This document shows positions 1-64,000 of a stretch of 64,000 bases of DNA, piece by piece. Origin of the DNA: Maribacter sp. 1_MG-2023 (GTDB taxonomy: Bacteria > Bacteroidota > Bacteroidia > Flavobacteriales > Flavobacteriaceae). The stretch covers positions 1 through 64,000 of the forward strand of contig NZ_JAUOPN010000017.1 of assembly GCF_030547005.1 (NCBI RefSeq), written 5' to 3'. Numbering within the stretch: the first letter of the stretch is position 1; each line of letters starts with the position of its first letter. A program made the translations under genes and the position numbers. Under the pieces are notes generated by a model that was not told the origin of the DNA, searched no databases, and saw only the letters and a program-made list of their open reading frames with translations.

Positions 1-125
1 GAATAGTAAAAGAGTACAATGGGCATCATCAAGAAATCATACCCATTAAAATAGTTACAACAAACATTCATCAATCAATAATTTATCAATCACTCGACTA
101 ATCACCGAATCTAAAAACGAATATC

Positions 126-239
126 ATGAGAAATTTTCAAAGAGTATTACCTATAACCTCAGTTAAGCATAATTTATTGAATGCTATAAAAGACAAGCAG
201 AGAAAACTATTATCTATTGAAAGACATTTAGCATTCTAA
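126..239 (+). CDS. possible 37-residue basic peptide
   Basis: A short ATG-to-TAA frame that would encode a basic 37-residue peptide (starts MRNFQRVLPI, ends IERHLAF) with no signal peptide or membrane segment. Its only support is position: a clean hairpin terminator follows nine bases after the stop, so something is probably transcribed here. I do not recognise it. It could equally be the 3' end of a non-coding transcript. Confidence 0.3.
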   Translation: MRNFQRVLPITSVKHNLLNAIKDKQRKLLSIERHLAF

Positions 240-247
240 TAGTAACA

Positions 248-279
248 GAGATATGAATTCATCACTCATATCTCTTTTT
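248..279 (+). terminator. intrinsic terminator
   Basis: Perfect 9-bp stem GAGATATGA / TCATATCTC with a 9-base loop, followed by TTTTT. It ends whatever transcript covers the small frame at 126-239 and insulates the GntR gene downstream. Confidence 0.7.
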
Positions 280-334
280 ACGTGCATATTTTTTTAGATG
301 ATACAGGCACTAAATTCTCTGTAATACGGTTATA

Positions 335-346
335 ATCGTATACGAT
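335..346. promoter_or_regulatory. candidate GntR operator palindrome
   Basis: The 12-bp perfect palindrome ATCGTATACGAT lies 17 bases before the GntR-family start codon. FadR/FCD-type GntR proteins bind short palindromes with a GT...AC core, and this site has that core (CGTATACG). A TATATTTG box (351-358), matching the Bacteroidota -7 element TAnnTTTG, follows directly, though no clear -33 element was found. Autoregulation is inferred. Confidence 0.5.
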
Positions 347-362
347 ATATTATATTTGATGT

Positions 363-992
363 ATGCTGGTTAAAATAAATTTAAGAGATCAAGTGCGCGA
401 TTACCTATTGTCAGAAATGATTACTGGTAATTTAAAAACAGGTAAGACCATCAACTTAGCTGCGCTTGCGCGTTATTTGAATGTTAGCGTAACTCCAATA
501 CGAGAGGCGTTAACACAATTGCAACAGGCACATATTATTAAGGCTATACCCAATAGAGGGTTCATAATCGCTGAACTTGATGTTGAAGAAGCGGAAGACT
601 TATATGAACTAGTAGCGAACTTAGAGGTGATGGCTATTGAAAATACGGAGTTTAGTCAAAAAGATATCGTTGATTTAAAGAATCAACAAGAGGTTTTTGA
701 AAATGCAACAAACGCTATCGATAGAATTCAGGCAGATTTAGAATTTCATAGATTATTGACTCAAGGATATAAAAACAAATTGGCGCTTAAAATTCTGCAT
801 GATTTAAAGACACGCATCTTCTTTTATGAGCGTGCCTTTACCAATGATGAAACTTTCTACAACAAATCTGACAATCAGCATGATTCTATTATTTCTGCAA
901 TAGCCGATGACAATGTACCAACAGCTTCCCTCCTATTAAAAATGAATTGGATGCTTATTTTAAATTACGCGCAAAAGAAACTTACTGAATAG
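363..992 (+). CDS. GntR-family regulator, FCD (FadR-like) subfamily
   Basis: A 209-residue transcription factor. Residues 5-68 are a winged helix typical of GntR (LAALARYLNVSVTPIREAL, then the wing NRGFIIAEL). Residues 75-200 are all-helical with the spacing of an FCD ligand-binding domain (D/E-rich first helix, a FHRLL segment, a later H in SDNQHDSI). FCD domains usually bind a carboxylate through a metal site, and these proteins control catabolic genes. The gene ends five bases before the convergent membrane-protein gene, so its target is not obvious from context. A 12-bp palindrome just upstream suggests autoregulation. The ATG at 363 gives a normal N-terminus. Confidence 0.9.
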   Translation: MLVKINLRDQVRDYLLSEMITGNLKTGKTINLAALARYLNVSVTPIREALTQLQQAHIIKAIPNRGFIIAELDVEEAEDLYELVANLEVMAIENTEFSQKDIVDLKNQQEVFENATNAIDRIQADLEFHRLLTQGYKNKLALKILHDLKTRIFFYERAFTNDETFYNKSDNQHDSIISAIADDNVPTASLLLKMNWMLILNYAQKKLTE

Positions 993-997
993 AGAAT

Positions 998-1597
998 TTA
1001 CTCTAATTCTTGTATCAACTCTTGGGCAGATTGGGTTACCTTAACGTAGCCTTTATATGCCCATCTACAAAAAAACACCATTACTATTAATGTTATAGTA
1101 AATACTACGTATTGCTCAGTTTTTAAGCTAGTTAAGAATACGTTCTTATTCGAAATAATTTTAGAAGTTACAGGTACTATAAATAAGAGGCCTACAAATC
1201 CAACGGCTATACCAACTTGTTGTAACCTTAAAAGTCTATTCTTTATCTTCAAGTAAAACTTTAAATTTTCTTTATAAGACCCGTTTAAAATATCTATGTT
1301 TTTTATCTTTTTTAAAGTTGTAAGTACCATTACAGGTAACACAATTAGAAATGAGAGGGTGAGCACTCCGCAAATTTGCAAATACCAAGTATCTAATTTG
1401 CCAAAGTTTAGCAGCACAAAGAATGCTATAGCAAAACAGACTACAGCACCTATAGTTTCATATTTCGTAATGGTTGTAAATTTATTTTGATATTTCTGCT
1501 TTGTCATATCTAATATTATTTGGTTTGTTAATTTTTTTTGATGATTTAGTTCATCACTCATTTGTGTCCATGCAGACTGTAGTTCTTCTAATTCCAT
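998..1597 (-). CDS. membrane protein in an ECF sigma operon, possible anti-sigma partner
   Basis: 199 residues. The first about 45 are hydrophilic and helical (MELEELQSAWTQMSDEL...). Four hydrophobic segments follow, near residues 47-65, 72-95, 122-145 and 160-178, with a cytoplasmic-looking charged tail. It starts six bases after the sigma-factor stop, so the two are surely one transcript. Small membrane proteins in this position often act as anti-sigma factors or stress sensors, but no ZAS or other known anti-sigma motif is visible, so that role is inference from position only. Confidence 0.75.
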   Translation of the reverse strand: MELEELQSAWTQMSDELNHQKKLTNQIILDMTKQKYQNKFTTITKYETIGAVVCFAIAFFVLLNFGKLDTWYLQICGVLTLSFLIVLPVMVLTTLKKIKNIDILNGSYKENLKFYLKIKNRLLRLQQVGIAVGFVGLLFIVPVTSKIISNKNVFLTSLKTEQYVVFTITLIVMVFFCRWAYKGYVKVTQSAQELIQELE

Positions 1598-1603
1598 GAT
1601 ATA

Positions 1604-2089
1604 TTACTTTGCCATGTTAGTTTTTAATTTCTTCTTTATTCGAGATATCTTCGTACCTACATTGCTATCGTTCAGCCCTGTAATTTGCGCTATTTCTTTA
1701 TAGCTTTTGCCTTCAAGTAAAAGAAAAATAAGACCTTTTTCTAAGGTGTTTAGATGTTTTAAATGTTGATATAGTAATCGTAATCGCTCGTCGTACGCAT
1801 CATCATTAGTATCTGATTGCTTTAAAAAAGCATCTGCAATGGGAACAGAATCTGGTCTTCTCTTTTTTTTCTTAATAAATGTGATTGAAGTATTCATTGC
1901 TACACGATACATCCAAGTTGTTATTTTTGAATCGTTGCGAAACGAGTCAAAATACTTCCAAAGTTGATAGACTATTTCTTGAAACAGGTCTTCTTGATCC
2001 TCTTTGTTTTCGGTGTAGATTGAAGTCACCTTATATAACAATGCCTGATGCTCTTGTATTAATTCAGTAAAAACTCCTTCTTTTCGCAT
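1604..2089 (-). CDS. ECF-type sigma-70 family RNA polymerase sigma factor
   Basis: 161 residues with only regions 2 and 4, as in ECF sigma factors. Region 2 (about 12-75) holds EDLFQEIVYQLWKYF and the -10-binding segment TTWMYRVAMNTSITFIKKKK. Region 4 (about 108-158) is a helix-turn-helix, LEGKSYKEIAQITGLNDSNV. It probably directs polymerase to a small stress regulon and is co-transcribed with the membrane protein downstream. Ending in a lysine-rich tail is usual. The N-terminus MRKEGVFTELIQEHQ fits the family start. Confidence 0.92.
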   Translation of the reverse strand: MRKEGVFTELIQEHQALLYKVTSIYTENKEDQEDLFQEIVYQLWKYFDSFRNDSKITTWMYRVAMNTSITFIKKKKRRPDSVPIADAFLKQSDTNDDAYDERLRLLYQHLKHLNTLEKGLIFLLLEGKSYKEIAQITGLNDSNVGTKISRIKKKLKTNMAK

Positions 2090-2116
2090 TTATAAAAACC
2101 TATTTACCTATTAGTA

Positions 2117-2141
2117 TAAGATTTATGTGGTTTGTCACACT
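2117..2141 (-). promoter_or_regulatory. candidate ECF-type promoter for the sigma operon
   Basis: Read on the minus strand, a TGTGACAAAC element lies about 45 bases before the sigma-factor ATG, followed by an AT-rich TTATAC-like box. TGTnAC-type -35 elements are common before autoregulated ECF genes in Bacteroidota. The match is by eye and the spacing is not tested. Confidence 0.3.
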
Positions 2142-2198
2142 TCAATGTAAATTCTTTTTTAAATTAGAGTAAAATAATCCTAACTCATACAACATGAG

Positions 2199-2381
2199 GT
2201 GTATATGTACGTTTTATTAAAAAAATATTCTGATATGCAGTTTTTAAATCCGGAAATAGAAGCATTGACAAAAAAAAAAAATACTCCAGCACTAGCTAAA
2301 AAGCAAGTATCATGTGGTATTTTTCAAGATGTTAAAGATATCCCCGTTAAAGCAGAAACGGTAGTACTTAAAAAAGTATAA
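2199..2381 (+). CDS. small hypothetical protein
   Basis: A possible 60-residue basic protein with a GTG start, or 58 residues from the in-frame ATG at 2205, which has an AGG five bases upstream. There is no signal peptide or membrane segment and one cysteine. It is divergent from the sigma operon and ends one base before the convergent amidohydrolase stop. A run of twelve A residues (2270-2281) lies inside the frame and codes for a KKK stretch; such a run is prone to slippage. I do not recognise a family. Confidence 0.4.
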   Translation: MYMYVLLKKYSDMQFLNPEIEALTKKKNTPALAKKQVSCGIFQDVKDIPVKAETVVLKKV

Positions 2382-2382
2382 T

Positions 2383-3474
2383 CTACTTTTCAAATAATGA
2401 TGTATCTAAACCAGGAATAAGGTTCAGGGCATTTTTATAGTATAATTTTCTTAACACATCGTCAGGTAGGTTCAAGCCGTACATTGACCAAAAGGCATGA
2501 TATTTCTTGTAGTATGGAAAATATTCATCGTTGCTTTCCAATACCCTAAAATATGTAGGAAACTCTTCTGGTTTCCAGCTATCCTTTCCAAATAATACTC
2601 TGTCTTGATATTTAATAAAGAATGCTCTAGCATTCTGAGGTTGTCTACCAAGATCTGCAATTACTGCAGATATACCCACATTCATATTTGGCATTTCATC
2701 TAATAGTTCCCCTAATTTATCAAGGTTATTAGCATGCCAACCCATGTGAGCATTTATGAATTTGGTATTCGGATGTTTTTTAAACACGTTATGTTGTTCT
2801 TGAATAATTTGCTCGAAAGGCGCAGGGTCTGTAGCTGTACGTTTTCTTCTAGGGTGTGTTTTTAATTCTAACCAACGTTCGTTATCTGAATCCATATCAT
2901 CCCAAAAGGATTTTGGATCCGCAGCATGAATTAATACCGGTACTCCCATTTCAGCACATTTAGCCCAAATAGGATCTAAACGAGGATCATCTATTGCCAA
3001 GCGATTACCATCTACATCTTTATTCCGCAATCCTAAACTTTTAAAAATCTTTAACCCCTTAGCTCCGTTCTTAATATCTTGCTCTAATTGGGCTGCAGCT
3101 TGTTGTCCCCATTCCATGTCTTTTGCTCCTTCAAAATCTACATTGGCAAAAACTACAAACCTGTTTGGGTAACTTTTATTAATATTATCAATTTTCTCCT
3201 TGAGACTTTCTCCAGACCTTCCACTCAAGTTCACCATTATGGCTTCGTTCATAGCATCCATATGAGAAATTAATCCGTTTAAAGCCTCGACCGACATATC
3301 TCGTTGATGGCTATGAACGTCTATAAAAGGGAATTTTGCTTTGGTGATTTCACCACCGGGCACCACCAAAGTAGATGTTGGATTATATTCTTCAAAACCC
3401 ATTTCTTGGGCTAGTAATGGCGAAGATAGTAAGGACGTTAGCACTATAAGAACTGTATATTTTAATTTGATCAT
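2383..3474 (-). CDS. secreted amidohydrolase (amidohydrolase_2-like TIM barrel)
   Basis: 363 residues. Residues 1-22 are a signal peptide ending LLAQ, so it acts in the periplasm or outside. The mature part is a metal-dependent TIM-barrel hydrolase: the first-strand motif DVHSHQ (H54, H56), then VLIHAADP, INAHMGW and FGKDSW carry the later His and Asp ligands. This amidohydrolase_2 branch covers decarboxylases and lactone or amide hydrolases, so the substrate cannot be read. It is the last gene of a three-gene operon, one base after the nucleotidyltransferase stop; the link with XdhC/MocA genes may mean oxidised heterocycles, but this is inference. Confidence 0.85.
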   Translation of the reverse strand: MIKLKYTVLIVLTSLLSSPLLAQEMGFEEYNPTSTLVVPGGEITKAKFPFIDVHSHQRDMSVEALNGLISHMDAMNEAIMVNLSGRSGESLKEKIDNINKSYPNRFVVFANVDFEGAKDMEWGQQAAAQLEQDIKNGAKGLKIFKSLGLRNKDVDGNRLAIDDPRLDPIWAKCAEMGVPVLIHAADPKSFWDDMDSDNERWLELKTHPRRKRTATDPAPFEQIIQEQHNVFKKHPNTKFINAHMGWHANNLDKLGELLDEMPNMNVGISAVIADLGRQPQNARAFFIKYQDRVLFGKDSWKPEEFPTYFRVLESNDEYFPYYKKYHAFWSMYGLNLPDDVLRKLYYKNALNLIPGLDTSLFEK

Positions 3475-3475
3475 G

Positions 3476-4102
3476 TTAGGTATTAAGTGTGTTATTGGTT
3501 CGGTTTAATAGATTCTGATACTCTAGGTTTGTGTCTATATCAATAATTTGATTTGCTGCATCTAATGAAATAATTACATTGCTTTTATCGTTTAAAATTT
3601 CTTTAGCACCGAAATCTCCTTTTAATGTACACAACTTTTCAAACAGCAATTTAGGAAACAATGCGGGTACACCTACTTTTTTATCATAGTTTGTTGCAAT
3701 GATTTTTAATGGATGCTTTATGAACTCTTCAATTAAGGAGTTTAGGTATTCAAAACTTAATAAAGGCTGGTCCGCAAGGCAAATTAAAACTCCGTCGAAG
3801 GTAGGTCTTTGCTTAAGTAACACTTTAACCCCTTGGGCAATACTATCACCCAATCCGTTTTCCCAATTTGAATTAACGATGACATCTATATCTTTTTCTT
3901 TTAAACCACACTGAGTAGTAATAAAATCAGCGTTTGAACCTAGTACGACATATATTGATGTTGCATTTGTATTTTGAATTGTTTTAATGGTTTCCATTAA
4001 GAAATTAGAATTTTTCCAAGGCATTAATTGCTTGATGCCATCCATTCTTCTAGAGGCGCCAGCTGCCATAATAAGCACTGCTATAGCTACATCTTTTTTC
4101 AA
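3476..4102 (-). CDS. MobA/MocA-like nucleotidyltransferase
   Basis: 208 residues of the NTP_transf_3 fold. The nucleotide-binding loop is MAAGASRRMDGIKQLMPW near residues 12-30, and CLADQP near 108-113 is the metal-binding region. It overlaps xdhC by four bases, so translation is coupled. MocA-type enzymes add CMP to molybdopterin to make the cofactor of xanthine-dehydrogenase-type enzymes, and pairing with XdhC supports that role rather than sugar-nucleotide synthesis. The molybdenum hydroxylase itself is not in the window. Confidence 0.8.
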   Translation of the reverse strand: MKKDVAIAVLIMAAGASRRMDGIKQLMPWKNSNFLMETIKTIQNTNATSIYVVLGSNADFITTQCGLKEKDIDVIVNSNWENGLGDSIAQGVKVLLKQRPTFDGVLICLADQPLLSFEYLNSLIEEFIKHPLKIIATNYDKKVGVPALFPKLLFEKLCTLKGDFGAKEILNDKSNVIISLDAANQIIDIDTNLEYQNLLNRTNNTLNT

Positions 4103-5106
4103 TGAATAGGTTTCAATTTGTCTTTCAACATTACGGGTTCCGTTTTTCGAATAACGGTTAAAATTTCTGCAAGAATTGATATTGCTATTTCTTGCGGAGT
4201 TTCTGCTCCAATATTCAATCCTGCTGGTCCGTGAATACCCTCTATAAAATCTAAGTCAATATCCAAATCATGTTCCAATAATTCAGACAGCAATTTCTCT
4301 CTGCGTTTTATTGGCCCTAATACTCCCAAATATGTAGGGCTACTATTCTTAAGCATCATTAAATACTTCAAATCTTTAACATAGCTATGCGTCATTAAAA
4401 GAATGGCTGTATTCTTATCTACGGTTTCAACTGGGAAGTCTTCGGGTTCACAGTCAAGCAACATATCAATACCAGGAAAATCTGAAATTGATTTATTTTC
4501 CTTTGGAGTCACAGCTACATTAACTTCCCAGCCCATGCTTAGTCCAAAATGTGCTAATTGAACAGTATCATGCTCACTACCAATTAATAAAAGTCGTTGA
4601 CAAGGTTGCATTGTTTGGCTAAAAACTAAAGCTTGTGATTGCGCTATGGTATATTTATTAAAAGTATAGGACTTAGAATTTAGCGCTATGAAGCTACCGT
4701 ATCCATCTAAAATGTCATATTCTTTTTGATATGATGTATGAAGCTCAAAAGGTTTTCGATTTTCAATGACTGAGTTGAAATCATTTATAAGCGCTTCGCT
4801 TGGTGAAAAAGATTCTAGTAATATATAAAGTAAACCTTCGCAACCCAATCTAAATCGACCATCATAGGTCATTAGTTTTGTTGCTCCATTCTCAAATACA
4901 GATTGTGCTTGAAACAAAACTTCTTTTTCAACACAGCCGCCACTAACTGCACCTATCATTACATCATCTTCACGAATAAGCATACGAACTCCAGGCTTGC
5001 GATATGATGATCCGTCTAAATCGACTACCGTTGCCAAAACACATTTTATGTTTGCAGATGTAGCAATGAAATACTCTTTAATAATTATCTTGAATTCGTG
5101 GGTCAT
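4099..5106 (-). CDS. XdhC/CoxI-family molybdenum cofactor insertion protein
   Basis: 335 residues. The N-terminal XdhC_CoxI domain has ATVVDLDGSSYRKPGVRMLI and GAVSGGCVEKEV (about 24-65). The C-terminal Rossmann-like domain (about 170-320) starts RLLLIGSEHDTVQLAHFG and ends in GPAGLNIGAETPQEIAISI. XdhC binds the sulfurated molybdenum cofactor and hands it to xanthine-dehydrogenase-like enzymes. It is first in the operon xdhC / mocA-like / amidohydrolase, whose promoter must lie in the 203-bp gap before the vWA lipoprotein gene. Confidence 0.9.
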   Translation of the reverse strand: MTHEFKIIIKEYFIATSANIKCVLATVVDLDGSSYRKPGVRMLIREDDVMIGAVSGGCVEKEVLFQAQSVFENGATKLMTYDGRFRLGCEGLLYILLESFSPSEALINDFNSVIENRKPFELHTSYQKEYDILDGYGSFIALNSKSYTFNKYTIAQSQALVFSQTMQPCQRLLLIGSEHDTVQLAHFGLSMGWEVNVAVTPKENKSISDFPGIDMLLDCEPEDFPVETVDKNTAILLMTHSYVKDLKYLMMLKNSSPTYLGVLGPIKRREKLLSELLEHDLDIDLDFIEGIHGPAGLNIGAETPQEIAISILAEILTVIRKTEPVMLKDKLKPIH

Positions 5107-5309
5107 TAATTACAGCTTTACTACTTCTAAGTTAGTAAAATTAAGGCTAATATTTTGAAAGTACATTTGACTTAAACCTAAAGAAATATAGGTCTTTTGA
5201 GAACTTTTAACATGGCACAGTTTCCACTTTAACAATCTTTAACATTTATTTTTTCAATCGCCATAATTTAAATAAACTTTGTCCGTTCTGCTAGTTGAAC
5301 CTATAATTA

Positions 5310-6407
5310 ATGAATATGAAAATTTTTTTTAAGAGTTTCAGTGTGTTATTTATTTTAACACTACTTGTTTCTTGTGGTAATGCAGATGATGATGTAAGCT
5401 TGAACCTAAATACAGGCGACGGATTAGGAAAAGGAACTGAAGTAGATGATTGTTTAGGACTCGAAGAGGGAGAACTAGTTTTATCCATACAGGAACAATA
5501 TACAACCCTACCCGGGAAAGTATCTGTATTTTTTAGAGTGTCGGATACAGGCGGTAACCCTGTACCTGGTTTAACAGCAGATCAATTTACAATTTATGAG
5601 CAAGGTAGAAACGATGATTGTTTCAACACCATTTCTACATCAGAGTCTTCTGCGCGTATATCGCCGAACTCACAAATTTTCTCAAATAACACCTTACTTG
5701 TATTAGATTTAAGTAATAGTGTATTGAGCAGCAGCTTAGAAGAACTAAAATTAGCATCAACAAGTTTTATAGAGGCAGTTATGCCTGCAACTGCATCAGA
5801 ATCAGTAAAAATGGCAATCTATTGGTTTGATGGTGAAGATGAGTTGCACTTATTAAATGAATTGACATCTTCAAGAGTTGAACTTACAGAAGCAGTTGAC
5901 GGAATTACAGATGATATCAGTAATGACCCTTCTACAGATTTGTACGGTGCAGTTATAAAGTCAACAGATATTGCATCTGATTTAATTGAAGTATCTACTG
6001 AGGGTGGTAAAATTGGTGCAGCATCAGTAGTTATATTTACAGATGGTACGGATCAAGCTTCTCGTTATACAGAAGAAGCAGCGTTGAAAAAAGTAGATGA
6101 AGCGAATGCTAACATATCATTCTTTAGTATTGGTCTTGGAGCAGAAATCGATACTGAAGTTTTGACCGCTGTAGGTAAAACAGCAAGTGTTTTTGCTACT
6201 AACAAAGACGAATTGGAAAACACATTTAGAGACATTTCTGAAAAGGTTTCTGAAAGAGCAAATAGCTTTTACTTATTTGAGTACTGTAGCCCTAAAAGAG
6301 ATGGTAGTGGTGAAAACAATTTAGCTATTGAAATTAATACCGGTTCTAGACAAGGAGCAGTACAAACCAAGTTTAGCGCAAACGGATTTACAGGGGGTTG
6401 CGAATAA
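5310..6407 (+). CDS. von Willebrand factor A domain lipoprotein
   Basis: 365 residues. The lipobox is LLVSC, with the lipidated cysteine near residue 22 followed by an acidic NADDD stretch, so it is an envelope lipoprotein. After a short beta-rich domain (about 55-105), a vWA domain runs from about 125 to 325: the MIDAS motif is VLDLSNSVLSSS (DxSxS), the second metal residue sits in DPSTDLYGA, and VVIFTDGTDQAS gives the third. The C-terminus has a separate cysteine-containing tail (EYCSPKRDGSG...GGCE). vWA domains bind metal and protein partners, so an adhesion or complex-assembly role is likely, but the ligand is unknown. A clear terminator follows. Confidence 0.88.
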   Translation: MNMKIFFKSFSVLFILTLLVSCGNADDDVSLNLNTGDGLGKGTEVDDCLGLEEGELVLSIQEQYTTLPGKVSVFFRVSDTGGNPVPGLTADQFTIYEQGRNDDCFNTISTSESSARISPNSQIFSNNTLLVLDLSNSVLSSSLEELKLASTSFIEAVMPATASESVKMAIYWFDGEDELHLLNELTSSRVELTEAVDGITDDISNDPSTDLYGAVIKSTDIASDLIEVSTEGGKIGAASVVIFTDGTDQASRYTEEAALKKVDEANANISFFSIGLGAEIDTEVLTAVGKTASVFATNKDELENTFRDISEKVSERANSFYLFEYCSPKRDGSGENNLAIEINTGSRQGAVQTKFSANGFTGGCE

Positions 6408-6430
6408 GTAATTCTCAGACGAAAAATAAG

Positions 6431-6458
6431 AAGAAGCATGAAAATGCTTCTTTTTTTT
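6431..6458 (+). terminator. intrinsic terminator after the vWA gene
   Basis: Perfect 9-bp stem AAGAAGCAT / ATGCTTCTT with a GAAA tetraloop, then a run of T residues. It lies 24 bases after the vWA gene stop. Confidence 0.9.
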
Positions 6459-6611
6459 GCTCTAATATGAAATAAACAACGTGTTGATAATCATCTCTTT
6501 GCACTAGTTATTTACAGGGCGAAGCTCTTTCATATTAACATTTAAACATCCGTTTATCGATTTGTGCCGTATATAAAACCGATTAGACTAATATTAATTA
6601 AAAAGAACAAA

Positions 6612-7442
6612 ATGAAAAGATTATCCTTGGTTACTATAGTATCGGTAGCACTTTTAACTTCATGTGTTTCTAAAAAGAAATATGTTGCTTTAGAAGATAA
6701 CCTATCTCAAACACAGAGTACGTTACAAAAGACTCAAGTTGAGAAAGAAGAGTTACAAGCTCAAATGACAAAAATTGAAGCTCGTGTAGATGAGTACAAT
6801 TCAAAAATCAACTCATTGAAAGATATGAACGATAGCCAGTTCACTAGCGTTGATGATGTTGCTGTTATGAGTAACAATACAAAAGCTAAGATGAGAAATA
6901 CATTGAAAAATGTTGATCCTGCAAAATTAGCTGGTGCACAAACATTACAAGATTCAATGAACTTGGCTGTTTCTTACAAATTGAAGCAATCAATTTCTGA
7001 AGAAGGTGAAGATATCGATGTTAGCATTGATAAGACTGTAGTAATGATCAATATCTCTGATGAGTTATTATTCAACACAGCTAGTTATAACGTGAGCAGC
7101 AAAGCAAACAAGATTTTACAAAAATTGGCAGACGTAATCAAGTCAGAACCAAGTATGGAAGTTATGGTTGAAGGTCATACAGATTCTAGAACAATCAACA
7201 CTCCGATGGTTTCTGATAACTGGGATTTAAGTGTAAAACGTGCGACTTCAATTGTACGTAAATTACAGAAAGAATACGATGTTGATCCTTCTCAATTAAT
7301 CGCTTCTGGTAGAAGTAGCTACTTGCCTTTAGTTGAAAATGACACCAAGGAAAACATGGCTATGAATAGAAGAACAAAAATCATCATCTTACCTAACTTA
7401 GATAAATTCTTTGCACTTTTAGATGCAGACGATAATATGTAA
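6612..7442 (+). CDS. OmpA-family outer-membrane lipoprotein
   Basis: 276 residues from the ATG at 6612. The in-frame upstream extension to 6564 would put 16 residues ahead of a perfect signal peptide, so it is rejected. The lipobox is LLTSC. Residues about 25-75 form a coiled coil (SQTQSTLQKTQVEKEELQ). Residues about 150-265 are an OmpA C-terminal peptidoglycan-binding domain: LFNTASYNVSSKA, VEGHTDSR, and NWDLSVKRATSIV with the Asp and Arg that grip diaminopimelate. It should anchor the outer membrane to the cell wall. It is monocistronic, with its own terminator. Confidence 0.93.
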   Translation: MKRLSLVTIVSVALLTSCVSKKKYVALEDNLSQTQSTLQKTQVEKEELQAQMTKIEARVDEYNSKINSLKDMNDSQFTSVDDVAVMSNNTKAKMRNTLKNVDPAKLAGAQTLQDSMNLAVSYKLKQSISEEGEDIDVSIDKTVVMINISDELLFNTASYNVSSKANKILQKLADVIKSEPSMEVMVEGHTDSRTINTPMVSDNWDLSVKRATSIVRKLQKEYDVDPSQLIASGRSSYLPLVENDTKENMAMNRRTKIIILPNLDKFFALLDADDNM

Positions 7443-7464
7443 GAACTACGGTAGTATAAAAATA

Positions 7465-7494
7465 AAAAGGGAAGCAAATGCTTCCCTTTTTTTA
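7465..7494. terminator. bidirectional intrinsic terminator
   Basis: Stem AAAAAGGGAAGC / GCTTCCCTTTTT with an AAAT loop. The T run on the plus strand ends the OmpA-like gene; the A run on the other side would serve the convergent carboxypeptidase gene. Confidence 0.92.
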
Positions 7495-7513
7495 TGCTTA
7501 AAAATTAAATTAG

Positions 7514-8977
7514 TTATCTAAATATCATTGCGTTTGGGACCTGAATATGAGGTTTATTTAGGTCTACTAAGAATCCGTTAATTACCGCATATGCTATAAC
7601 TCCGTCTTTTTCTAAAAAGAAAGTCGGGTTGATTCCCGGCATTAAATTCAATTCTGGAACTGTATATTTTTCGCCAATTAAATGAACCGGATAAGGTGAG
7701 TTAATATTTTTAGCAGGGAATGATGATAAACGCAAATAACCATATCCTTGTTTTAATACATCAGTAAAATTTAATCCTTGTATATCACTAAAGTTATTTA
7801 AAGTCTTTGGGTACACTTTTGCTTGTTTGATTGTATAACCAGTAGCATCTAACGTTTCATAGCCATAATATGTTGAAAGATCTCCTTGGTCTAAAATTCT
7901 ACTACTATACCAGAAGGAGTTGTGATCAGGGTAATCTACCTCAATCTGATTCATACCTATATCTATGGTATAGGTATTACCCATAAGTTCATAGCTCGCA
8001 TTAACTATTTTTAAATCGAACAGCTTTCTATCGTTCTCCGGTATTTTCTCGTATTCTTCAATTCCTATAGCTTCATAAGATTTTTGAGCGATGGTATAAA
8101 TGGCAGATAAAATAGAAGTATAATTTAGTTTCCTGATTTCTTGTTTTTCTACATCCTCGGGAAATCCTCCAGATTCAATTAAAATAGTGCTTGTTCCCCA
8201 TTTTTGAATATTATCCCCAAAAGCTCTTGGCTCAAAATCATCATTATATCTACCTACTTGTCCTGGTGCATATTTCTGTAAAATATCATTCATAAAAACA
8301 ATAATCTTCATGGCGTTACCACGGGTTTCATTAATATCTTTCTCATAATTATAAGCAGGAGCTAAATATGAAATTGTAGCTGGCTTTTCTGTGCGTTCAG
8401 CATTATAGTAGGTGCTTTGATCATGAAGATTGAATCCGAAATCGGCATCAAGACTATCACGTACTCGTTTTAAGGTCTGAGATTCAGGAGACTGTAAACG
8501 CAACGCATCCCTATTAATGTCTATACCTAGCAAATTTCTACGTTGATAAAGCTCGGCACCATCAGGATTCAGCATTGGTAAAAAATGTACCGTTAAATTG
8601 GCAAGAATAGCTTCTTTTTCTTTTTTAAAATCAGGACTATCAAAGAAATTAAGAATATCAAAAATAGCTTGTGTAGCCGTTGGTTCATTGCCATGCATTT
8701 GAGACCAAAGAAAAACATCGGTTTCACCTCTGCCAATGCTTATTAAGCTTAAATCTTTGCCACCAATAGATTTACCGACCGTATGTACTTTAAACTTGCT
8801 GTTAGCAGAAAGGTTATCAATAAGCGGTTGAATATCGGTTCTTTTAATACGTCGTTTACCAATGGAACCTTCTTTGTAGTTCTCGTATGTATCGTATAAT
8901 TGAGTAGTAATATTATCTGATTGCCCAATAACTGAGAGCGAGCATAAACTTAATATAGATAGAAATATGTTTTTCAT
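7514..8977 (-). CDS. secreted M14-family zinc carboxypeptidase
   Basis: 487 residues. The signal peptide is residues 1-19 (LCSLSVIGQ). The M14 catalytic domain spans about 40-300: zinc ligands H95 and E98 in SQMHGNEPT, the substrate-binding RRNLLGIDINRDA, the third zinc ligand in FNLHDQS, and the catalytic glutamate in ILIESGGFP. The remaining 190 residues are a beta-rich C-terminal region ending in a hydrophobic strand. Such proteins trim C-terminal residues from peptides or cell-wall stem peptides outside the cell. It is convergent with the OmpA gene and 28 bases downstream of the amidase gene on the same strand, so it may share that transcript. Confidence 0.9.
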   Translation of the reverse strand: MKNIFLSILSLCSLSVIGQSDNITTQLYDTYENYKEGSIGKRRIKRTDIQPLIDNLSANSKFKVHTVGKSIGGKDLSLISIGRGETDVFLWSQMHGNEPTATQAIFDILNFFDSPDFKKEKEAILANLTVHFLPMLNPDGAELYQRRNLLGIDINRDALRLQSPESQTLKRVRDSLDADFGFNLHDQSTYYNAERTEKPATISYLAPAYNYEKDINETRGNAMKIIVFMNDILQKYAPGQVGRYNDDFEPRAFGDNIQKWGTSTILIESGGFPEDVEKQEIRKLNYTSILSAIYTIAQKSYEAIGIEEYEKIPENDRKLFDLKIVNASYELMGNTYTIDIGMNQIEVDYPDHNSFWYSSRILDQGDLSTYYGYETLDATGYTIKQAKVYPKTLNNFSDIQGLNFTDVLKQGYGYLRLSSFPAKNINSPYPVHLIGEKYTVPELNLMPGINPTFFLEKDGVIAYAVINGFLVDLNKPHIQVPNAMIFR

Positions 8978-9005
8978 TTACTGATATTCTTTAGTTGTTT
9001 TTCTA

Positions 9006-9668
9006 TTATTTAATGGGTAATTCTTTAAAATCTAAACTCTTCACAGCCTTTCTAACGTTATCCATAAATTCAGGTCCTGGATCTGTTTTTACAGTTCTAT
9101 AGCCTTCATCTATTTCTAACCAAAGTGGGTGATTTTCAAAAAGGGTGTATTCGTAATGACCTATTAAATAGTCGATATCATACTTATTATTCAAATACTT
9201 CACCAACCAAATATTAGATTTCAACTGTGCTTTTGTCAAAGGAAGCTCTTCGGTACCACCAACATTCTCCACTCCAATGGCGCAATGGTTTAGACCAATG
9301 ACATGGCGTGCCATGGTAGTTTCTGGTAAAAGCTGATAAATAGTGCCATCCCTATCTACCATAAATTGAGAAGATACGTTTAAGCCGCTAACATTTTTAA
9401 TATCTGGTCTCCAATTGGGCAAAGTTACAGGGTCGAAGGCTTCAAATGATTTTTCGAATGTGGGAATGACCGTCCAATGTAGAACAATCATTTTAGGTTC
9501 AATTTTTGGTAAATCCTGCTCTAATCCGTATCTATTTTGAAGATACTCTAACGTTAACATTTTACGTTCTTCATTAAAGGTTATAGGGTGTTCTACAATT
9601 GTTTTTGTAGAAGAACATGATACTAATATCAAACCCAAAATAAAATAAATTAAACTGTTTTTCTTCAT
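9006..9668 (-). CDS. N-acetylmuramoyl-L-alanine amidase-like lipoprotein (amidase_2)
   Basis: 220 residues with lipobox LILVSC (Cys18). The amidase_2 domain covers about 55-205: first zinc ligand H64 in IVLHWTV, central NHCAIGVENVGG, second His in YLIGHYEYT, and the third ligand in KTDPGPEFMD. It should cleave the bond between muramic acid and L-alanine in peptidoglycan, or sense muropeptides. Its start overlaps the end of the 3D-domain gene by four bases, which couples two predicted cell-wall hydrolases. Confidence 0.9.
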   Translation of the reverse strand: MKKNSLIYFILGLILVSCSSTKTIVEHPITFNEERKMLTLEYLQNRYGLEQDLPKIEPKMIVLHWTVIPTFEKSFEAFDPVTLPNWRPDIKNVSGLNVSSQFMVDRDGTIYQLLPETTMARHVIGLNHCAIGVENVGGTEELPLTKAQLKSNIWLVKYLNNKYDIDYLIGHYEYTLFENHPLWLEIDEGYRTVKTDPGPEFMDNVRKAVKSLDFKELPIK

Positions 9669-10087
9669 TCAATAATTTCTAAACTATCTTTTTCAATGGC
9701 GTACGAAATGGTGATTTTTCGCCTCCCCCATTCCTTTGCTTTATTTACATCTTCGCCCATGTAAATATCTATTCTGTTACGCCAACGAGAATGCATTTTA
9801 TCTTTTACTAGATAAACACCTTCAAAGGTGTCTATTTTAACCATGGTATTATAGGCTAATCCCTTTTTTAGTAAATCTCTAGATACTGCTATCCATTTTT
9901 GACCTGGTTTTATAGAATCTCCCCAAGCGGCAATTGCCGGGTGCTCGTAAGATGTTTGATATGGAAGCGAATTATAAGCTGTTGCAGTTACTTTCAATGA
10001 TATCCAATTATATTTATCATCCATGGGTTTATCTGCACAACTAAGGGTTGTAACAAGAAAAAACACGATGGATAATTTTTTCATCAT
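9665..10087 (-). CDS. 3D-domain (MltA-like barrel) lipoprotein
   Basis: 140 residues. The signal peptide ends in TTLSC, so it is probably a lipoprotein. The rest is a compact 3D domain: KVTATAYNSLPYQ, IAVSRDLLKKGLAYNTMVKI, then VKDKMHSRWRNRIDIYMG with the conserved Asp residues (D of VKDKM, D of RIDIY). 3D domains form the double-psi barrel of MltA-type lytic transglycosylases and of small resuscitation-promoting hydrolases. It overlaps the amidase gene, which supports a joint peptidoglycan job. Confidence 0.82.
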   Translation of the reverse strand: MMKKLSIVFFLVTTLSCADKPMDDKYNWISLKVTATAYNSLPYQTSYEHPAIAAWGDSIKPGQKWIAVSRDLLKKGLAYNTMVKIDTFEGVYLVKDKMHSRWRNRIDIYMGEDVNKAKEWGRRKITISYAIEKDSLEIIE

Positions 10088-10092
10088 ACCTA

Positions 10093-11604
10093 CTAATGTA
10101 GTTTATTTTCTAAAATTAAAAGATCGGTCTTGCTTTCTTTCCAAGCTTTTTCTAAATATTCTGGTACAGGTGTAAAAGAAAAAGTAAGTGAACTTAAAAC
10201 GATATCTTCATCACCATCAGCATCAATATCGGCAGCATCCATTAAGAACCACCTACCCATTTTTATGTCGTTAAAGTGCTGCTGCTTAAATTGGTATTGT
10301 TCACTGTTTATATTCTCTAAATACACGAAATTATATTCAGGATGGTTCTCATAGTCAGGAAAAGTAGCTAAAAGAGCCAAATCTAAATCACCATCTTGAT
10401 CAAAATCATTTGCTATTACTCGTGTTGCGCCATTTAAAGGATGAAAATAGGTTTCCTCAAAATTATTTTCACCGTCGTTAATATGAATACGCATACCGTG
10501 GTAAGGTTTGTTTACAAATGACTTATCGGCATTATCGCCGTTTACAGTAATTATATCATCAAATCCGTCACCATTATAATCTACTAATTCAAACCAACTT
10601 GAACCGTAAACCGGACTAAAACGTATTACTTTCTCTGCTGTAAATTCTAAGTTATCTTCTTGATACAAAATATAAACAGCCTCATCACCTTGCGACAACA
10701 TGACCACTAAATCATCTTTGCCATCTTTATTCATATCCTTAGGTATTACCCTTAATGCACCTGGTAAATCTAAAAGCGTTCTTTCTTTATAAAAACCGAA
10801 ACTATCCTTTTGTAGTAAGGTCAGTTTGCCTTTTAGATCTCCAAATTCACTAATAACAATTTCTTCATTTCCGTCATTGTTCAAATCAGAATAGATGGTA
10901 TGTACAGGTCTGTGTAATGAATCTTGCAAAACAGCGGTAGCGTTACCATGCCTTAATACAGATTGCCCTCTAGGAATTTCATTAGGGTCCATCTTCCCCA
11001 TATTTGTTACATAAATACTATCCTTCAGTATTCTAGCATTAATAATAGCAGAATTAAAATCTCCTAATAACTTAGAGGTTTTTGTATTAAGGTTAAATTG
11101 GTTTAACTGTCCGTTACGAGTACCCGTAATTATATTTTTTGAATTGACTTCTATTTTTATATACGTAATTAAGCTGCCTCCTATACTATCAAGACTAATT
11201 GGTAAGGGGTTAAATTGAGATAGCGGTGTACTTTCGTCAATGGCATTGTCATTATTTAAACTATCTGGTGCTAGCTGAATAATATACTTTTGTAATAAAT
11301 TCCAGTTTTCTAATGGTATCAATGGTTTTGAAGGATAAACGCCTGTTTTTATTACAGCAATCTGTTCATGAAATGGTAATTTGTAGTAGGGATGTTTTTC
11401 TGGAGTAATTATACCCATTCTAGCTCCCATTTCTGGTAAAACATAATCTTGCCAAATATTTTTAGGCAAAGATTGAATATCTGGAGCCACATGGCAGCTA
11501 GCGCAATAGCTATTGTAAAGAACAACTTCTCTAGAAGGCTTCTCTGTATTACACGAAAAAAACAAACACAATAAAATGCAGTAAAAGCAAGATTTAAAAT
11601 CCAT
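10093..11604 (-). CDS. lipoprotein with cytochrome c motif and FG-GAP/VCBS repeats
   Basis: 503 residues. Lipobox LFFSC (Cys18). A single haem-binding motif CASCH (C34, C37, H38) starts a short cytochrome-c-like segment to about residue 110. From about 190 to 490 there are repeated calcium-binding FG-GAP/VCBS units with DxNxDGxxD signatures (DLNNDGNEEIV, DMNKDGKDDLV, DYNGDGFDDII, DFDQDGDLDLA, DIDADGDEDIV), the layout of a beta-propeller. Such proteins may be electron carriers or binding modules at the cell surface. It is first in a four-gene minus-strand run with the 3D, amidase and M14 genes, five bases before the 3D gene. Confidence 0.87.
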   Translation of the reverse strand: MDFKSCFYCILLCLFFSCNTEKPSREVVLYNSYCASCHVAPDIQSLPKNIWQDYVLPEMGARMGIITPEKHPYYKLPFHEQIAVIKTGVYPSKPLIPLENWNLLQKYIIQLAPDSLNNDNAIDESTPLSQFNPLPISLDSIGGSLITYIKIEVNSKNIITGTRNGQLNQFNLNTKTSKLLGDFNSAIINARILKDSIYVTNMGKMDPNEIPRGQSVLRHGNATAVLQDSLHRPVHTIYSDLNNDGNEEIVISEFGDLKGKLTLLQKDSFGFYKERTLLDLPGALRVIPKDMNKDGKDDLVVMLSQGDEAVYILYQEDNLEFTAEKVIRFSPVYGSSWFELVDYNGDGFDDIITVNGDNADKSFVNKPYHGMRIHINDGENNFEETYFHPLNGATRVIANDFDQDGDLDLALLATFPDYENHPEYNFVYLENINSEQYQFKQQHFNDIKMGRWFLMDAADIDADGDEDIVLSSLTFSFTPVPEYLEKAWKESKTDLLILENKLH

Positions 11605-11711
11605 TAGAATTAGATAGCGTTATTAAATTTGGAATTAAAGAATGGAAGATACCTATACCCCTATAATCTTGCAAGCGATAAATGCAGGCTTTTCTTTAAA
11701 TTTGTACTGCT

Positions 11712-12116
11712 ATGAAAAAAGACAAAAAACCAGATAATGTAGTTTTCAATGAAGATACCCAAGAATATCACGGAAAACTATCCCCTTTTGCAACCGGAGT
11801 ATCAGCACCAAAAATTACACCGCCAGATGTAACTTCTTGGAAGAATACACATATTGTAAGTGCTAATAATCAGTTTAAGGCAGAATATGAAGCACTACAA
11901 GCATCGTATAAAAAACTGATGGATAATTTTGAATATAACAATCTTGTATATAGTGTTAAATTTAGCTTTGAGCCCATTGTTGGTAAAGAATACCATTTAT
12001 ATAAAGCAAAAGATGAAAGCACATTTCTATCATTGATTTTACCTCAAGAATGTAACTTTAATTATGTTGGCAGTTTTAAGCTTACATCAGATAAAACATG
12101 GGAGAAATTGAAGTAA
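11712..12116 (+). CDS. DUF2452-family protein
   Basis: 134 residues, cytoplasmic, no signal peptide. The N-terminal DNVVFNEDTQEYHGKLSPFATGVSAP and the middle FEYNNLVYSVKFSFEPIVGKEYHLY are the hallmarks of DUF2452, whose members in eukaryotes and bacteria have no known function. It stands alone between divergent and downstream genes. A TAAATTTG box (11697-11704) fits a Bacteroidota -7 element but is only seven bases before the ATG at 11712, so its role is uncertain. Confidence 0.85.
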   Translation: MKKDKKPDNVVFNEDTQEYHGKLSPFATGVSAPKITPPDVTSWKNTHIVSANNQFKAEYEALQASYKKLMDNFEYNNLVYSVKFSFEPIVGKEYHLYKAKDESTFLSLILPQECNFNYVGSFKLTSDKTWEKLK

Positions 12117-12188
12117 TTCGGGTAATAAAAGCGGTATATATCAACGTAGAATTTCAACACATTTTAAATTTATAATAACACAATAAGA

Positions 12189-13523
12189 ATGAAGAAAACA
12201 AAACTATTTTTAGGCATTGTCTTAGTAGGTATTATTGCCGCTGCATATTTCAACTACCCAAAACTAAATCTAATTTCTGGCTATGCTTCTAAAAACATGG
12301 CTTCTAGTGTTTTTATTGCTGACAGAGGTGCTGATGACATTACTCTAAACGATAATAATATGCCTTTAATTAAATTGGCAGATTGTGAAGTTTCGGCAGA
12401 CGATAAATCTGCCACTGCCAAGGTATACGGGCTAATGCCAAGAACAGCTGTGTATAAAGAAGGACTTGGAGCTGTACTAACTAACAAAGAGTTTTCTAAA
12501 CATAATTTCGACATTGTCCCCAATAGATTTCAAGTGCAGGATTCACTGTCTTTCCCTTATGGAAATAACGGAGTAATCGATACTATTTTAGAAAATGTAG
12601 CCTATGATAGATTAGAAGTAGCATTCGAAAATGCTTTTCAGGATCCAGAACAAAAAACAAGATCTCTTTTAGTGGTTCATAAAAATCAAATTATTGGAGA
12701 GCGTTACATTCGCGGATTTTCTAAAGACACAAAAATTCTTGGATGGTCAATGACCAAAAGTATATTGGCTACCCTTTATGGTATTTTGGAGTATCAAGAT
12801 GAAATCGATATGGAATTTAAGCCATTTGCAAAGGAAATGAGCATGAAGAACCACAAGCCCGATATTACCCTTAATCACTTATTACGTATGCAAAGCGGCT
12901 TGGATTGGGACGAGAACTATTTTAAAATATCTGATGTTACAAAGATGCTTTTTTTAGATTCTGACATGACCTTGGCGCAACGATTTAAAAAAGTGGTAGC
13001 CGAACCAACAGAAGTGTGGAACTATTCTTCTGGCACCACTAACTTACTTTCTGGTATTCTAAGAGATCAGTTCGCTACACATCAAGAATATTTAGATTTT
13101 CCCTATAAAGAACTGATTGATAAAATTGGAATGAACTCTATGCTCTTAGAGACCGATTTATCTGGCAACTATATCTTGTCTTCATACGGATGGGCAACTA
13201 CCAGAGATTGGGCTAAATTCGGATTGTTATACTTGAATAAGGGAGATTGGAACGGCAAACGTATCTTTTCTGAAACATGGTCAGATTATGTCGCTAAACC
13301 TACAATCAATTCTAACGGAACCTACGGGGCGCATTTTTGGTTAAATGCCGAAGGAAAGTACGAAGACATTCCTACAGACTTATATTCCGTAAACGGATTT
13401 CAAGGGCAACGCATCTTTATAATACCCTCAAAAGATCTTGTTGTAGTCAGAACTGGACTTAAAGAACAGACCGACGAGCAATTCAACACGCTGTTGAAAG
13501 AAATAATAGCTTCTATTCGATAA
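12189..13523 (+). CDS. class C beta-lactamase-like serine hydrolase
   Basis: 444 residues. An N-terminal hydrophobic segment (7-21) is a signal peptide or membrane anchor, followed by about 120 residues of linker. The serine hydrolase domain runs from about 145: nucleophile motif SMTK (S187, K190), the tyrosine motif in WNYSSGTTN, and a C-terminal QGQRIFIIPSKDLVVVRTG. The penicillin-binding-protein fold covers esterases, DD-peptidases and beta-lactamases, and this long-linker type is more often an esterase or peptidase than a resistance enzyme. It is monocistronic, with a terminator 170 bases after the stop. Confidence 0.88.
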   Translation: MKKTKLFLGIVLVGIIAAAYFNYPKLNLISGYASKNMASSVFIADRGADDITLNDNNMPLIKLADCEVSADDKSATAKVYGLMPRTAVYKEGLGAVLTNKEFSKHNFDIVPNRFQVQDSLSFPYGNNGVIDTILENVAYDRLEVAFENAFQDPEQKTRSLLVVHKNQIIGERYIRGFSKDTKILGWSMTKSILATLYGILEYQDEIDMEFKPFAKEMSMKNHKPDITLNHLLRMQSGLDWDENYFKISDVTKMLFLDSDMTLAQRFKKVVAEPTEVWNYSSGTTNLLSGILRDQFATHQEYLDFPYKELIDKIGMNSMLLETDLSGNYILSSYGWATTRDWAKFGLLYLNKGDWNGKRIFSETWSDYVAKPTINSNGTYGAHFWLNAEGKYEDIPTDLYSVNGFQGQRIFIIPSKDLVVVRTGLKEQTDEQFNTLLKEIIASIR

Positions 13524-13691
13524 AAGGGGCAAAACTTTAACCTTTTAAATGCAATACCACATTTTTTAAGCAATTCACAACAAAATTCTCTTGTGTGGCA
13601 ACAATAGTTTCAAAGAACTCTAAATGATATATACATTTACAGTGTTATTAAAAACGAATTAAAATTTTTCATTTTCATATAGTGTTCTCGT

Positions 13692-13726
13692 AAAAGAGTC
13701 TGATCTTCACTGATCGGACTCTTTTT
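13692..13726 (+). terminator. intrinsic terminator
   Basis: Long stem AAAAGAGTC-T-GATC paired with GATC-G-GACTCTTTT around a TTCACT loop, ending in TTTTT. It lies well downstream of the serine hydrolase gene and could also act against the convergent menB transcript. Confidence 0.85.
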
Positions 13727-13737
13727 AGTTACAGACA

Positions 13738-13785
13738 TTTCAGTAGGCAGTTTTCAGTTGCTTCTTTAGCCTTTAGCCTTTAGCC
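13738..13785. repeat. CAGT-type repeat and three tandem TTTAGCC units
   Basis: CAGTAGGCAGTTTTCAGTT is followed by three perfect TTTAGCC copies (13765-13785). Similar CAGT/GGCAGT strings occur at 43046-43094 and 50958-51026. They sit at the 3' ends of genes and look like dispersed intergenic repeats of the genome. Confidence 0.6.
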
Positions 13786-13795
13786 AACAGCTATA

Positions 13796-14638
13796 TTAAG
13801 GTAGCCAATTATCTTTACCGAAGTTTGGTTTACGTTTTTCTAGAAATGCGTTTCTACCTTCTTTAGCTTCTTCGGTCATGTAGGCTAATCTTGTTGCTTC
13901 GCCTGCAAATACTTGTTGTCCGACCATTCCGTCATCGGTTAGGTTCATAGAGAACTTTAGCATTTTTATTGATATAGGCGATTTTTCTAAAACTTCTTGT
14001 GCCCATTGAAAAGCAGTATCTTCTAACTCATCATGAGGTACCACGGCATTTACCATACCCATATCTAAAGCATCTTGAGCAGAATAGTTTCTGCCTAAAA
14101 AGAATATTTCACGTGCCTTTTTCTGCCCCACCATTTTTGCTAAATAAGCAGAACCATATCCGCCGTCGAAGCTGGTTACATCGGCATCGGTTTGTTTAAA
14201 AATAGCATGTTCCTTACTAGCTAAAGTCATATCACAAACCACATGCAGACTATGTCCGCCACCAACAGCCCATCCCGGTACAACGCAGATTACCACTTTT
14301 GGCATAAAACGAATCATACGTTGCACTTCTAAAATATTTAATCGGTGCTGACCATCTTGACCAACATACCCCTTTTCTCCCCTAGCCTTTTGATCACCAC
14401 CAGAACAAAAAGACCATATTCCGTCTTTTGTAGAAGGTCCTTCCGCAGAAAGTAAAACTACTCCAATAGAAGTATCTTCTTGAGCATCGTAAAAAGCTTT
14501 GATTAACTCACTTGTGGTATGTGGTCTAAAAGCATTACGCACATTAGGTCGGTTGAAAGCAATACGCGCTACGCCGTCACATTTTTTATACGTAATATCA
14601 TCAAATTCTATAGCTGTTTTCCAATTGGGTGATTTCAT
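13796..14638 (-). CDS. menB: 1,4-dihydroxy-2-naphthoyl-CoA synthase
   Basis: 280 residues from the ATG at 14638 (MKSPNWKTAIEF); 29 more upstream in-frame residues look non-coding. It is a crotonase-fold enzyme of menaquinone synthesis that cyclises o-succinylbenzoyl-CoA. MenB signatures are visible: GVARIAFNRPNVRNAFRP, the oxyanion loop FCSGGDQKARG, PGWAVGGGHSLHVVCDMTLAS, TDADVTSFDGGYGSAYLAKMVG, and the C-terminal EGRNAFLEKRKPNF. The HSLHVVCDMTLA segment and the length separate it from fatty-acid hydratases. It is the only menaquinone gene here, so the rest of the pathway lies elsewhere. The start is 184 bases from the divergent PAP2 gene. Confidence 0.93.
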   Translation of the reverse strand: MKSPNWKTAIEFDDITYKKCDGVARIAFNRPNVRNAFRPHTTSELIKAFYDAQEDTSIGVVLLSAEGPSTKDGIWSFCSGGDQKARGEKGYVGQDGQHRLNILEVQRMIRFMPKVVICVVPGWAVGGGHSLHVVCDMTLASKEHAIFKQTDADVTSFDGGYGSAYLAKMVGQKKAREIFFLGRNYSAQDALDMGMVNAVVPHDELEDTAFQWAQEVLEKSPISIKMLKFSMNLTDDGMVGQQVFAGEATRLAYMTEEAKEGRNAFLEKRKPNFGKDNWLP

Positions 14639-14822
14639 AATTTCTAACAATTCTATTATCGTATAAAGATAAGGGTTCAAAGTATACCTGTCCAAATTTG
14701 AAGATGATGTTAAAGAACCTAACATGTAGTAATTAACTCAATCGAGTTAGTTATCGATTTCTTTGAAACAGTAGATGTGTCCAATTACTACTATGTTTAT
14801 GGCACAAACAATAGAACATTTC

Positions 14823-15551
14823 ATGAAACAATCCCTTTTTACTTTTATAATATCGCTTCGTGAATTTTTAGCGAATAAATTAAACCAATACAACACAACA
14901 TTACTCTATGTAATTACAGTAAAAATTGCTTTTGTCATCGTCGTTGGCGGAATTAATTTATTTGTAGAATTGACAGAAATCTTAAAGACAGAAACACCTG
15001 CCACATATGACACGGCGATTACCGATTATGTAATTTCTTATCGTAGACCCGGTTTAACCTCATACTTTAAATTTATGACCAATGTTGGTGATGTGTACGG
15101 ATATTTAATAGTACTAGGGGTATTTCTATTAATCTCACTTTTAGTCTTCAAATGCTGGAAATACGTGGTACAGGCAACATTGATATTAGCTTTGGCTACC
15201 ATTTCTAATATGGTATTAAAAAGATTTATTGACCGTGCACGACCCGGTATTGAACATTTAATTTCTGTAGAGACGTTGAGTTATCCTAGCGGTCATGCAA
15301 TGAGCGCAATGGCATTTTATGGATTTCTAATTTTTCTGGTCACCAAGTTCAATATTCAGAAAGTAATGAAATATGTATTGATGATCACGTTAATAACAAT
15401 TATTTTAAGCATTGGAATAAGTAGGGTTTATTTGGAAGTCCATTTTCCTTCGGATATTGCAGGTGGTTTTATAGCCGGATTTATTTGGGTAGTCTTCTGC
15501 GTATTAGTTTTTGACTTAATCGAGTTATTTAAAAAAGACCCACAAACTTGA
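14823..15551 (+). CDS. PAP2-family membrane phosphatase
   Basis: 242 residues from the ATG at 14823; ATGs at 14775 and 14796 would add 16 or 9 residues and cannot be excluded. Six hydrophobic segments are visible. The three PAP2 phosphatase motifs are intact: KRFIDRARP, PSGH, and SRVYLEVHFPSDIAGG. These enzymes remove phosphate from lipid phosphates, such as undecaprenyl diphosphate or phosphatidate, at the outer face of the inner membrane. It is divergent from menB and followed by D-lactate dehydrogenase with no terminator between. Confidence 0.9.
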   Translation: MKQSLFTFIISLREFLANKLNQYNTTLLYVITVKIAFVIVVGGINLFVELTEILKTETPATYDTAITDYVISYRRPGLTSYFKFMTNVGDVYGYLIVLGVFLLISLLVFKCWKYVVQATLILALATISNMVLKRFIDRARPGIEHLISVETLSYPSGHAMSAMAFYGFLIFLVTKFNIQKVMKYVLMITLITIILSIGISRVYLEVHFPSDIAGGFIAGFIWVVFCVLVFDLIELFKKDPQT

Positions 15552-15619
15552 TATTTGTTTTAAAATTTTAAGTTCTATTATGTAATTTTATTCCATTATA
15601 AATAACCAATTTGATTTTT

Positions 15620-16609
15620 ATGAAAATAGCAGTTTTTAGTACAAAATCTTATGACCAAGAATACTTTGAAAAGTATAACGATGCACACCAATATACGTTC
15701 TCATTTTATGAAACTGCATTAAATTCAGACACTGCTAAACTTACCACAGATAGCGATGTAGTTTGTGTTTTTGTAAATGATGTTGTCGACAAAGCTACGA
15801 TTGAGGTTTTGGCAGCTAACAGAGTAAAATTAATAGCATTACGCTGTGCAGGCTATAACAATGTAGATTTAGAAGCAGCTAAAAGTCATAACATAAAAGT
15901 AGTCAGAGTACCTGCATATTCGCCAGAGGCAGTGGCAGAACATGCATTAGCACTAATACTAACCTTAAATAGAAAAACACATAAAGCTTACAACCGAGTT
16001 AGAGAAGGTAACTTTTCGTTGAAAAACTTGATAGGTTTCAATCTGCATAAAAAAACGGTCGGTGTCATAGGAACCGGACAAATCGGAGCTACTTTTTGCA
16101 AAATAGTCAAAGGATTTGGCTGTAATATTATTGCTTATGATATTACCGAAAATAAAGAGTTATTAGAATTTGGGGTAACATATGTTTCATTAGAAGAAGT
16201 GTTTAAACAGTCAGATATCTTGTCGCTTCATTGTCCACTAAACAAACACACCAAACATATAGTCAACAAATCTTCAATTGCAGAAATGAAAGAGGGTATC
16301 ATGATTATTAATACAAGCCGTGGCGCTTTAATTAATACTGCTGATGCTATTGAAGGTCTGATAACGAAGAAAATCGGCTACTTAGGTATTGATGTATATG
16401 AGCAAGAAGAGAATCTATTCTTTGAAGATTTATCTGAACATATTATTCAAGATGAGCAAATATTGAGATTGTTGAGTTTCCCGAATGTATTGATTACTTC
16501 CCATCAAGCTTATTTCACTAAAGAAGCTATGGATCAAATAACGATAACCACCCTTAATAATATAAAGGCTTTTAAGAATAATACAGAGTTGACAAATGAA
16601 GTAAAGTAA
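15620..16609 (+). CDS. D-lactate dehydrogenase-like 2-hydroxyacid dehydrogenase
   Basis: 329 residues from the ATG at 15620 (MKIAVFSTKSYDQEYF), the usual N-terminus of the LdhA type; a TTG nine bases upstream is less likely. It has the two-domain formate/glycerate dehydrogenase fold: RCAGYNNVDL with the substrate-binding Arg, NAD-binding GVIGTGQIGATF, CPLNKHTKHIVN, INTSRGALIN, and the active-site His in TSHQAYFT. It should reduce pyruvate to D-lactate with NADH, a fermentative outlet. The product is inferred from overall likeness to LdhA. Confidence 0.9.
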   Translation: MKIAVFSTKSYDQEYFEKYNDAHQYTFSFYETALNSDTAKLTTDSDVVCVFVNDVVDKATIEVLAANRVKLIALRCAGYNNVDLEAAKSHNIKVVRVPAYSPEAVAEHALALILTLNRKTHKAYNRVREGNFSLKNLIGFNLHKKTVGVIGTGQIGATFCKIVKGFGCNIIAYDITENKELLEFGVTYVSLEEVFKQSDILSLHCPLNKHTKHIVNKSSIAEMKEGIMIINTSRGALINTADAIEGLITKKIGYLGIDVYEQEENLFFEDLSEHIIQDEQILRLLSFPNVLITSHQAYFTKEAMDQITITTLNNIKAFKNNTELTNEVK

Positions 16610-16689
16610 ATAGATTTACTAGGCATAATCTCAAAATTGGTTGATAATTCTTAAATTCCCATACCAATTGATTCAACATATAAAGTAAT

Positions 16690-17262
16690 ATGAGAAAATT
16701 TATCGCCGTAGTTGCCATTTTTAGTTTATTTACCACCATTGGATTCGCTCAAGAATTTAGAGGGTTAGATAAGAGTCCGTTAGACAGAGTCTATTTACCA
16801 GACCATTTTGCCCATGACATAAAATTTGCTCCAGAAAGAAATCTTCCTGATTCTCCTGTATTAAGAATTGATTACAGTAGACCACAGAAAAACGGTAGAG
16901 AAGTTTTTGGAGGGATGGTTAAGTTTAATGAAATATGGCGTCTTGGTGCTAATGAAGCTACAGAGATTAAAGTGTATAAGGATGTAAAAATAAAAGGTAG
17001 ACTACTTAAAAAGGGTACATATACTATGTATGCAATACCTACAGAAGAACAATGGACTATCATTTTCAATACCGCTATAGATCACTGGGGTCATTACAGC
17101 TACGATGAAAATAATGATGTATTAAGAATAAGTGCTCATGTTTTAAAAAACCAGCAGCCAGTTGAAGAATTTTCGATTCAATTTGATGATTTAGAAGAAG
17201 GTATTGGTGTGATGTATATTGCATGGGACATGGACAGAGTAGAATTGACTATAAGTTATTAA
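16690..17262 (+). CDS. secreted DUF2911 protein
   Basis: 190 residues with a signal peptide ending GFAQ (residue 21). The whole mature chain is a DUF2911 domain: RIDYSRPQKNGREVFGG, VKFNEIWRLGANEATEI, LKKGTYTMYAIPTEEQWTI, and a closing WDMDRVELTI. The domain is abundant in Bacteroidota, is beta-sandwich-like and has no known function. It ends 18 bases before the AraC-type regulator, so the two may be read together. Confidence 0.87.
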   Translation: MRKFIAVVAIFSLFTTIGFAQEFRGLDKSPLDRVYLPDHFAHDIKFAPERNLPDSPVLRIDYSRPQKNGREVFGGMVKFNEIWRLGANEATEIKVYKDVKIKGRLLKKGTYTMYAIPTEEQWTIIFNTAIDHWGHYSYDENNDVLRISAHVLKNQQPVEEFSIQFDDLEEGIGVMYIAWDMDRVELTISY

Positions 17263-17280
17263 AATTCTATTATATAAAGT

Positions 17281-18147
17281 TTGAAAAACATACCCAACAT
17301 ATCATTTCAAGGTTCAGAAGACAGTAGTAATTTTGAATGTTTGGTCTTGAATGAATTCTTTGAAAGGATGCCAGATATTAAAGATCACGACCCTACATTG
17401 CCACATAGAATAGACTTTTTTGCACTTTTAATAGTTTCTAATGGTTTTGGCACTCATAATGTGGATTTAGAAGAATATTCTTTGGTCAAGGGCTCTGTGC
17501 TTAAAATTGCGAAAGGGCAAATTCATAATTTTCAAAAAAATGCCAAGTACGAAGGTTTTCTACTCATCTTTACCGAAGAGCTTGTCATGAACTATTTTTC
17601 AAAATCTTCTATATGCATTATCTCCCATTTATATAATTATCATATTACCAGCCCAATTTCGAATAACATCACATTAAACGAGAATTTTCTAACTGAATTA
17701 AGTAAAGAGCTTAGAAGTGAAAATAGTTTCGCCAAAATTAATATTATAGCAACTTTACTAAATCTTTATTTATTAAGACTAGAGCGCTTCTCGAACATAA
17801 ATTCTGAAGAATTAAGCAATTCTAAAAATTATTCACTGTTCATTAAATTTAAAAATTTAGTCGAATCAACCTATAGTCAAACAAGAAATGTTAAAGACTA
17901 TGCTGAATTACTTACCATAACTACCAAACATTTAAATGAAGCGGTTAAAGACTACACATTAAACACTGCTAAATCATTTATTGATAATTACGTTATTTTA
18001 GAAACAAAACGTGTCATAGTAAGTACTGATAAAAGCTTTAAAGAAATTGCTTTTGAAATCGGATTTGATGAATTGACAAATTTTACCAAATTCTTCAAAA
18101 AAAAAGCAGGTATTTCTCCTAAAGAATTCAGAAATAGTCAGTTGTAA
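17281..18147 (+). CDS. AraC-family transcriptional regulator
   Basis: 288 residues with a TTG start; the first in-frame ATG is 29 codons in and would cut the sensor domain. Residues 1-160 are an AraC-type N-terminal cupin-like ligand domain (GSVLKIAKGQIHNFQKNA). Residues 185-288 hold the two helix-turn-helix motifs: VKDYAELLTITTKHLNEAVK and FKEIAFEIGFDELTNFTKFFKKKAGISPKEFR. It opens the long run of plus-strand small-molecule genes (18.2-31.7 kb) and is the natural candidate for their inducer-responsive activator; that link is inferred from position. Confidence 0.92.
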   Translation: MKNIPNISFQGSEDSSNFECLVLNEFFERMPDIKDHDPTLPHRIDFFALLIVSNGFGTHNVDLEEYSLVKGSVLKIAKGQIHNFQKNAKYEGFLLIFTEELVMNYFSKSSICIISHLYNYHITSPISNNITLNENFLTELSKELRSENSFAKINIIATLLNLYLLRLERFSNINSEELSNSKNYSLFIKFKNLVESTYSQTRNVKDYAELLTITTKHLNEAVKDYTLNTAKSFIDNYVILETKRVIVSTDKSFKEIAFEIGFDELTNFTKFFKKKAGISPKEFRNSQL

Positions 18148-18249
18148 TTTCTAACATTTACCATTCTAAACCTCATATTTACTATCGATTAAGTCTTTGT
18201 ATCCTTAATTTTAAAGTGCTAATTACAAGAACATTTAAAAATTAAAGTT

Positions 18250-19704
18250 ATGAAAATGAAAATATTAGGATTATGCTTTTTTTCAATTGCAGCGGCAAGC
18301 TGTAACAGTGCACCACAACAAGAAAATCATGTATTAGAGGTCACAAGTTTCAATATAAAAACAACAGCTAGTGAACTTGAGTTCAACAAGCTTGATACTG
18401 AAATTGAGGAATCTTTTACTAGTAAACAACCTGGTTATATAAGACGCCAAAGTGGTGTAGATGATCAAGGTAGATATGTTGTATTGGTTTATTGGAAATC
18501 TTTAGCAGATGCAAAAGCCTCTATGGATAAGTTTATGGCAGATGCATCTGTAGCAACCTATGCCAACATGATCGAAGGTTCAACAATGAAGATGTCACGT
18601 TTTACCATAAACGATGAATTTACGGCAAGCATTAGCACCTTTACAGAGGTAATGACCTTTAAAACTAAAGAAGGAACCAATACTGAAGTTTTTAATAAGG
18701 TTAATGATAGAGTCGGCCCAGAATTTAGCGAAAAACAAACTGGCTTTTTACAACGTATTACCGGTAAAAATGACGCTGGTGAACAAGTTGCCCTTGCCTA
18801 TTGGGATACTAAAGCACATTCAGATGCTGTAATTAATGATTTTATGAATGCTGCAGTTGCCAAAAAATTTATGGGCATGATGGATCAGTCAAGTATCGAT
18901 ATGGTTAGGTATCAATCACTTACTTCTTTAAAAAACGTAACGTTATCAAATAAGGATAAAGTAGTTGCTTTGTTAAACAGCTTTAATACAGGAGATCAAA
19001 CTCCGGTTTCTTACATCAATCCAAACAAATACATTCAACATAACTTAGGTGTTGCAGATGGTTTACAAGGTTTTGGAGAATTAATGCAACATGCTCCAGA
19101 AGGTGGATTTAAAGCAAACGTTGTTCGTGCGTTTCAAGATGGCGATTATGTTTTTGCACAAACAGAATATGATTTCTTCGGACCAAAAGCTGCATTTGAT
19201 ATTTTTCGTTTTGAAAACGGATTAATTGTTGAGCACTGGGATAATCTTTTAGAGGTTCAAAAACCAAACCCTAGCGGACATACTCAGTTCGATGGTACAA
19301 CTGCTCTATCAGATTTAGATAAAACAGAAGATAATAAAGCTGTAGTAAGAGCATTTATTGAAGATGTATTATTAGGTCACCAAATGGATAAAGTGGCTAG
19401 CTACATCAATCCTCAAGAATATGTACAACACAACCCTGCAGTTGCAGACGGTCTAGAAGGTTTTGGAGCTGCAATGAAGTACTTCGCAGAAAACGGATTA
19501 GTTATGGAGTATGATAATCTTCATATGGTCTTAGGGCAAGGGAACTTTGTATTAAGTGTTAGTGAAGGAAAATTTGGAAAAGGAGACCATACGGCATATT
19601 ATGATTTGTTCAGACTAGAAGATGGTCTTATCGTAGAACACTGGGATGTTATATCTACCATACCTGCAAAGTCTGATTGGAAAAATACTAATGGTAAATT
19701 TTAA
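18250..19704 (+). CDS. lipoprotein with two ABM-like and two SnoaL-like domains
   Basis: 484 residues. The signal peptide ends in AAASC (Cys19). Two tandem ABM-like domains (antibiotic-biosynthesis-monooxygenase fold) cover about 28-115 and 122-215, each with a GYIRRQSG or GFLQRITG strand and a YW turn. Two tandem NTF2/SnoaL-like domains cover about 230-350 and 360-480, each with YIQHN or YVQHN, VADGLQGFG or VADGLEGFG, and a final FRFENGLIVEHWD or FRLEDGLIVEHWD. ABM and SnoaL folds act on polyketide-like or quinoid substrates without cofactors. Four such domains on a lipid anchor is unusual. The AraC gene precedes it. Confidence 0.82.
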   Translation: MKMKILGLCFFSIAAASCNSAPQQENHVLEVTSFNIKTTASELEFNKLDTEIEESFTSKQPGYIRRQSGVDDQGRYVVLVYWKSLADAKASMDKFMADASVATYANMIEGSTMKMSRFTINDEFTASISTFTEVMTFKTKEGTNTEVFNKVNDRVGPEFSEKQTGFLQRITGKNDAGEQVALAYWDTKAHSDAVINDFMNAAVAKKFMGMMDQSSIDMVRYQSLTSLKNVTLSNKDKVVALLNSFNTGDQTPVSYINPNKYIQHNLGVADGLQGFGELMQHAPEGGFKANVVRAFQDGDYVFAQTEYDFFGPKAAFDIFRFENGLIVEHWDNLLEVQKPNPSGHTQFDGTTALSDLDKTEDNKAVVRAFIEDVLLGHQMDKVASYINPQEYVQHNPAVADGLEGFGAAMKYFAENGLVMEYDNLHMVLGQGNFVLSVSEGKFGKGDHTAYYDLFRLEDGLIVEHWDVISTIPAKSDWKNTNGKF

Positions 19705-19744
19705 ATAAAATCAGGCTTTAATTATTAACTAACAAAAGACATTT

Positions 19745-20755
19745 ATGAAAAATATAAAACTAAAGAGTTATTGTTTATTTTTAATAACAATAGCTGCATC
19801 ATTGGCATCATGTAACAATGATGATGACAATAAATCAATGCCTATTATTGAAAAAGGTACTGGTGTAACTATTAAAAATACGTTTCAAGGTGGAGTCGGA
19901 CCTGCTTTTACCGATGGCGCAGAAGTACCTATCGAAGCATTTTTTCCTGATGCAGATCCAGCCTTATTATCAAGTTCTGGTACGGTCGAAGATGGAGTTG
20001 AATTTCCTGCGTTTCTATTGGGGTTGTACGATGTTGATATTACGAGAAATAGCATTGATTTTAAATTGGTAGCAGAAGAGGGTGACCCTACTTATGGTGA
20101 TTTTTTTAGAACTATCGAAGCAGGAACTTTTGATCGTTATTATTTAACTTTTGATAAGGCTCATAATGTTAAAAGCTTTTCATCTAGTGATGCTTCCGTA
20201 AACCTTAGAATTGATTCTGATAATGTATTAGTTGTTCAGATTGGAGAAGGATTTGTGTTTCAACCTGGAGCCTCATTTTCGATAACTTTAAGTGAAGATT
20301 TGCCAACGACTCCTCAGATTTTAAATGGAGAAAGTATAGCGATTAGAAATACTTTTCAAGGTATCGAAATTACAGATGGCGTTGAAGAAAAAATAGAAGA
20401 CCTGTTTGGAGCTCCTGCTGGATCATTGGAGGCAACAGCCACAGTAATAGAAGGTGTAGAATTCCCAGCCTATTTGTTGGGGCTGTATGATATTGATGTA
20501 GACGAAAATAGTATTGAGTACACTTTGGTAGCACAAGCAGACGACCCTAACTACGGTTCTCTTTTTAGAACTATTGAAGCGGGTTCTTTTGATCGCTATT
20601 ATATCACTTTTGGTCTAGAGCACAATGTAGAAAGCTTTACATCAAGTGATACTGCAGTCAATCTTAGAGTAGATTCCGATACTATTTTAGTTGTAGAAAT
20701 TGGAGAAGGGTTTGTATTTGAACCAGGAGCGTCTTTTACTATTACTTTAAATTAA
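19745..20755 (+). CDS. lipoprotein made of two tandem repeats of an unknown domain
   Basis: 336 residues with lipobox LASC (Cys22) and an acidic NDDDN tail after it, typical of surface-exposed Bacteroidota lipoproteins. The rest is one domain of about 145 residues in two copies (about 38-184 and 192-336): GVEFPAFLLGLYDVDI matches GVEFPAYLLGLYDIDV, LFRTIEAGSFDRYYITF matches FFRTIEAGTFDRYYLTF, and both end IGEGFVF.PGASF.ITL. I do not recognise the family. It starts 40 bases after the ABM/SnoaL gene and is closed by a terminator, so it is likely the last gene of that transcript. Confidence 0.78.
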   Translation: MKNIKLKSYCLFLITIAASLASCNNDDDNKSMPIIEKGTGVTIKNTFQGGVGPAFTDGAEVPIEAFFPDADPALLSSSGTVEDGVEFPAFLLGLYDVDITRNSIDFKLVAEEGDPTYGDFFRTIEAGTFDRYYLTFDKAHNVKSFSSSDASVNLRIDSDNVLVVQIGEGFVFQPGASFSITLSEDLPTTPQILNGESIAIRNTFQGIEITDGVEEKIEDLFGAPAGSLEATATVIEGVEFPAYLLGLYDIDVDENSIEYTLVAQADDPNYGSLFRTIEAGSFDRYYITFGLEHNVESFTSSDTAVNLRVDSDTILVVEIGEGFVFEPGASFTITLN

Positions 20756-20800
20756 ATAGTCTTTTAAAGTAGAAGGTCTAAGCTCTTAGCTTTTCAGCGC

Positions 20801-20839
20801 AAAAAACTCTTGGGTCAAATAGATTTACAAGAGTTTTTT
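20801..20839 (+). terminator. intrinsic terminator
   Basis: Perfect 12-bp stem AAAAAACTCTTG / CAAGAGTTTTTT with a 15-base loop and a T run. It ends the unit that contains the duplicated lipoprotein. Confidence 0.88.
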
Positions 20840-20925
20840 GTGTTTTTAGAAACTTCTAGTTTTCAATTGTATAGAAATTATTGAGCAATATCGATTAAAT
20901 TATAAATGTCTAAAAACCAAAGATT

Positions 20926-21315
20926 ATGACAAACCATGTTACTAGTTCAATACCAAAGTGGATAAAGATTTATTTGTGGATAACAGCATTCATTACCATA
21001 TCTGCAAGCTTGGCAGGTTATTTTAAACCAGATGCTTTACTAGAAACCTGGGAGGCACTTTTAGCCACAGGAGCACTTTCTCTTGCTGGTCCGTTAGGGC
21101 TTTTTCTCTCTAGAAATGTTGCAACAGCTGTGGTAACGGCTTTTGCATTAGTAAAAAACAACCATTCGATGATTAAGCTAGTGTTGTTACTAAGAATAGT
21201 TAGCGACGGATTTGATCTTATAAATAATTTAATTGCCGGCAATATGCCAGTTGCTATTATGGGTGGTGTAATGTGCTTAATTGAAATTTTTGCTTTTACA
21301 AAAATAAAATCATAA
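20926..21315 (+). CDS. small four-helix membrane protein
   Basis: 129 residues with four predicted membrane helices (about 12-32, 45-62, 68-82 and 105-125) and short loops. There are no catalytic motifs. It has the size and helix pattern of DoxX- or DUF4345-like proteins, but a family cannot be assigned by eye. It lies 72 bases before the GMC oxidoreductase gene on the same strand with no terminator between, which suggests co-expression. Confidence 0.7.
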   Translation: MTNHVTSSIPKWIKIYLWITAFITISASLAGYFKPDALLETWEALLATGALSLAGPLGLFLSRNVATAVVTAFALVKNNHSMIKLVLLLRIVSDGFDLINNLIAGNMPVAIMGGVMCLIEIFAFTKIKS

Positions 21316-21387
21316 TGGCCTGAAGATTAAAAATTTTTAAAAGAAGGTATTAGAATCATCTTCTTCTAACTCTAAAAAGAACATTTT

Positions 21388-22968
21388 ATGGAAAATGCAT
21401 ATGATTATATAGTTGTTGGTGGCGGTACTGCAGGTCCTGTTGTGGCAACACGTTTAACAGAAAATCCAGAAAATTCGGTAGTGATATTGGAAGCTGGAAA
21501 AGAAAATGTAAAAGAAGCCATGAACTACGTCAACGGCGTAGGTCAAATGTGGGCAGAAGATACCAACTGGGGCTTTATGTCTACAGCCCAAAAAGGACTA
21601 AACGGACGTCAACTCATGCAACCACGTGGTAAAGTAATGGGTGGTTCGGCCGCTATAAACATAGGTTCATGGTCAAGAGGTACTGCTGCTAATTATAACA
21701 GTTGGAATCTTGCTGATTGGGATTGGAACACTTTATTAAAATGGTATCTAAAAATTGAGGATAGTGACCGCGGAGCAAATGAATATAGAGGTGTTGATGG
21801 TCCTATGAAATTAGAGACCACACCAGAAGGCACCTATATGACACAAGTCTTTAAACAGGCTTGTATAGAGCTAGGTCTAGGAACAACAGAAGACCTTAAC
21901 GCGAAAAATAATGAAGGGTTTGATGTTTGGCAGTGTATTTATAAAAATGGAACAAGGCATAATACCATTCACAATTATCTAAATGGCGCTCGATTACGTT
22001 CAAATCTGTCCATAGAAACAGAAGCCTTCGTTTCTAAGGTAATCATTGAAAAAGGCAAGGCAGTTGGCGTAGAATATTTTAAAGATGGGGCGTATCATAC
22101 TATCAAAGCGAATAAAGAAGTGATATTGTGTACCGGTACTTTCGCTACACCAAAAATATTAATGTTATCGGGCATTGGTCCTGCTGAGTATTTAAAAAGT
22201 TTAAATATCGAAGTTCATAAAGATTTGCCAGGTGTTGGTGAAAATCTTGCTGATCACTTACGTACAGATATAGGCGTAACAGCACCTGACGGAGTCGGAG
22301 TTTCTCTGCGAGCAAATCCTGAAGACCCAAAACAACTAGAAGAATGGAGAAAGACAGGCTACGGTCCGCTATCGGTTTTAGAAAATACCAGTGCCTCGTT
22401 TTTTAAGTCATCACCAGATGTACCCGTTGCCGATTTAGAAATGATGTTCAATATAAATGCTCCCGTAGAATGGGGTAAAGAACCACCAAAAAATGCTGGT
22501 TATCATATTGATATAGGGTTGGTGCAACCTCAAAGCAAAGGTACTCTGCGCCTAGCATCGGCTGATCCAAAAGACACTATTTTAATAAATCCGAATTATC
22601 TGTCAAACGAAAATGATTTGCATATTTATATTAAGGGAATTAGAAGAGCATTATCGTTTTTTAAGTCAAAGGCTCTTAAACCGTTTACCGATGAAAGTAC
22701 CATTACTTTAAGTGTAGATTCAACTGATGCAGAAATTGAGGCATATATCAGAAACAGGGCAGAATCTATTTATCATCCGGTAGGTACTGCAAAAATGGGT
22801 GGTGATGATGATCCAATGGCTGTTGTAAATACGAAACTTCAAGTAAGGGGTATTCAAAATTTAAGAATAGCCGATGCATCTGTAATTCCAAATCTTATTA
22901 GTGGACATACCATGGCGCCTACAGTATTAGTAGCCGAAAGAGCAGCAGATTTTATTAAAAATGCTTAA
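21388..22968 (+). CDS. GMC-family FAD-dependent oxidoreductase
   Basis: 526 residues, no signal peptide. The dinucleotide-binding fold starts at residue 6 (IVVGGGTAGPVVATRLTE). GMC signature 1 is PRGKVMGGSAAINIGSWSRG; signature 2 is GTFATPKILMLSGIGP; GVGENLADHL follows. The catalytic pair is the His of YHPVGTAKMGG and the His of SGHTMAPTVLVAERAADFI. It oxidises an alcohol with FAD, like choline or aryl-alcohol dehydrogenases. The next gene, an MBL-fold hydrolase, starts 12 bases later and should share its transcript. Confidence 0.93.
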   Translation: MENAYDYIVVGGGTAGPVVATRLTENPENSVVILEAGKENVKEAMNYVNGVGQMWAEDTNWGFMSTAQKGLNGRQLMQPRGKVMGGSAAINIGSWSRGTAANYNSWNLADWDWNTLLKWYLKIEDSDRGANEYRGVDGPMKLETTPEGTYMTQVFKQACIELGLGTTEDLNAKNNEGFDVWQCIYKNGTRHNTIHNYLNGARLRSNLSIETEAFVSKVIIEKGKAVGVEYFKDGAYHTIKANKEVILCTGTFATPKILMLSGIGPAEYLKSLNIEVHKDLPGVGENLADHLRTDIGVTAPDGVGVSLRANPEDPKQLEEWRKTGYGPLSVLENTSASFFKSSPDVPVADLEMMFNINAPVEWGKEPPKNAGYHIDIGLVQPQSKGTLRLASADPKDTILINPNYLSNENDLHIYIKGIRRALSFFKSKALKPFTDESTITLSVDSTDAEIEAYIRNRAESIYHPVGTAKMGGDDDPMAVVNTKLQVRGIQNLRIADASVIPNLISGHTMAPTVLVAERAADFIKNA

Positions 22969-22979
22969 ATCTGAGAACT

Positions 22980-23990
22980 ATGAAAATCATACAATTCGCT
23001 TTTTTTTGTTTGTTGCTGTTTAGCGCTAAATTGTTTGCCCAAGAAATAGATGCGCAAATAAAAAGTGATGTGCTTACCAAGTATAGTACTAGAGATTATG
23101 TATTTACACCATTGCCTGAACGTGGATATAACTATTTCAAAGTCGCTAAAGATACCTATTCTGTTCATAATGATTTTGATAGTATGGTCTTCTTCATTAC
23201 TAAAATTGGTGTTGTAGTAGTAGACCCTAAACCTGCCTTATCACAAACGGTCATTGAAGTAATAAAAGAGGTCACCGACAAACCTATTACACATGTGGTA
23301 TATTCTCATCATCATAGAGATCACTCACAAGGTGCGTATTTATTTCCTGATTCTGCTGAGCTTATTGCGCATAAAAAAGTAGCTGAGTTTATGGCAATTG
23401 CCAATGACCCAATGCGTCCGGCTCCTGATGTTAATTGGACAGATAGTTTTACACTTACAACAGGCGGATTCACTTTAGAGATGAAAGATTTGGGTAGAAA
23501 TTGGCATTCACAACAAGATGTTATTATGTACGCACCAAAACAAAAAATCTTGATTGCTATAGATATGTTTCATCCAGATGCAGCTCCTTGGATTCATTTT
23601 GGGGAGTCTTCAGATCCTATGTTTGCATTTGGTCTTCCCGATTTATTGCTAACTACCTATGACTTAGATTTTGTAGTAGTCGGGCATGAAAAAATAATCG
23701 GTACAAAAGCACATATGGAAAAGTATAGTGCATTGCTTGTAGATATGAAGAATATATTGATAGAGACGGTAAAATCTCCTGTTTATCAAGTGTTGGCTGA
23801 ACAAACCGATAAACGATACGCTGAGTTTGAAGTGCATTATAAATACAAGGCAGGTATTACGTCTGCAATGAATTTATGTGCCCAAAAACTAATAGACAGC
23901 GATTGGTCTGAAAAACTGCGGAATATCGAGCTGAACGCGGCAGAAAATTTTCAAACCATGTTTATGCACATAATCGTTTTAGATCCTTAA
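22980..23990 (+). CDS. secreted MBL-fold metallo-hydrolase
   Basis: 336 residues with a signal peptide ending KLFAQ (residue 21). The metallo-beta-lactamase fold carries the zinc motif in VVYSHHHRDHSQGAYLF, a later His in LGRNWHSQQDV, Asp in AIDMFHPDAAP, and the last His in VVVGHEKIIG. The C-terminal third has a helical extension. Relatives include lactonases and quinoprotein-associated hydrolases. It is paired with the GMC oxidoreductase, so an exported oxidation product such as a lactone is a reasonable guess at the substrate, but only a guess. Confidence 0.9.
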   Translation: MKIIQFAFFCLLLFSAKLFAQEIDAQIKSDVLTKYSTRDYVFTPLPERGYNYFKVAKDTYSVHNDFDSMVFFITKIGVVVVDPKPALSQTVIEVIKEVTDKPITHVVYSHHHRDHSQGAYLFPDSAELIAHKKVAEFMAIANDPMRPAPDVNWTDSFTLTTGGFTLEMKDLGRNWHSQQDVIMYAPKQKILIAIDMFHPDAAPWIHFGESSDPMFAFGLPDLLLTTYDLDFVVVGHEKIIGTKAHMEKYSALLVDMKNILIETVKSPVYQVLAEQTDKRYAEFEVHYKYKAGITSAMNLCAQKLIDSDWSEKLRNIELNAAENFQTMFMHIIVLDP

Positions 23991-24036
23991 TCGTTAATTC
24001 TTAATAATAAAGAAATCACTTAAAACAATAAATAAA

Positions 24037-24786
24037 ATGAATTTTATAGAAATGGTTATTGCGAATGAATACTCAACTATTCTAGAACAGTTAACTGACG
24101 ACGTGCAATTAAATTTGCAAACCGTGGGCACGATTATAGGAAAAGATAAGAGTCTTGAACTTTTGATAAAACAAAACGACTATCTTAAAAATGAAATACA
24201 AGAAGTTAAAATTTTCAGACAGTTCGAAGATGATGATCAATTAGTTATAGAGTATGACATTTTACTAAAAAATACATTCGATTTACCTTTGGTAGCTGTT
24301 ATAACAAAAAACGGTGCAAAATTCAATAGCATACGAACTTATCATTCCGTTTATCCACTTACCGAAGGTCATATTTTCAGAGCCTTTATATTCGACAAGT
24401 TGATACCCTTGATTGAACCAACGGAGGTGGTTCATTATTTTGAAGCAATTAGTAATGGATCTGTAGAGAAAACCATGCAGACCTTATCATTTGAAGACGA
24501 TGTGTATTTTAGAGAGCCTGCCGGTTGGCGTTGGAACCATAAGACAAAAGCAGGACTTCATGAACATTTTGAACATTTTTTTGCTGATGGTGGTGTACCC
24601 TTAAAATTCCATAATTACATATTTGATAAAAACAAAGGAAGTTTTGCAGGAGAATATACTTGCGATGTTTGGGGCAGTGCGACTTTTAAGCCACAGGCAG
24701 GCATTTCAATTTATGATATTAACAAAGAAACTGGTAAAATAAAGGCTATTCGTGTTTACGACAATGTTGATACTAGTTACGTATAA
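24037..24786 (+). CDS. double NTF2-like domain protein
   Basis: 249 residues, cytoplasmic. Two NTF2-like halves are visible: about 1-110 (VIANEYSTILEQLTDDVQLNL ... YHSVYPL) and about 128-245 (EVVHYFEAISNGSVEKTMQTLS, FREPAGWRW, GLHEHFEHFF, ending KIKAIRVYDNVD). NTF2-like pockets serve as isomerases, cyclases or ligand binders; no catalytic residue can be named. It sits between the MBL hydrolase and the SnoaL lipoprotein genes, in a region unusually rich in this fold. Confidence 0.75.
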   Translation: MNFIEMVIANEYSTILEQLTDDVQLNLQTVGTIIGKDKSLELLIKQNDYLKNEIQEVKIFRQFEDDDQLVIEYDILLKNTFDLPLVAVITKNGAKFNSIRTYHSVYPLTEGHIFRAFIFDKLIPLIEPTEVVHYFEAISNGSVEKTMQTLSFEDDVYFREPAGWRWNHKTKAGLHEHFEHFFADGGVPLKFHNYIFDKNKGSFAGEYTCDVWGSATFKPQAGISIYDINKETGKIKAIRVYDNVDTSYV

Positions 24787-24859
24787 TTTCATTTTAAGCA
24801 GAACCAATCTAAAATTCAAGTATTTATCAATTTAATTGAAAATAATAGATAGAATAAGA

Positions 24860-25013
24860 ATGTCAATTAGGTTATTTTTTTGGCAGCTTTTTAGCTTTTT
24901 TTGGAGTATTCGTAATAGAATTTTTTGACATGTTCGGTACTACAGCTTCTGGTGCCTTGGGTTTGCCCTCATTGACTATAAACTACTTTTTATTATACAG
25001 TGGTTTTGGTTAA
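24860..25013 (+). pseudogene. frameshifted small membrane protein
   Basis: The ATG frame opens MSIRLFF and then runs into the T7 tract at 24875-24881. Removing one T joins it to an open frame reading GSFLAFFGVFVIEFFDMFG and ending LLYSGFG-stop, giving a coherent 50-residue hydrophobic protein. As written, the reading frame stops after about 22 codons. Decay, a homopolymer sequencing error or transcriptional slippage would all explain it. I do not recognise the family. It fills most of the 306-bp gap between the NTF2-like and SnoaL genes. Confidence 0.4.
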
Positions 25014-25092
25014 AAGGAAAATGAAAATAATAATTCCTAACAGCTTATATGTTATTGGCTCACATCAATTATTAACTTAAAAATCAGCAAAA

Positions 25093-26040
25093 ATGCGCAA
25101 TGAAAGAATAGTAAAGAATATTTTAACGATGGCTATCATTTTGGTTTTATCGTCTTGTAATTCAAATAAAAGTATTGGTAAGCAATCTACGACCACTTGT
25201 GAAATAGATACTACTTATATATCAGAAAAGGGTCATCAATTCGGTGATCGCTCACGTTCTGCATTAACTGCAATATTCAAAACTGCCAAGTCAAATGATT
25301 TTGAAGCATTTATGAATATCGCTTCAGACCCCTACATTCAACATAGTCCAGATTTGCCTGATGGATGGGAGCCCGTTTGGAAATTAACCACTGAAAGACC
25401 TGCAGGTTTTTCATCTAAAAAAATAGAATGGCTCGGTACGGACGGACTTCTAGATAACGGTAATTTTTTAGTAATGCTTAGAGAGGTAAATCGTGGCGAT
25501 GGAACTCCAAAGAGTAAAATCGTAGATATTATGCGTTTTGATAATGAAGGTAAATATGCCGAACATTGGGATATTCGTCAGCCGCTCTCAGATAAAACTG
25601 CTTCTGGACATTCAGAAACAGGTACAACGGGAAAATTCGAAGAAAACCCTGTTAACTATTCTGAAAAGCAAGAAGAAATGAACAAAAAAACGGCAGTTAA
25701 ATTTCTGAACAGAGCATTCAATAAAGGTGCGCTTGATAAAGCTTTAGATGCCATGGTATATGAAGGATATATTCAACACAATCCGATGATTGCCGATGGT
25801 ATTGCTCCTGTAAAAGAAATTTTTAAAAGCGGAAAAATTCCTGCGCTTTGCTATGATATTAAATATGTTTTAGCTCAAAATGATATCGTAGTAGTGTATT
25901 CAAAAGTGACTTCAAATGCAGGTGTAACTGCTGTTGTAGATATTTTACGAATTAGGGACGGTAAACTTGTTGAACACTGGGACGTTGTAGAACCCGTACA
26001 TGCCGATAAAGATATGCCACATAAAAATGGTATGTTTTAG
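25093..26040 (+). CDS. lipoprotein with two SnoaL-like domains
   Basis: 315 residues. Signal peptide with lipobox VLSSC (Cys22). Two NTF2/SnoaL-like domains: about 45-165 (YIQHSPDLPDG ... EHWDIRQP) and about 195-310 (EGYIQHNPMIADGIAP ... LVEHWDVVEPVH). The sequence motifs closely match the two C-terminal domains of the lipoprotein at 18250-19704, so the genes are paralogues within one locus. SnoaL folds catalyse aldol cyclisation or hydrolysis of polyketides, or act as binders. The actual ligand is unknown. Confidence 0.83.
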   Translation: MRNERIVKNILTMAIILVLSSCNSNKSIGKQSTTTCEIDTTYISEKGHQFGDRSRSALTAIFKTAKSNDFEAFMNIASDPYIQHSPDLPDGWEPVWKLTTERPAGFSSKKIEWLGTDGLLDNGNFLVMLREVNRGDGTPKSKIVDIMRFDNEGKYAEHWDIRQPLSDKTASGHSETGTTGKFEENPVNYSEKQEEMNKKTAVKFLNRAFNKGALDKALDAMVYEGYIQHNPMIADGIAPVKEIFKSGKIPALCYDIKYVLAQNDIVVVYSKVTSNAGVTAVVDILRIRDGKLVEHWDVVEPVHADKDMPHKNGMF

Positions 26041-26144
26041 AAAACAAAAGCTACCCTTAATTTTTAATAAAATTAAATGATTAGCTTTTTAAGATATATC
26101 AATCAAGGTCAAATATTTAAAAGTCCTAATAATAATAATAATAA

Positions 26145-26164
26145 TAGCTAAAGAAGTTTAGCTA
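26145..26164 (+). promoter_or_regulatory. hairpin before a TTG-start gene
   Basis: Perfect 8-bp stem TAGCTAAA / TTTAGCTA with a GAAG loop, preceded by six AAT units (26128-26145), ending 17 bases before the TTG start of the methyltransferase. There is no T tract, so it is not a terminator. It could affect translation initiation. Confidence 0.4.
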
Positions 26165-26181
26165 AATAAAATCATTTCTAG

Positions 26182-26817
26182 TTGAAACATATAAATACCG
26201 CACAACAAAAAAAAATCACAAGTATTTTAGACGAGCTTTATAACGAGGCAAAGTATGATCAGATTAGAATTATGAAAGCTTTTGCAAATGTTCAAAATAG
26301 AACGATGCAACCTAGTGATTTAAAAGAAGCGTATTTATCAATTTCTAAATCTCAAGGTGAGGAATTAGTAAGTTTAATTACGCAAAACAATCTTAAAAAT
26401 ATCGTAGAATTTGGCACTTCATTCGGTATTTCTACCTTATTCTTATCTCAAGCAGCTATTAATACAGAGGGTCATATAATTACTACAGAGTTAATTGTCG
26501 AAAAAGCCGAAAAAGCTTTAGAAAACTTCAAAAAAGCTGACGTAGATACATTAATAGATTTAAGAATTGGTAATGCTGTCAACACTCTAAAAAACCATAA
26601 CGAACAAGTCGATTTCTTACTTTTAGATGGTTGGAAAGATTTATACTTACCTGTCTTTGAAATACTAGAACCGAACTTTCATAAAGGCACAATCATTTAT
26701 GTAGACAATGCAGACATGTCAGATTGCCAAACGTTTCTCAAAACCGTATCAAAAAATAAAAAATTTAAGTTACAATCAAAACACCATGGTAAGGTGGTAT
26801 TAATACATCAGAATTAA
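26182..26817 (+). CDS. SAM-dependent O-methyltransferase-like protein
   Basis: 211 residues with a TTG start (MKHINTAQQKKITSI). No in-frame ATG precedes residue 31. The Rossmann methyltransferase core follows: motif I NIVEFGTSFGISTLFLSQA, acidic strand-2 region GHIITTELIVEKAEKA, and strand 4 QVDFLLLDGWKDLYLP. The later YVDNADMSDC matches the metal-binding DN pair of catechol O-methyltransferase-like (methyltransf_24/3) enzymes. A phenolic or other small substrate is likely. A strong hairpin sits just before the start codon. Confidence 0.82.
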   Translation: MKHINTAQQKKITSILDELYNEAKYDQIRIMKAFANVQNRTMQPSDLKEAYLSISKSQGEELVSLITQNNLKNIVEFGTSFGISTLFLSQAAINTEGHIITTELIVEKAEKALENFKKADVDTLIDLRIGNAVNTLKNHNEQVDFLLLDGWKDLYLPVFEILEPNFHKGTIIYVDNADMSDCQTFLKTVSKNKKFKLQSKHHGKVVLIHQN

Positions 26818-26916
26818 TAAGATAACCATAGTTTTTCTGTTTAAAGGATAATTAAAATATCAATTTAGAATTAAACTTATATGTCTAAAAATAGTCATAT
26901 ATACTATTAGAAATCG

Positions 26917-27690
26917 ATGAATAAAGATTTAGAAATGAAAGAAGTGAAAAAGCCCAAAAAAGCCTCGAAGATTAGAATATTGGTTGACCTTTTGTTTTTT
27001 ATACTAATGATTTTAGTTTTAGTACCGCAATCTACAGGAATACCTATTCATGAATGGGCAAGTTTTATCATCATAATTCCTTTTTTTATCCACGTAATTA
27101 TAAATTGGAATTGGATTACCGTTAATTCTCAAAAATTCTTCAAGAAAGAAACTATTAAAACCAGATTCGATTATATATTAAACTGGTTTCTTTACCTTTT
27201 AATGATAACAGTTACCGTTTCTGGAATAGTAATTTCTGAAGCCGCACTACCCGCTTTCGGTATTCATTTTGTGCCAGATGCTTTTTGGTCTACAATTCAT
27301 AACCTAAGCGCCACACTTTTTATGGTAGTTTTGGGTATTCACATTACCCTACACTGGAAATGGATTTTAGGTGCTTTTAGTAAACTTAAACTAAAAACAG
27401 ACCTTCATAATTTAATAGGAATAGGTGCTATTATAAAAACATATTCTCGAGATTTAATTTTTTTAATTTCGATTTCAACGGTATTATCATTCGCGGTATG
27501 GTTATTAAACTTTACCGATTGGGCCGATAGTTTTAGGGTCGAGTCCATAAAAGAAAATAATGTTGAACAAAATTCACGTGCTAGTTGGATGATGTACGTG
27601 TTACCATTGGTAAAGGTTACCGTTCTAATTGGTATACCTGCCCTTATTTCTGGCGGTATCATTAGACTTAAGAAAAAGCTCGTCAAGTAA
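26917..27690 (+). CDS. DUF4405-like membrane protein
   Basis: 257 residues. A lysine-rich N-terminus (1-20) is followed by about six hydrophobic segments. Histidines at membrane positions (HEWASFIIIIPFFIHVIINW; HNLSATLFMVVLGIHITLHW) have the spacing of haem-ligating pairs in cytochrome b561-like and DUF4405 proteins. It may therefore be a haem-carrying membrane redox protein. No operon partner is certain; it follows the methyltransferase by 99 bases. Confidence 0.75.
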   Translation: MNKDLEMKEVKKPKKASKIRILVDLLFFILMILVLVPQSTGIPIHEWASFIIIIPFFIHVIINWNWITVNSQKFFKKETIKTRFDYILNWFLYLLMITVTVSGIVISEAALPAFGIHFVPDAFWSTIHNLSATLFMVVLGIHITLHWKWILGAFSKLKLKTDLHNLIGIGAIIKTYSRDLIFLISISTVLSFAVWLLNFTDWADSFRVESIKENNVEQNSRASWMMYVLPLVKVTVLIGIPALISGGIIRLKKKLVK

Positions 27691-27887
27691 TAGTTGAAAA
27701 TCGCATTGCGTAACCTATATAATGCCTGACTGGGATTGTAGAACAAAAGTTCATCTTAGCTAAAAGAAATTATAAAACGCTACATTTAAAACTGTTCTAT
27801 TACGACATTTGATAAAATGAAGTGTGATGTAATTATTTTTACCATTCTTAGTTTAATATTTACCACAAGCAAAACTTATATAGCTTT

Positions 27888-27895
27888 TAACTTTG
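27888..27895 (+). promoter_or_regulatory. candidate promoter -7 element (TAACTTTG)
   Basis: TAACTTTG matches the Bacteroidota housekeeping -7 consensus TAnnTTTG and lies 19 bases before the ATG at 27915. No convincing TTTG -33 element is seen at the right distance, so this rests on one box. Confidence 0.4.
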
Positions 27896-27914
27896 TTCTA
27901 AAGAATAAACTATT

Positions 27915-28115
27915 ATGGGTAAAGTAGAAGCATGCCCTAAGTGTGGGAGCAAATCACAAATAAAAGAAAAGGACGGGATTATTACCTATAAAGCTGTGCA
28001 AGACAAAGATGCCTTTAAGAAAATAGGTCAGTTAAAAACTGCAATGCAAAAGTTTAAGGCAAAAGCAGAACAACTCGAGAAAGAATTAAAAGGTCTTAAA
28101 TCAAATAAAAATTAG
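27915..28115 (+). CDS. small zinc-ribbon and coiled-coil protein
   Basis: 66 residues. One CPKCGSK knuckle at residues 7-13 could form half of a zinc ribbon. The rest is a lysine-rich amphipathic helix (QLKTAMQKFKAKAEQLEKELKGL). With one CxxC it may bind metal as a dimer. It ends four bases before the NmrA-like gene, so they are co-transcribed. No function is known to me. Confidence 0.72.
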   Translation: MGKVEACPKCGSKSQIKEKDGIITYKAVQDKDAFKKIGQLKTAMQKFKAKAEQLEKELKGLKSNKN

Positions 28116-28119
28116 AAGG

Positions 28120-28977
28120 ATGAAAATAGCAGTTACATCAGCCAGTGGAAAATTAGGTGCATCTATTGTAAAACACCTAATTAACTTAATAGGAAAAGAG
28201 AATGTAATAGGTATTGCCAGAACTGTAGAAAAGGCAACCTATTTAGGGGTAGAAATTAGAAAAGGTGATTATAATAGTCGTGAAGATTTTAATTCAGCAT
28301 TACAAGGCGTAGATGCCGTTCTTTTGGTTTCCGGAATGGACGAACCTCAAAAAAGAATCCAACAACATAGAAATGTCATAGAAGCTGCAAAACAAAATGG
28401 CGTTAAAAAAATAGTATATACTAGCATTGTTGGCGATGAAGATAAGAATGCTTTTAGCCCTATAGTAAAAAGTAATAGACAAACAGAAAAAGACGTGCAA
28501 GCATCAGGATTGCAATGGGTAATTGGCAGAAACGGAATTTACATAGAACCAGATCTAGAATATATACATACCTATGTAAAAGAAGGTAGAATCGAGAACT
28601 GTGCCGGACAAGGAAAATGTACCTACACTAGCAGAGAAGAATTAGGATACGCCTACGCCAAATTATTAATTGAAGATAAACACAATGGTCAAGTATACAA
28701 CTTGGTTGGTGAGCCAGTAACGCAAAGCGAGTTGGCAGAAAATATCAATAAAGTGTATGGTACTAATGTTATCTACAATTCGGTAACGGTTAACAATTAT
28801 GCTGCAGATAGAAAAGCTGCTTTAGGAGATTTTATGGGTACCGTTATTGCGGGTATATATGAAGGGATAAAAGCTGGAGCTAACAATGTACCATCAGACT
28901 TTGAAAAAGCAACGGGCAGGGCTCCCAAATCTCTTTTTGTGATGATTTCTGAGTTTAAGAACAACAGTGAAGTTTAG
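28120..28977 (+). CDS. NmrA-like atypical short-chain reductase
   Basis: 285 residues. N-terminal NAD(P)-binding fold VTSASGKLGASIVKHLI; RKGDYNSREDFNSALQGVDAVLLVSG is typical of NmrA/QOR2-type proteins, and KKIVYTSIVGDE plus a long C-terminal substrate domain complete it. There is no YxxxK catalytic pair, as in this subfamily. QOR2-like members reduce quinones; NmrA-like members sense the NADP redox state. The neighbourhood of flavin, MDR and nitrilase genes suggests a quinone or other redox substrate. Confidence 0.85.
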   Translation: MKIAVTSASGKLGASIVKHLINLIGKENVIGIARTVEKATYLGVEIRKGDYNSREDFNSALQGVDAVLLVSGMDEPQKRIQQHRNVIEAAKQNGVKKIVYTSIVGDEDKNAFSPIVKSNRQTEKDVQASGLQWVIGRNGIYIEPDLEYIHTYVKEGRIENCAGQGKCTYTSREELGYAYAKLLIEDKHNGQVYNLVGEPVTQSELAENINKVYGTNVIYNSVTVNNYAADRKAALGDFMGTVIAGIYEGIKAGANNVPSDFEKATGRAPKSLFVMISEFKNNSEV

Positions 28978-28992
28978 TCTTTTTTAAGAATT

Positions 28993-29065
28993 AGATCATT
29001 TGATCTTGAGAGCAATTGACAATATTATAGACGAAGCACCGAGAATAAAATTTTTAGGTGCTTTG
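28993..29065. promoter_or_regulatory. palindrome and stem-loop before the SIP gene
   Basis: AGATCA-TT-TGATCT (28993-29006) is a perfect 14-bp palindrome of operator size. Further on, AAGCACC (29034-29040) pairs with GGTGCTT (29057-29063). The second has no T tract after it, so a terminator is doubtful. Both lie in the 112-bp gap before the gene at 29090. Confidence 0.35.
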
Positions 29066-29089
29066 TTCATTAATTAAAAGCGAAACAAT

Positions 29090-29815
29090 ATGGGGTTGAT
29101 GGAAACCATTATTAAAAAGGTTCTTGAAAAAGGGATTATTATAGAAAAAACAAAGCTATCAGGTTCAGTGTATAAAATACGCATTCAGAGTGATGGCATT
29201 GCTGATTATGATTTTGAACCAGGACACTTTTTAAGATTAGGTGTAGGAATTGATCAAGATGATATTTCTTTAAAAGATAAGGTCAGAAGTTATAGCGTTT
29301 GGGATATTAATAAAGAAAATAGTACCATAGATATTGCCATTGCAACACATAGCCAGGGTATTGGCGCTAGGTGGGTAGAAACTTGTAAACTCAATGACAC
29401 GGTATATTTTAAGTGGAAAAAAGGAAAATTTCTTGTTGAGGACTCAGCAGATAGCTATCTAATGATCGGTGATTTATCAGCACTATCACACTTGTATATC
29501 ATCAATCGAAACCTACCGGATAATAAACAGATTGAGAGTGTTGTTTACAGTCAGCAAAGTGAAGATTTTTTTGCGGATGTTGATAGGTCAAACCCTTTTG
29601 GTTTTAATGTAATGTGTGAAAATCCATCTACAGAAATCATCCAAAAATTGAATAGTATAATTCCTGAAATGAAAGGCGATAACATGGTGTATATCGCTGG
29701 TGATAGTCGAGTTTGTATTACATTGACCAATTATTTCAGAAAAGAATTGAATTGGAGTACCAAGCAAATAAAAACAAAGCCTTTCTGGAATCCTGATAAA
29801 AAAGGGTTGGAATAA
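29090..29815 (+). CDS. SIP/ViuB-like FAD-dependent ferredoxin-reductase-fold protein
   Basis: 241 residues, or 238 from the second methionine. N-terminal FAD-binding barrel with PGHFLRLGVG and the flavin motif KVRSYSVWD; C-terminal half has LMIGDLSALSHLYIINRNLP and YIAGDSRVCITLTNYFRKELNW, then KTKPFWNPDKKGLE, the shape of siderophore-interacting proteins. Those reduce ferric siderophores with NAD(P)H. The aromatic tail typical of SIP is partly changed, so it may reduce another compound of this locus. It lies 33 bases before the nitrilase gene. Confidence 0.8.
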   Translation: MGLMETIIKKVLEKGIIIEKTKLSGSVYKIRIQSDGIADYDFEPGHFLRLGVGIDQDDISLKDKVRSYSVWDINKENSTIDIAIATHSQGIGARWVETCKLNDTVYFKWKKGKFLVEDSADSYLMIGDLSALSHLYIINRNLPDNKQIESVVYSQQSEDFFADVDRSNPFGFNVMCENPSTEIIQKLNSIIPEMKGDNMVYIAGDSRVCITLTNYFRKELNWSTKQIKTKPFWNPDKKGLE

Positions 29816-29847
29816 TTGTTAACTTACGGTGAATATATGCCGTATAC

Positions 29848-30780
29848 ATGAAAGTAAAAGTCTGCCTTATTCAAGATAGTCCCGTTTTCTTTGATATCGA
29901 GAAAACTATCGATAAAATAGAAAGTCTAGTAAAAACCTATGCCAAGCAAGGATGTGAATTAATAGTTTTTCCAGAGTCGTTTATTCCTGGATACCCAAGA
30001 GGGTTTTCTTTTGGCGCCGTGGTTGGCAGCAGAACCGATAAAGGCAGAAAACTATATGCTGATTACCATAAGAACAGCTTAGATTTAGAAGGTAAGGAAT
30101 TACATAGACTGGTTAAACTTGCCAAAACTGAGAAGGTATATTTAATAATTGGTAATACAGAGAAACAATCAAATAGCGGAAGTCTGTATTGTTCAATGCT
30201 CTACATCTCACCTACTGATGGCTTTTTAGGTGTCCATCGAAAAATAAAACCCACAGGCAGCGAACGTATTATTTGGAATGAAGACGATGGTTCATCTTTA
30301 GTGAGTTTCGATACTAAAATTGGTAAACTGGGCGGGCTCATTTGCTGGGAGAATTATATGCCGTTGGCTAGAATGGCGATGTATCAAAAAGGTGTAGAAA
30401 TCTATATTGCACCTACTGCGGACTCAAGAGAAGAGTGGACATCTACCATGAAACATATTGCTTTAGAAGGCAGGTGTTTTGTTTTAGGTTGTAATCAGTA
30501 TTATACCAAATCTATGTATCCAGAGAAATATCAGCATTTGTTAGAAAATGAACCTGAAAATTTATGTCGTGGCGGCAGTGTTATTGTTTCTCCTTTGGGT
30601 AAAGTTATTGCAGGTCCATTATTTAATGAAGCAGGTGCATTGGTAGCAGAAATAGATTTAAATGAAATAGTACATGCAAAGTTAGATTTTGATGTCAATG
30701 GTCATTATTCTCGTAACGACATTTTTGATTTTAAAGTCAATAATCAGCCCGACATAAAAGTTGAAAATAAGACGTCGTAA
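29848..30780 (+). CDS. nitrilase-family carbon-nitrogen hydrolase
   Basis: 310 residues. The catalytic triad is visible: E43 in VFPESFIPGYP, K132 in HRKIKPT, C166 in GLICWENYMP. RGFSFGAVVGSRTDKGRK and the CWEN(Y/F)MP form are those of true nitrilases (branch 1) rather than amidases. It should convert an organic nitrile to a carboxylate and ammonia. It is flanked at close range by the SIP-like flavoprotein and the MDR reductase, consistent with breakdown of a nitrogenous small molecule, though plant-type cyanide defence or incidental detoxification is possible. Confidence 0.92.
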   Translation: MKVKVCLIQDSPVFFDIEKTIDKIESLVKTYAKQGCELIVFPESFIPGYPRGFSFGAVVGSRTDKGRKLYADYHKNSLDLEGKELHRLVKLAKTEKVYLIIGNTEKQSNSGSLYCSMLYISPTDGFLGVHRKIKPTGSERIIWNEDDGSSLVSFDTKIGKLGGLICWENYMPLARMAMYQKGVEIYIAPTADSREEWTSTMKHIALEGRCFVLGCNQYYTKSMYPEKYQHLLENEPENLCRGGSVIVSPLGKVIAGPLFNEAGALVAEIDLNEIVHAKLDFDVNGHYSRNDIFDFKVNNQPDIKVENKTS

Positions 30781-30803
30781 CCAAGTAAAATAACATATAT
30801 AGT

Positions 30804-31748
30804 ATGAAAGCCATTACTAAAAGAAAATATGGCGGACCGGAAGTATTGCAACTAGAAGAAGTTGAGATGCCTACTGTAAAAGACAATCATATTTTGGTTA
30901 AGGTTATGGCAAATTCAGTTAATCCTGCAGATTGGCATATACTACGCGGAAAACCATTTTTAGCCAGATTATCTATCGGGTTACTCAAACCTAAGCAACT
31001 TATTTTAGGTACTGATTTTTCAGGAATTGTAGAAGAAGTAGGCACTAATGTAACAACACTCAATATAGGAGATAAGGTATTTGGGGAATCTATAGAAGGT
31101 GCAGCTTTTGCTGAATATGTATGTGTGCCTTCAAAAGTATGTGCAAAAATACCAACAAATGTAGATTTCCCTATTATGGCAAGTGTTTCAGTTGCAGGTC
31201 TTACAGCTTACCAAGCCCTAGTTACACATGGAAAAATAAAAGCTGGTGAATCGGTTTTAATCAATGGAGCATCAGGTGGTGTTGGCCACTTTGCCGTACA
31301 AATAGCAAAAGCTCATGGAGCTAAAGTAACTGCGGTTTGTTCTAGTAGAAATATTGATTTTGTACTATCTATTGGTGCAGATAATGTCATTGCTTATAAT
31401 AAAGTAAACATTCATGAATATAATGACAACTATGATGTAATCATCGATACCCATGGTAACCTAAAACATGACGATTATACGAGAATGGGTAATAGAGGTG
31501 TTTTGGTCGGTTTCACTACTATGGGTCATATGTTTTCTGTTCTTTTTAAAAAGGCGTTCAGTAAGTTCCCGTTAACCCAATTTACTGCCGAAGCCAATAC
31601 CCAAGATTTAGAGACTTTAGCTTTATTGATAAAAGAAGAGAAGATTAAGGTTCACATAGAAAAAACGTATCCCTATACTCAGATTCCCGATGCTATAGCG
31701 CATATTGAAAAGATGCGAACACGAGGTAAAGTAGTTATCGTTAGCTAG
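30804..31748 (+). CDS. zinc-independent MDR (quinone oxidoreductase-like) reductase
   Basis: 314 residues. GroES-like N-terminus (VNPADWHILRGKPF, TDFSGIVEEVG, GDKVFGE), then NADPH-binding VLINGASGGVGHFAVQIAKAHGAKVTAV. The zinc-ligand Cys and His residues of alcohol dehydrogenases are absent, which places it with zeta-crystallin-like quinone oxidoreductases. It probably reduces a quinone or enone with NADPH. It is 23 bases after the nitrilase and is the last gene before the Crp/Fnr regulator. Confidence 0.9.
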   Translation: MKAITKRKYGGPEVLQLEEVEMPTVKDNHILVKVMANSVNPADWHILRGKPFLARLSIGLLKPKQLILGTDFSGIVEEVGTNVTTLNIGDKVFGESIEGAAFAEYVCVPSKVCAKIPTNVDFPIMASVSVAGLTAYQALVTHGKIKAGESVLINGASGGVGHFAVQIAKAHGAKVTAVCSSRNIDFVLSIGADNVIAYNKVNIHEYNDNYDVIIDTHGNLKHDDYTRMGNRGVLVGFTTMGHMFSVLFKKAFSKFPLTQFTAEANTQDLETLALLIKEEKIKVHIEKTYPYTQIPDAIAHIEKMRTRGKVVIVS

Positions 31749-31870
31749 GTGATAATCATTTTTAAAACAATTTAATTAACAATAGTGGTTTAAAGAATTT
31801 TAAAATACATGTAATTTGCTTTCGATCATTATCCACTATACTTTTAAAAAAATATTATCGGCTAATCACT

Positions 31871-32461
31871 ATAAATACCAAGTCAATCGATCTATTAAAA
31901 GATATACTCCACCAAATTCTACCAATCCAAGAGACAGATTGGGTAGCTATTAAACCACATCTTTCAATTGTTGAATTTGATGAGAACGAAATGCTTCTTT
32001 GCCCGCCTAGTGTATGTAATTTTATTGCTTTTATAAAAACAGGTTCTATTAGATCGTATCATATCGATGACAATTTAATAGAAACCAATCTGCTACTAAA
32101 ATCTAATAATGAATTCATTACCGATTATGAGAGTTTTATTAGTCTAGAGCCATCTGCACTTTGTATACAATCGATTGACAAAGGTGAAATGATTTTGTTG
32201 GATAGAAACGGACTATACTCCCTTTACGAAACCTCGTTTTATTGGAACAAATTCGGTAGAATTATGAGCGAACAGATATTTCTAAATAGCAAACGAAGAA
32301 CGGAGCAGATGTTGTTTCTATCTCCAAAAGAAAGATATTTACTTCTATTGAAAAATGAGCCTAATTTTTTTCAAAAATATGCATTGAAACATATAGCCAG
32401 TTATTTAGGTATAACTCCCCAATCATTAAGTAGAATAAGAAACCAGATCGCGCATCATTAA
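31871..32461 (+). CDS. Crp/Fnr-family regulator with non-standard start
   Basis: About 196 residues if translated from the ATA at 31871. The first ATG in frame (31991) would remove 40 residues that are clearly Crp/Fnr N-terminal sequence (SIDLLKDILHQILPI, WVAIKPHLSIVEFDENEML). The frame is open back to 31766 but has no ATG, GTG or TTG before 31991. The cNMP-binding-like barrel is about 25-115. The C-terminal helix-turn-helix is LKHIASYLGITPQSLSRIRNQI. ATA initiation, a mutated ATG (MNTKSIDLL would fit perfectly) or a 157-residue truncated product are the alternatives. Its position after the redox locus suggests a local regulator. Confidence 0.7.
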   Translation: MNTKSIDLLKDILHQILPIQETDWVAIKPHLSIVEFDENEMLLCPPSVCNFIAFIKTGSIRSYHIDDNLIETNLLLKSNNEFITDYESFISLEPSALCIQSIDKGEMILLDRNGLYSLYETSFYWNKFGRIMSEQIFLNSKRRTEQMLFLSPKERYLLLLKNEPNFFQKYALKHIASYLGITPQSLSRIRNQIAHH

Positions 32462-32469
32462 TTACCCAA

Positions 32470-32526
32470 AGTTAAGTGGCTATTCAAACTACTTAACTGA
32501 AATTTGTTGTTTCGCAAACAAATTTT
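32470..32526 (+). terminator. two hairpins, the second terminator-like
   Basis: AGTTAAGT / ACTTAACT (32470-32477 and 32491-32498) is followed by AAATTTGTT / AACAAATTT (32500-32508 and 32517-32525) with TTTT at the end. They fill the gap between the Crp/Fnr gene and the DUF3995 gene, whose ATG is only six bases further on. Confidence 0.6.
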
Positions 32527-32532
32527 AGCATT

Positions 32533-32964
32533 ATGATTGTCAATATATTAAGTGCGGTTTTATTTCTTATTTTTATGATTCTGTCAGGGTTTCATTTCTT
32601 TTGGCTTTTTGGGGGTACTTGGGGTTTAAGACAGGCAATACCAACAAGAGAAAAGGACTTGGAACTTCTTTCAATTCCAAAATATGCAACACTATTAGTT
32701 GCTCTGGTTTTGGCTCTTTTTGGGTTGATTTATTTAAATAAGCTTGAGGTTTTCAACATTTCAAATCAACTTACAAATCTATTGTATTATGTCATCCCTA
32801 TTCTGTTCCTAATTCGTGCCATAGGTGAATTTAATTATGTTGGTTTTTTCAAAAAGATAAAACATACAGAATTTGCCAAGGCCGATACGAAGTTATTCTC
32901 GCCATTATGTCTTAGCATCGGGCTAATTGGTTTAATCATTCAATTCTTAACAAATTACATTTAG
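32533..32964 (+). CDS. DUF3995 membrane protein
   Basis: 143 residues, four hydrophobic helices (about 3-25, 52-72, 83-100 and 122-140). HFFWLFGGTWGLRQAIPTRE near residues 21-40 and LIRAIGEFNYVGFFKK near 97-112 are the signature segments of DUF3995. The function is unknown. It stands alone, just downstream of a terminator-like hairpin. Confidence 0.83.
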   Translation: MIVNILSAVLFLIFMILSGFHFFWLFGGTWGLRQAIPTREKDLELLSIPKYATLLVALVLALFGLIYLNKLEVFNISNQLTNLLYYVIPILFLIRAIGEFNYVGFFKKIKHTEFAKADTKLFSPLCLSIGLIGLIIQFLTNYI

Positions 32965-33058
32965 ACAACAAATCTAACTTCATCCATTAAGTATTATTCC
33001 ATCAATCGCGTTAAAACATCTAAACTATTCATATCTTATCGGTCATATCATAAGAAAA

Positions 33059-34159
33059 ATGAAAAAATATACAATTACCTTAGCATCATTACTAGTCATC
33101 TTCTGTTTTACTAGTTGCAAGAATACTACCAAAAAAACATCTGATTCCACCGAAGATACATCTATAGAAAATCAGCCTGATGAAACCGTTTACGCAAGTG
33201 ATGTGATTCCGTTTTTTGATGATTGGAAATTAATTCTTGGTGATGGCTCTAATGCAGGCATCGCCAATGATTTTGAAAACAAAGATTATTTTTATACCAC
33301 TAATGATGGCAAAGATGATTGGGTAGTTTTTAAAGCTCCCAATGGAGGCGATACTCATGGTACATCTAACAATACTAGAACCGAATTGGCGCAGATTAAA
33401 AAGTTTTATCCAGAAACAGCAGATGATAAACTGACCGCTACCCTTAAAGTAATGAATGTTTCTGCCACGGGCGATGCTCGTGTTGCAGCAACACATGCCG
33501 TTGTAGTAGGTCAAATTCATAGTGCAGACGCATTTGAAAATGAACCATTGAAAATATTCTACAAGAAATTTCCGGGTCACACTAAAGGTTCTGTTTTTTG
33601 GCATTATGAGATTAATACCGCTGGTGATGATAATGCTGGCAGATGGGACTACTCTAATGCTGTTTGGGGAAATGACTTTTCTGTGGTTGGCGAAACAGCA
33701 GATACCTATCCTGCAGAGCCAGAAGATGGTATAGCATTAGGGGAAGAATTCAGCTATGAAGTTGTTGTAAAAGCCGGAATCATGAGCTTGAAATTTATGA
33801 GTGACGGACATGAAACTAAAACATTTACTAAGAATCTGTTAGAATCAGAATACACTACAAAGGCTGATATTCCAGAGCAAACGAAGAAATTATTCTTCCC
33901 AATAGGTCAAGATGGTGTTGAGCGCAAAAAGGCATATACTGGTGAAGGTTGTTTTTTTAAATTGGGTACTTACAACCAAACAAATGGTAAATCTCCAGAA
34001 ACTAATATGAATTGGTGCTCAGGTGCAGAAACCCATGGCGGCGATATTCAAAAGCAATATGCAGATGGTAATTATGCCGAAGTTTGGTTTAAAACAGCCA
34101 GTATAAGCGTTAGCGATGCAGCCGTATCAAATGAAGGGTATTTTACTAAAAATGATTAA
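33059..34159 (+). CDS. PL7-family alginate lyase lipoprotein
   Basis: 366 residues. Signal peptide with lipobox FTSC (Cys20) and a Ser/Thr/Asp-rich linker to about 50. The PL7 beta-jelly-roll carries all three conserved strands: NTRTELAQI (RTEL, near residue 108), VVGQIHS (QIH, near 157) and FFKLGTYNQTNG (YFKAGxYxQ type, near 300). PL7 enzymes cleave alginate by beta-elimination with the Gln, His, Arg and Tyr of these strands; an isoleucine in QIH is usually linked to activity on guluronate-containing stretches. Lipidation puts it on the cell surface. No SusCD pair or other alginate gene lies beside it. Confidence 0.93.
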   Translation: MKKYTITLASLLVIFCFTSCKNTTKKTSDSTEDTSIENQPDETVYASDVIPFFDDWKLILGDGSNAGIANDFENKDYFYTTNDGKDDWVVFKAPNGGDTHGTSNNTRTELAQIKKFYPETADDKLTATLKVMNVSATGDARVAATHAVVVGQIHSADAFENEPLKIFYKKFPGHTKGSVFWHYEINTAGDDNAGRWDYSNAVWGNDFSVVGETADTYPAEPEDGIALGEEFSYEVVVKAGIMSLKFMSDGHETKTFTKNLLESEYTTKADIPEQTKKLFFPIGQDGVERKKAYTGEGCFFKLGTYNQTNGKSPETNMNWCSGAETHGGDIQKQYADGNYAEVWFKTASISVSDAAVSNEGYFTKND

Positions 34160-34196
34160 ATCAGTTTTAAAATAAAAATAAACATCTTAAATATTC

Positions 34197-34268
34197 TCAG
34201 TTAATAACTTATTACAATGGTAATAGGATTATGTTTCTAGTTTTTCTGAAAATAGCGAACTTAGTTGA
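34197..34268 (+). repeat. degenerate dispersed repeat, copy A
   Basis: Begins CAGTTAATAACTTATTACAA and ends in GCGAACTTAGTT. The same two blocks, about 50 bases apart, recur at 43388 and 45486; the first block alone recurs at 37824 and the second alone at 47726. This copy lies 37 bases after the alginate lyase stop. Confidence 0.5.
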
Positions 34269-34311
34269 TTCAGTTTATAAATGAATTGTATCGCTAAACA
34301 CGACTATTATA

Positions 34312-35103
34312 ATGAGCAGTATTGCATCCGTATTAGAACAAGTAAAAACTAAAGGTCCGTTAGTACATAACATTACCAATTATGTTGTAATGAATAACAC
34401 CGCCAATGCATTGTTAGCTGTTGGCGCATCTCCTGTAATGGCTCATGCTATAGAGGAGGTTAATGATATTGTTACTATTTCTTCTTCGCTGGTTATCAAC
34501 ATGGGTACGTTGAGCGAAAAATGGGTAGAAAGTATGCTTATGGCAGCTGAACAAGCTAAAGCGACCAATACTCCGTTTGTATTTGACCCTGTAGGTGTCG
34601 GTGCATCTGCATACAGAACAGAGGTTGCCCAAAAAATTATAGAGACAGCTACACCTAATGTAATTCGTGGTAATGCATCCGAGATTATGGCATTGGCAAA
34701 ACTGACCAATTCTACAAAAGGGGTGGATAGTACTATGGATACCCAAGATGCTATTGAAGGCGCTACCCTACTATCAAAGAAATTCAACAATACCGTAGTA
34801 ATCAGTGGCGCAATAGATTATATCATCACTGGCGATACTGTAAGTAAAATTGAAAACGGGAGTCCGCTTATGGCGAGAATCACCGGTATGGGCTGTACGG
34901 CAACTGCAATGGTAGGTGCGTGCTTAGGTGTAGAAGAAAATGCACATTTAGCGGCAACTGCGGCAATGGCAATTATGGGCGTTGCTGGAGATATGGCAAA
35001 TGACAAGAGCGCCGGTCCAGGTAGCTTTCAAATGCATTTCTATGACAGCTTGTATGATATTACTCCTAATATTTTAGCCGAAAAAGTAAAGACCAATGCT
35101 TAA
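34312..35103 (+). CDS. thiM: hydroxyethylthiazole kinase
   Basis: 263 residues of the ribokinase-like fold. It phosphorylates 4-methyl-5-(2-hydroxyethyl)thiazole with ATP to recycle the thiazole half of thiamine. Seen: GPLVHNITNYVVMNNTANALLAVGASPVM at the N-terminus, FDPVGVGASAYRTE, VIRGNASEIMAL, and the phosphate-binding RITGMGCTATAMVGA with the catalytic Cys. It heads the thiM-thiE-tenA-thiD unit, overlapping thiE by eight bases. No TPP riboswitch was found upstream. Confidence 0.95.
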   Translation: MSSIASVLEQVKTKGPLVHNITNYVVMNNTANALLAVGASPVMAHAIEEVNDIVTISSSLVINMGTLSEKWVESMLMAAEQAKATNTPFVFDPVGVGASAYRTEVAQKIIETATPNVIRGNASEIMALAKLTNSTKGVDSTMDTQDAIEGATLLSKKFNNTVVISGAIDYIITGDTVSKIENGSPLMARITGMGCTATAMVGACLGVEENAHLAATAAMAIMGVAGDMANDKSAGPGSFQMHFYDSLYDITPNILAEKVKTNA

Positions 35104-35737
35104 TGTAGATTACGCTTTAATGTTCGTGACGGATGATAGTATTAGGAATGACAACACCTTCTTTGCCATGCTAGAAGCCGCTTTAAAAGGCGGGGCAACT
35201 ATCATTCAATTACTAGAGAAAACTTTAGATACTTTGGCATTTTATAACCGTGCATTACGGTGTAAAGAATTATGTAGCACCTATAGAATTCCATTGATCA
35301 TCAATGACCGATTAGATATTGCACTTGCCATAGATGCGGACGGTGTACATATTGGTCAAACCGATATGCCTTATGATGTTGCTCGTAGATTATTGGGTAA
35401 TAGTAAGATTATTGGACTATCGGTTAGTAACAAAAAACAAGCCGAACATCAGGATGCTCAGGCGGCAGATTATATTGGCATCTCCCCTATTTTTTCGACA
35501 AATACAAAGACAACTGATTTAGCACGACCTTTGGGTTTATTAGGACTTAAAGAAATTCGCGCACTGTATTCTAAGCCTATTGTTTGTATTGGCGGAATTC
35601 ACAAAAACAACACTAAAGAAATAATTAAAAATGGCGCGGACGGAATAGCTGTGGTTTCTGCCATTTCAAAAGCAGCAAACCCAGAAGCGGCAACAAAAGA
35701 ACTTAAAGAAATAGTATGCAAGACTGGTATAAAATAG
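35096..35737 (+). CDS. thiE: thiamine phosphate synthase
   Basis: 213 residues of the TIM-barrel ThiE family. It joins the thiazole phosphate and the pyrimidine diphosphate to give thiamine phosphate. Seen: ALKGGATIIQLLEKT, IPLIINDRLDIALAIDADGVHIGQTDMP, GLSVSNKKQAEH, YIGISPIFSTNTKTT, and the glycine-rich phosphate site CIGGIHKNNTKEI. It overlaps both thiM and tenA, which points to coupled translation. The usual Arg of the pyrophosphate loop (QxR) is replaced by LEK, a mild oddity. Confidence 0.94.
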   Translation: MLNVDYALMFVTDDSIRNDNTFFAMLEAALKGGATIIQLLEKTLDTLAFYNRALRCKELCSTYRIPLIINDRLDIALAIDADGVHIGQTDMPYDVARRLLGNSKIIGLSVSNKKQAEHQDAQAADYIGISPIFSTNTKTTDLARPLGLLGLKEIRALYSKPIVCIGGIHKNNTKEIIKNGADGIAVVSAISKAANPEAATKELKEIVCKTGIK

Positions 35738-36369
35738 CACGACAAGAAACAGATTATATTCTAGAAGCCATAAAAGAGCAATCTTTCATCAAAGAACTGA
35801 TGAACGGCACGCTATCTAAAGAAGTATTCCAATTTTACATTAATCAAGATGCCATGTATTTGGCGGAATATAAAAAGGTATTAGCAACTATAGGTGTTAA
35901 ATGTGAGCACGTAGATGACACTCAGTTTTTTTTGGATTCGGCCACAGGAATTATCAATGTAGAAAATGCCTTGCATCAAATATTTTTAAAGGATAATCAG
36001 TTGGCTCACGAGCCCTCTCCTACTTGCGAATTATACACCAGTTATTTAACACGCATAGTGGCAAATCATTCATTAGAAGAAGCATTGGCTGCCGTACTAC
36101 CCTGCTTTACCATTTACAAGGAAATTGGAGATTACATACATACCAACCAATCAAACAAAGCCGATAACCCCTATCAAGATTGGATCGACACCTATGGCGG
36201 GGAAGAATTTGCGAACTCGGTAAATAATGCCATAATTATCACCAATAAGTATGCAGCAAACGCTTCTGAAGAAGTTTTGCAAAAAATGCAAACTGCTTTT
36301 GAAAAAGCCTCTAAATTAGAATGGATGTTTTGGGACAGCGCTTACAATAAAGAACTATGGAAGATTTAA
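35716..36369 (+). CDS. tenA: aminopyrimidine aminohydrolase (TenA / thiaminase II)
   Basis: 217 residues, all-helical TenA fold. It hydrolyses aminopyrimidines from degraded thiamine to hydroxymethylpyrimidine. Seen: FQFYINQDAMYLAEYKK with the Asp that binds the substrate amine, the catalytic Cys in AAVLPCFTIYKEIG, and the C-terminal glutamate in SKLEWMFWDSAY. It sits between thiE and thiD with overlaps of 22 and 13 bases, making a compact salvage operon. Confidence 0.93.
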   Translation: MQDWYKIARQETDYILEAIKEQSFIKELMNGTLSKEVFQFYINQDAMYLAEYKKVLATIGVKCEHVDDTQFFLDSATGIINVENALHQIFLKDNQLAHEPSPTCELYTSYLTRIVANHSLEEALAAVLPCFTIYKEIGDYIHTNQSNKADNPYQDWIDTYGGEEFANSVNNAIIITNKYAANASEEVLQKMQTAFEKASKLEWMFWDSAYNKELWKI

Positions 36370-37169
36370 AAACACCTTACAAAAGTGTATTGAGCATTGC
36401 CGGTAGCGATTCTGGCGGATGTGCCGGTATTCAGGCAGATATTAAAAGTATTAGTGCCTGCGGAGCTTATGCCGCTACGGTAATTACTGCAACTACAGCG
36501 CAGAATACAATGGGAGTTACCGACATACATGCCATTCCTATCTCACATTTAGAAAAGCAATTAGATGCTGTTTTAAGTGATATTGATTTTGGAGCCATAA
36601 AAATCGGCATGCTTCATTCATGTGAAGTAATAAAGGTTGTCCAGAGAAAATTAAGCGAATACAAAGCAAAGAATATCGTCTTAGACCCTGTAATGGTCAG
36701 TACATCCGGTCATAAATTAATTGCCGATGATGCCATTGCCTGTTTAAAGGATTTTTTACCAAACGTCAATTTAATTACTCCTAATATTCCAGAAGCAGAA
36801 TTATTGATTGACGAGAAAATTAATAGTGAAAACATGGAAGAGATGGCAAAGAAAATTGGGGAGCGCTACCAAACTTCGGTCCTTCTAAAAGGCGGACATA
36901 TTGATAATGGAACTATTGTAATGACAGATGTTTGCTACAATCATGAAACCAAAGAAGTCAATTTAATAACCAATCCAAAGGTAAATACAAAAAATATTCA
37001 CGGTACAGGTTGTAGCCTATCGTCAAGTATTGCTGCATTCTTAAGTTTGGGTGAGCCAATAGAAATTGCCATTAGAAATGGCTGTAATTATGTGAACCAA
37101 GCCATCATTGCCGGTCAGCATAAAACCTTGGGTCTTGGTAACGGACCAATTAATCATTTTGGATTATAA
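36357..37169 (+). CDS. thiD: hydroxymethylpyrimidine (phosphate) kinase
   Basis: 270 residues, ribokinase-like. It phosphorylates HMP and HMP-phosphate, feeding ThiE. Seen: LSIAGSDSGGCAGIQADIK, TATTAQNTMGV, LDPVMVSTSGHKL, ITPNIPEAELL, and the anion hole IHGTGCSLSSSIAAF. A Crp/Fnr gene starts 43 bases after its stop, on the same strand and without a terminator between, so the regulator could be the last gene of the thiamine transcript. Confidence 0.95.
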   Translation: MEDLKTPYKSVLSIAGSDSGGCAGIQADIKSISACGAYAATVITATTAQNTMGVTDIHAIPISHLEKQLDAVLSDIDFGAIKIGMLHSCEVIKVVQRKLSEYKAKNIVLDPVMVSTSGHKLIADDAIACLKDFLPNVNLITPNIPEAELLIDEKINSENMEEMAKKIGERYQTSVLLKGGHIDNGTIVMTDVCYNHETKEVNLITNPKVNTKNIHGTGCSLSSSIAAFLSLGEPIEIAIRNGCNYVNQAIIAGQHKTLGLGNGPINHFGL

Positions 37170-37212
37170 TAGTATCTTAAACCAATAAGGTTCATTACGA
37201 GAAATACGTAAA

Positions 37213-37785
37213 ATGAAGTACGATTTACTAATTGCACATATCAATAAAATTGTTCGACTTTCGAAAGCCGAAGAAGAAGAATTGTGTCGTTACTTTCAAC
37301 CCATGTCCATAGCTAAAAAAGCGTATTTATTGCAACAAGGTGAAATTTGCAAGTTTGAAGGCTTTGTGCTAGATGGTTGTTTTAGAACCTTTACTTTGGA
37401 TAAAAAGGGAAATGAAAACACCCTGTTTTTTGCTACAAAAGATTGGTGGTTAATGGATATCGATAGTTTCATGAACAACAAACCATCTGAACTTAATATT
37501 CAAGCACTTGAAGACAGTGAGTTGTTGATCATTTCTCAAACTGATAAAGAAAAATTATATGAAGCAATTCCATCGGCAGAAAAACTATTTCGCATTATGT
37601 TCCAAAAATCAGTAGTTGCTTGGCAAAGACGATTGGTACGTAATCAAAGTTTGACAGCTAAAGAAAGGTATCAGCACTTCACCTCCAAATATCCAGAAAT
37701 CGCTTCAAAACTCACAGACAGACAAACCTCTAGTTACTTGGGTATTACACATGAATTTTTGAGCAAGATTAAAAAGGAATTTTAA
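37213..37785 (+). CDS. Crp/Fnr-family transcriptional regulator
   Basis: 190 residues. N-terminal cNMP-binding-type barrel (about 20-110: KKAYLLQQGEICKFEGFVLDG, NTLFFATKDWWLMDIDSF), dimerisation helix (115-145) and a C-terminal winged helix with recognition segment TSSYLGITHEFLSKIKKEF. The cyclic-nucleotide phosphate-binding Arg is not evident, as in many Bacteroidota members that do not bind cAMP. It may respond to the state of the thiamine genes just upstream, by position only. Confidence 0.9.
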   Translation: MKYDLLIAHINKIVRLSKAEEEELCRYFQPMSIAKKAYLLQQGEICKFEGFVLDGCFRTFTLDKKGNENTLFFATKDWWLMDIDSFMNNKPSELNIQALEDSELLIISQTDKEKLYEAIPSAEKLFRIMFQKSVVAWQRRLVRNQSLTAKERYQHFTSKYPEIASKLTDRQTSSYLGITHEFLSKIKKEF

Positions 37786-37823
37786 CTCACACCTCCTATT
37801 TTAACTGAGTAGTGTATTAAAAG

Positions 37824-37845
37824 TTTCGTTAATAAGTTCTTACAA
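37824..37845 (+). repeat. degenerate dispersed repeat, copy B
   Basis: TTTCGTTAATAAGTTCTTAC with trailing AA matches the first block of copies A, C and D. The CGAACTTAG second block is not present. It lies 38 bases after the Crp/Fnr stop, so copies A and B bracket the whole thiM-to-crp segment. Confidence 0.4.
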
Positions 37846-37911
37846 ATTTCATAAGATTTATCCTCGGTTTATAAATATAATTTCGATCTTCCGTTTAAAT
37901 AACTAATCATT

Positions 37912-38496
37912 ATGAAAAACACTCAATTAATCATTGGATTCGTTTTATTATTTCTAGTAAACGGATATTCACAATCAAATAATACAGATTATAAGTCAGA
38001 AGTTGACAATTTAAAAAAGGAGTTAACAACCAAAGATAATATCATTGTTTCCCAAAATGATAAAATGGATAAATTAGAAAAAGATATAGAATATTATAAA
38101 GAAACATTAAACCTTATTAGTTCTAAAATATCCACCAAGGATAATGATGTTACCCTTAAAATTAATTCAGTTGTTGGTAACTCAAATTCAGGAGTGGTGA
38201 ATATTAATGGAATACTAATAAACAAAGGTGCTGTAAGACCTGTACAAGGACAAAAAGCATATGCCACAGATCCTCAAGGGAATGGTATTATGTCCTACAA
38301 ATTAAAAATAGGAGGTTTATCTAGGGTTGATAAAGTTTTAAAGGATGTACCTACAAAATTTACAATTGAACTTGAGCAAATAGTTGAAGGCACCCCAATG
38401 TTAGCTTCATTAATCATTGACTTTTATACTCGAAGCGGTTATAACAAAGACAAATTAAATGTGACATTCAAGAATTTGAATATTATATGGGAATAG
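37912..38496 (+). CDS. secreted coiled-coil protein of unknown function
   Basis: 194 residues. Signal peptide ending GYSQ (residue 21), a coiled coil over about 28-75 (EVDNLKKELTTKDNIIVSQNDKMDKLEKD), then a beta-rich domain (about 80-194) with GNSNSGVVNINGILINKGAV. I do not recognise the family. It is followed by decayed sequence that itself begins with a signal-peptide-like stretch, which hints at a damaged neighbour of similar type. Confidence 0.72.
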   Translation: MKNTQLIIGFVLLFLVNGYSQSNNTDYKSEVDNLKKELTTKDNIIVSQNDKMDKLEKDIEYYKETLNLISSKISTKDNDVTLKINSVVGNSNSGVVNINGILINKGAVRPVQGQKAYATDPQGNGIMSYKLKIGGLSRVDKVLKDVPTKFTIELEQIVEGTPMLASLIIDFYTRSGYNKDKLNVTFKNLNIIWE

Positions 38497-38557
38497 ATGT
38501 AATTAAACCATATCCTTATAAATTAATAATTCAATTACCAAAAATTTAAATCTAATA

Positions 38558-38890
38558 TTAAGAAAAACATACATTATCATCTTATTGCTCATGTTAAGCG
38601 CACAATCAGGAAAAGCTTAAGAATTCCAACAGCAAGTAAAATCTATTAATAGTTTCTGAATTGACTTTTGATGTTTCAAGAATGGATGCTGAGAATATTA
38701 AAGTAGAAAAAGAGTTAGTATTTTTTCTGAAAGAAAAAAGTGATTTTGAAACAAAAATTGCCAACTAAAAAATCAACAATTGAAACAGCCTAGCTATATA
38801 TTATCGAAATGTTAAAAAATGATGGAATCGAATTAAAATGAATGATAAAGAAATTAGTATTGGCTTATCAAAACGCTATTTAATAATCCT
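38558..38890 (+). pseudogene. decayed gene for a small secreted protein
   Basis: A signal-peptide-like stretch (RKTYIIILLLMLSAQSGKA) is cut by TAA at 38618. Reading continues in frame as EFQQQVKSINSF and stops. A shifted frame then gives a coherent charged segment (ELTFDVSRMDAENIK ... VFFLKEKSDFETKIAN, 38658-38768), and further short open pieces follow to about 38890. At least one nonsense and one frameshift mutation are needed, so the gene is dead. The 448-bp gap between the coiled-coil and Crp/Fnr genes holds nothing else. Confidence 0.45.
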
Positions 38891-38944
38891 GTAAAAACTT
38901 TAAAATTAAATTCATTGAAATATCAATAATATGGATAATCATTG

Positions 38945-39508
38945 ATGAAAGAGAAATTAAAAGAACATATAGACAAATTAATTCCTCTTACAGATGATGA
39001 ATTTGCTTTTGTTTTATCCCATTTTAAATTTGATAAATATAATAAAAACGACTTTCTTATTCAACAGGGAGAAGATGTAGATTACTGCTATTATGTGGTT
39101 ACAGGTCTTTTAAAATTAATTTATATGGACCAAGGCGGAAAACAACATATTGTATCATTTGCAATGGAAGATTGGTGGGAAAGTGATTTTTCAGCTTATT
39201 TTACACAGTCAAAAGCTAAAATGTCATTACAGTGTATAGAGAACACAGTGGTGTTTTCCATTGGTCTAAGCGATTATCAAAAGCTATCGACAGAATTACC
39301 GAAAATGGAGCGTTTCTTCCTTCAAAAATCTAATTTAGGGCATATAGCTTCACAAAATAGAATCATATCTTTTCTAACTTCAAGTGCAAATGAAAGATAT
39401 GAGCAATTACTGAAACAGTATCCAACATTGTTTCAACGTGTGTCTAAAACGCTTCTCGCTTCTTACTTGGGTGTTTCTCGTGAGACGCTTAGTAGACTTT
39501 CTTCTTAA
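38945..39508 (+). CDS. Crp/Fnr-family regulator with a CRP-like recognition helix
   Basis: 187 residues from the ATG at 38945; a TTG three bases earlier is less likely. N-terminal effector barrel (about 18-110: NDFLIQQGEDVDYCYYVVTG, QHIVSFAMEDWWESDFSAY), a linker helix, and a C-terminal winged helix. The recognition segment GVSRETLSRL keeps the Arg, Glu and Arg that in E. coli CRP (CSRETVGRIL) read the TGTGA half-site. A perfect TGTGA-N6-TCACA site lies 23 bases past its stop codon, before ridA. Confidence 0.92.
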   Translation: MKEKLKEHIDKLIPLTDDEFAFVLSHFKFDKYNKNDFLIQQGEDVDYCYYVVTGLLKLIYMDQGGKQHIVSFAMEDWWESDFSAYFTQSKAKMSLQCIENTVVFSIGLSDYQKLSTELPKMERFFLQKSNLGHIASQNRIISFLTSSANERYEQLLKQYPTLFQRVSKTLLASYLGVSRETLSRLSS

Positions 39509-39530
39509 AATCGTTTGCATCATTTAAAAT

Positions 39531-39546
39531 TGTGATGTTTGTCACA
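39531..39546. promoter_or_regulatory. CRP-consensus operator TGTGA-N6-TCACA
   Basis: TGTGATGTTTGTCACA is a perfect 5-6-5 inverted repeat identical in form to the E. coli CRP consensus. It lies between a Crp/Fnr gene whose recognition helix has the same specificity residues and the ridA gene, 108 bases before the ridA ATG. Confidence 0.6.
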
Positions 39547-39599
39547 CTAAAACCACTTCATTATTCAAATATTTGTCGCTTAAAATAAAGCTATTCATC

Positions 39600-39627
39600 A
39601 TGACACATTAATAAACTACCGTGTCAT
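39600..39627. promoter_or_regulatory. inverted repeat before ridA
   Basis: ATGACAC (39600-39606) and GTGTCAT (39621-39627) are perfect inverted arms with a 14-base spacer, 26 bases before the ridA ATG. It may be a second operator or a leader hairpin. Confidence 0.4.
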
Positions 39628-39653
39628 CATGTTTAGCAAAAAAAAAGAAACAA

Positions 39654-40043
39654 ATGGAAAAAAGAATAATCAACCCTTGGGATTGGCAGAATGAAAGAAG
39701 TTATGTTCAGGCAATAGAAGTAATAAAACCAGAAGGAACCTTATATATTTCTGGTCAAACGGCAATTGATGCAGACGGGAAATCAAGTAATGGCGATATG
39801 AGAAGCCAGCTTATAGACACCATATTGAATTTAGAAAAAGTCATTGACGAGGCAGGGTATCAATGCAACAATATTGTACGATTAAATATCTACACCAATT
39901 CATCAGATGAATTTTTTGCCTCTTTTGATATTTTTCAAACCTGGGTAAATAAGCACGGGATAAAACAGGCTAGTACCGTTTTAGAAGTTAAAAGTCTATT
40001 TGAAACCTTAAAAGTAGAATTAGAAGTTACTGTTGTTCGGTAG
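39654..40043 (+). CDS. RidA-family protein
   Basis: 129 residues from the ATG at 39654; the GTG at 39621 lies inside an inverted repeat and is unlikely. RidA/YjgF trimer fold: YISGQTAIDADGKS, DMRSQLIDTILNLEKVIDEAGYQCNNIVRLNIYT, and ASTVLEVKSLFETLKVELEVTVV. The canonical catalytic Arg near the C-terminus (usually R in the R-x-x-V-x-V-x-x-LP motif) is not seen at its normal place, so this may be a non-imine-deaminase subgroup. RidA enzymes hydrolyse reactive enamines made by PLP enzymes; a cysteine synthase follows. Confidence 0.82.
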   Translation: MEKRIINPWDWQNERSYVQAIEVIKPEGTLYISGQTAIDADGKSSNGDMRSQLIDTILNLEKVIDEAGYQCNNIVRLNIYTNSSDEFFASFDIFQTWVNKHGIKQASTVLEVKSLFETLKVELEVTVVR

Positions 40044-40097
40044 TAATTGCTGTAACAGATAAGCGAAAAAATCAATTATTGATGTATCTGCAACAAT

Positions 40098-40135
40098 TTT
40101 GCTTTGGTCGATCTAGTTTTATAACTTTGATCGAC
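40098..40135 (+). promoter_or_regulatory. promoter with overlapping inverted repeat
   Basis: A TTTG element (40098-40101), 20 bases, then TAACTTTG (40122-40129) fits the Bacteroidota TTG / TAnnTTTG promoter. GTCGATC (40107-40113) and GATCGAC (40129-40135) are perfect inverted arms flanking the -7 box, placed to block polymerase. The ATG of the cysteine synthase gene is 13 bases further on. Confidence 0.6.
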
Positions 40136-40148
40136 TTTAAAAGCAGCT

Positions 40149-41129
40149 ATGGAATACGCAGAAAATATACTTGGTACAATCGGTAATACTCCCCTTGTAA
40201 AAATCCATACACTTACGGCAGAGTTACCTTGTTTGGTATTGGCTAAGTACGAGACTTTTAACCCTGGCAACTCGGTTAAGGATCGTATGGCGTTAAAGAT
40301 GATCGAAGATGCAGAAGCTGATGGTAGGTTACAACCAGGCGGAACGATCATTGAAGGAACCTCTGGAAACACGGGAATGGGACTCGCATTGGCCGCCATT
40401 GTAAAAGGTTACAAATGTATTTTTGTATTGGCGGATAAACAGTCTAAAGAAAAGTGTGATATTTTAAGGGCGGTAGGTGCAGAAGTTGTGGTTTGCCCCA
40501 CAGCCGTAGAACCAGAAGACCCAAGATCGTATTATTCAGTTTCTAAACGATTGGCAAAGGAAATTCCGAATAGTTGGTATGTAAATCAGTATGACAACCC
40601 TAGTAATGCCCAAGCACATTACGAGAGCACCGGACCAGAAATCTGGAAGCAGACCGATGGCAAGATCACTCATTTTGTAGTTGGTGTGGGAACCGGTGGA
40701 ACCATATCTGGAGTAGGAAAGTATTTAAAAGAACAGAACCCTAATGTAAAAGTTTGGGGTGTAGACACCTATGGTAGTGTATTCAAGAAATACCACGAAA
40801 CGGGAATTTTTGACGAAAAGGAAATCTACCCTTATGTAACCGAAGGTATTGGTGAAGACATTCTGCCAAAAAATGTGGATTTTGATATTATTGACGGGTT
40901 CACCAAAGTAACCGATAAAGACGGCGCGGTATATACCCAACGTTTGGCAAAAGAAGAAGGCATGTTTCTGGGCAATTCTGCAGGATCTGCTATAAAAGGT
41001 GTTTTGCAATTAAAAGAAAATTTTACAAAAGACGATGTTGTCGTAGTATTGTTTCATGACCACGGTAGCCGATATATTGGTAAAATGTTCAATGATGATT
41101 GGATGCGTGAAAAAGGATATATAGAATAG
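40149..41129 (+). CDS. PLP-dependent cysteine synthase family enzyme
   Basis: 326 residues, fold type II. It should make cysteine from an activated serine and sulfide. PLP lysine K44 in NPGNSVKDRMALK, substrate loop EGTSGNTGMG, phosphate loop GVGTGGTISGVGKYLKE, and a C-terminal LFHDHGSRYIGKMFND. There is no CBS domain. The short TSGNTGMG loop and the C-terminus are closer to CysM or cystathionine-beta-synthase cores than to CysK, so the exact activated serine is open. It converges on a Cys/Met-type PLP enzyme gene, 17 bases away. Confidence 0.92.
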   Translation: MEYAENILGTIGNTPLVKIHTLTAELPCLVLAKYETFNPGNSVKDRMALKMIEDAEADGRLQPGGTIIEGTSGNTGMGLALAAIVKGYKCIFVLADKQSKEKCDILRAVGAEVVVCPTAVEPEDPRSYYSVSKRLAKEIPNSWYVNQYDNPSNAQAHYESTGPEIWKQTDGKITHFVVGVGTGGTISGVGKYLKEQNPNVKVWGVDTYGSVFKKYHETGIFDEKEIYPYVTEGIGEDILPKNVDFDIIDGFTKVTDKDGAVYTQRLAKEEGMFLGNSAGSAIKGVLQLKENFTKDDVVVVLFHDHGSRYIGKMFNDDWMREKGYIE

Positions 41130-41146
41130 CCTTTTTCAAACAATTT

Positions 41147-43003
41147 TTACATACTTTCAACAAACTTCAGAAATACTTTTTTGTGAAGCTCCACATCCAT
41201 ATTCGGAGAAAGTGATACACGGGCTATATAATCCTTATCATCTTCTTTAGTGGTGCCTTGGGTAGAAGTTGCCGGTATCGTCCAGTAACAACCATTCAAC
41301 TGTCCGTAGCTAACACAGTACTTACTCTCGTTAGGTATTTCGGTAATCATTAGGTTGATTAACCTATGGTTCATTTCTCGTTTATACGTTTCTCTTTCTT
41401 CAGGGCTATCGCCTTTTGTTGGTAGGTCTAATGAAAAAACAGAGGGAGTAAATCCTTCGTCAGCCAATTCTTCAGATACAAAATTGATTTTAGCGGCGGG
41501 TAATGTTTTCTTAATATAGTTTACAAAATCAAGTGTATTTACATAAGCATCGTGAATTCTTTGTATCATCGAAGGCATTTGCTTTGCCAATATTTCCATT
41601 TGCAAATCGGTAGCTTCATTATCACAAAGACTTAAATGCAAGGCAATTTTATCCATTAAAGGTTCCGCTATTTTATTTGCGATACAATACCCTGCAGTGC
41701 ATTTTCCGCCACTTGGAAATTTTGACCCACTAGCAAATGAAATTGTTCTTATGGATGAAAGAATATCTGCATCACCTAGAAAGTGAACATTTGGGCAGAA
41801 CGTTTGATCCAGAATAAAAACGGGATCTACAGCCTCGCTCCCACTTGCCGTTTTACGTTTAGCACTTAAAACAGCTCTTAATTTATGAACATCGGGCACT
41901 TCAACTCTTGGGTTCGTTGGTATTTCGGCAATGATAAATGGAATGGCATCTTCTTTCGCTAGTTTATCTAAAACAATACCAATACTTTTTACCATATCAT
42001 TATCACCATCTACAGGTAAATCGACTATTTCAATAGCATCGCTACAGGCAGCAACACGTCTTGCTTGGTCGTTTGTACCACCGTAACAATTTGGAGGAAC
42101 CACAATTTTAATCGCTTTTCCTTTATGATTTTCCATAGCATGATCAACCAAGCCCATCATAATGGCATATTGAATGGATAATCCGCTTGAAGCTACCAGC
42201 GGAGTTGTATTGGTACCACTAACCTCTCTAATTAAATCTAACACCGCAGCATTGTTCTCAGCTGCATCTGATTTCTGAATATCAGAAGTAGGTTGATTCA
42301 CCAAAGACTGTAAAGCAGCAAGACAGTTTGCCGGAGTCATGGCAACAGTTTCTCTTCGTCTCACGTGCTGAATATCCGATATGTATGTTGTATTTTTTTC
42401 ACCGTTCACCAATAGCACACTACCTAAATCACCATGAAGGTTGACATAAAAATCAATATTCGGATTTAGGTCAACAGCGGCAATCTCTTCTTGTTTTGAA
42501 ACGAAAACTGTACTACCATCAAACACGTCAACAGCAGATGCATTTTTAAACTGCTTTAATTCAAAAGTATAGCCGTAAACTGTGCGCAATACTTCTTCAT
42601 TAAAAGAACTAGGTAACTCTCCCGTATAAGCAATAAGCGTATTTCTATTCTTTAATAAATTTGTTCTAAGGATGGATAAAATCGGAGTCGTCTTTGATAG
42701 AAAACTAATCACCTGCTCAGGTGCCAAATTGTTCAAATTCCCGATTACCCATTCTAAAACACAAGACAACGGATGACCAAGTCTGATGTAATCATAAGCA
42801 GTAGGTAAATTGAGTAGTGCAGCGGCATTAAAACTATTCTCCTTTGCTAAGGTTTCAAACTGATCTAAAAACTGAACTTTAGCCAATTCTTCATTGTAAA
42901 TATCTAGTCGATGGGTAGTTAAGTTCAACCAATCTATAGGCATATTTTCCAATACATTCTCTATATACTCTAGCATTTTATTTCGCTCCATTCTTATCAT
43001 CAT
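41147..43003 (-). CDS. Cys/Met-metabolism PLP enzyme with long N-terminal extension
   Basis: 618 residues (several ATGs within the first 10 codons). The C-terminal about 390 residues are fold type I, trans-sulfuration type: TTPLVASSGLSIQYAIMMG, IAEIPTNPRVEVPD, DQTFCPNVHFLG and SFASGSKFPSGGKCTAG with the PLP lysine in SGSKF. The first about 220 residues are extra: about 600 residues is much longer than the usual 380-400 of cystathionine gamma-synthase/lyase. It is convergent with the cysteine synthase gene, so both may serve one sulfur amino-acid step. The N-terminal region is not recognised. Confidence 0.85.
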   Translation of the reverse strand: MMIRMERNKMLEYIENVLENMPIDWLNLTTHRLDIYNEELAKVQFLDQFETLAKENSFNAAALLNLPTAYDYIRLGHPLSCVLEWVIGNLNNLAPEQVISFLSKTTPILSILRTNLLKNRNTLIAYTGELPSSFNEEVLRTVYGYTFELKQFKNASAVDVFDGSTVFVSKQEEIAAVDLNPNIDFYVNLHGDLGSVLLVNGEKNTTYISDIQHVRRRETVAMTPANCLAALQSLVNQPTSDIQKSDAAENNAAVLDLIREVSGTNTTPLVASSGLSIQYAIMMGLVDHAMENHKGKAIKIVVPPNCYGGTNDQARRVAACSDAIEIVDLPVDGDNDMVKSIGIVLDKLAKEDAIPFIIAEIPTNPRVEVPDVHKLRAVLSAKRKTASGSEAVDPVFILDQTFCPNVHFLGDADILSSIRTISFASGSKFPSGGKCTAGYCIANKIAEPLMDKIALHLSLCDNEATDLQMEILAKQMPSMIQRIHDAYVNTLDFVNYIKKTLPAAKINFVSEELADEGFTPSVFSLDLPTKGDSPEERETYKREMNHRLINLMITEIPNESKYCVSYGQLNGCYWTIPATSTQGTTKEDDKDYIARVSLSPNMDVELHKKVFLKFVESM

Positions 43004-43045
43004 TTTGACTATTCAAAATTACGTAATAATTGAATGTATTTAAAG

Positions 43046-43142
43046 TTTTCGGTAGGCAGTTTCAGTTCTCAGTACACCGTAACAGTTGGCAGTGTAAAAT
43101 AAAAAACGTCTTTGTGAGGAGCCTTTCGCGACGTGGCAATCT
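43046..43142. repeat. CAGT-type repeat followed by REP-like element
   Basis: GGTAGGCAGTTTCAGTTCTC and CAGTTGGCAGTG are followed by a REP-like element (43107-43142: CGTCTTTGTGAGGAGC, then TTTCGCGACGTGGCAATCT). The same order of elements occurs at 50958-51091. Such CGTCnTTGCGAGGAG...GGCAATC elements are widespread dispersed repeats in bacteria. Confidence 0.6.
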
Positions 43143-43170
43143 ATTTCATGTATGTCTAAGTGTTAAGTGT

Positions 43171-43353
43171 TCAGATTCGGCTGCCAGCGGAGTGATAGGT
43201 GCGTATGTAGAATGTGTTGCTTTTGAAATACCAAGAGGGATACGAATCAACTCTATAAACCTAAGCATTTTAGAAGAAGCTTGGGATATTTATGGAGAAA
43301 TGATACCTTCTTTTCAAACTGTAACATTTACTATAATGTTTTTAGCCATTTGA
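43171..43353 (+). pseudogene. fragment of a short-chain dehydrogenase gene
   Basis: The segment reads SDSAASGVIGAYVECVAFEIPRG-IRINSINLSILEEAWDIYGE without a stop. This is the region after the active-site Tyr/Lys of an SDR enzyme (G..GFV.A.A.ELPRGIRIN.V.P..LEEA). The cofactor-binding front half is missing, and the end runs into unrelated sequence. It lies directly after the REP-like repeat and before copy C of the dispersed repeat, so it is a gene remnant cut by rearrangement. The rest of the 558-bp gap (43004-43561) holds only repeats. Confidence 0.6.
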
Positions 43354-43387
43354 TGATTCTAAAAATGATAATTAGAGTTATGAACCC

Positions 43388-43464
43388 TTTCGTTGATAAC
43401 TTCCTACAAATAATGTAGTACATACTTGTGCTAATTCAACGTAAAACCGAACTTAGTTTTTTTG
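43388..43464 (+). repeat. degenerate dispersed repeat, copy C
   Basis: TTTCGTTGATAACTTCCTAC opens it, then a GTAGTACATACTTGTG middle, and CCGAACTTAG near the end. It aligns along its whole length with copy D (45486), including the GTACTTG-type middle part. Confidence 0.55.
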
Positions 43465-43561
43465 GAAAATTATATAATCAGTTGTCACGATATCTTCATC
43501 AACAAAAAAATCAGGCACAGATATAAGAGAATTAAAAAAATAGATGAAATTAAATTAATTT

Positions 43562-44077
43562 ATGAATTGCTATAAACATCATGAAATCATAGCAGTTTCG
43601 CAATGTAAAGGTTGTGGAAGAGGCATGTGTCCGGAGTGTACAGAGCAGTTTTCTGTACCTAGTTGTGATAATTGTAGGGTACAACAAGAGAAAACTATTA
43701 AAGGTGAAACAAGGGTAGTGAAAACAAAAGAGGTAAGTTCAGTTTTATTGGAACTTATACTCACTGTCATTGCAGGTTTAATAGGTCAATCATTTATGAG
43801 TAGTGATTCTTTATCATCGCCTGATGATGGTCCTATTCTAAGTGCTATAACAAAATATATTCCATTTCTTGTATCGGCAGGATTTGTTTCAGGATGGTAT
43901 ATAATAAACGCATTAAAACCTAAACAGAAACCAAACACGATTAAAGTCACCGTAACACGTTCTGATGATTTTTCTGGATGCATAGGAATAATCCTTAAAT
44001 TTTTTGGAGCAGGATTTATTGGAGTTTATGTACTTCCATTTAGAACAGTCTATAATATATATCGAATATTTAAATAA
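43562..44077 (+). CDS. B-box-like zinc finger membrane protein
   Basis: 171 residues. Residues 1-42 are a compact B-box-type zinc finger: CYKHHEIIAVSQCKGCGRGMCPEC...CDNC, with Cys/His spaced as two zinc sites. Residues about 57-74 and 96-115 are membrane helices, and a third hydrophobic segment lies near 140-160. B-box-plus-membrane proteins occur in bacteria, often with rhomboid or other membrane partners, but none is adjacent. It is the first cargo gene of the repeat-separated accessory stretch. Confidence 0.75.
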   Translation: MNCYKHHEIIAVSQCKGCGRGMCPECTEQFSVPSCDNCRVQQEKTIKGETRVVKTKEVSSVLLELILTVIAGLIGQSFMSSDSLSSPDDGPILSAITKYIPFLVSAGFVSGWYIINALKPKQKPNTIKVTVTRSDDFSGCIGIILKFFGAGFIGVYVLPFRTVYNIYRIFK

Positions 44078-44273
44078 GTATTATGCTAACAAGTAGAGAC
44101 TACTTAGAAAAATACTTTAGAGGATATATGTTTTATTAATGTAATCCTGATTTTTCCTTTTACAATTTTACTATTTACCATTGTATTCAATTTTTGAAAG
44201 AACGAACTTCGTTATTATCTACTATATAAATCAAAACATCAATTAGTTTACCGTTGACATTAATTTGATATAA

Positions 44274-45461
44274 ATGAAAAGTAACCCATTAAAAATCATT
44301 ACCGGTCTTATCGTATTGGCGCTAAACTATACGGCGTGCAATTCTCCTGCAGCTATATCGGGTACTATAGCAGGATTAGAAAAAGAAAACACTAAAATAT
44401 ACTTAATTCAACCTGAAACCTTACAACATGTAGCAGCTTCCTATTTAGGTAAAGTAATAGACTCCGCCGTTGTAAATAGTGATGGTAGTTTTGAGTTCCA
44501 CAAACTACCAACTACTAAAGAACCGGTTTTGTTTGAGTTGGTAGTTCAGCCTTCAGGAAAAGGAGCTAATTATTTACAAAATGACAACCCTATAAAGGCT
44601 AACTATATGCCTGTTATTTGGCAATCTGGAGAATCACTTCAAATAACAGCGCGGTTTAATGAATTTCAAAAAAGTTTTACGATAGAAAATCCTTCAGATT
44701 TGAATACCGCTTTGTTAGCGGTAAGAGATATCAAAGCGGAAGCATACCAAACCTTTCTTGCCGATAAGCATTGGAATGTTGAAGACGGCGATGAATTAAT
44801 GGCAAAAGAACATGCCATTTTACAATACAAGTCATCTTTAATGCAGTTTGCAGATAGCACTCCCTATCTTCTGCCGGCATTGGTAGCGTTAAGATGGGTA
44901 AGTCCAGAAAACGATTACGAACGCGTACCTGAATTTTTAGTGAATCAATGTACGAAGTGGAAGGAAAAAGAAACCGGTCACCCGTGGGTAAAACAACTTT
45001 GCAAAAAAAGTGAGCCGACTAATTTACCTGTATTAATCGGCGATAAATTCCCGAATATTCAACTTCCTTTGTTGTCAAAAGATACCGTATATATCAAAGA
45101 TGTATTAGGTGAAAAACTTACAATAATTGACTTATGGGCATCTTGGTGTGCTCCTTGCAGATTAGAAAACCGTAAGGTTCTAGTACCGCTTTATAATGAG
45201 TATCATGAACAAGGGTTACAAATTGTTGCCTATGCATTAGAAAGTGATGAAGCAGCTTGGAAAGCAGCTGCAACCCGCGATGGCGCAGACCGTTGGCTAC
45301 AATCTTCAGATTTAAAAGGTGATGATGCACCTTTTTTAAAGAAAATACGTGTTCGTACCATACCTGCTAACTTTATTCTTGATAGTAACGGAGTGGTCAT
45401 TGCTAAAAATTTACATGGTCAAGAATTGATGGATTTGGTGAAAGGTAGCTTTGAAAAGTAA
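44274..45461 (+). CDS. TlpA-like thioredoxin-fold lipoprotein with DUF4369-type N-terminus
   Basis: 395 residues. Signal peptide with lipobox NYTAC (Cys22). A DUF4369-type beta domain (about 26-140: AISGTIAGLEKENTKIYLIQP ... FEFHKLPTTKEPVLFEL) precedes helices and a C-terminal AhpC/TSA-thioredoxin domain (about 250-395) with WASWCAPCRLENRK. It should reduce or shuffle disulfides in periplasmic proteins, or serve a c-type cytochrome or cell-surface assembly pathway. Copy D of the repeat begins 24 bases after its stop. Confidence 0.9.
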   Translation: MKSNPLKIITGLIVLALNYTACNSPAAISGTIAGLEKENTKIYLIQPETLQHVAASYLGKVIDSAVVNSDGSFEFHKLPTTKEPVLFELVVQPSGKGANYLQNDNPIKANYMPVIWQSGESLQITARFNEFQKSFTIENPSDLNTALLAVRDIKAEAYQTFLADKHWNVEDGDELMAKEHAILQYKSSLMQFADSTPYLLPALVALRWVSPENDYERVPEFLVNQCTKWKEKETGHPWVKQLCKKSEPTNLPVLIGDKFPNIQLPLLSKDTVYIKDVLGEKLTIIDLWASWCAPCRLENRKVLVPLYNEYHEQGLQIVAYALESDEAAWKAAATRDGADRWLQSSDLKGDDAPFLKKIRVRTIPANFILDSNGVVIAKNLHGQELMDLVKGSFEK

Positions 45462-45485
45462 GTTGAAACTACATTATAATTACCC

Positions 45486-45616
45486 TTTTCGTTAATAACT
45501 TGGTCACAACTCTTTATGTAAGTACTTGCGTACAACTATTGAAATATAGAACTTAGCTTTCTCTCCCCGAAACATGATAATGAATCAGCTAAAAAGAATT
45601 GAAACTTTTCTTAGCT
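45486..45616 (+). repeat. degenerate dispersed repeat, copy D, with hairpin
   Basis: TTTTCGTTAATAACTTGG, a GTAAGTACTTGCGTAC middle and GAACTTAGC are followed by a hairpin (45587-45616: AGCTAAAAAG ... CTTTTCTTAGCT). The hairpin core GCTAAAAAGAATTGAAAC is shared with copy E and lies 30 bases before the next start codon. Confidence 0.6.
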
Positions 45617-45646
45617 ATTCAGTAGGAAACATTATAAAATTAGCCT

Positions 45647-47497
45647 ATGAGAATAAAGGAAGACATTCCAATATTAGGAAAAGTTACTGTAAACTTCCTT
45701 GATTTAAGTGCGAAACTATATCAACATTATATTGACATTGAAGAAATAGATAGGCAAAAAAACACAGCTCATTTAGGTTTAATTTCTCACGCATTTAAAA
45801 ACTCAAATCACAGTAGATTTGATTATTTAATTTTACAATGTGTAATATCTGAACTAATTGAAAACTCATTTAAAGGAACTACTAACGCACAAGGAAGTAT
45901 CACAATAAATGGAACAAAACAGACTGGAAATGACGTAATTAAAACTTGGATTTTACTTTCTAATTTTGGGCACTGCAAAAACACAATTGGAGACGAAAAA
46001 ACATTACTTCTTCATTGTATTCAAAATAAATCTTACAAACGAAAACTAATTAATTGCATTAAAGATGCAAAATTAAAAAAATGGTCTGAAAGAGTAATTA
46101 ATAATTTTGATTACGTAAGTTTTCATCATATTATAAGTTTTATTAGAATTTATAAGACATTCACAAGAAGAGTTGAAAGACAAGAAGAACTTATTAATAT
46201 TTACAAACTATTACTACTGCCAGAAGAAGAAAATGAACCAATAGCAAGCTCTATTCAGATTTCTCAACTAAAAAATCTTTATTACATTTTAAGAGATATT
46301 TCTATAATAGCTTTAGATTCAAGAAATAGTTCTTTACCCTTCAATTTAGATATTCTTTCTACAGTTTTATCATTAGATTCTTTTGAGAATAAATATCAAA
46401 ACAAAAGGATTTCAATCATATTGGAGCCATTAATTTCTATTTTGTGTGATAATCTTTATTTGAATATTAAAAGCCAAAAACATCAAAGGTCATACGAAAT
46501 AAATGCATCTAAAACAATCGGAACAGATGTAATGAAGAGTCTAGATACTGCTTTAAAAGATGGATTATATAATCCTACAGTATGTAATTTGCATCACTTT
46601 TTAAGAATTCAACTTGACAAAAAAAATATGCTTTTTGAAGAGATTTCAAAAGCTACTCGACAAATTTTGACTGTAAAAAAAGGAGTAAGTGGTGTTGATG
46701 CATCAATGGACTTAAATCCGTTTACTGACGAAAGAGTTATTGATTTTTATTTGGAAGATAATTTTAATATTAAACATTTTTCAACTTTCATTTATAATAT
46801 TGGAAACATTACAATTGAACAAATTATAGGAACTGCATCAAATGAATTTAATAAAACTAAAAAAATCAATGAGATAATAGATTCCAATTTAAATAAATTA
46901 CCAATAACAAATGCGGAAAAGGAAGATTTCAAAAAGCCAATCCAAGAACATATTTCGTCAAATATTAAAAAAGTTTTATTAAATAAAAATTTACCAATAT
47001 TCAAAAATATTCTTTGGGCAGTTCTGCGTTATCACCTAGATTCAAAATACCATTTTGATATAGATAATCACTCTTTTGAGAACTATGATTATTTTGGAGT
47101 AAAGGTTGCTGGCTTAAATCCTTTAAAAGAAAATTTAGACAAAGCCATAGATTCTGAAAAAGATTTAGATAGAAAACACGAATTAAATCAATTAAAGAAA
47201 TCAGCTTACAGAAAATTTGAAGGTTCTGTGCTAATTTGTCTTTCTAGAATTAAAATTTACAATTACTCTTTATCACCAAATAATAGGATAGTAACTGATA
47301 TTGATGGAGTTGTATTAAAATTTAATGATGAAGAATTGATTTTAGAATTACACGAAAGTAAGAATACAGCTAGACCTGAAAAAGATGCTATAAAAGATAT
47401 AAATTCTAAACTTTTGAAAACCATTGACAAAAAAATAAAAGGTATTAAAATTAAAAAAGTTTCTGGCTGTGGAGCAAAAATTTATATCAAACATTAA
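45647..47497 (+). CDS. unknown 616-residue protein: HD-like N-terminus, PD-(D/E)xK-like C-terminus
   Basis: No family recognised as a whole. Near residues 42-120 the order HLGLISHAF, NHSRFDYLIL (H55, R57, D59) and LSNFGHCKNTIGDE (G108, H109, D116) imitates the metal-binding order of dNTPase-type HD domains, but the diagnostic HD pair is replaced by SN, so it may be inactive. A long helical middle part follows. Residues 550-575 read TDIDGVVLKFNDEELI then LELHESKN, the D-x-ExK core of PD-(D/E)xK nucleases (D551/D553, E570, K572). No signal peptide or membrane segment. It is lysine-, asparagine- and isoleucine-rich and flanked by the hairpin repeats, which fits recent transfer. A defence role is only a hypothesis. 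Confidence 0.7.
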   Translation: MRIKEDIPILGKVTVNFLDLSAKLYQHYIDIEEIDRQKNTAHLGLISHAFKNSNHSRFDYLILQCVISELIENSFKGTTNAQGSITINGTKQTGNDVIKTWILLSNFGHCKNTIGDEKTLLLHCIQNKSYKRKLINCIKDAKLKKWSERVINNFDYVSFHHIISFIRIYKTFTRRVERQEELINIYKLLLLPEEENEPIASSIQISQLKNLYYILRDISIIALDSRNSSLPFNLDILSTVLSLDSFENKYQNKRISIILEPLISILCDNLYLNIKSQKHQRSYEINASKTIGTDVMKSLDTALKDGLYNPTVCNLHHFLRIQLDKKNMLFEEISKATRQILTVKKGVSGVDASMDLNPFTDERVIDFYLEDNFNIKHFSTFIYNIGNITIEQIIGTASNEFNKTKKINEIIDSNLNKLPITNAEKEDFKKPIQEHISSNIKKVLLNKNLPIFKNILWAVLRYHLDSKYHFDIDNHSFENYDYFGVKVAGLNPLKENLDKAIDSEKDLDRKHELNQLKKSAYRKFEGSVLICLSRIKIYNYSLSPNNRIVTDIDGVVLKFNDEELILELHESKNTARPEKDAIKDINSKLLKTIDKKIKGIKIKKVSGCGAKIYIKH

Positions 47498-47725
47498 AAT
47501 TATTACAATTAGAAACCAAGAGTAATTTATAATTCTAGTAGATTATAATGATGTTTATTTTGCCGTTTTATACCTTGATAATTTATTTTTTCTAAAACCT
47601 TTTAATCTATAATTTTATCAGACAAGAAAACTTCACTAGCTCCCCCAATTTTTCTCATTTATTCATTTGCATCTAAACTTGGCAGCTATTTAGGTTTTAA
47701 TATTTGCATTTAATTTTTTTTAAAA

Positions 47726-47773
47726 CGAACTTAAGCATCATCTGCTAAAAAGAATTGAAACTCTTTTTAGCTC
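47726..47773 (+). repeat. degenerate dispersed repeat, copy E (hairpin part)
   Basis: CGAACTTAAGC is followed by the hairpin GCTAAAAAG / CTTTTTAGC (47744-47752 and 47763-47771, a perfect 9-bp stem). The loop start AATTGAAAC is identical to copy D. It lies 34 bases before the next gene. The rest of the 310-bp gap (47498-47807) is AT-rich and shows nothing recognisable. Confidence 0.6.
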
Positions 47774-47807
47774 CATGATTGCAGTAATTAAAGATAAATA
47801 GAACGAC

Positions 47808-48470
47808 TTGATTAAAGAATACGAAAGAGATTTATCTGAATCGGATAAGAAAGTTATTTTAAAGGAAGTGAACGAAACAAAATCTTACTTTCCTAAAACA
47901 AAAAAATCTGTTCTACTTAAACTTCCAGTTTTACTAGGGTTCATAATTGCAATTTACAATTTCCCAACGCTATGGTTAATCATTCCAATACTAATTATAT
48001 CGTTCTTCATGATATGGATGTTAGTAATGGAAGTAAAAGATTTAGCCCGTTTACCTAAATTCTTAAAAGAAAAAGTGGCGATAATTGAAACCGGTATTGC
48101 AAGAGTTCGAGAAATAAATATAGATCGATATGCCAAAATTAAAAGCTACAATGACGAAGGAGATCATTACATAATTGAACGAGATGGTAAACTGATTATG
48201 ATAGGTGGTCAGGAATTCGATGGTGTAAGAAAGCTCAAGAATAAGATTGAATATATAGAACTAATGGACTCAAGCAAAGCAAGTGTTTATAATACAAGAA
48301 TTATAAAAAATGGTCAAAGCCTCGAGCCATATCATGTATTTAAAGGCAAACTACCTGAAGAATTGATGAACTCAGAACTATGGAATCAACTGACGGAACA
48401 AGAACCATTTGATGGAAAGCTTGAAGATTTGGATAAATACATACAAAATAAAGCTGCTAACAAGGTGTAA
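47808..48470 (+). CDS. two-helix membrane protein of unknown function
   Basis: 220 residues with a TTG start (MIKEYERDLSESDKK); the first ATG in frame is far downstream. Two adjacent membrane helices (about 36-53 and 56-76) split a short charged N-terminus from a 140-residue soluble domain (EIDRYAKIKSY-like strands, ERDGKLIMIGGQEFDGVRKL). No family recognised. It is the last cargo gene of the repeat-rich stretch; a long inverted repeat follows before the convergent dehydrogenase. Confidence 0.7.
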   Translation: MIKEYERDLSESDKKVILKEVNETKSYFPKTKKSVLLKLPVLLGFIIAIYNFPTLWLIIPILIISFFMIWMLVMEVKDLARLPKFLKEKVAIIETGIARVREINIDRYAKIKSYNDEGDHYIIERDGKLIMIGGQEFDGVRKLKNKIEYIELMDSSKASVYNTRIIKNGQSLEPYHVFKGKLPEELMNSELWNQLTEQEPFDGKLEDLDKYIQNKAANKV

Positions 48471-48590
48471 AAACGCACTCTACACCGAACGATAACGAAA
48501 CCCCAACTACCCCCTATTCTTCTCTTCTATTTATTTCCCTATAAACTAGGTAGATGTTAGGACTGCTGATTTAGCTTTAAACAAAAAAAA

Positions 48591-48678
48591 CTAAGCTTCG
48601 TGCGTGTAGTAAAACTAAAAAATTCCTTACTTACGCACCAAGCTTAGCTTGACCGTTGTGCGAACTGTTTCACACAAC
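48591..48678. repeat. long inverted repeat between convergent genes
   Basis: CTAAGCTT-C-GTGCGT (48591-48605) pairs with ACGCAC-C-AAGCTTAG (48633-48647); further weak pairing GTAGTAA / TTACTTAC extends it inward. A second small stem GTTGTG / CACAAC (48655-48660 and 48673-48678) follows. It could end both converging transcripts, but it has no strong T tract. The words CTTAG and TTGCG-type edges resemble the dispersed repeats before it. Confidence 0.55.
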
Positions 48679-48696
48679 TAAAATATCTCAAATCAA

Positions 48697-49578
48697 TTAT
48701 TTCTTCAACTTCACAAAATAATCGAAGATTTCAGGAACATTTGCGCTTGCCATACCATCATCGAATGCAGCCTGTAGGCTAGCAGATGTAGCAGAAGCAA
48801 CTTTAGATTCTGTACCAAGATCATCCATCATCTGTACAAAATAACCTAAATCTTTATTCGCATTGGCGATAGAAAAGCCTAAATCACTTACATGATCTAC
48901 TGCGTAGTTTTTACAAAACTTCATGAACGGAGAATTCGAAGGTCCAGAAGACATAATATCGAAAAGTTGTTGCCCATCTACACCAGCAAGTTTAGCCGCT
49001 GCAAAAGCTTGTGACATTGCTACAACTGTAGTCATACCCATAAAGTTATTGATCAACTTCGTAGTATGACCAGCACCTAGAGGTCCTAAATGAAATACAT
49101 GTTCCCCTTGTTGATCTAATATAGGTTTTACCTTTTCAAAGGTATCTTTATCGCCGGCAGCCATAATGTTTAGCAATCCGTCTTTTGCATGAGCGGGTGT
49201 ACGACCAAGCGGAGCATCGATCATACCAGCGCCTTTTGCAGCAAGGTCTTTACCAATTTTCTGCGTAGATGCAGGAATTGATGTTCCGAAGTCTATCAAA
49301 ACAGCACCTTTTTTAATACCTTCAAGAATACCATTTTCACCGTAAACGATTTTTTCTACAACAGCAGAAGTCGTTAAACAGAACATGATAATGTCACTAT
49401 TTTCTGCTAATTCTTTTGGAGAGGCAGCTTCTTTAGCATTACCGCGAGCGATAACAGTTGCTACTGCATCTTTGTTAAGGTCCATTACATTTAGCTGGAA
49501 TCCTCTTTTTTGTAGGTTCTCAACCATATTGGCGCCCATTAGGCCGAGTCCTATAAATCCGATAGTAGGGTTTTTCAT
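48697..49578 (-). CDS. 3-hydroxyisobutyrate dehydrogenase-family NAD(P)-dependent oxidoreductase
   Basis: 293 residues of the beta-hydroxyacid dehydrogenase family. N-terminal GFIGLGLMGANMVENLQKRG binds NAD(P); FGTSIPASTQKIGKDL is the substrate loop; the catalytic Lys is in AGHTTKLINNFMG; the C-terminal domain is all-helical (KDLGYFVQMMDDLG). Members reduce or oxidise 3-hydroxyacids such as 3-hydroxyisobutyrate, tartronate semialdehyde or succinic semialdehyde; the substrate cannot be told from sequence. It is a single gene between accessory elements. Confidence 0.9.
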   Translation of the reverse strand: MKNPTIGFIGLGLMGANMVENLQKRGFQLNVMDLNKDAVATVIARGNAKEAASPKELAENSDIIMFCLTTSAVVEKIVYGENGILEGIKKGAVLIDFGTSIPASTQKIGKDLAAKGAGMIDAPLGRTPAHAKDGLLNIMAAGDKDTFEKVKPILDQQGEHVFHLGPLGAGHTTKLINNFMGMTTVVAMSQAFAAAKLAGVDGQQLFDIMSSGPSNSPFMKFCKNYAVDHVSDLGFSIANANKDLGYFVQMMDDLGTESKVASATSASLQAAFDDGMASANVPEIFDYFVKLKK

Positions 49579-49652
49579 ATTTGTTTCATTATTTAGTGTA
49601 AAAATATAAATTTACTAGTTAACATATTTTACTAGTTTTAAAAAGAAACTCA

Positions 49653-50900
49653 TCAACTCACCCCCCTATTCTTCACCTCAATCCATTTGCTCATAAACTT
49701 AGTAGCAGTCATGGTTTGGTGTTGTAATAAAGCCCCTGTGAAGTTCTGTGTTCTGTGAGATTTCAAACCCTTTTGAAGTTGGTCTATTTTTACTAAAAGA
49801 ATACTTTCTAAACTGGTTTTAGCATACAAAGTATTCACTAAGGTTTTACCTTTCTCTTGAGCGTTATTCCATTCATGTTCAGTTGAGTACAAACGTACAG
49901 CGGCATTAGCAAACTCGTTAGGGTCGTTTTCTATGTAACCGTTCCAATCTAAAATTCCGTGCATACCTTCGGCACCTATAGTTGTGGTGACACTTGGTGT
50001 ACCATTTTCCATGGCAGAAAGTAGTTTTCCTTTAATTCCCGCTCCAAAACGTAACGGAGCTAGACATACTTTTGCCGATTGCATGACTTCATTAACATCT
50101 TCTGCCCTACCATGTACTAGAAATCCGCCAGCAGGATTATTCATTTCTACAATTTGCTGTGGTAAATAGGCACCGTAAATATGTAATTTGGCTTCAGGTA
50201 ATTGGGTATGAATTAGTGGCCAAATGGTAGTTTTTAAATATTTAACCGCATCTATATTAGGAGCATGCTTTCCGCCACCAATAAATATAAAATCTTTTCT
50301 TTCTTCAAAAGTTTTCCAAGTAGTTTCGTTGGTAATTTCATCGACCATAAAAGGAAGTAACAACAATAGACTTTTGTCTATTATGATAACATCGGTCAAC
50401 AATTTCAGTTCATAGCTAGAGATAATTAAAGACAAATCGCAACGATAAATACTAGCAATTTCTCGCTTGGTTTTATCATCTGCTAACCAAGCATCTGTAG
50501 TAAATGGAATATCTTTTTTAAAGCACTGTTCACGCACATGACGAAGGGAATGTAAATCTTCGGTATCTAACATCCGAAGCGCATCGGGACAGATTTCCGC
50601 CACGCGCCACCCAAATTGCTCTTCGGTCAGAAAGCGATCAAACAATACCACATCAGGCTTCAAATCGGTAACAAAAATATCAAAAGAACTATCGTTCATT
50701 TTAATATACGCCGTTTGATATCCTAAAGAAGTAACATCAGCCGAAAAATCTGAATTAGATGCTGCAGAAGCAACAGTTATCGAATATCCCTGATTTTGCA
50801 ATACGTCTAATAACTGCATCATACGAACACCGGCAGCCGTAGAAGCAGGTTCTGGCCATACTAGAGCGATAACGAGGAGGGTTTGGGTTTCGATAGGAAT
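49653..50900 (-). CDS. group 1 glycosyltransferase with lost standard start
   Basis: GT-B fold, GT4-like. The first ATG (50822) gives 389 residues, but the frame continues upstream to 50900 as TQTLLVIALVWPEPASTAAG-VRMMQLL, the conserved N-terminal strand and loop of flavobacterial glycosyltransferases. No ATG, GTG or TTG exists in that stretch, and a TAA ends it at 50901, exactly where TTAGGTG-type repeats begin. The donor-binding C-terminal part is intact (FIFIGGGKHAPNIDAVKYL, LHIYGAYLP, VCLAPLRFGAGIKGKLLSAMENGTPSVTT with the E). It probably adds sugars to an envelope polysaccharide, or did before the start was lost. Confidence 0.78.
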   Translation of the reverse strand: MPIETQTLLVIALVWPEPASTAAGVRMMQLLDVLQNQGYSITVASAASNSDFSADVTSLGYQTAYIKMNDSSFDIFVTDLKPDVVLFDRFLTEEQFGWRVAEICPDALRMLDTEDLHSLRHVREQCFKKDIPFTTDAWLADDKTKREIASIYRCDLSLIISSYELKLLTDVIIIDKSLLLLLPFMVDEITNETTWKTFEERKDFIFIGGGKHAPNIDAVKYLKTTIWPLIHTQLPEAKLHIYGAYLPQQIVEMNNPAGGFLVHGRAEDVNEVMQSAKVCLAPLRFGAGIKGKLLSAMENGTPSVTTTIGAEGMHGILDWNGYIENDPNEFANAAVRLYSTEHEWNNAQEKGKTLVNTLYAKTSLESILLVKIDQLQKGLKSHRTQNFTGALLQHQTMTATKFMSKWIEVKNRGVS

Positions 50901-51091
50901 TTAGGTGTTAGGTGTTAGTGCAAAGTAAATGAATCGTTGGACCGATAGCAAGTATTTAGTTGGCAGTTTCAGTTTCAGTAGGCAGTCTCAGTATTCAGTA
51001 TTCAGTTCAGTTGACAGTGCTCAGTTTTAATTCGTCTTTGCGAGAAGCTATTCGCACCAGTTGCAGATTAATTTTCACTTAGTGGCAATCT
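50901..51091. repeat. repeat-rich spacer (GTGTTAG, CAGT-type and REP-like)
   Basis: TTAGGTGTTAGGTGTTAG (50901-50918) is followed by a string of CAGT/GGCAGT units (50958-51026) and a REP-like element (51033-51091: CGTCTTTGCGAGAAGC ... GTGGCAATCT), which carries about 24 extra bases relative to the copy at 43107. It separates the glycosyltransferase from the secreted peptide gene and accounts for most of the 407-bp gap. Confidence 0.6.
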
Positions 51092-51178
51092 TATAAACGA
51101 CTAAAATTTATTAACCTTAAAATAGACACTAATCGGTCAACGACACTTAATATCGATAAGGTGAAAAAATGGGACTTG

Positions 51179-51229
51179 TCGTTAATCGAGGCAATTTTAC
51201 ACTTCATCCGTAGTACGGTCAATTAACGA
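51179..51229. promoter_or_regulatory. inverted repeat before the small secreted protein
   Basis: TCGTTAAT (51179-51186) and ATTAACGA (51222-51229) are perfect inverted arms around 35 bases, 78 bases before the ATG at 51308. Possibly an operator pair or a leader stem. Function unknown. Confidence 0.35.
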
Positions 51230-51307
51230 GAATTTTGTGTTTTTCAGCGATTCATACCCTAGTAAAACAAGGTATACTGCGTTTTATAAGGGTAACAAAC
51301 GCAAGTC

Positions 51308-51544
51308 ATGAAAACAATAGTAACAATCTTCTTTATCATCTTTTTAAACATCAATGCTCAAGCTCAGTATAATGACACTACGGTAGAGATAGAAACAGTT
51401 GAAACTACTATTGTAACAGAATCAATTTACCAATTAAGCGCAGAAAAAGAAACTGAAGTTGCGCGTTTACACAAGTTCAAAAATTCTAGAATTAAAAAAG
51501 ACTTGAACTTTATTACTAAAGCGAACAAACCTAAAATGGCTTAA
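51308..51544 (+). CDS. small secreted protein
   Basis: 78 residues. Signal peptide of about 20 residues (MKTIVTIFFIIFLNINAQAQ). The 58-residue mature part is first acidic and Thr-rich (ETVETTIVTES), then basic (LHKFKNSRIKKDLNFITKANK). No cysteine and no known motif. Small secreted proteins of this shape are common in flavobacteria and unstudied. It lies convergent to the large hydrolase gene. Confidence 0.7.
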   Translation: MKTIVTIFFIIFLNINAQAQYNDTTVEIETVETTIVTESIYQLSAEKETEVARLHKFKNSRIKKDLNFITKANKPKMA

Positions 51545-51601
51545 ATTTAGTCTCATACTATTTCGGTCATCATATACCGACTAACACGTATTTATACACC
51601 A

Positions 51602-53812
51602 CTACTCCCCTGCAATACCAATTTCATCTACTACCACTACACCATAATCTGTTTGATCAAAAATAAATACAATCGATATTAACTTGTAAGCCTTAAAATT
51701 TGGATTTATACTTTCAAATACCTTCAAAGGAAAATGGTAGGTCTGTAATTGCACTTCCCAATCTTCACCGATTATCTCTTTATCTAAAAATGCGAATTTA
51801 GTAAACCTAGTTTTTAATGGTTTCGTAATCCCTTTTATCTCACTTATTTTCAAAGTACTTATTTGTCCCGCGGCATCGGTTAGTTGAATAGTGAAATCTA
51901 ATTGTGGCACTTCCCGTTCTTCCTTATCTTTTTTAGCTTCCTTTTGGGCTTCTGTTAAATTGATATCTAGCCATTTATGATTTCCTGAACCTAGGGTGAA
52001 TTGTAAACTTGAATTGGCAGAAAACGGAATGGAATCATCCGCAGAAAGCATCATTTCATATATTCCCTTATCCGAAGAACTAATCGAATTTTCATAATCC
52101 CATCCTAAGATAACAGCATTATTCTCTTGGCTACCTTTATCGCGAGTTGGCAAGTATTGCTCTTTCCATAAAGCTAAATTGCTAGTACTAATACTAGTGT
52201 TATTTTTTGCTGTAGTAATATCTAAATCCTCCTCAAAATCGGCAATAGTATGAAAATTAGATGACTCAAAAGAAGTTAAATAATGTTCTACAGGCAACCA
52301 TTGTTTAGCTACAGAAACGTTTTTGAAGATAGATCTATTTTCTTGGTTGTCCTTTAAAGTAGTTTCGGCAAATGCACTGATAAAAACCTTGGCAGCTTCT
52401 TGTTGTTGTTCTTCTTTCAATAACGGATTTAGGTTCAACAACCACTTTGCTGGAGCGCCAAAATCTGAATTACCCCAAGTAGAATTAAACTGACCGTGAT
52501 TTGCATGGTGAATATACACGCCCGATTTAAATCGATTAATAGAATCTGTATACTGCAAACGGCGGTACGGTCTCATGCCCCAAAAACTAACTTCATCTGA
52601 ATCATAAGAACCTTGTATGCTAAGGAAATTAATATTGTTCAAGATTATCTTGCGATCATACCTATAATCTGTAGGTGCTAGTGCAATGACACTTTTAATA
52701 TTAAAATTAAAATCGAATTTCTGTTTCGCCTGGTCAGGAAAATAGGGTAACGGATTATAAGCAGCAGCGATAGAAACCGCCTCACCACCACGAGAATGCC
52801 CAACGAGCATAATATTATCCATATCTACTTTACTTGCAAGTTCATGCCCCTCTTCAGCATTCCAGTTTCTCCATTGTTCTAAATGTTTTAGAAGCAGCCA
52901 AGCACGAGCAGGCATTTCTTTACCCATAAAATCGCCAGACCAATGGCCGTTTAAAAAATTCTCATCGACAGAAACAGTTATGATTCCCCTACTTGCCAAA
53001 AGCTCGCCCAGATAGCCATAACCATCATCTGAGTAATCAATCATGCTATGGTTGCCGTGAACAATAAGCGTTAATGGAAATGGACCATCGCCCTCGGGCA
53101 TATATACTCTACCGTTTAAAGGAAAGTTCTCGGCACCAAAACCCCAGTAACGTTCACGCCATTTTTTCTTTTTGTCTTTCCAATCAGGAATTAGCCAGGT
53201 ACCATCTACGGAATTGGTTGTATAGGTAACTCCTGTAGAGAACTCCGCTCGTTGCTCATCGGTTCCACTACCATAAGTAAATGTTTTAACTGTATGAGTA
53301 CCAACAGCAGCAGGGTTCTCTAATGGTAACGATGAAGGTAAAATGTTTTCATTTTCAGAGAAAGCCAAAGGCACTTCTTTATCATATGGGTCAGCGCCGG
53401 TATCAGCCAAAATGAATAGGATATAACCGCTACCGATTAGCATGATAATTAAAAATGTGTTTGAGGAGAAGGTTCTTTTTAATTGAAATCTATAAATAGC
53501 AATACATAGTAGTATACCAACTGCAGCAATACCGCTATAGAGTATTGTTGGCCAACCGAAACCAAAATATTTTAAAATGATAAAAACTACGATACCACTT
53601 AGAATAGCGGTAATAGATTTCAGTGGAATATTTCTGATTCCTTTCCCTAAAAAATTAAATACTATATAAACTACTAAGTTGATGACCACCCCTATAAGAA
53701 TAGCTATGAGCATCATAACAATGGGGTGCCAACCAGTTAAAAAGAGATAGCCAGCAATTGCATAAAAGACAAGGGTAAGAAGTAAAATGAGGGAGAATAA
53801 GCGGTTTTTCAT
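51602..53812 (-). CDS. membrane-anchored alpha/beta hydrolase
   Basis: 736 residues from the ATG at 53812; the ATG 30 bases upstream is less likely because the sequence after M11 is a normal N-terminus. The first about 160 residues have five membrane helices. The alpha/beta hydrolase core (about 210-470) has LIVHGNHSM at the oxyanion strand, the nucleophile elbow VGHSRGGEAV, and a late His in HHANHGQFN. A 250-residue beta-rich C-terminal domain follows (about 500-736), carbohydrate-binding-like in feel. It resembles chlorophyllase or dienelactone hydrolase-type enzymes, acting on an ester outside the cytoplasm. Confidence 0.85.
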   Translation of the reverse strand: MKNRLFSLILLLTLVFYAIAGYLFLTGWHPIVMMLIAILIGVVINLVVYIVFNFLGKGIRNIPLKSITAILSGIVVFIILKYFGFGWPTILYSGIAAVGILLCIAIYRFQLKRTFSSNTFLIIMLIGSGYILFILADTGADPYDKEVPLAFSENENILPSSLPLENPAAVGTHTVKTFTYGSGTDEQRAEFSTGVTYTTNSVDGTWLIPDWKDKKKKWRERYWGFGAENFPLNGRVYMPEGDGPFPLTLIVHGNHSMIDYSDDGYGYLGELLASRGIITVSVDENFLNGHWSGDFMGKEMPARAWLLLKHLEQWRNWNAEEGHELASKVDMDNIMLVGHSRGGEAVSIAAAYNPLPYFPDQAKQKFDFNFNIKSVIALAPTDYRYDRKIILNNINFLSIQGSYDSDEVSFWGMRPYRRLQYTDSINRFKSGVYIHHANHGQFNSTWGNSDFGAPAKWLLNLNPLLKEEQQQEAAKVFISAFAETTLKDNQENRSIFKNVSVAKQWLPVEHYLTSFESSNFHTIADFEEDLDITTAKNNTSISTSNLALWKEQYLPTRDKGSQENNAVILGWDYENSISSSDKGIYEMMLSADDSIPFSANSSLQFTLGSGNHKWLDINLTEAQKEAKKDKEEREVPQLDFTIQLTDAAGQISTLKISEIKGITKPLKTRFTKFAFLDKEIIGEDWEVQLQTYHFPLKVFESINPNFKAYKLISIVFIFDQTDYGVVVVDEIGIAGE

Positions 53813-53976
53813 TAAAAGGATAAATTCTGGTGGTTGTAGCACTTGAATTTAAACAACTTAAGTGGATATAAATAACGTACGAAGTCTTTTTGACTATCCG
53901 CTAATAATGACCAACCTAGAATATAGAATTGATAATGAGACCTGCTATAATTCTGAATATCTAACTCCCAAGAAGT

Positions 53977-55488
53977 TTACATTTTCGCAGCAAACATTTT
54001 AGAGATTTTAGAACGCAATTTTCGTTCATAATCTTCTTCTAACCATTCTTTGTAATTCTTGGTATTGTTCATAATACAATACGAATATTGGCGTACGCGA
54101 TATTTGATTTCCTCTTTTAATTTTTTGGCTAGAATACGAGCATCAAAAACATCTTCAGAATTTTCAACACATATTTTGGCATGCTGCTGAATACTTCTTT
54201 CAAGAACCAATTTAGATTTTTCGCCGTTGGCAAAACTCTTTTTGTATTCTGCTTTTATATCAAAATCTATGTCTGTAGATTTAGCAAATTCAGCACGTAG
54301 ATCTGCGGGCATTTCGTAAACGAATTCTCTTTCGATCTCTTCGTCGTTTTTGATATTCTCTAAATAGAAATCAGGAAAATGAAATATTTCTTGCCAATCG
54401 ATACCTGCATTCCATAATCCAAAACGGGCAACATTGTTTCCCATATCTATAACGTTGAATTCTTCTTTATGAGGTAAGTATCGAGAACCACGACCAATCA
54501 TTTGAAAATAGAGCGTTAAAGATCTCGTAGCACGGTTTAATATAATAGTCTCTACACTTGGTTCATCAAAACCGGTAGTCAAAATACTTACCGATGTCAA
54601 AATAGCATCGGGTGTTTCTTTAAACCACTTTAGAATATCTTTTCGCTCCGTAGCATTATTCTTATTATCTAAATGACGAATGTTATAACCAGCCTTTTTA
54701 AAAGTCTCACAAACATACCTAGACGTGTTAATACCATTATTGAATATTAACGTTTTGGTGCCTTTACCTATTTCATTATAGGCAGAAACAAGCTTGTTAA
54801 GCATGCTGTGGTTACCATACAATTCATCAGAAGATTTTACCGTGTAATCACCACTAATACCAAGTTTTAAGGTCTGTAGGCTAACATCATAATTATACAT
54901 GTTTGCCTTTGCCAAGAACTTTTTCTGAATCAATGATTCTATAGACTCGCCCACGATCAACTTTTTATAGTTGTCTTTCATGGGTAGTTTAATATTAGAA
55001 CTTAACGGTGTTGCCGTAACCCCAAGAATAACGGAGTTTTCAAAGAACTTAAAAAGCTTACGGAACGAGTTATAATGCGCCTCATCAATAATTACCAAGC
55101 CGATATTATTAATCTCGATCTTCTCTTCTTGTAAACGATTATTCAGTGTTTCGACCATGGCTACAAAACACATGAACTCATCTTGGTCTTGCCATTCTTT
55201 TACTTCGCTATTTATAATTTTGTTCTTAACACCGAAGCCGTTCAACATTCTAGATGTCTGCTGACTTAATTCTATACGGTGGGTCAGTACAATTACCTTT
55301 TTATTGGTTCTTGCAATGTACCGTTTGGCAATTTCAGAGAATACAACCGTTTTACCACCACCGGTTGGCAATTGGTATAATAAATTAGAATTATCGCCAT
55401 TCTCATCTAAATATTTAAAAATGGAATGTAGATCCTCCTCTTGATAATCGTACAGGGTCTTTTCAGTAGTATCGTTTTGTAGCTTCAA
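53977..55488 (-). CDS. DEAD/DEAH-box helicase (SF2)
   Basis: 503 residues. Motif I LPTGGGKTVVFSE, motif Ia VLTHRIELSQQ, motif II IDEAHYNS (DEAH), motif III GVTATPLSS, then a second RecA domain with TLIFNNGINTS, LTTGFDEPSVE and motif VI QMIGRGSRY. A 110-residue charged C-terminal tail holds no known domain. It is the size of the COG1061 (RAD25/XPB-like, Ssl2-like) helicases found as housekeeping genes in flavobacteria, and not a restriction subunit since no methylase or nuclease lies beside it. Confidence 0.9.
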   Translation of the reverse strand: MKLQNDTTEKTLYDYQEEDLHSIFKYLDENGDNSNLLYQLPTGGGKTVVFSEIAKRYIARTNKKVIVLTHRIELSQQTSRMLNGFGVKNKIINSEVKEWQDQDEFMCFVAMVETLNNRLQEEKIEINNIGLVIIDEAHYNSFRKLFKFFENSVILGVTATPLSSNIKLPMKDNYKKLIVGESIESLIQKKFLAKANMYNYDVSLQTLKLGISGDYTVKSSDELYGNHSMLNKLVSAYNEIGKGTKTLIFNNGINTSRYVCETFKKAGYNIRHLDNKNNATERKDILKWFKETPDAILTSVSILTTGFDEPSVETIILNRATRSLTLYFQMIGRGSRYLPHKEEFNVIDMGNNVARFGLWNAGIDWQEIFHFPDFYLENIKNDEEIEREFVYEMPADLRAEFAKSTDIDFDIKAEYKKSFANGEKSKLVLERSIQQHAKICVENSEDVFDARILAKKLKEEIKYRVRQYSYCIMNNTKNYKEWLEEDYERKLRSKISKMFAAKM

Positions 55489-55587
55489 AAGGTTTGTAGG
55501 CGTTTATTTATGTTAATAATGCAAAAACCTTATAAAATTATGAGATTTTTATGGGTCTAGGAAATAAAAAACTTGAAAAAAACAATA

Positions 55588-56517
55588 TTAGTAGCCCTTG
55601 TCAGAATCTACTAAATTTTGCAGTTTCTCACCGGAGTTTAACCTTTTGTAGTTTTCAATAATCTGCGGAATTACGGAGTTAGTATCGGAAACACTAGCGT
55701 AATGCGGAGTCATGTGTACTTTTTTATGATTCCAAAAAGGATGGCTTTTAGGCAATGGTTCTGTATGATATACATCTAAACAAGCCCCAGAAAGATGGTC
55801 TGTATCTAACAGCTTAATTAAATCTTCGTCCACCAAATGACCGCCACGGGCAACATTAATGACGTATGAATTTTTAGGAAGTTGAGACAACAACGCTTTG
55901 TTTAGAATACCTTCGGTTGCCGTAGTTAAGGGTAATAAACATACTAAAACATCGGTAGTTTTTAAGAACTCTTGTTGTCCATCAGCACCAGAAAAAGTTG
56001 CTACGCCCTCAATATTCTTTTTACTTCTACTCCACCCTTGTACTTTGAATCCGAATTTGGTAAGATCAGTAGCTGTAAGTGCACCCAATTCACCGAGACC
56101 CAAAATACCAACGGTAACATCTTTAATTCTTAAGTACTCCTTAGGTCCCCATACATTGGCAACTTGGTCTAATTTGTAAACGTTTAAATTCTTTAGATGT
56201 GCAAAGATTACAGCAAGCACATGCTCAGACATATCACCCGCCAAAAACGGATCAACGATACGGGTAATAGGAATGTTTTTAGGGCGGCTATCGTCTTCAA
56301 AAATATAATCTACCCCAGCACCGGCAGAAGCAATACATTTTAAATTAGGGTAATTGGCAAGTGTACCGGTAGAATGCTTCCAGATGACCGCCATGGTGAT
56401 TTCATCTTTTGGGTGATCTTCTAGATAGCTGTATACCTTTAAAGAGTTATCTGCCTTTTGTAAGACATTCTTCCAAAGTTCAATTTTATTATCTTGTCTA
56501 ATAACTACTATTGCCAT
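55588..56517 (-). CDS. glyoxylate/hydroxypyruvate reductase-like dehydrogenase
   Basis: 309 residues, D-2-hydroxyacid dehydrogenase fold. NAD(P)-binding VGILGLGELGALTATDLTKFG, the loop CLLPLTTATEGILN, NVARGGHLVDEDL with the catalytic Arg, and CLDVYHTEPLPKSHPFWNHKKVHMTPHYAS with the catalytic Glu/His. The overall form (PLPKSHPFWNHKKV) is that of GhrA-type enzymes that reduce glyoxylate and hydroxypyruvate with NADPH. It starts three bases after the DUF6155 gene stop, so the two form a unit. Confidence 0.9.
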   Translation of the reverse strand: MAIVVIRQDNKIELWKNVLQKADNSLKVYSYLEDHPKDEITMAVIWKHSTGTLANYPNLKCIASAGAGVDYIFEDDSRPKNIPITRIVDPFLAGDMSEHVLAVIFAHLKNLNVYKLDQVANVWGPKEYLRIKDVTVGILGLGELGALTATDLTKFGFKVQGWSRSKKNIEGVATFSGADGQQEFLKTTDVLVCLLPLTTATEGILNKALLSQLPKNSYVINVARGGHLVDEDLIKLLDTDHLSGACLDVYHTEPLPKSHPFWNHKKVHMTPHYASVSDTNSVIPQIIENYKRLNSGEKLQNLVDSDKGY

Positions 56518-56520
56518 ATG

Positions 56521-57030
56521 CTAATCTATGATATCTAATGCTTTTGAGAACTCATCTTCAAATAGCCATTTTTGTTTTTGTGTTTCTGTATATATTTTTA
56601 AGATACGCTCTCTAAATTCAGGAAAGACACCCTGCACGGTAGTAAATTGAATAACCTCGTTAAATGAATTCAGCATACTTCTATAAAAAGAATCGGGTAC
56701 ATTCTTCTCCATCGAGAAGGTTTGTGCAATTTCTAGATTATAGCACATAACATCTGCAATTAAATGTGGGTCAACTCCTAATTTGATAAAATGCTTTAAG
56801 AACTTTTGAGCAACAGAACGTCTTGCTTTAGGTCTTCTTCGCTTAAGCGGAAAATACTCGTTAGATATTTTAGCTTTTGCATCTTGCACCAATTTATCCT
56901 CTTTAGGGTTGAATGCAAAATCGTAATAGGTTTTTACGGCAGGAAATTTCTCGTACAGCTCTACTATTTGCTCTTCAAGCGCCTTTTTTGGAAGCTTGGA
57001 TATATAAGATTTTAATGCCCTTTTACTCAT
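56521..57030 (-). CDS. DUF6155-like helical protein
   Basis: 169 residues, basic and all-helical. RALKSYISKLPKKALEEQIVELYEKF at the N-terminus and the central AKISNEYFPLKRRRPKARRSVAQ with a highly basic stretch are typical of DUF6155, found widely in Bacteroidota and unstudied. The basic patch hints at nucleic-acid contact. It is transcribed away from rpoD and heads the unit with the hydroxyacid dehydrogenase. Confidence 0.78.
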   Translation of the reverse strand: MSKRALKSYISKLPKKALEEQIVELYEKFPAVKTYYDFAFNPKEDKLVQDAKAKISNEYFPLKRRRPKARRSVAQKFLKHFIKLGVDPHLIADVMCYNLEIAQTFSMEKNVPDSFYRSMLNSFNEVIQFTTVQGVFPEFRERILKIYTETQKQKWLFEDEFSKALDIID

Positions 57031-57163
57031 AAAAATACAGTGTCTATATTCAAAAATACGCTTTACAGAAACAATGTCCTAAATAGCTAAATCTTTGTAA
57101 AAGCTAATAAATGCTGTAGAAGTATAGTGATATTCATTAGGAAATACGGATAAAAAGCGGTAT

Positions 57164-57181
57164 GTTGTAAACTTGTACAAC
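57164..57181. promoter_or_regulatory. inverted repeat before rpoD
   Basis: GTTGTA (57164-57169) and TACAAC (57176-57181) are perfect inverted arms with six bases between, 21 bases before the rpoD ATG. GTTGTAA words recur in the region downstream of rpoD (58484, 58505). Possibly an operator. Confidence 0.4.
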
Positions 57182-57202
57182 TTCTAAATTCCATACACAC
57201 AT

Positions 57203-58066
57203 ATGAGGCAACTAAAGATTATCAAGCAGGTAACGAATCGTGAGTCGAAATCACTGGATAAATATTTGCAAGATATCAGTAAAATTGATTTGATTACAGC
57301 GAATGAAGAGGTAGAACTAGCGCAGAAGATTCGCGAAGGTAGTCAAGCAGCTTTGGAAAAATTAACCACTGCAAACTTAAGATTCGTAGTTTCCGTAGCA
57401 AAACAATATCAAAATCAAGGTCTTAAATTACCAGATTTAATTAATGAAGGAAATTTAGGCTTAGTTAAAGCAGCAAAAAGATTTGATGAAACAAGAGGAT
57501 TTAAGTTTATATCCTATGCCGTTTGGTGGATCAGACAATCTATATTACAAGCTTTAGCTGAACAATCTAGAGTAGTTCGTTTACCGTTGAACAAAATTGG
57601 TTCAATTAATAAAATCAAAAAGACATTTTCTTATTTAGAGCAGGCACACGAACGTCCGCCTTCTCCAGAAGAAATTGCAAAAGAATTAGAAATGACGGTT
57701 TCTGAAGTTAAGCAATCACTTAAGAATTCAGGTAGACACGTATCTATGGATGCACCTTTACGTGAAGGCGAAGATTCTAACCTATATGACGTTTTACGTT
57801 CAGGTGAGTCTCCAAGACCAGATAATATTTTATTACAACAGTCTTTGAATACTGAAATCAATAGAGCTTTAGATACATTATCGCCAAGAGAGGCAGATGT
57901 TGTTAAACTATATTATGGTATTGGTGATCAACAATCAATGACTTTAGCAGAAATTGGACAGACATTCGATCTAACAAGAGAACGTGTAAGACAAATTCGT
58001 GAAAAGGCAATTCGTAAATTACGTCATGCCTCTAGAAGTAAATTGTTAAAGACATATTTAGGTTAG
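57203..58066 (+). CDS. rpoD: principal RNA polymerase sigma factor
   Basis: 287 residues. It lacks region 1.1, as the Bacteroidota housekeeping sigma does. Region 1.2 ([27 protein letters not shown]), region 2 ([57 protein letters not shown]), region 3 and region 4 with the -35 helix-turn-helix ([30 protein letters not shown]) are all present. It directs polymerase to the TTTG/TAnnTTTG promoters of this phylum. It is monocistronic with a strong terminator. Confidence 0.97.
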
Positions 58067-58082
58067 ACCTTATTATTGTTTT

Positions 58083-58123
58083 AAAAAAAGAAAGCGCCCG
58101 TTTATACGGGCGCTTTCTTTTTT
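58083..58123 (+). terminator. strong intrinsic terminator of rpoD
   Basis: GC-rich stem AAAGAAAGCGCCCG / CGGGCGCTTTCTTT with a TTTATA loop and a T run, starting 16 bases after the rpoD stop. The A run on the other side makes it work in both directions, so it may also end the minus-strand microprotein transcript. Confidence 0.95.
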
Positions 58124-58140
58124 CTTAATGTTTTGAAACA

Positions 58141-58242
58141 CTATGAATATGTTAATTTGTTGATATTATAATTTACGAGGATGCTATTAAGATCCTGAAT
58201 AAAATTTTGATAAGATGAAAAATCTTGATTTTGGTGTGCCAT
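58141..58242 (-). CDS. 33-residue microprotein (paralogue 1)
   Basis: ATG to TAG on the minus strand, 33 residues rich in Gln, Asn and Ser (begins MAHQNQDFSS). Its core NFIQDLNSIL matches VFLQDLNEIL of the next small frame upstream. Two neighbouring minus-strand frames that encode related peptides are unlikely by chance. There is no signal peptide. Its 3' end faces the rpoD terminator, which could serve it. Function unknown. Confidence 0.5.
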   Translation of the reverse strand: MAHQNQDFSSYQNFIQDLNSILVNYNINKLTYS

Positions 58243-58277
58243 GGGATTGTTTTTTTTGGTTTTGGTTTATTTGACTT

Positions 58278-58376
58278 TTACATATAGTCCAACTCAGCTA
58301 GTTCGTTGATACTAAGAATCTCATTTAAATCTTGAAGAAACACAAGGTATTCTTCTCCGTAGGTGTCGTAAAGCAT
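58278..58376 (-). CDS. 32-residue acidic microprotein (paralogue 2)
   Basis: ATG to TAA on the minus strand, 32 residues, strongly acidic (begins MLYDTYGEEY, ends AELDYM). Core VFLQDLNEIL is shared with the 33-residue frame downstream, and the start MLYDTY resembles MLYNTF of a shortened frame upstream. The DNA around the start (19 bases, one mismatch) is repeated at 58501-58519. The peptide could be a small regulator or membrane-independent partner protein; nothing more can be read. Confidence 0.5.
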   Translation of the reverse strand: MLYDTYGEEYLVFLQDLNEILSINELAELDYM

Positions 58377-58474
58377 ATTGTAGGTTTAAAAGTTAATCTT
58401 GATTTGGACATTCATATCTTGAAGTAAATATATACCGATGATAAGGGTGTTACAACAAAATGTGGTGAACCAAT

Positions 58475-58516
58475 TTAAATATGTTGTAAAACCCATGAAA
58501 AGGTGTTGTAAAGCAT
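58475..58516 (-). pseudogene. 13-codon remnant of the microprotein family
   Basis: MLYNTFSWVLQHI then TAA. Its first 19 bases (with the base before the ATG) repeat the start of the 32-residue frame with one mismatch, after which similarity is lost. It looks like a truncated third copy, or a duplicated 5' regulatory region. The rest of the 747-bp gap before 58814 (58517-58813) shows only AT-rich sequence. Confidence 0.3.
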
Positions 58517-58813
58517 ATTAAACCGCTTAATACCATATTTCACAAGGCTTAACGAGAGTGTATTTCATCCTGTTTATTGGTATTTTAACGATAAGCCTGT
58601 AAAAATGGGTTTAATTTAAGCCAATGAATGCCTTTTAGAAATTGAAATCAGTAAAAAATCAAAGTATCTAGTTTAAGAAATAAACATGTTTTTAATCATA
58701 ATAAGATAGCTATTAAGAAAAAGAAGGTTTTAGCGCTACAATACCATTTAAGTAGTTACGTTTTATAATAGCGATATAGATATATCTTTAATAAAGGCTT
58801 TAATTAAATTATA

Positions 58814-60106
58814 ATGAAAAGATTCCCCCCGATGTTATTTAACTTCAAAATTGTATTCCTATTAACTTTCCTTTTTGCATTGACTACGATTAAAGCTGAG
58901 AATGAAAATACAATAGATTTCGCTTTTAAGGACTTTAGTTCAATAGAACTACTACTAAGCAGTCATAGTTTTAAAACTCATGAGCGAAGTACATTTACCT
59001 ATAATTCACAAACCGAATCTATAGAACGTGGTTTAACGATTGTGCATCTACAAGCAGACAACAAGTTTGAATTCAAGACTTTTGACACCTATGGTAATAA
59101 AGAAGATGTAAAAGAATTATTAGAAGTACTTACTCAGATGAAAGCAGCTAAAGCAATCTTTGCAATACTCGCACATGATTCTGCAGCAGCACAATTAACA
59201 GGATTCGAGAAGCAGTTATCTGATTTAGGTTTTCTACAATTAAGCACCTTAAAAGGAAGGCAAGCATACATTATGTATAATATAAATGGTGTTATCACCG
59301 AACAGGTAAATGATAATTCTATCACAGAAACCTTAAGTATTACATCAACTATTGGTAGTACAGAAATTTACTTTCCAAAAGAGGTGTATGAATTTGAGTC
59401 AAATATAGATAGATATATTGCCCATGCCGGCGGAGAGATTAACGGAGTAAAATCTACCAACTCAAAACACGCTTTGGATGAAAACTATAAAAAGGGGTTC
59501 CGGAATTTTGAATTGGACATCATTGAAACATCCGACGGAAAATTGGTAGCGGCACATGATTGGAATATGTGGGCACGCTTTACAGATTTTACTGGCAGCC
59601 TACCTCCTACTCACGCCCAGTTTATGAAACAGAAAATTTATGGCGATTATACTACCTTAGATATCGATGGTATTAATGCATGGTTTAAGAATCACCCAGA
59701 TGCTACATTGATTACCGATAAAGTGAACGACCCAATAGCCTTCGCTGATGCATTTATAGATAAGGACCGTCTAATAATGGAACTATTTAGTGTTATGGCA
59801 GTAGAAAAGGCTTCTGAGCACGGTATACACACCATGATTTCTCAAGAGCCGTTAATGGCTATTAAAGGAGATAAAGTGAATTTTCTGAAAGTTAATAATG
59901 TTAGCCATGTAGCGGTTTCAAGAAGAATAATTGAAAGTCAGAAGAAATTGATGCTGCAGTTAAGAGATGTGGGAATTAGAGTATATGTCTTCAACGTAAA
60001 CTTCGATACAGGTAAAGATGAGCAGTACGTCTACGATAATGAATTAGGATTGGTGTATGGTATGTACGCCGATAAATGGATATCTGCAATGCAGTCTAAA
60101 AATTAA
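58814..60106 (+). CDS. ILEI/PANDER-like domain fused to a glycerophosphodiesterase-like domain
   Basis: 430 residues. Hydrophobic signal segment 8-29 (ending IKAE). Residues about 38-175 read like an ILEI/PANDER domain: ERGLTIVHLQADNKFEFKTFDTYGN, then VLTQMKAAKAIFAILAHDSAAAQLT, FLQLSTLKGRQAYIMYNING. Residues about 195-430 are a GDPD-like TIM barrel: YIAHAGGEINGVKSTNSKHAL, RNFELDIIETSDGKLVAAHDWNMW, ITDKVNDP, and VYVFNVNFDTG. The H...E.D...H core of GDPDs is kept, so it may cut a phosphodiester in lipid or polymer outside the membrane. It converges on the YaiO gene, overlapping by 11 bases. Confidence 0.8.
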   Translation: MKRFPPMLFNFKIVFLLTFLFALTTIKAENENTIDFAFKDFSSIELLLSSHSFKTHERSTFTYNSQTESIERGLTIVHLQADNKFEFKTFDTYGNKEDVKELLEVLTQMKAAKAIFAILAHDSAAAQLTGFEKQLSDLGFLQLSTLKGRQAYIMYNINGVITEQVNDNSITETLSITSTIGSTEIYFPKEVYEFESNIDRYIAHAGGEINGVKSTNSKHALDENYKKGFRNFELDIIETSDGKLVAAHDWNMWARFTDFTGSLPPTHAQFMKQKIYGDYTTLDIDGINAWFKNHPDATLITDKVNDPIAFADAFIDKDRLIMELFSVMAVEKASEHGIHTMISQEPLMAIKGDKVNFLKVNNVSHVAVSRRIIESQKKLMLQLRDVGIRVYVFNVNFDTGKDEQYVYDNELGLVYGMYADKWISAMQSKN

Positions 60107-61403
60107 ACTCATAGGTTAAACCTGCAGAGATAGAATAAAAATAGCTACCAGGGTCAAAAGATTGCTCTTGTCGCAAAACACCTACATTAGTTCTATAGGC
60201 ACTAAGATTGTTTTTACCTGTGAATTGATATTCAAGACTTAATCTTTGCGATTCAATATACAGAAGTGTTTCTGCCAACAATTGATCACCCGACGTAAAT
60301 TGTCTCAACTCAGGTGAAAAACCATAACCTACATTTAAACCCATGTAGTTTTCGGCATCCTTTAGATATTTACGCACTAACAAGCTACCCGAGACCCTAG
60401 TAAGATTATTAGACTCAGGCGTTATAAAAGAGCGTAAGGAGAAATAATAGTTACCTTTATAATAGCCTAAAGAGTTGGTTATTGACTTAACATTTTTAGT
60501 AGCAAAATTTATGAATCTACCACCGGCAGAAAACTCAACTCCGCTTTTATGATTATAATATATATCACTACCCATCTTGTGATTTGGGTATAAATCAGAT
60601 TCAGAGTAGCCATAATTTACATAGGCATAGAATCCTTTTGCAATTTTTGGATACAGATCTAGGTCTAACTGAATTCCGTTCTTACCTACTCTATTGCTAT
60701 TGTTTATTCTTGGAATAATAGATCCAAAAGGAGTTTGTCTTTTATAAGAAATACTAGATGTCGTTATAGGATCAAAACGTTGATCAAAGAACGTAACAGC
60801 ACTATTGACCATTACAGAATTTTTCAGCTTCTCTTCTGTAACCGGTGTTTTTCTTAATAACTCTTCGTTTTTGTCTTCAACTTTTTTCGCTACCGTTTTT
60901 TTTGGTTTTTTAGCAGCTACCAATTTAGTCTTGACATTACTATCTACATTATACCAGCCTTTTTTGCCATACAACAAACCATTAATGCCTTCAGTAGCTA
61001 TTGCTTGAAGCCTTATTAGTTCTTGATCATTCTCTATATGCACCATAGCTTTATTTGACAATCCCAATGCTGTAGCATAGTTTTTTGCATATAGTTCGTT
61101 TTTAACAGCAGAAATCCAAACTTCTCTATTGCTCTTAGTCGTTGATAATATAGTGTTGAATTCGGCACGTGCTAAATCATAATCACCTCGCCAGCTTAAC
61201 GTACTCGCCCATAACATTGAAGTATCTATATCGGTAGCAGGCTTATTAATCATTAAATACAGCATATTATGTGCCGTATTGGTTTTGCCTTCATATGCCA
61301 ATGCATAAGCAGTATCGAAATTACCCGCAGTATCTTGTCCTGTAACGCGAAAAATTCCGGTTATTAGAACCAAAAGAATGATATGTAAATACTTTTTTCT
61401 CAT
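60096..61403 (-). CDS. YaiO-type outer-membrane beta-barrel with N-terminal TPR-like part
   Basis: 435 residues. Signal peptide to about residue 22. Residues 25-150 are TPR-like helices (YDLARAEFNTILSTTKSNREVW, YAKNYATALGLSNKAM). A lysine-rich linker (165-190) leads to a beta-barrel with alternating strands (about 200-435) that ends YEFNF, a proper barrel C-terminal Phe. This is the YaiO layout. It probably passes or secures an exopolysaccharide in the outer membrane. Its ATG overlaps the stop of the LTA-synthase-like gene by one base, so translation is coupled. Confidence 0.85.
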   Translation of the reverse strand: MRKKYLHIILLVLITGIFRVTGQDTAGNFDTAYALAYEGKTNTAHNMLYLMINKPATDIDTSMLWASTLSWRGDYDLARAEFNTILSTTKSNREVWISAVKNELYAKNYATALGLSNKAMVHIENDQELIRLQAIATEGINGLLYGKKGWYNVDSNVKTKLVAAKKPKKTVAKKVEDKNEELLRKTPVTEEKLKNSVMVNSAVTFFDQRFDPITTSSISYKRQTPFGSIIPRINNSNRVGKNGIQLDLDLYPKIAKGFYAYVNYGYSESDLYPNHKMGSDIYYNHKSGVEFSAGGRFINFATKNVKSITNSLGYYKGNYYFSLRSFITPESNNLTRVSGSLLVRKYLKDAENYMGLNVGYGFSPELRQFTSGDQLLAETLLYIESQRLSLEYQFTGKNNLSAYRTNVGVLRQEQSFDPGSYFYSISAGLTYEFNF

Positions 61404-63784
61404 TATTTGATGGATGCAATAGTATTAGCAGGTTTTTTCTGTTGTGTTTTATGTACCTTGATACCGGCATTTCTTGCAATTGTTCGTGCCCGTGAAATTT
61501 TATCTGCAATCTCATTGGCACTAGAACTATTTGCCTCAACCTTATCGATTAGCGCTAAACCTTCTTTTAATTTATCTGACCAATAGTAAACATCGAAAAG
61601 CGCAGCATAAGAATCTATATAATTCGGATTAATAGAAATGCATTCTTGTAATATTTCAGCCGCCTTTTCATGGTTTCCTTTCCAAGAATTCACTCTTCCC
61701 ATTAGTATTTTGGTGTCGATATGACTAGGCGCACCAGAAAGGTTGTAACGACAAAGTAATAACGCTTTATCCCACTTTTTATTCCATGCTAAATCCCTCG
61801 CCTTAAAATATCCTTTATCAGAATCTTTACCATCGTAAACACTATTCAACCAGACCGTTTCACTATCGGTAAATTGTTCTTTTTGAATCGTAAAAATCGC
61901 CAAACTATCAGGTATTATCTTGTTCTCCGTAGTTACATAATGATTCACAGATTTAAATCGTTCTAAAATAGTTTCAATCGATCCACCTCCAAAGGCAGAA
62001 CTGATATCCATATTTTCATCCAACACCATGATATCGCCATCGGTATATAGTTTTTCTCCACTGATATATTCTTTCAATTCATTCTTATTACGCATCAACG
62101 GAATATTTTTTGTGGACCTAAATGCAGTTTCCATATCAAGTGCACCACCCATCCACGCCACTTTTTTAGGCATTTTGAGTTCGTACGAATTAGATAGTAA
62201 TGCCAATATAGACGGTGTAATATCGAAATGTGAAGAAACTGAACTCATTTTACGGGTCGATTTCAGCATAGGGCTGTACATAATCATCGGTACATGAAAA
62301 CGGCTAATATTATTACGTTGTGGTATCGGAATAAGTCTATGGTCGCCAGTAATGATGAAAATAGTATTGTCGTAATTTGGTTGCGATTTATATGATTCCA
62401 TAAACCATTTTATAGAATTGTCGGTGTATAAAAGTGTAGCAAAGACATTATCATTCTTCGCTATCACTTTCTCGACCCTAGAGTCAAAACTGCCATTTGC
62501 GAGTATATTTTTTACTTTACCTTCAAACAGATCTTGATTAGGCGGAATAAAAGGTTCGTGCGTACTAATAGTCATGTAGACCTCTAATCGTGGTTGATTT
62601 GCACTTCTTTCAAAACTTAAACTTTTCTTGAACAATTCCATATCAGGATATCCCCAAGAAGAACCAGCAGCATCTTCAGCTTGTTTTTGATATTTACTTC
62701 CGAATCCTGATTTATCTAATACAAAATCAACGTTCTCACTAGTTAAAAATCGGTCTACCTTATCGAAAGAACTATTGGTGCCTTGATAAAATGACGTGTG
62801 ATACCCATTATTTTTAAGCACACTGAACATAGTCAGTTTGTTTGGATACTCCTCTAGCTCCATAAATCCGCTTTTACCAAAAGGCAACGAACCTAATAAT
62901 GATGGTAGCACTCCGAATGTTCTACCTGTATTACTTAAGAAATTTTCCCAATAAAGAGATTTTGTTGTTAGGGAATCTAAATACGGAGTGAAGCCGCCGT
63001 ACTCGGCACCTTCACCAACAAAATCACGACCAAGACCTTCAACCATTATAAAAACGATATTGGGTTTCTCTTCTTTTAATTCAAAATACTCACCCAATAC
63101 ATTTTCTATATTGGCACTTTGCACCAATGGGTATTCTTCTGTTGACGTATACGAATTGTCTTCGGTACTTGTGTTGTATACGTTAACAGCCAGGTATTGT
63201 ACTTTATTCTGATTAATAGGTTTACCGTCTGTAAATAAAGAAGCCATAAAAAGACTGAACAAAACTATCGTAAACGGGTACATTTTGCTAATTCGGTGAT
63301 AGACTTTAGAAGTGATTCTATAAAGTATCAAAAACATACTTATTAATATAGTTATACCAATGAGCAGATAAACTGAAATCATGAATCCGCCAGAATTAGC
63401 TATCGTTATTTTCATATCAGCATAGCTATATCCTAAAATATCTGAACCTAAAGGCACTAATGTTGTACAGTAATAGGCAGTAAGTAGCGCTTCGAATATG
63501 AGTATAAAACTTAATATAACGAAGACCAGGTTAAAGCCGTATTTAGAGCGCAAGTTTTCCCAAAAATTGAAAGGAAACACCAGCACAATACCCATTAAAG
63601 CGGTAAAACCTATTTGATGAATAATTGCTTTTAAAAAGCTTACCGAAAAAATACTATCAATAACCCCTTTGTAATACAGCATGCCGTATTGAAAAAGCGT
63701 TAACACGAATAAACATCCGAAAAAGGATATCATAAGCCTCGTGTACTGCTTTAGGGAATATCTATCTATTTGACTTGTGTTCAT
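61403..63784 (-). CDS. LTA synthase-like sulfatase-fold membrane transferase with TPR tail
   Basis: 793 residues. Five N-terminal helices (about 15-38, 55-75, 85-110, 130-155, 170-185). The periplasmic sulfatase-fold domain (about 240-560) starts PNIVFIMVEGLGRDF (metal-binding E249), with the probable nucleophile T289 in SNTGRTFGVLPS, and IFIITGDHRL holding the later Asp/His ligands. TPR-like repeats (about 655-770) close it. This family transfers phosphoglycerol or phosphoethanolamine to glycans. It lies six bases after the glycosyltransferase stop and overlaps the YaiO gene, so the three form one operon that makes and modifies a surface glycan. Confidence 0.87.
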   Translation of the reverse strand: MNTSQIDRYSLKQYTRLMISFFGCLFVLTLFQYGMLYYKGVIDSIFSVSFLKAIIHQIGFTALMGIVLVFPFNFWENLRSKYGFNLVFVILSFILIFEALLTAYYCTTLVPLGSDILGYSYADMKITIANSGGFMISVYLLIGITILISMFLILYRITSKVYHRISKMYPFTIVLFSLFMASLFTDGKPINQNKVQYLAVNVYNTSTEDNSYTSTEEYPLVQSANIENVLGEYFELKEEKPNIVFIMVEGLGRDFVGEGAEYGGFTPYLDSLTTKSLYWENFLSNTGRTFGVLPSLLGSLPFGKSGFMELEEYPNKLTMFSVLKNNGYHTSFYQGTNSSFDKVDRFLTSENVDFVLDKSGFGSKYQKQAEDAAGSSWGYPDMELFKKSLSFERSANQPRLEVYMTISTHEPFIPPNQDLFEGKVKNILANGSFDSRVEKVIAKNDNVFATLLYTDNSIKWFMESYKSQPNYDNTIFIITGDHRLIPIPQRNNISRFHVPMIMYSPMLKSTRKMSSVSSHFDITPSILALLSNSYELKMPKKVAWMGGALDMETAFRSTKNIPLMRNKNELKEYISGEKLYTDGDIMVLDENMDISSAFGGGSIETILERFKSVNHYVTTENKIIPDSLAIFTIQKEQFTDSETVWLNSVYDGKDSDKGYFKARDLAWNKKWDKALLLCRYNLSGAPSHIDTKILMGRVNSWKGNHEKAAEILQECISINPNYIDSYAALFDVYYWSDKLKEGLALIDKVEANSSSANEIADKISRARTIARNAGIKVHKTQQKKPANTIASIK

Positions 63785-63790
63785 TGCTTT

Positions 63791-64000
63791 TTAAGATGCT
63801 TTTGCAAAACCTTTTCTAACTTGGGATCCCCAACCAGATTTTATTTTGAATAATTTTTTATAGTTTCCCCTTACTGCAGCATACACTACAATTGGGTGAA
63901 AAATGAAAGGTTCTAGAATTGCCAGACCCATTAATATTAAAATGTCTTTTGTTTTTCGATATTGGTTATACGAATACACATCCCAAAGAATGGCATAGAA
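63791..64000 (-). CDS. 3' end of a family 2 glycosyltransferase gene (partial)
   Basis: The open frame runs off the right edge of the window, so only the C-terminal 69 residues are seen: FYAILWDVYSYNQYRKTKD..., a hydrophobic helix (ILILMGLAILEPFIFHPIVVYAAV) and a basic tail (WGSQVRKGF). This ending, with a membrane helix, a WG.x.R motif and a short tail, is that of processive PgaC/BcsA-type glycosyltransferases. A start at 63979 would be an internal GTG and is not used. It leads the operon with the phosphotransferase and YaiO-type genes. Confidence 0.75.
   Translation of the reverse strand, partial: FYAILWDVYSYNQYRKTKDILILMGLAILEPFIFHPIVVYAAVRGNYKKLFKIKSGWGSQVRKGFAKAS

Follow-up and report, generated by a model that had tools for sequence, protein, structure and literature searches.

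Animals and bacteria are both defended by proteins with a dNTPase fold, which break down nucleotides. In the anti-phage system Clover, dTTP activates and a nucleotide signal restrains the HD dNTPase CloA, which hydrolyses dGTP and keeps its HD motif (PMC12265719). The 616-residue protein described here, encoded in the window (the whole stretch of 64,000 nucleotides that was analysed), resembles Clover (CloA plus the nucleotidyltransferase CloB) and the defence dGTPases in combining an HD-dNTPase fold with phage-defence settings. However, it differs from Clover in lacking the HD pair and a partner nucleotidyltransferase and in carrying a fused putative effector; inspection by eye of the ORFs next to the window copy turned up no CloB-like nucleotidyltransferase. 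With SAMHD1 and the bacterial HD dNTPases (2o6i, EF1143; 2q14, BT4208), the protein shares the fold of residues 1-457, the N-terminal beta pair, and the motifs LG...F...HSR, the LL-x-x-x-GH helix and the motif around D224, whereas the HD pair and the metal-binding His are missing and a nuclease-type domain has been added at the C-terminus. That domain has the D-x(16)-E-x-K spacing of PD-(D/E)xK nucleases, but matches no known member in sequence or fold libraries. Relatives of the gene resemble integron cassettes, with one gene per cassette, complementary R''/R' ends, attC-like hairpins and arrays in several hosts, although the window copy has lost its attC and, in Flavobacteriaceae, the recombinase nearby lacks the IntI-specific stretch.

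Each of these components is of a known kind, be it the dNTPase fold, the ExK nuclease or the cassette cargo; their combination appears undescribed, as no description was found in the open-access literature searched. We consider the chances even that the protein acts on its own as an anti-phage nuclease under the control of a catalytically dead sensor of the dNTPase fold. The features of the locus are collected in Table 1.

Table 1. Features of the locus, in window coordinates
Feature	Coordinates	Strand	Basis
616-aa gene, pseudo-dNTPase plus putative PD-(D/E)xK nuclease	45647..47497	+	single open frame, ATG start, no internal stop
SAMHD1/HD-dNTPase-like fold, codons 1-457	45647..47017	+	VIA-align and hhalign
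Y60, at SAMHD1 metal ligand H167	45824..45826	+	hhalign pairs HTRFHH with HSRFDY
S105-N106, at SAMHD1 HD pair H206-D207	45959..45964	+	hhalign pairs LLHDIGH with LLSNFGH
R216, at the fourth metal ligand, SAMHD1 D311	46292..46294	+	spacing to D224 only; hhalign has a gap there
Putative PD-(D/E)xK nuclease core, codons 529-616	47231..47494	+	D553/E570/K572/D584 invariant (12 members); AF2
Predicted catalytic signature D553...E570-x-K572	47303..47362	+	sequence; invariant
Cassette 5'-end remnant GTAGGAAAC	45623..45646	+	Olleya homology begins at 45623; Olleya has attC core GTTAGGCAAC here
33-nt palindromic repeat, copy 1	45584..45616	+	repeat and pattern search; recurs in congeners
33-nt palindromic repeat, copy 2	47740..47772	+	repeat and pattern search
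Hotspot left border, TlpA-like thiol-disulfide protein	44274..45461	+	precedes variable cargo in several congeners
Hotspot right border, NAD-binding 3-hydroxyisobutyrate dehydrogenase-like protein, then glycosyltransferase-like protein	48697..50822	-	conserved in congeners

The reading frame is complete and intact by ORF and sequence checks. The protein had no match above noise in Pfam, PADLOC, NCBIfam or PHROGs, and no profile in these libraries labels it a defence protein; weak matches to uS13, FbpA, nsp and VH-SARAH were dismissed because they did not cover the conserved motifs. No relatives were found in the viral_contigs and phages collections, so that a phage origin is without support.

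The first-pass annotation, made from the sequence, had read residues 1-130 as a degenerate HD/dNTPase domain and the C-terminus as a PD-(D/E)xK-like nuclease. The motifs that it quoted are present, HSR (55-57), SN in the place of HD (105-106), FGH (107-109) and GDE (115-117) in that order, and DIDG (551-554) and LELHESK (566-572) at the C-terminal end. Fold, profile and motif all back the degenerate N-terminal domain, the extent of which was underestimated, given that the fold match spans residues 1 to about 457. Foldseek alone found no significant match for the whole-protein AlphaFold2 model, which was built on six sequences (pLDDT 76.8, pTM 0.74, with low confidence at residues 42-80 and 223-255). 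For the model of residues 1-457, all of the best 50 VIA-align rows were SAMHD1 or HD dNTPases, with Z up to 14.0 over 328 residues, a match that became visible only after VIA re-ranking. Because helical models may score high Z by chance, independent sequence evidence was sought. The sole PDB sequence match of the N-terminal family profile was the HD protein 2o6i, at LG...HSR (E 0.088; 0.52 with an earlier whole-protein profile). The hhalign score against true flavobacterial SAMHD1-like dNTPases was 37.95, compared to 24.2 for the best of 200 column shuffles, 13.9 for the reversed profile and 17.8 for a different HD family.

As judged from these alignments, the metal ligands H...HD...D have been lost through conserved substitutions, the replacement of D311 by R216 being placed by motif spacing only. 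With the ligands replaced, the domain would be dNTPase-like in fold but not a dNTPase. The quoted motifs are not chance occurrences: in the 12-member alignment, where identities fall to 19%, H55, R57, Y60, R216 and D224 are common to at least 90% of the members, and Y60 is conserved in every member that covers its region. Of the 11 members covering S105-N106, 10 have SN and the remaining one, the distant member P0006, has YQ. The dN/dS ratio is about 0.1 both for residues 1-457 and for residues 458-616, and both halves of the protein are under purifying selection. Conservation of the replacements, together with this ratio over residues 1-457, indicates that the domain is maintained while its usual chemistry would not be usable.

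What the dead domain might bind bears on the choice between two readings. The top structural matches include SAMHD1 structures with bound DNA or RNA oligonucleotides (6u6x, 6u6y, 8tdw), and restriction-modification systems are present in the defence islands of relatives. Both observations favor an alternative that we regard as unlikely but deserving serious weight, namely that the ligand of the SAMHD1-like domain is nucleic acid, not a nucleotide, and that the domain guides the nuclease to phage DNA or RNA, in the manner of a standalone restriction-type nuclease. However, R57 and D224, which correspond to residues that contact the substrate in dNTPases such as SAMHD1 (mapped here by motif), have been kept and point to a retained nucleotide pocket, and the gene has no linked partner methylase.

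The case for the C-terminal nuclease starts from conservation. D553, E570, K572, D584 and G609, along with L103 in the N-terminal part, are invariant in the 12-member alignment; D553, E570 and K572 are the residues named in the first-pass annotation. In a separate AlphaFold2 model of the C-terminus (pLDDT 89), the elements follow in the order helix-strand-strand-strand-helix-strand; D553 is placed between two strands and E-x-K closes the strand after that, followed by a helix and further strands. This predicted order fits that expected of PD-(D/E)xK enzymes. Fold searches with the model gave no clear match (best Foldseek E 0.6, best VIA-align Z 4.5). The influenza PA endonuclease, which has a PD-(D/E)xK fold, appeared at Z of about 3 only and was set aside as evidence. 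Since these searches neither confirmed nor excluded the fold, it is the signature that carries the assignment of the C-terminus as a probable DNA- or RNA-cutting domain. The two outcomes named beforehand as damaging to the first-pass annotation, that neither fold would be predicted or that D, E and K would vary, did not occur; its observation was right and its interpretation is partly supported, leaving aside the predicted C-terminal fold and the candidate defence role.

The gene has been transferred horizontally. Over 45623-47494, the DNA of the window copy is 96.6% identical to that of the Olleya copy, with no identity outside this segment (blastn), and the close copies sit at unrelated loci, different in each host. 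Between the window and Olleya copies dS is 0.12, whereas the cysteine synthase of the same genomes, a core gene, is saturated in dS. Along the gene (window 45647-47494 against L011), dS to the Olleya copy is uneven, 0.06 over residues 1-457 and 0.33 over residues 458-616, which suggests a recombinant (mosaic) gene.

In five genomes, the copies are or border integron-type cassettes. In Olleya, the homology begins at the attC-type core GTTAGGCAAC and the cassette closes with its exact complement, GTTGCCTAAC. The R''/R' cassette ends are complementary at 10 of 10 positions at the Olleya, Neolewinella and G894 copies and at 5 of 10 in Arenibacter, and the attC-like sites fold as long hairpins. A covariance model (R1) was made from seven attC-like sites, all of which belong to the loci of Olleya and Arenibacter; some of its matches there therefore arise by construction. 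The model found 73 sites in Olleya, 18 in Wenyingzhuangia, 12 in Arenibacter and 9 in the window's own genome. Sites of this kind flank the Olleya, Arenibacter and G894 copies. The R1 search of the window gave no match, the attC having been lost at the window copy, where only the 5' boundary coincides with a cassette junction. Less than 1 kb separates the Desulfobacterales copy from a true IntI that appears to be frameshifted, and this genome was the only one with a true IntI (TIGR02249 above cut-off).

In Flavobacteriaceae, R1 detected integron-like arrays in which single-gene cassettes are accompanied by attC-like hairpins, namely in G642 (Olleya, L114 and L115), G646, G643, G894 (L123) and contigs C1, C2, C7 and C20 of G000. 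Four tyrosine recombinases of 375-408 aa (L110:7594-8721, L111:3876-5003, L118:2899-4098 and L116:4590-5816) match IntI at both ends but without model positions of about 180-240, as judged by hmm matches only. Three of the four share a contig stretch with attC-like sites, and that of L116 is at a contig end; these recombinases may be the integrases of the cassette arrays.

The window copy has landed in a genus-wide hotspot between the TlpA-like gene and the glycosyltransferase (window 44274-50822; L042, L044, L045, L047 and L052). The cargo of congeners at this hotspot includes type II CBASS, Wadjet JetABCD, GmrSD_N with HEPN, AAA with DUF4435, DUF6161, and the restriction-modification pair EcoO109I and a C5 methylase. 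Elsewhere, relatives of the gene adjoin a CAP12-type TIR protein and an Mrr-NACHT protein (L012), a DUF4365 protein (L014), or a type IIG restriction-modification protein and a DUF1016-like protein, the latter recognised by eye (L125), and one lies between type II CBASS and type I restriction-modification (L128). The homologues occur in defence islands and also on mobile cassettes. From this genomic context we infer a defence role; with relatives both among anti-phage systems and in integron cassettes, the gene makes a good candidate for an anti-phage protein not described before. On the other side, many non-defence genes reside in integron cassettes and hotspots, and several of the congener hotspot loci carry ordinary genes.

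Separately, since the DUF6161 protein (L049:3624-4841) is cargo at the same hotspot, the DUF6161 family may be related to defence.

Toxin-antitoxin genes are frequent in integron arrays, and the present gene is cassette cargo in several genomes. It could accordingly be a cassette-borne toxin or addiction nuclease, restrained by its N-terminus and kept for the stability of the element rather than for defence. We consider this improbable, given that no conserved antitoxin-sized partner was found, that relatives outside cassettes occupy defence islands, and that 616 aa is large for such a toxin.

The family is rare and patchy, with at least 13 members in Bacteroidota, Bacillota plasmids and Desulfobacterota. 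Close copies are those of Olleya namhaensis (97% aa identity) and Arenibacter (87%), and relatives were found in a same-family genome (50%) and on a Peribacillus plasmid (31%); other relatives come from Flavobacterium, Reichenbachiella, Wenyingzhuangia, Neolewinella, a Desulfobacterales MAG and G988, and more distant members are P0005, P0006 and P0007. In a sample of the phylum, 5 of 395 genomes gave a match, one of them spurious, and 2 of 297 Desulfobacterota genomes did so. The matches at L010 and L003 were judged spurious, being biosynthetic genes or frames with stops. On a Priestia plasmid (L005:7992-8516), the C-terminal part of the protein stands alone, downstream of a DUF6602 gene and near AAA and DEAD-helicase genes, either as a remnant or as a domain used alone.

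This distribution speaks against a housekeeping protein of DNA repair or nucleotide metabolism unrelated to phages, a reading that might draw on the repair roles of SAMHD1 in animals described in PMC9640623: only 3 of 397 genomes of the same family have the gene, it is absent from the congeners searched, and its locus differs in each host. Hence we regard a housekeeping role as highly improbable. It is scarcely credible that the N-terminus, for all its dNTPase-like fold and the conserved pocket that appears to remain, is still an active dNTPase depleting dNTPs via a different metal site, given that Y, S and N (and, by spacing, R) stand in the place of the ligands, that the replacements are themselves conserved, and that in Clover the HD is strictly conserved and HD mutations abolish defence (PMC12265719).

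Under the preferred reading, that of a nuclease controlled by a dead sensor, the N-terminal 457 residues would form a SAMHD1-type fold that no longer binds the catalytic metal and most likely serves as a sensor or assembly domain, still binding a nucleotide (dNTP-type) or nucleic acid. The C-terminal domain with D553, E570 and K572 would be the effector, cutting nucleic acid once the sensor is triggered in infection, and the gene would be mobile cargo that travels in part as an integron-type cassette. We infer the nuclease activity, the ligand, the trigger and the defence itself. Several observations count against this explanation: no library calls the protein a defence protein, Foldseek gave no significant match for either model, the C-terminal fold was not confirmed, no operon partner is conserved, and the whole-protein model has a six-sequence basis and two low-confidence stretches. 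A more specific version, which we hold only tentatively, is that of a pseudo-SAMHD1 immune sensor that has traded catalysis for detecting the dNTP pool or a nucleotide signal, unleashes the fused nuclease, and has spread between phyla partly as an integron-type cassette. If so, the conserved dead dNTPase fold joined to a nuclease would represent the same fold turned into a sensor. This would add a single-gene defence candidate missed by current libraries, and points to the integron-like cassette pool of Flavobacteriaceae as a source of more candidates.

The gene had initially been placed between mobile-looking repeats. The two 33-nt palindromes are 91% identical, with none expected in shuffles, and each copy is able to form its own hairpin. 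They were rejected as ends of a mobile element because the palindrome also follows the upstream gene in congeners; the repeats look like hairpins, and it is the integron-type cassette boundaries in relatives that demonstrate mobility. Directly after the second palindrome lies another uncharacterised cargo ORF (47808-48470), which has a TTG start and encodes a likely transmembrane protein of 220 aa.
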